From assembly GCA_002282555.1 (NCBI GenBank), contig NCJR01000031.1, forward strand, positions 1-14,462: a stretch of DNA of 14,462 nucleotides, given 5' to 3'. Source of the stretch: Rhodobacterales bacterium 34-62-10. GTDB lineage: Bacteria > Pseudomonadota > Alphaproteobacteria > Rhodobacterales > Rhodobacteraceae. The notes beneath the pieces were generated by a model. It saw only the letters and a program-made list of their open reading frames with translations. It was not told the origin of the DNA and searched no databases. Below are positions 1-14,462 of the stretch, one piece after another. Both the position numbers and the translations under genes were made by a program. Within the stretch, counting starts at the first letter, position 1. Every line of letters begins with the position of its first letter.

Positions 1-1070
1 ATCACCACCGTATCGATGAACGGCTCCAACAATGACACGAACCCCTCGGTGATCGGTTCCTTGGTTCGGACGGCAGAGTGGGCTATGGCCGCAGACCCCA
101 CGCCAGCCTCGTTCGAGAAAGCTGCACGCCGGAAACCCTGGATCAGTGCTCCGACCATGCCGCCGACGATCCCGTTGCCCGTAAAGGCCCCGTTGATGAT
201 CTGGCCAAAGGCGGTGCCCACCATGTCCATGTTCATCAGGATGATCACCAGTGCCGCGCCGACATAAAGAACGCCCATGAAGGGGACGACCTTTTCCGTC
301 ACGCGGGCGATGGATTTGATACCCCCTACGATCACGGCAAAGACGATGCCGGCAAAAACAAGGCCTGTGATCCACCCCGGGTACTCGCCGAAAACGCCGG
401 TCAATTGCTGATGCGCCTGATTGGCCTGAAACATGTTGCCGCCCCCCAACGCGCCCAGCACGCAAAAGACGGAAAACAGCACAGCCAATACCTTGCCACC
501 TGGCAAGCCACGCTCGGCAAAGCCCTTGGTCAGGTAATACATGGGTCCGCCAGACACGCGCCCGTCGGGGTATTCGTTGCGGTATTTCACGCCCAACGTG
601 CATTCCGTGAATTTGGACGCCATCCCCAACAGGCCCGCAAGGATCATCCAGAAGGTCGCGCCGGCGCCACCGATGCTGACCGCGACAGCAACGCCCGCGA
701 TATTGCCCAGACCGACGGTCCCTGACAGGGCCGTGGCCAGCGCCTGAAAGTGGCTGACCTCGCCCGCATCATCCGGGTCTGAGTACTTGCCACTGACCAG
801 AGCGAGCGAATGGCCGATCACGCGGAACTGGATGAAGCCGAAATAGATCGTGAATACACTGGCCGCCACGACCAGCCATACCACGATCCATGCGACGGAC
901 GTGCCCGGGATCGATGCGAAAATGAAACTGACAAACCAACCTGTTGAATCGGCAAATATCTGATTGACGGTTTCGTCTACGGATTGCGCCCGCGCAGGCA
1001 TCACCGAGACGATCAGGGCAGCAAACGCCGCCAAAGCGGTTGTCACCGCCGGAAATGGGTTCCGTGTCAT
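1..1070 (-). CDS. Sodium:alanine symporter (AGCS family), 3' end beyond window
   Basis: Inner-membrane Na+-coupled amino-acid (alanine/glycine) uptake carrier. The frame is open from ATG 1070 to the left edge, giving 356 codons of a protein usually about 450-550 residues long, so the C-terminal part is missing. The N-terminus has a hydrophobic stretch ending in MPARAQS, like a signal peptide. Multiple hydrophobic segments follow. Family marks are seen: GTVGLGNIAGVAVAVSIGG with the following FWMI-AGLLGMASKFTE, the segment GGPMYYLTKG, and NEAGVGSAAIAHSAVRTKEP near the edge. An AGGAG Shine-Dalgarno sequence lies about 7 nt before ATG 1070. The gene starts 19 bp after the universal stress protein on the same strand, so the two are probably co-transcribed. 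The substrate (alanine, glycine or other) cannot be told from sequence alone. Confidence 0.95.
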   Translation of the reverse strand, partial: MTRNPFPAVTTALAAFAALIVSVMPARAQSVDETVNQIFADSTGWFVSFIFASIPGTSVAWIVVWLVVAASVFTIYFGFIQFRVIGHSLALVSGKYSDPDDAGEVSHFQALATALSGTVGLGNIAGVAVAVSIGGAGATFWMILAGLLGMASKFTECTLGVKYRNEYPDGRVSGGPMYYLTKGFAERGLPGGKVLAVLFSVFCVLGALGGGNMFQANQAHQQLTGVFGEYPGWITGLVFAGIVFAVIVGGIKSIARVTEKVVPFMGVLYVGAALVIILMNMDMVGTAFGQIINGAFTGNGIVGGMVGALIQGFRRAAFSNEAGVGSAAIAHSAVRTKEPITEGFVSLLEPFIDTVV

Positions 1071-1089
1071 CTGTCTCTCCTGTTCCTGC

Positions 1090-1524
1090 TCATGGCACGA
1101 TGGTGCAGGGCACCGGGGCCGCTTGCGCCAGATGTCCGGCCACCGATCCGAAGATCCGACTGCCAAGCCGCGTGTGACCGTTGCGACCGATCACGATCTG
1201 GACGGCCTTCATCTCTTCCGCGATCTTGCAGATGGTTTCGGCGATATGGCCGTAGCGGATCTTGCTTTCTGCCTCGACGCCTGCAGCGCGAACCTTGTCC
1301 AGCACTGGCGCGATAAGGGCCTTCTCGGCACGTTCCAGCTCCTCGGTGCGGCGCTTGTGCCGTTCTTCCAGTTCGCTCGGGCTCAGAAACGAATACGGCG
1401 ACCATTCAAGCACATGAACCAAGACAACCGTGCCACCCTGAAGCTTGACCCGGCCCACGGCAAAGTCGAGCGCCCTTCGAGAAGCCTCACTTCCGTCATA
1501 GCCGACGATGAATTTTGCAGACAT
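1090..1524 (-). CDS. Universal stress protein, UspA family, ATP-binding type
   Basis: A single-domain 144-residue cytoplasmic Usp, the usual family length. It opens with the strand MSAKFIVGYDGSEASRRAL, the canonical VGYDGS/A-A region. It ends with GRNGHTRLGSRIFGS, which exactly fits the G-X2-G-X9-G-[ST] nucleotide-binding motif, followed by VPCTIVP. It is therefore expected to bind ATP, like MJ0577-type Usps. The start at 1524 is preferred to the ATG at 1551 because GGAGGG lies just before it and the family begins here. It is 19 bp upstream of the AGCS symporter. Usp genes next to transporters often serve as accessory or regulatory partners, but that role is inference here. Transcription probably starts in the 1525-1857 gap shared with the divergent sulP. 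Confidence 0.93.
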   Translation of the reverse strand: MSAKFIVGYDGSEASRRALDFAVGRVKLQGGTVVLVHVLEWSPYSFLSPSELEERHKRRTEELERAEKALIAPVLDKVRAAGVEAESKIRYGHIAETICKIAEEMKAVQIVIGRNGHTRLGSRIFGSVAGHLAQAAPVPCTIVP

Positions 1525-1857
1525 CTGTCCCTCCTGCATGTTGGCTTGCACAGGATAGTGCCGCGACAGTTTACCGCAGAAGCCAAGTGGGACAAATATG
1601 ACGGATGCCTTTAATCGCCGTTACAGCGGGCCGATTGGCCTGTAATGTGAAAATTCAAAGGCTAATAGCCTGCTGGTTTGCTTAACCCAGATATTTTTTC
1701 CCATGGGCATCACTCAGACCAGACAGTCAGGTCAGAGTCGTCCTGTCCAGCCCTGAGAACGGGCTTCACCACGGTTGAACATCACATTCTGTATAGCATA
1801 TATGAATGGATAGCTGGCATGTCCCAGCTCTGACATCGCGGCAGGACTATCACCCTC
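1525..1857. promoter_or_regulatory. Divergent usp / sulP intergenic region with two inverted repeats
   Basis: This 333-bp gap holds no convincing gene and must contain the promoters of the minus-strand usp and the plus-strand sulP. Two short dyads are visible about 100-150 bp from the usp start. One is TTACAG at 1621-1626 with its exact inverted partner CTGTAA at 1640-1645, with GGCC repeats between them. The other is the perfect 13-bp palindrome AGGCTAATAGCCT at 1659-1671. A weak usp promoter candidate on the minus strand is TTGTCC / 16 nt / TAAACT. A small AGCCC/GGGCT hairpin lies at 1749-1765. No regulator can be assigned. Confidence 0.35.
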
Positions 1858-3615
1858 ATGAGCTTTTTGACCAACGGCGACCGCAAAACGGCAAATGCAG
1901 GCCGCCGCGGTCTGTCGCGGTACTTTCCGATCCTGCACTGGGCGAAAACCTATGACCGGGAGGCGCTGACCTCGGACACGGTGGCGGCGGTGATCGTGAC
2001 GATCATGCTGATCCCGCAATCGCTGGCCTATGCGCTGCTCGCGGGTCTGCCTGCCGAGATGGGGCTTTATGCGTCGATCCTGCCCTTGGTCGCTTATGCG
2101 ATTTTCGGCACCAGCCGCGCGCTGGCGGTGGGACCGGTGGCGGTGATCTCGCTCATGACCGCGGCCGCTGTAGGCAATATGGCGCTGGAGGGGACGGCGG
2201 AATATGCGATCGCCGCGATCACGCTGGCTTTCATTTCTGGCCTGATCCTGACGGTGATGGGCCTGTTCCGGTTGGGATTTCTGGCCAATTTCCTGTCGCA
2301 TCCGGTGATCGCGGGGTTCATTACCGCATCCGGCCTGCTGATCGCGGCCAGTCAGATCGGCACGATCATGGGGATCAGCGGCGGAGGGCATTCGCTGATT
2401 GAACTGCTGCGAAACCTTTGGGCGAACCTGGCGCAGATCAACCTGATCACCTTGGCGATCGGGGTGGTGACGACGGCGTTTCTGTTCTGGGTGCGCAAGG
2501 GCCTCAAGCCCCTGCTGATCAAGACGGGGTTGCGCCCGCGCTTGGCCGATCTGCTGGCCAAGGCCGGACCAGTGGCCGCCGTTGCCGTGACCACACTGAC
2601 TGTCTGGGCCTTTGATCTAGCAAGCAAGGGTGTGGCCATTGTCGGCACCATCCCCAGCGGATTGCCGCCGCTGACCCTGCCGGGTTTTTCCAGCGAGATT
2701 TGGGGGCAGCTTTTCGTATCGGCGCTGTTGATCTCAATAATCGGGTTCGTCGAATCCGTCTCGGTCGCGCAGACATTGGCGGCCAAGAAACGGCAGCGGA
2801 TTGATCCCGATCAGGAGTTGGTGGGCCTTGGCACCGCCAATATCGCCTCGGCCCTGTCGGGGGGTTATCCGGTGACGGGGGGATTTGCGCGGTCGGTGGT
2901 GAATTATGATGCGGGGGCTGAGACCCCGGCGGCGGGGGCCTTTACCGCTGTGGGTATCCTGCTGGCGGCGCTGTTCCTGACGCCGCTGCTGCATTACCTG
3001 CCCAAGGCCACATTGGCCGCCACGATCATCGTCGCCGTGCTGGGGCTGGTGGACTTGTCAATCCTGAAACGCAGTTGGACCTATTCCAGGATCGATTTTG
3101 CCGCTGTCGCCACGACCATCGCCATCACATTGGGACTCGGCGTCGAGATGGGCGTTTCGGCTGGCGTGATCCTGTCGCTGGCGCTGTTTCTGTATAAGAC
3201 ATCGCGCCCGCATGTGGCCGAGGTGGGCCTTGTCCCCGGCACCCAGCATTTCCGCAATATCCTGCGTCACAAGGTCGAGACGGACCCGTCGGTCGTGACG
3301 CTGCGGATCGACGAGAGCCTGTACTTCGCCAATGCCCGCTTCCTTGAAGATTACATCTACAACCGTGTCGCCTGCGATGAACCGATCCGGCATGTGGTGC
3401 TGATGTGCTCGGCCGTGAATGAGATTGATATGTCCGCGTTGGAAAGCCTTGAGGCGATCAACGCACGGCTGCGCGATCTGGGGATCACCCTGCACCTGTC
3501 CGAAGTGAAAGGTCCGGTGATGGACCGCCTGAAACGCAGCCATTTTCTGGATGATCTGACAGGTCGCGTGTATCTGTCGCAATATGATGCGATGGTTGCG
3601 TTGACGGCGGGCTGA
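1858..3615 (+). CDS. SulP family inorganic anion transporter with C-terminal STAS domain
   Basis: A 585-residue inner-membrane carrier (SLC26/SulP family) for sulfate, bicarbonate or another anion; the substrate is not determinable. The N-terminal cytosolic stretch of about 40 residues is followed by the family signature IPQSLAYALLAGLPAEMGLY and the nearby GTSRALAVGPVAVISLM. A long polytopic region runs to about residue 455. The last ~120 residues are a STAS domain, recognised by RIDESLYFANARFLEDYI, VNEIDMSALESLE and LRDLGITLHLSEVKGPV. Length and order match full SulP proteins. A modest AGGA lies 11 nt before ATG 1858. It is divergent from usp and 54 bp upstream of the DgoK-like gene on the same strand. 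Confidence 0.93.
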   Translation: MSFLTNGDRKTANAGRRGLSRYFPILHWAKTYDREALTSDTVAAVIVTIMLIPQSLAYALLAGLPAEMGLYASILPLVAYAIFGTSRALAVGPVAVISLMTAAAVGNMALEGTAEYAIAAITLAFISGLILTVMGLFRLGFLANFLSHPVIAGFITASGLLIAASQIGTIMGISGGGHSLIELLRNLWANLAQINLITLAIGVVTTAFLFWVRKGLKPLLIKTGLRPRLADLLAKAGPVAAVAVTTLTVWAFDLASKGVAIVGTIPSGLPPLTLPGFSSEIWGQLFVSALLISIIGFVESVSVAQTLAAKKRQRIDPDQELVGLGTANIASALSGGYPVTGGFARSVVNYDAGAETPAAGAFTAVGILLAALFLTPLLHYLPKATLAATIIVAVLGLVDLSILKRSWTYSRIDFAAVATTIAITLGLGVEMGVSAGVILSLALFLYKTSRPHVAEVGLVPGTQHFRNILRHKVETDPSVVTLRIDESLYFANARFLEDYIYNRVACDEPIRHVVLMCSAVNEIDMSALESLEAINARLRDLGITLHLSEVKGPVMDRLKRSHFLDDLTGRVYLSQYDAMVALTAG

Positions 3616-3669
3616 GGCCGAGGCCCGCTTGGATTGACGGGGGACGGCGCGGCGCATATCTGGACCGTC

Positions 3670-4380
3670 ATGGCACAGGATATCTGGATCGGGATCGAGG
3701 ACAGCGGCGGTCTGGCGTCAGGCTGGCGCTTTGACGGCGCAACGGTGGTTGAGGCGGCATCGGGCGCCAGCGTGGCTGAGGTCGTGGCACGGCTTGGCGA
3801 TGCGCCCACGCTGATTGTCGGCGACAGCAAGGCGGCGCAACCGGTGCCTGCTGCCATTCTGCCCGATACTTTGCCGCTGACAGCATTGACGCAGGAACGC
3901 CCGCAGGGGCATCTGGATGCCCCGACCAGACTTCGGATTGCAGGCCCGGTCGCAGCCCGGAAAAACTGGGATGGGGTGGTTTGTGTGCCCATGGCGGAGG
4001 TTACGCATTGGTGCCAGATCAGTGCGGATGAGGTGGTGAGCTTTCAATCCGCGCTGACCCCGATGCTGGCCCGGATGCTGGGCGCGTCCCAGACAGCGGA
4101 CCCGCAAGCCTTGGCGGATACCATGTCTCGACCAGAGCGTCTGTCGCTGCACCTGCGCAGTGCAAGATTGGCAGGTGCAGCAGAATCTGTGGCGGGGCAT
4201 TTGCTGGGGGCGGAACTGGCAGCGATGCGCCCCTATTGGCTGGGGCAGCGGGTCATCGTAATCGCGCCGAACAGCCTCTATTCCAAGGCTTTGGCATCAC
4301 AGGGCGTACCAGTCGAGCTTTTGCACCCGGATGAGGCTGCGCGGGACGGTCTGCTGGCGCTGCGCGGCAGGTCTCGCTGA
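3670..4380 (+). CDS. Degenerate 2-dehydro-3-deoxygalactonokinase-like (DgoK-like) protein
   Basis: 236 residues against about 290 for true DgoK kinases. The C-terminal half resembles DgoK: VCVPMAEVTHWCQISADEV aligns with the PGTHxKW region, and GHLLGAELAAMRPYW plus VIVIAPNSLYSKAL with the final helices and strand. The N-terminal phosphate motif D-W-G-[ST]-[ST] of the family is replaced by E10-D-S-G-G, and the PGTHxKW motif has become PMAEVTHW. About 50 residues of the middle are missing. Kinase activity is therefore doubtful. The ATG at 3670 is chosen over the upstream in-frame TTG at 3634 because the family's first strand begins here (DIWIGIE aligned with YIAIDWG); neither start has a clear ribosome site. 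No KDPGal aldolase gene is adjacent, so a galactonate role is unsupported. It ends 13 bp before the convergent sitD. Confidence 0.75.
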   Translation: MAQDIWIGIEDSGGLASGWRFDGATVVEAASGASVAEVVARLGDAPTLIVGDSKAAQPVPAAILPDTLPLTALTQERPQGHLDAPTRLRIAGPVAARKNWDGVVCVPMAEVTHWCQISADEVVSFQSALTPMLARMLGASQTADPQALADTMSRPERLSLHLRSARLAGAAESVAGHLLGAELAAMRPYWLGQRVIVIAPNSLYSKALASQGVPVELLHPDEAARDGLLALRGRSR

Positions 4381-4393
4381 GGGTGGTCAGGGA

Positions 4394-5314
4394 TCAGGCC
4401 GCGATACCAGCGCGGCGGCGACAGGGGCCGAACAGCATCGTGGCACCAAGGATCAGGCCCGACACAGTGGCGATCATACCAGCAGCACTGACGGAATTGG
4501 CAAATCCCAGCCAGAGCGGGCCGTAACCCGCCAGCACATAGCCCAGAACGGCGGAAAGGATGGCGAAACCCACGCTCCACATCACCTGCGGCAAAAGCCG
4601 GTCTGTCATCATCCGCGCCGCAGCCGGGGGGCAGATGAACATGGCGATCACGATGATCGAGCCAACCGCATCAAAGGCCGCCACCGCCGCCAAAGCCGCC
4701 AGCATCACCAATGCCAACCCGATGGCACGGACAGGAAGGCCAAGCGTGGCGGCAAATCCTTCGTCAAAGGTGGCAATCGCCAAGGGCCGCCACATCGCTG
4801 CGATGGCCAGCGCGACAATTACCAATGCCCCCGCCATGCGCGGCAATTCAGGCGGCAGACCCGCAAGCGCCATCGGGTCGAGCAATGATGACCAGCCCGT
4901 GGCGTCAAGCCAGATCAGGCTCTCCAGATTGCCATAGAGCGCGTGCTCCACATCCAGATGCACGCCGCTGGTATCCGATTGCTCCAGTAGCAGCACACCG
5001 GCGGCGAACAACGTGGTGAAGATCACGCCCATCGCTGCCCCTGCCTCGATCCGCGCGGTGCGGCGTACGGCTTCGATCAGGATCACCGAGACGAGGGCGG
5101 CCCCGGCTGCCCCCAACATCATAGGCAACGCCGCAACCCGCCCTGTCAACAGGAAGGCCACGACGATGCCCGGCAGAACCACATGGCTGATAGCGTCGCC
5201 GATGAGCGCCTGACGGCGCAGCAGCAAAAAATTCCCCGGCAAGGCGCAGGTCACGGCAGCCAGAACGCCGATCAAAAGAGGGGAGAGGGAGAGGGCGACA
5301 AACTCGGCTCCCAT
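4394..5314 (-). CDS. sitD: Manganese/metal ABC transporter permease (ABC-3 family), second permease
   Basis: 306 residues, a polytopic inner-membrane permease of the ABC-3 (ZnuB/TroD/SitD) family. Family segments seen are FLLLRRQALIGDAISHVVLP near residues 30-50, EAGAAMGVIFTTLFAAGVLL, the region ATLGLPVRAIGLALVML, and AAFDAVGSIIVIAMFICPPA, which resembles the EAA-type coupling region. It partners with the neighbouring permease, ATPase and binding protein. Its start shares one base with the upstream sitC stop (TGATG), indicating translational coupling. It is the last gene of the operon and lies 13 bp from the convergent DgoK-like gene; no strong terminator is visible between them. Assignment to Mn rather than Zn rests on the operon and its operator, not on this protein. 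Confidence 0.9.
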   Translation of the reverse strand: MGAEFVALSLSPLLIGVLAAVTCALPGNFLLLRRQALIGDAISHVVLPGIVVAFLLTGRVAALPMMLGAAGAALVSVILIEAVRRTARIEAGAAMGVIFTTLFAAGVLLLEQSDTSGVHLDVEHALYGNLESLIWLDATGWSSLLDPMALAGLPPELPRMAGALVIVALAIAAMWRPLAIATFDEGFAATLGLPVRAIGLALVMLAALAAVAAFDAVGSIIVIAMFICPPAAARMMTDRLLPQVMWSVGFAILSAVLGYVLAGYGPLWLGFANSVSAAGMIATVSGLILGATMLFGPCRRRAGIAA

Positions 5315-6516
5315 CAGGCCACCCCCTGCGCGCGGGGCAGGTGACGGTCCAGCTCGGCGATCTGATCCGGCGTCAGCACCGTCTCGATCGGTGTGAGGCC
5401 GTCATAGCGGCTGGCGGTCAGGCCATGTGCCGGGTCACCCCGCAGTGCGGCCCAGCGCGCCTCGTCCAGCAGGGCTTTGGCGGCGGCGGCGCGTCCTGCC
5501 TCGGTCGCGACACCATCGGGACGCGCCATGCCTTCGCGGGCCAGCAGCGCCATGGTGAAGGGCTCATGGATCGGTTGGCCCAAGGCCAGCGCCAAAAGAC
5601 CCTGACGACGATGCACCCGGCGGCGAAAGCGAATTTGCCGCAGCAGCAGCGCAACACCGCCCCGCGCAGGAGCCAGTGCCAGCGACAGAGCAAAAAGTAC
5701 AAAACTGGCCAGCACGATGATCGGTCCGGTCGGCAGCGCCGGGGCGGTGGCGGAGACGGCCGCACCGATATAGGCCGACAGCCCCCCGGCAAGCCCCGCC
5801 AGCGCCACCATCCGCAGGGCGTTATCCGTCCAAAGCCGGGCCGTGACCGCCGGAATGATCAGCAATGCCACGATCAGCACCAGACCCACGGTCGTGATCC
5901 CCAAGACGGTCACGGCCATCACCAGACCCATCATCGCCAGATCGATGCGGGCCACATTGGTGCCAGTGACCGCCGCGAAATCCGAATCAAACCCCACGGC
6001 CAGCATCGGGCGACGCAGCAGCAAAACCGCAAGTAAAACAAGCGCACCGCCCGTCCCGATCACCAGTGCATCACTGCGCAACATCCCGGCTGTCGACCCC
6101 AGAAGGACGGATTCCAGCCCGGCCTGACGGCCTGACTGCATCGATTGGATCACCGTCAGGATAACGATCCCCGCGCCGAAAAATACCGACAAGACGGCGC
6201 CGATAGCTGCATCCTCGGTCAGGCGGGTGCGGCGCAGCATCCAGCCGATCACCAGCAACCCCAGGCCAGAGGACAGCGCCGCCCCCAGCATCAACCCCGG
6301 CAAGAACCGCCCTTCGCCGCCCAGCGCGACCATTGCGATGAAAGCAAGACCAATCCCCGGCAAAGTGGCATGCGATACAGCATCCGAGACAAGTGCGCGC
6401 TTGCGCAGAAACAAGAAACTACCGGTCACGCCGGCAGCGATACCCAGTATGGTGGCACCGATCGCGACAAGTGACGCGTTATATCCCAGTTGCAGCGACA
6501 GCGCCTGCCAGATCAT
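5314..6516 (-). CDS. sitC: Manganese/metal ABC transporter permease with DtxR-like C-terminal extension
   Basis: 400 residues, about 110 longer than a plain ABC-3 permease. Residues 1 to about 290 are the membrane part, with RKRALVSDAVSHATLPGIGL, LTEDAAIGAVLSVFFGAGIV, AAVTGTNVARIDLAMM and the cytosolic-loop region TTVGLVLIVALLIIPAVTAR. Residues 293-400 are soluble and basic at their start. They look like a worn winged-helix plus dimerisation segment of the DtxR/MntR kind: GLLALALGQPIHEPFTMALL, then GMARPDGVATEAGRAAAAKA and DEARW, then LTPIETVLTPDQIAELDRHL. The last piece recalls the DtxR ending AExIEHxLTPE...L. Similar permease-regulator fusions are known among TroC-type proteins. It overlaps sitB by 4 nt (ATGA) and sitD by 1 nt. 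Confidence 0.9.
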   Translation of the reverse strand: MIWQALSLQLGYNASLVAIGATILGIAAGVTGSFLFLRKRALVSDAVSHATLPGIGLAFIAMVALGGEGRFLPGLMLGAALSSGLGLLVIGWMLRRTRLTEDAAIGAVLSVFFGAGIVILTVIQSMQSGRQAGLESVLLGSTAGMLRSDALVIGTGGALVLLAVLLLRRPMLAVGFDSDFAAVTGTNVARIDLAMMGLVMAVTVLGITTVGLVLIVALLIIPAVTARLWTDNALRMVALAGLAGGLSAYIGAAVSATAPALPTGPIIVLASFVLFALSLALAPARGGVALLLRQIRFRRRVHRRQGLLALALGQPIHEPFTMALLAREGMARPDGVATEAGRAAAAKALLDEARWAALRGDPAHGLTASRYDGLTPIETVLTPDQIAELDRHLPRAQGVA

Positions 6517-7340
6517 GACGCCGCATCCGCCGCCTGCATACCTGCTACCTGCGCTTCACCCAACCGACCCCCATAGGCGCGCTGGAGGTTTGAACTTGTG
6601 AACACTTCGGCAACGGGCCCGGCGGCGATGGCACGCATGTTGATCAGGAACATATGCTCGAAATAGGCGCGGATCGTGGAAAGGTCGTGATGCACGGCCA
6701 CGATGGTGCGTCCTTCGGCCCTCAGATCCTTGAGAACCGCGATAATCGCCTTTTCAGTAGCGGCATCGACCCCTGCAAAGGGTTCGTCCAGCAGATAAAG
6801 ATCCGCCGATTGAGCCAGAGCGCGGGCCAGAAAGACGCGCTGTTGTTGTCCGCCGGACAACTGCCCGATCTGGCGGCTGGCAAAATCCTCCATCCCGACA
6901 CGGGCAAGACAGGCACGGGCGCGAGCCAGATGCTCGGGCCGCAACCGGCGCAGCAGGCCCAGTTCGCGGTGCAGCCCCATCAGGACCACATCGATCACGC
7001 AGGCCGGGAAATCCCAGTCCACGCTAGCACGCTGCGGCACATAGGCCACGCGATCGCGCGCACGCGACAGCGGCAAACCGAACAGGCGCACCTCGCCCGA
7101 CAGTGGCTTGACCAATCCCAGAACCGCCTTGAGCAAGGTTGATTTTCCTGCCCCATTGGGGCCGACAATGGCGGTCATCGTGCCTTGCGCCACCGCCATA
7201 TCCACGGAAAACACCACCGGCTTTTCCCCGTAAGCCACGGTCAGCCCCCCCACCTCAAGCGCAGGCGGCGGTGTCGGAGTGGTGGCGACCACACCGTCCG
7301 TGCGCGACACAGCGCGTGGCGAGGAGAGGGGATTCACCAT
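6513..7340 (-). CDS. sitB: Manganese/metal ABC transporter ATP-binding protein
   Basis: 275 residues, a cytoplasmic ATPase subunit that energises the two permeases. Seen in order: Walker A GPNGAGKST (residues 60-68), Q-loop YVPQ (Q103), ABC signature LSGGQQQR (161-168), Walker B LYLLDEP (181-187), D-loop AGVDAATEKA and switch histidine in VAVHHDLS (about 217). The segment QRASVDWDFP after the Q-loop is typical of the Mn/Zn/Fe chelate (SitB/MntB/TroB) branch. All catalytic motifs are intact. The N-terminal ~25 residues before the first strand are proline- and threonine-rich and not part of the fold; a later start is possible. The gene begins 1 nt after the sitA stop and overlaps sitC by 4 nt. 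Confidence 0.94.
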   Translation of the reverse strand: MVNPLSSPRAVSRTDGVVATTPTPPPALEVGGLTVAYGEKPVVFSVDMAVAQGTMTAIVGPNGAGKSTLLKAVLGLVKPLSGEVRLFGLPLSRARDRVAYVPQRASVDWDFPACVIDVVLMGLHRELGLLRRLRPEHLARARACLARVGMEDFASRQIGQLSGGQQQRVFLARALAQSADLYLLDEPFAGVDAATEKAIIAVLKDLRAEGRTIVAVHHDLSTIRAYFEHMFLINMRAIAAGPVAEVFTSSNLQRAYGGRLGEAQVAGMQAADAAS

Positions 7341-7341
7341 G

Positions 7342-8307
7342 TCAGAGCCCCGCGCTCAGCTTGCCGTCCATGCCACGCGCGGGTACGTCACCGCCCAGCG
7401 CGCTGGCGATGGTCGAGATGTTGTGATCCATCATGCCCAGATAAGTCCCCTCATAAGTGCCATCCGGCCCCATCGCGTCCGAGAACACCTCACCGCCGAT
7501 GCGGACCTCATGGCCCTTGGCGGCGGCGCCTTCGATCAAGGCACGGATATTTCGGTCCGAGACCGAGCTTTCCACGAAAACGGCCCCGATCCGGCGTTCA
7601 ACAAGCATATCAACCAGTTCACTAATCCGGTTGAGGCCCGCCTCGGACTCGGTCGAAATGCCCTGAATGCCCATCACCTCGAAACTCTGTGCCCGGCCGA
7701 AATAACCGAATGCATCATGGGCGGTGAGCAAAACGCGCGCCTCTTCTGGCACAGAGGACAAACTGCGCGCCTTGTAGTCGGACAGTCGGGCGAGGTCGGC
7801 CAGATGCGCATCGGCATTGGTGGCGAAAGTAGCGGCGGCATCGGGACGCGCGGTGCTGAGTGTATCGCGCACGGCCAGAACCACATGGCGCCACAGATCG
7901 GGGTCCATCCAGACATGCGGATCAAAGCGGCCTTGATAATCGGGATGCCCGATACGATCCGCTTCGGGGACGGCTTCGCCTACGGCGACAACAGTGCGGG
8001 TACGGCCCAGATCCAGCAGGACATCCTCAAGCTGCGCTTCAAGATAAAGCCCATGCCACAGCACCAGGTCGGCACGGGTCATGGCGACGATGTCGCTGCG
8101 GGTCTGGCGGTAGGAATGAGGGTCGATCCCTGGCCCCATCATCGCAGCGACGGATACAAGATCACCCCCAACCTGTCGTGCGGCATCGGCCACCATTCCG
8201 GTTGTGGCAACGATGGACAAGGGGGGTTGCGCCGCAGCAAGGCGCGGGACAGCGATACCGGCGGCAATGGCCGTCAGGACATGGCGTCGTGTCAGTGTCA
8301 TGGTCAT
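7342..8307 (-). CDS. sitA: Manganese/metal ABC transporter periplasmic substrate-binding protein
   Basis: 321 residues, a cluster A-I (TroA/PsaA/MntA/SitA) binding protein that captures Mn2+ (possibly Fe2+ or Zn2+) in the periplasm. Expected metal ligands can be seen: H64 in GIDPHSY, H131 in FDPHVWMDP, a glutamate in GISTESEAG (E220 or E222) and D277 in FSDAMG. There is no histidine-rich loop of the ZnuA kind, which favours Mn over Zn. The leader LTRRHVLTAIAAGIAVP... ends in RLAAA and contains an RR pair, so it may use Sec or Tat export. AAAGGTG lies 6 nt before ATG 8307, which fixes the start. It is the first gene of the operon and follows a promoter with two Fur-family operators. Confidence 0.94.
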   Translation of the reverse strand: MTMTLTRRHVLTAIAAGIAVPRLAAAQPPLSIVATTGMVADAARQVGGDLVSVAAMMGPGIDPHSYRQTRSDIVAMTRADLVLWHGLYLEAQLEDVLLDLGRTRTVVAVGEAVPEADRIGHPDYQGRFDPHVWMDPDLWRHVVLAVRDTLSTARPDAAATFATNADAHLADLARLSDYKARSLSSVPEEARVLLTAHDAFGYFGRAQSFEVMGIQGISTESEAGLNRISELVDMLVERRIGAVFVESSVSDRNIRALIEGAAAKGHEVRIGGEVFSDAMGPDGTYEGTYLGMMDHNISTIASALGGDVPARGMDGKLSAGL

Positions 8308-8356
8308 GCGGTCACCTTTTGAACAGAAGACGTGAAAACAGCGCTAAGTGGACTTA

Positions 8357-8385
8357 ATATTGAGAACGGTTCGCAACTTTGTCAA
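8357..8385 (-). promoter_or_regulatory. Candidate sigma70 promoter of sitABCD
   Basis: On the minus strand a perfect -35 hexamer TTGACA (8385-8380) is followed after 17 nt by CAATAT (8362-8357), a weak -10; TATTAA a few bases further is another possibility. The predicted transcript would start about 45 nt before ATG 8307. The imperfect Fur-family operator (8360-8376) fills the spacer between -35 and -10, and the perfect one lies just upstream of -35, which fits repression when metal is abundant. The position is a prediction from sequence only. Confidence 0.5.
8360..8376. promoter_or_regulatory. Fur-family (Mur-like) operator, imperfect copy
   Basis: TTGAGAACGGTTCGCAA is an 8-1-8 inverted repeat with one mismatched pair (7 of 8 pair). 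Its right arm GTTCGCAA matches the neighbouring perfect site ATTCGCAA in seven of eight bases. It starts 31 bp from that site, about three helical turns, so both would face the same side of the DNA. It overlaps the predicted sitA promoter spacer. Confidence 0.6.
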
Positions 8386-8390
8386 TAAAA

Positions 8391-8407
8391 TTGCGAATTA
8401 TTCGCAA
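8391..8407. promoter_or_regulatory. Fur-family (Mur-like) operator, perfect palindrome
   Basis: TTGCGAATTATTCGCAA is a perfect 8-1-8 palindrome. The architecture and the TGCrAAT-N-ATTyGCA core are those of Fur-superfamily boxes. In alphaproteobacteria the Fur-like protein Mur is the known manganese-responsive repressor of sit/mnt genes, so Mur is the best candidate. It lies 84-100 bp before sitA and about 90 bp before the divergent deoC, so it may affect both. The exact regulator is inferred. Confidence 0.75.
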
Positions 8408-8496
8408 AACAAAACGGCGTGACCTCGATATTTCGGCACGCTTGCCTCTGATCCGGGCGCATGCGACCTTGCCGGGACACCGAAGCAGAGTGTGAC

Positions 8497-9495
8497 ATGC
8501 AGCAGACAAAAACAGCCCCGGCGACGCATCTTCCCCAGACCCTGCCAAAGCAGGACCTGCGCAATCCCGGCATGGACCTTGATATGGAATGGGTCCGCGC
8601 AGTGCAGGCGAATACCTCTGCGATAGAACGGCGCGCCCTCACGCTTGGCACGCGGCGGTCAGTCAAGAAAGATCATCAGGCTGCATGGCTGTTGAAGGCG
8701 ATTACCTGCATTGATCTGACCACACTTGCAGGCGACGACACCGAGGGGCGCGTGGAACGGCTCTGCGCCAAGGCGCGCCAACCCGTACGACCGGACCTAC
8801 TGGCACAACTGGGGATGTCCGACATCACGGTCGGCGCGGTCTGCGTCTATCATGAGATGGTCCCCGCTGCCGTGCGTGCTCTGGAGGGCAGCGGGATACC
8901 TGTCGCCGCCGTATCCACCGGCTTTCCAGCAGGGCTTTCGCCGTTTCATCTGCGGCTGGCCGAGATCGGTGAAAGCGTCAAGGCGGGCGCGGACGAGATC
9001 GACATCGTCATCTCGCGCCGCCACGTCCTGACCGGGAACTGGCAGGCGCTTTACGACGAGATGCGCCAAATGCGCGCCGCCTGCGGGGATGCCCATGTCA
9101 AGGCAATCCTCGCCACGGGCGAGTTGGGCACACTGCGGAATGTGGCGCGCGCCAGCCTTGTCTGCATGATGGCAGGGGCGGATTTCATCAAAACCTCGAC
9201 CGGGAAAGAAAGCGTCAACGCCACCCTGCCCGTAAGCCTTGTGATGACCCGCGCCATTCGCGAGTATCACGAGCGCACCGGCATTCGCATCGGCTATAAA
9301 CCGGCGGGCGGTATTTCCAAGGCCAAGGATGCGTTGGTTTACCTGAGCCTGATGAAAGAGGAACTGGGCGACCGCTGGGTGCAGCCTGACCTGTTCCGTT
9401 TTGGCGCCTCCAGCCTTTTGGGGGATATCGAGCGGCAATTGGAACATCACATCACCGGCGCGTATTCAGCGGCATGGCGGCACCCGCTGGCCTGA
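8497..9495 (+). CDS. deoC: Deoxyribose-phosphate aldolase
   Basis: 332 residues. It cleaves 2-deoxyribose 5-phosphate to acetaldehyde and glyceraldehyde 3-phosphate in nucleoside catabolism. This is the long (about 330-residue) class of DeoC. Catalytic residues are visible: Schiff-base lysine K232 in FIKTSTGK, K268 in GYKPAGGISKAKD and D169 in ADEIDIVISR. Other conserved pieces are CIDLTTLAGDDT and VSTGFPAG. The ATG at 8497 is chosen over the ATG at 8461 because the extra 12 residues (MRPCRD...) have no family look; neither has a strong ribosome site. It diverges from sitA across 189 bp. The ALDH gene follows after 42 bp on the same strand and could oxidise the acetaldehyde made here. Confidence 0.94.
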   Translation: MQQTKTAPATHLPQTLPKQDLRNPGMDLDMEWVRAVQANTSAIERRALTLGTRRSVKKDHQAAWLLKAITCIDLTTLAGDDTEGRVERLCAKARQPVRPDLLAQLGMSDITVGAVCVYHEMVPAAVRALEGSGIPVAAVSTGFPAGLSPFHLRLAEIGESVKAGADEIDIVISRRHVLTGNWQALYDEMRQMRAACGDAHVKAILATGELGTLRNVARASLVCMMAGADFIKTSTGKESVNATLPVSLVMTRAIREYHERTGIRIGYKPAGGISKAKDALVYLSLMKEELGDRWVQPDLFRFGASSLLGDIERQLEHHITGAYSAAWRHPLA

Positions 9496-9537
9496 TGTCA
9501 GGCGGGCGGATTTGAGTATTTGGGGAACGATGAAGGC

Positions 9538-12159
9538 ATGAGCGTCAAGGATATCTTCGACACGATGGACTATGGCACGGCCCCTGAGCAGGCGGCAGAT
9601 GCGCTGGCATGGCTGGTGGATCAGGGAGATCGGTTCGGCCATTTCATCAACGGTGCTTTTACCGTCCCCGGCGATGGGTTTGAGGCGCGCAATCCGGCCA
9701 CGGGCGAGGTGCTGGCCACGCTGAGCCAAGCGACACAGACGGATGTGGATGCGGCAGTAAGTGCGGCACGGCGCGCGCAAGCCAAGTGGGAGGGGCTGGG
9801 AGGGCATGGCCGCGCCCGGCATCTTTATGCGCTGGCGCGGATGGTGCAGAAACATGCGCGGCTGTTTGCGGTGCTGGAGGTGCTGGACAACGGCAAGCCG
9901 ATCCGTGAGGCGCGCGACATCGACATCCCGCTGGTCCACCGGCATTTTTATTTCCACGCGGGTCTGGCGCAGTTGATGGAGACCGAGCAACCAGATCGTC
10001 AGGCATTGGGTGTCTGCGGGCAGATCATCCCGTGGAATTTTCCGCTGCTGATGCTGGCGTGGAAGGTGGCACCGGCGCTGGCGGCAGGCAATACCGTGGT
10101 GCTGAAACCGGCCGAGCAGACATCACTGACAGCGCTGCTGTTTGCCGATATTTGCCGTCAGGTGGGGCTGCCCAAGGGTGTCGTGAACATCGTGACCGGC
10201 GATGGCGCGGTGGGCGAGATGATCGTAGCCCATCCCGGCATCGACAAGATCGCCTTCACCGGATCAACCGAAGTGGGTCGTCGTATCCGACAGGCGACAG
10301 CGGGCAGCGGCAAGGCCCTGACATTGGAGTTAGGGGGCAAATCCCCCTATATCGTGTTCGAGGATGCCGATCTGGATTCGGCTGTCGAAGGCTTGGTGGA
10401 CGCGATCTGGTTCAATCAGGGGCAGGTCTGTTGCGCAGGGTCGCGGCTTCTGGTGCAGGAAGGGGTGGCGGAGCGTTTCCATGCCAAGCTGCGGGCGCGA
10501 ATGGACAAGCTGCGCATCGGCAATCCCTTGGACAAGAGCGTAGACATCGGCGCGATGATCAGCCCCGCGCATCTGGAGCGTGTGCGCACCATGGTGGATG
10601 CCTGCGACAGCGGGCAGATATACCGGAGTGCGGCGGCGCTGCCCGAGGGCGGGTGTTTCTATCCGCCGACGCTGATCACCGGTCTGTCCACCGCATCCCC
10701 GCTGATGCAGGAGGAGATTTTCGGGCCCGTTCTGGTCTCAACCACCTTCCGCACGCCGGTTGAAGCGGTCGATCTGGCCAACAACACCCGTTACGGTCTG
10801 GCGGCGAGTGTCTGGTCCGAAAACCTGAACCTTGCGCTGGACGTGGCACCGAAACTGGCCGCCGGAGTCATCTGGGTAAACGGAAGCAACATGTTTGATG
10901 CTGCCGCGCCTTTTGGCGGGATGCGGGACAGCGGATTTGGCCGCGAAGGAGGCTGGGAAGGACTGAGCGCCTATACCCGGCCACGCGGCAAATCCAGGCC
11001 TCTGCCACGGACAGTACCTTTCGGAGGCAGCAACGGTGACACGATGGACACCAGGATCAACCGCACACCCAAGCTTTTCATCGCGGGCAAGCAGACGCGC
11101 CCCGATGCAGGATACAGCCGCAATGTGCACAACAAGTCAGGTCGGATCCTTGGACAAGTCCCCATGTCCAACCGCAAGGACATCCGCAACGCTGTCGAAG
11201 CGGCTAGGGGCGCGGCGGGGTGGTCCGCAACGACAGGGCACTTGAGGGCGCAGATCCTATATTATATTGCGGAAAATCTGTGCGCCCGGGCCACTGGTTT
11301 CGCCGCAACCCTTGATGCGATGCAAGGCGGCAAGTCGGGCAAAATCGAGGTGGAGGCCGCGATCCGCCGCCTGTTCACCTATGCGGCATGGGCTGACAAA
11401 TACGATGGTCGCATCAAGGGCGTGCCTTTGCGCGGCGTTGCCATGGCCATGCCCACCCCTCTCGGCGTGATTGGAGCGATCTGCCCGGATGAGGCACCGC
11501 TACTGGGCCTAGTATCGCTGATGGCCCCGGCCATGGCGATGGGTAACCGTACGGTTCTTGTGGCATCCGAGGCGTTCCCGCTGGCCGCAACAGACTTCTA
11601 TCAAGTCCTTGAAACGTCAGACGTGCCCGGCGGTGTGGTCAATATCCTGACCGGCAGCCACGCAGACCTTGCCCCCGTGCTGGCGGCCCATGCCGATGTG
11701 GATGCAGTCTGGTGCTTCTCTTCGTCCCCACTGTCCGGCGAGATCGAGGCGGCGAGCACCGGAAACCTCAAGCGGACATGGGTGAATGACGCAATAGCGC
11801 GCGATTTGTTCGGGGTTGCAGGCGACACCAACATATGCGGCCAGACCATTCTTCCAAAGGACAGGCTGGCATCGGCGCGAGCGCGTAGCGCGGGGTCAAT
11901 GCCGTCCGCGCCGCCGATGATCAATGCCAGATCTGCACGTCCTGCGTCGCGCCAGCCAGCCAGTGTTTCCGCGAATTCGGGAGAGGACATCACCGATCCC
12001 CGTTCGTCCAGAGTACAGACCAGCGCGCCACTGGGAATCACACGCTCCAGCAGCGCAGCCTCGGCTGCCATGCCGCCGCCTTTCTTGTCCTCAACCTCGT
12101 GCACCTGCACGGGGCCAAGACCAAGGGCACGCCCGCTGCGTTCAAGCCGGGTAAGATAA
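9538..12159 (+). CDS. Tandem-domain aldehyde dehydrogenase (ALDH16-type), C-terminus lost and replaced by antisense rlmH readthrough
   Basis: NAD-dependent aldehyde oxidation, probably acetaldehyde from DeoC. Residues about 30-490 form a complete ALDH domain with N167 in IIPWNFPL, E264 in LELGGKSPY and catalytic C298 in [27 protein letters not shown] follows. From about residue 503 ([12 protein letters not shown]) a second, partial ALDH domain without a catalytic cysteine runs to [19 protein letters not shown]. This is the ALDH16 architecture, known in bacteria such as Loktanella. True homology ends near residue 761 (base 11820). ALDH16 proteins normally go on about 25-30 residues to an ending like VKNIWVPYGE. 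Here the frame instead runs 112 residues through the antisense of rlmH to a stop at 12159, a low-complexity R/S/P-rich tail. The ATG at 9538 (GGGGA upstream) is preferred to the TTG at 9520. The protein is probably altered or unstable. Confidence 0.9.
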
Positions 12160-12224
12160 TCGTCGATCAAGGTCCGCTCCGGGCCGGTCCGCAACCGGCC
12201 CACGGCGCAAATATGGACCCGCAT
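11601..12224 (-). pseudogene. rlmH: 23S rRNA (pseudouridine1915-N3)-methyltransferase RlmH, C-terminus lost
   Basis: RlmH is a small SPOUT methyltransferase of about 155 residues that makes m3-pseudouridine 1915 in 23S rRNA. Residues 1-133 are normal: [45 protein letters not shown] and [12 protein letters not shown]. Then homology stops at base 11826. The usual end, which carries the last helix of the trefoil knot and a tail like LYRA...PYHRE, is missing. The frame continues 74 residues through the antisense of the ALDH gene to 11601. Loss of the C-terminal knot helix and tail should remove activity, so I call it a probable pseudogene. Its start shares one base with the rsfS stop (TGATG), the usual rsfS-rlmH coupling. 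Confidence 0.85.
11815..11828. other. Deletion or join point between convergent ALDH16 and rlmH genes
   Basis: On the left, plus-strand codons still read as ALDH16 up to about 11820. On the right, minus-strand codons read as RlmH down to 11826. The two genes point at each other and both lack their 3' ends. A single breakpoint here explains both losses. No insertion sequence or long direct repeat is visible at the point. It could be a real deletion or an assembly misjoin. Confidence 0.8.
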
Positions 12225-12601
12225 CAGACTGTCGTGGAGACCGCGGGCTTCGTGGTACCGCTGGGCATCCACATCTTTTCAAGCTGATAAAAATCGCGCA
12301 CTTCTGGGCGGAAGACATGGACGATCACATCGCCCGTATCGATCAGCACCCAATCGCCGGTTTCCTTGCCTTCGATCCGGCTCAGGCGCCCGTAAGTCTG
12401 CTTAAGATCATCTACCAGCTTTTCGGCGATCGCCGACACCTGACGCGACGACCGGCCCGAACAGATTACCATGTAGTCGCCGATGGCCGTCTTGCCGCGC
12501 AGGTCGATCTGCACGATCTCTTCGGCCTTGTCGTCTTCAAGCTGGTTGAGGATATGGGCCAGAAGCTCTTCGCTTGTGACATGTGTCGGGGCGGCGGTCA
12601 T
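12224..12601 (-). CDS. rsfS: Ribosome silencing factor RsfS (RsfA/Iojap family)
   Basis: 125 residues from ATG 12601. RsfS binds ribosomal protein L14 on the 50S subunit and blocks joining with the 30S when nutrients are low. The DUF143/Iojap fold is clear: LEDDKAEEIVQIDLRGKT, IGDYMVICSGRSSRQVSAIA, KETGDWVLIDTGDVIVHVF and FYQLEKMW. An in-frame ATG at 12697 would add 32 residues with no family look and lies right at the predicted transcription start. The 12601 ATG overlaps (ATGA) the stop of an 18-codon ORF that has an AAGGAGG ribosome site, which suggests coupled initiation. The start is therefore uncertain but 12601 is preferred. It is followed by rlmH with a one-base overlap. Confidence 0.93.
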   Translation of the reverse strand: MTAAPTHVTSEELLAHILNQLEDDKAEEIVQIDLRGKTAIGDYMVICSGRSSRQVSAIAEKLVDDLKQTYGRLSRIEGKETGDWVLIDTGDVIVHVFRPEVRDFYQLEKMWMPSGTTKPAVSTTV

Positions 12602-12654
12602 CGTTGCACCGACAGGCGCGGCAGACGCCGCTGCGAAATTGAGTGACAGGACAT
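12598..12654 (-). CDS. Possible 18-residue leader peptide coupled to rsfS
   Basis: A short ORF (MSCHSISQRRLPRLSVQR) with AAGGAGG 3 nt before its ATG. Its stop overlaps the preferred rsfS start as ATGA. It is arginine-rich with no run of one codon that would suggest attenuation. Alternatively the ribosome site serves a non-ATG start (CTG, 8 nt away) in the rsfS frame. No homology is recognised. Confidence 0.35.
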   Translation of the reverse strand: MSCHSISQRRLPRLSVQR

Positions 12655-12703
12655 TGTCCTCCTTGTGGCACGCCGACAGGGCCCCGGCGCTGGGCATGCG
12701 TCA

Positions 12704-12732
12704 AAGATAGCATTGCACGGGGCAAATCTCAA
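12704..12732 (-). promoter_or_regulatory. Candidate sigma70 promoter of rsfS
   Basis: On the minus strand TTGAGA (12732-12727) and TATCTT (12709-12704) are separated by 17 nt, a good match to the housekeeping consensus (5/6 and 4/6). Transcription would begin near 12697. A perfect 13-bp palindrome ATGCGCGGCGCAT (12732-12744) abuts the -35 box and could be an operator. Confidence 0.5.
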
Positions 12733-12877
12733 TGCGCGGCGCATGCCCTCTGCACCCCTGCGCCATCCGAGTCAATCTATTGCAGCTGTGGTTTGTTCCC
12801 GGTGTTCGTCTTTCGGCAGGTGCAAGCCGCCGTCGCGGGCCTTGATAGACTCGGTCAGGCATAGTATCTGCCTCGCC

Positions 12878-12964
12878 ATGACACGGATTTTCGACATGGA
12901 TGACCGCGCGCGCCTGCGTGAACGCTTTTTCGGGGCATCCCTGACGGTGCTGGCCCGCCTATAA
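12878..12964 (+). CDS. Small ORF of 28 codons upstream of leuC, unrecognised
   Basis: MTRIFDMDDRARLRERFFGA... ends in LTVLARL before TAA at 12962-12964, 60 bp before leuC. There is no ribosome site, and the ATG sits just where a transcript from the TTGATA/TATCTG promoter would begin, so translation would have to be leaderless. It has four leucine codons near or in its second half but no leucine run, so a leucine attenuator is not supported. It may be chance. Confidence 0.2.
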   Translation: MTRIFDMDDRARLRERFFGASLTVLARL

Positions 12965-13024
12965 CGGCCTGCGCCTTCTTTTCACGTCTCACCAGCCAGA
13001 ACACCAGCCAAAGGGAGAGGACCG

Positions 13025-14428
13025 ATGTCCCCCAAAACGCTTTATGACAAGATCTGGGATGCCCATGTCGCGCATGAATCCGACGATGGCACCTGCCTTC
13101 TGTACATCGACCGCCACCTTGTGCACGAAGTAACCAGCCCGCAAGCCTTTGAAGGGCTGCGCATGGCGGGGCGCAAGGTGCATGCCCCTGACAAGACGAT
13201 TGCCGTGCCGGATCACAACGTGCCCACCACGCTGGACCGCGCCAAGGGGATCGAGAACGAAGAAAGCCGTATTCAGGTCGAAGCCTTGGACAAGAACGCC
13301 AAGGATTTCGGAATTCACTATTACCCGGTGTCCGACATCCGTCAGGGCATCGTGCATATCGTCGGCCCCGAACAGGGGTGGACCCTGCCCGGCATGACCG
13401 TGGTGTGTGGCGACAGCCATACCGCGACCCATGGTGCCTTTGGTGCGCTGGCCCACGGGATCGGCACGTCGGAGGTCGAGCATGTGCTGGCCACGCAGAC
13501 GCTGATCCAGCAGAAATCCAAGAACATGAAGGTCGAGATCACGGGCAAGCTGCGCCCCGGTGTGACCGCGAAGGACATCACCCTGTCGGTGATCGGCAAG
13601 ACCGGCACCGCAGGCGGCACGGGTTATGTGATCGAATATTGTGGCGAGGCGATCCGCGATCTGTCCATGGAAGGGCGGATGACCGTCTGCAACATGGCGA
13701 TCGAGGGCGGCGCTCGCGCCGGCCTGATCGCGCCGGATGAGAAGACCTTTGCCTATGTCATGGGTCGCCCGCATGCGCCGAAAGGCGCGCAGTGGGAGGC
13801 GGCGCTGGCGTGGTGGAAGACGCCCTATTCCGATGATGATGCGCATTGGGACAAGGTCGTGACCATCGCGGGTGAAGAGATCGCCCCGGTCGTCACTTGG
13901 GGCACCAGCCCCGAGGATGTGTTGCCGATCACCGGCAAAGTTCCTGCGCCCGAGGATTTCAAGGGCGGCAAGGTCGAAGCGGCCAAACGCTCATTGGAAT
14001 ATATGGGGCTGGAACCCGGCACGCCGCTGAACCAGATCAAGATCGACACGGTTTTCATCGGATCTTGCACCAATGGCCGGATCGAGGATCTGCGCGCTGC
14101 CGCCGCTATCCTCAAGGGCAAGAAGATCAAGGACGGGATGCGCGCGATGGTCGTGCCCGGTTCAGGACTGGTGCGCGCACAGGCCGAAGAGGAAGGTCTG
14201 GCACAGATCTTCATCGACGCTGGGTTTGAGTGGCGTCTGGCTGGCTGCTCGATGTGTCTGGCGATGAACCCCGACCAGTTGAGCCCCGGGGAACGTTGCG
14301 CGGCCACCAGCAACCGCAATTTCGAGGGTCGTCAGGGCCGTGGAGGTCGCACCCATTTGATGAGCCCCGCCATGGCCGCCGCCGCCGCCGTCACCGGTCA
14401 TCTGACCGATGTGCGCGAATTGATGTGA
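13025..14428 (+). CDS. leuC: 3-isopropylmalate dehydratase large subunit
   Basis: 467 residues, complete. With LeuD it isomerises 2-isopropylmalate to 3-isopropylmalate in leucine synthesis, using a [4Fe-4S] cluster in the cytoplasm. The aconitase fold is intact: [29 protein letters not shown] and [10 protein letters not shown]. The three cluster cysteines C348 ([11 protein letters not shown]), C408 and C411 ([11 protein letters not shown]) are at the family positions. The end [20 protein letters not shown] is typical. The start at 13025 has GGGAGAGGA just upstream. A terminator follows 18 bp after the stop, so any leuD lies further right, outside this window or in a separate unit. Confidence 0.97.
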
Positions 14429-14446
14429 TCAGGATAGCCGCTCATC

Positions 14447-14460
14447 AGCCCTTGCGGGCT
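14447..14460 (+). terminator. Rho-independent terminator after leuC, truncated by window edge
   Basis: AGCCC-TTGC-GGGCT forms a perfect 5-bp GC-rich stem with a 4-nt loop, 18 bp after the leuC stop. Only TC of the following tract is inside the window, so the T-run cannot be confirmed. Confidence 0.6.
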
Positions 14461-14462
14461 TC

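Follow-up and report, generated by a model that had tools for sequence, protein, structure and literature searches.

A blunt junction that truncates the convergent ALDH16 and rlmH genes of a draft genome is probably an assembly join

The window analyzed here, a stretch of 14,462 bp, is the whole of contig C377 of the draft genome G000 (542 contigs, 2.66 Mb, 72% complete), the lineage of which is Paracoccaceae-like. Two convergent genes meet in the window at a junction between bases 11825 and 11826. On the plus strand, an ALDH16-type two-domain aldehyde dehydrogenase gene occupies 9535..11825 and is truncated, lacking approximately 20 C-terminal residues and its native stop codon. On the minus strand, the first 133 codons of rlmH occupy 11826..12224, and the last 23 codons and the stop codon are missing. 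Directly upstream of rlmH lies the intact gene of the ribosome silencing factor RsfS (rsfS; 12224..12697, minus strand; PF02410, TIGR00090), the stop codon of which, as read from the sequence, overlaps the rlmH start. Six genomes of the same genus (G001 to G006), referred to as the sisters, served for comparison.

The Pfam family SPOUT_MTase (PF02590) matches bases 12224-11826 of the minus strand over profile positions 1-133 of 154 with 98.4 bits, and the RlmH equivalog model NF000988 matches with 210 bits (cut-off 199). Among 60 other genomes searched, 52 have a SPOUT_MTase match, and all 52 matches reach position 154; the RlmH in the window falls short of this full length. By aligning P0001, an intact public RlmH of 156 aa, to 1ns5, we located the equivalents of E. 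coli residues E138, R142, Y152, H153, and R154 in the missing tail. According to Koh et al., 2017 (PMC5430550), E. coli RlmH mutants at E138, Y152, H153, and R154 are inactive and R142A is impaired, which bears out the claim of an earlier sequence-only reading that RlmH needs its C-terminal tail. Because the tail with residues essential in E. coli RlmH is gone, the protein as drawn is expected to be dead, and an RlmH without this tail should be inactive.

For ALDH16, 6mvr_A matches residues 2-751 of the query, placing the protein among the two-domain ALDH16 enzymes, and the native C-terminal tail is missing after base 11825. The window protein is 85-87% identical to ALDH16 of G001, G002, G004, and G006, and 93% identical to the intact protein P0121. 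Every one of 210 anchored ALDH16 tails, drawn from 357 collected proteins of which 120 are RlmH matches, has a tryptophan (208 show the common form); it is absent from 11790-11825 of the window. Near the junction, in a stretch chosen after looking, 5 of approximately 13 residues are different from those of P0121, whereas the overall difference is 7%. The last 21 ALDH16 codons show 5 differences from the sisters, which is not exceptional beside the 1-10 of other blocks. The changed residues before the junction could have drifted once the gene was truncated, or they could be errors at the end of a contig. We also sought a tail from the same species, and the best ALDH16 tail match among the 120 listed is 84% identical over 71% of the query. 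A review (PMC8160307) states that a C-terminal extension may serve regulation in ALDH16. The effect of tail loss on ALDH16 is less certain than that on RlmH.

The homology of ALDH16 ends at base 11825 and that of RlmH at base 11826. Beyond the junction, the ALDH16 frame passes through rlmH for 111 antisense codons to a chance stop at 12159 (extension 11826..12159, plus strand), and the RlmH frame passes through ALDH16 for 74 antisense codons to a chance stop at 11601 (extension 11601..11825, minus strand), so that the two frames overlap by 559 bp. The sequence-only reading had described this arrangement, with both homologies stopping at or near the junction and each frame continuing in the antisense of the other, and the profile match and DNA alignment confirm its coordinates and frames. 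When the window DNA is aligned to G002 or G004, the break falls exactly at 11825|11826, and the two pieces abut without an intervening base. Against G006 and G001, the ALDH16 piece ends at 11810 and 11789, respectively, and the rlmH piece begins at base 11826 against all four of these sisters.

Both frames being open through the overlap, one might suppose a functional overlap or fusion, in which ALDH16 and RlmH evolved new antisense-encoded tails. We consider this almost wholly improbable, since RlmH loses catalytic residues and the antisense frames are open in most of the intact sisters as well. In three of the four intact sisters, the antisense frame of rlmH into which ALDH16 runs stays open for the same 110 codons, and in G002 for 3; the open lengths of the antisense frame of ALDH16 into which rlmH runs are 75, 75, 55, and 12 codons. 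No homologue of either tail appeared among the listed matches. Three homologue searches each scored 8,000 candidates, and the extension is carried by none of the 120 best matches listed for RlmH (of 6,040), for the ALDH16 C-terminal region (of 4,262), or for the ALDH16 C-terminal piece (of 6,295). The highest query coverage among each 120 was 64%, 46%, and 74%, respectively, approximately that of the homologous part alone. A search of a plasmid collection gave only distant matches, and a scan of genome_contigs for the pattern of the junction gave 0 matches. As a control, our statistics on antisense open frames are rough: start points were drawn at random within large open frames, and not all of these frames are real genes. 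The antisense extensions are unremarkable, and their length follows from base composition and codon structure.

In four of the six sisters (G001, G002, G004, and G006), ALDH16 and rlmH are intact convergent neighbors, and their stop codons lie 17, 3, 3, and 2 bp apart, respectively. All four loci hold extra DNA at the position of the junction, amounting to 139 bp in G002 and G004 and, by coordinates, to 138 bp in G006 and 153 bp in G001. Because every sister that holds the locus carries extra DNA there, the join is more than chance. These intact loci also support the earlier claim that one junction takes away both 3' ends. Since the stops are only 2-17 bp apart in the sisters, only two gene ends are missing in the window. 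The loss of whole genes between ALDH16 and rlmH, for which envC and ctpA had been suggested, is thereby ruled out, as the close spacing is seen in 4/4 sister loci. It had further been allowed that close relatives might have the same ends together with a functional RlmH. Comparison of gene order and closest relatives returned intact convergent ends, and a relative with the same truncated ends was not seen among the genomes and matches compared.

In the other two sisters, G003 and G005, none of rlmH, rsfS, and the junction DNA stretch had a match, and neither ALDH16 nor leuC had a close one. We considered whether they represent natural losses of rlmH, and we regard them as uninformative on rlmH, since rsfS, ALDH16, and a close leuC are absent as well. 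G003 is rated 97% complete despite its lack of an rlmH or rsfS match. Its contig L202 runs past genes matching window positions 6500-8413 (znu-type by eye) into other sequence.

On the far side of rsfS, we notice a second difference from the sisters. In G002, rsfS and leuC are separated by a frame of 422 residues for an MscS-type channel; G001 and G006 have counterparts of this frame, which is absent at window positions 12777-12832. An mscS-type gene occurs near rlmH in 7 of 30 family loci and leuC takes that place in 5 of 30, within loci reaching only approximately 1.5 kb out. The 1.39-kb difference at 12777|12832 was considered as a second artefact and set aside, as it starts at the end of this variably present gene; it looks like gene presence or absence.

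The dN/dS values of the window against the sisters are 0.03-0.08 for rlmH and 0.07-0.10 for ALDH16, and those among the sisters are 0.065-0.116 and 0.084-0.104, all being rough values since several dS are near or above 1. Both genes are under ordinary purifying selection, with no decay or relaxation visible. Meanwhile, the public protein P0001 is identical to the window RlmH over all 133 shared residues and continues intact to its end. It is encoded on a 2,398-bp contig from the source 'lgn', and the next match among the 120 listed is 90% identical. On this protein comparison, P0001 probably belongs to the same species as the window, and its source may be a different strain. Thus an intact version in near-identical sequence, as an artefact would predict, is found at the protein level.

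A real and recent deletion of approximately 139 bp in one strain would cut both 3' ends in the same way. Under this explanation, a wild strain would have undergone a very recent blunt 139-bp deletion that inactivated RlmH and left ALDH16 with an altered C-terminus, an unrelated tail, and its ribosomes would lack m3-pseudouridine 1915. We hold this to be unlikely, although several observations fit it. The junction contains no N and sits in a 14.4-kb contig that is otherwise collinear with G002, apart from the missing mscS-type gene at 12777|12832, and the conserved ALDH16 tryptophan beside the junction is changed. The Keio collection includes an E. coli strain with rlmH deleted, which was put to use in PMC7056703; a natural rlmH-null strain, if the deletion were true, would for this reason be of modest interest. 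Moreover, a profile search found no second rlmH in G000, and a pattern search allowing up to 3 mismatches found no copy of the lost RlmH tail there. Of 69 contigs fetched from G000, 20, all the fetched ones under 3,000 bases, read as N. The absence of an intact tail in G000 is weak evidence because of these 20 contigs, and the searches may have passed over a complete copy on some short contig. A real deletion is disfavored by the intact and identical P0001, by dN/dS values that show no decay, and by the further suspicious joins of this assembly.

The DNA could also have been deleted before assembly by chimerism in the library or during amplification, for example multiple displacement amplification. 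In PMC1855051, the segments joined by such chimeras are mostly separated by less than 10 kb, and short stretches of complementarity usually mark the joins. However, the same source counts 85% of chimeras as inversions and direct joins within 10 kb as rare (11/475), and gives short complementarity in more than 90% of near chimeras, none being clear at our junction. We therefore regard chimerism as very improbable.

The state of the assembly bears on both possibilities. N runs of 10 and 27 bases lie inside 2 of the 49 readable fetched G000 contigs, and therefore scaffolding was done. Two further joins look suspicious, each unlike all six sisters, though either may be of natural origin. In contig C389 (locus L167), a blunt deletion at 1639|1640 shifts the frame of a transporter-like gene, so labeled from a reading of the frame, which is intact in G002. 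The missing stretch measures 161 bp in G002, G003, G004, and G006, and coordinates put it at 158-159 bp for G001 and G005. In contig C7 (locus L113), approximately 102 bp stand in two adjacent copies at ~5410-5615 that are 80% alike. Each of them resembles the one copy in G002 and G006 at 81-86%, and the stretch is single in the six sisters by coordinates. The gene is presumably that of a putative histidine-phosphotransferase type protein. The pattern looks as if two contig ends that overlapped, from different strains, had been placed end to end; the duplicate keeps the reading frame open, and it could be a real in-frame duplication.

In order to judge how often such breaks occur, we compared the 69 fetched G000 contigs with parts of G002, to which 7 of them aligned (55 kb). 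This gave 7 breaks, of which 2 are blunt, one of these being the window junction; other breaks lie in L119, L175, and L177. Contig L121 was set aside as a further comparison, since only about a third of it aligned to a sister. Aligning 19 sister loci, mostly around the same places as the compared loci, to G002 gave 3 breaks and none blunt in 97 kb, a length that includes overlapping loci. Outside the window, 1 blunt deletion in 40.7 kb thus stands against 0 in 97 kb, with a probability of ~0.30 in a simple conditional count. The same count with the window included gives 0.13, which is too favorable to an artefact. The rate argument for an artefact is weak. That the fair rate omits the window and that the C7 duplicate is in frame both count somewhat against an artefact and for a real deletion.

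It is the combination of an intact P0001, genes without decay, and the condition of this assembly that leads us to read the junction as most probably an assembly join in which about 139 bp were lost. The convergent ALDH16 (plus strand) and rlmH (minus strand) of the organism would end almost tail to tail, like those of the sisters. During assembly or scaffolding, two contig ends would have been joined, and the ~139 bp between them omitted without Ns. Such an omission would cut both 3' ends on paper, after which each frame would enter the antisense of the other. Our inference is that software, and not an event in the cell, produced the join. Neither an N nor a repeat is found at the junction, which also shows no clear microhomology against the sister sequence and offers no shared k-mer to account for a de Bruijn join; this is not what a de Bruijn misjoin usually leaves behind. 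Regarding the rlmH-null strain proposed from the sequence, the truncation in the drawn sequence stands, and a real loss is not established, given the intact P0001, the purifying selection, and the other suspicious joins.

When a genome is fragmentary, a junction that breaks genes can mimic the natural knock-out of an rRNA methyltransferase as widespread as RlmH, present in the great majority of the other genomes searched. Given the two further suspicious joins, other broken genes in the G000 assembly should be read with care.

The locus can be set beside three known systems. Many apparent bacterial pseudogenes stem from assembly errors, as stated by Cooley and Wright, 2024 (PMC11017572). The case described here resembles those assembly-induced pseudogenes in that genes are broken in an assembly and intact in near-identical sequence. 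Theirs are frameshifts and internal stops, whereas ours is a blunt omission of 139 bp. Compared with RlmH, the 23S rRNA pseudouridine-1915 N3-methyltransferase, the window copy is alike in its first 133 residues, its glycine-rich SAM-binding segment, and its place beside rsfS, and differs by the lack of the last 23 residues. Finally, the dehydrogenase resembles PDB entry 6mvr, which we take to be ALDH16 of Loktanella sp. The two share the same two-domain ALDH16 architecture over nearly the whole length, and the window protein differs in that approximately 20 C-terminal residues are replaced by the antisense extension.
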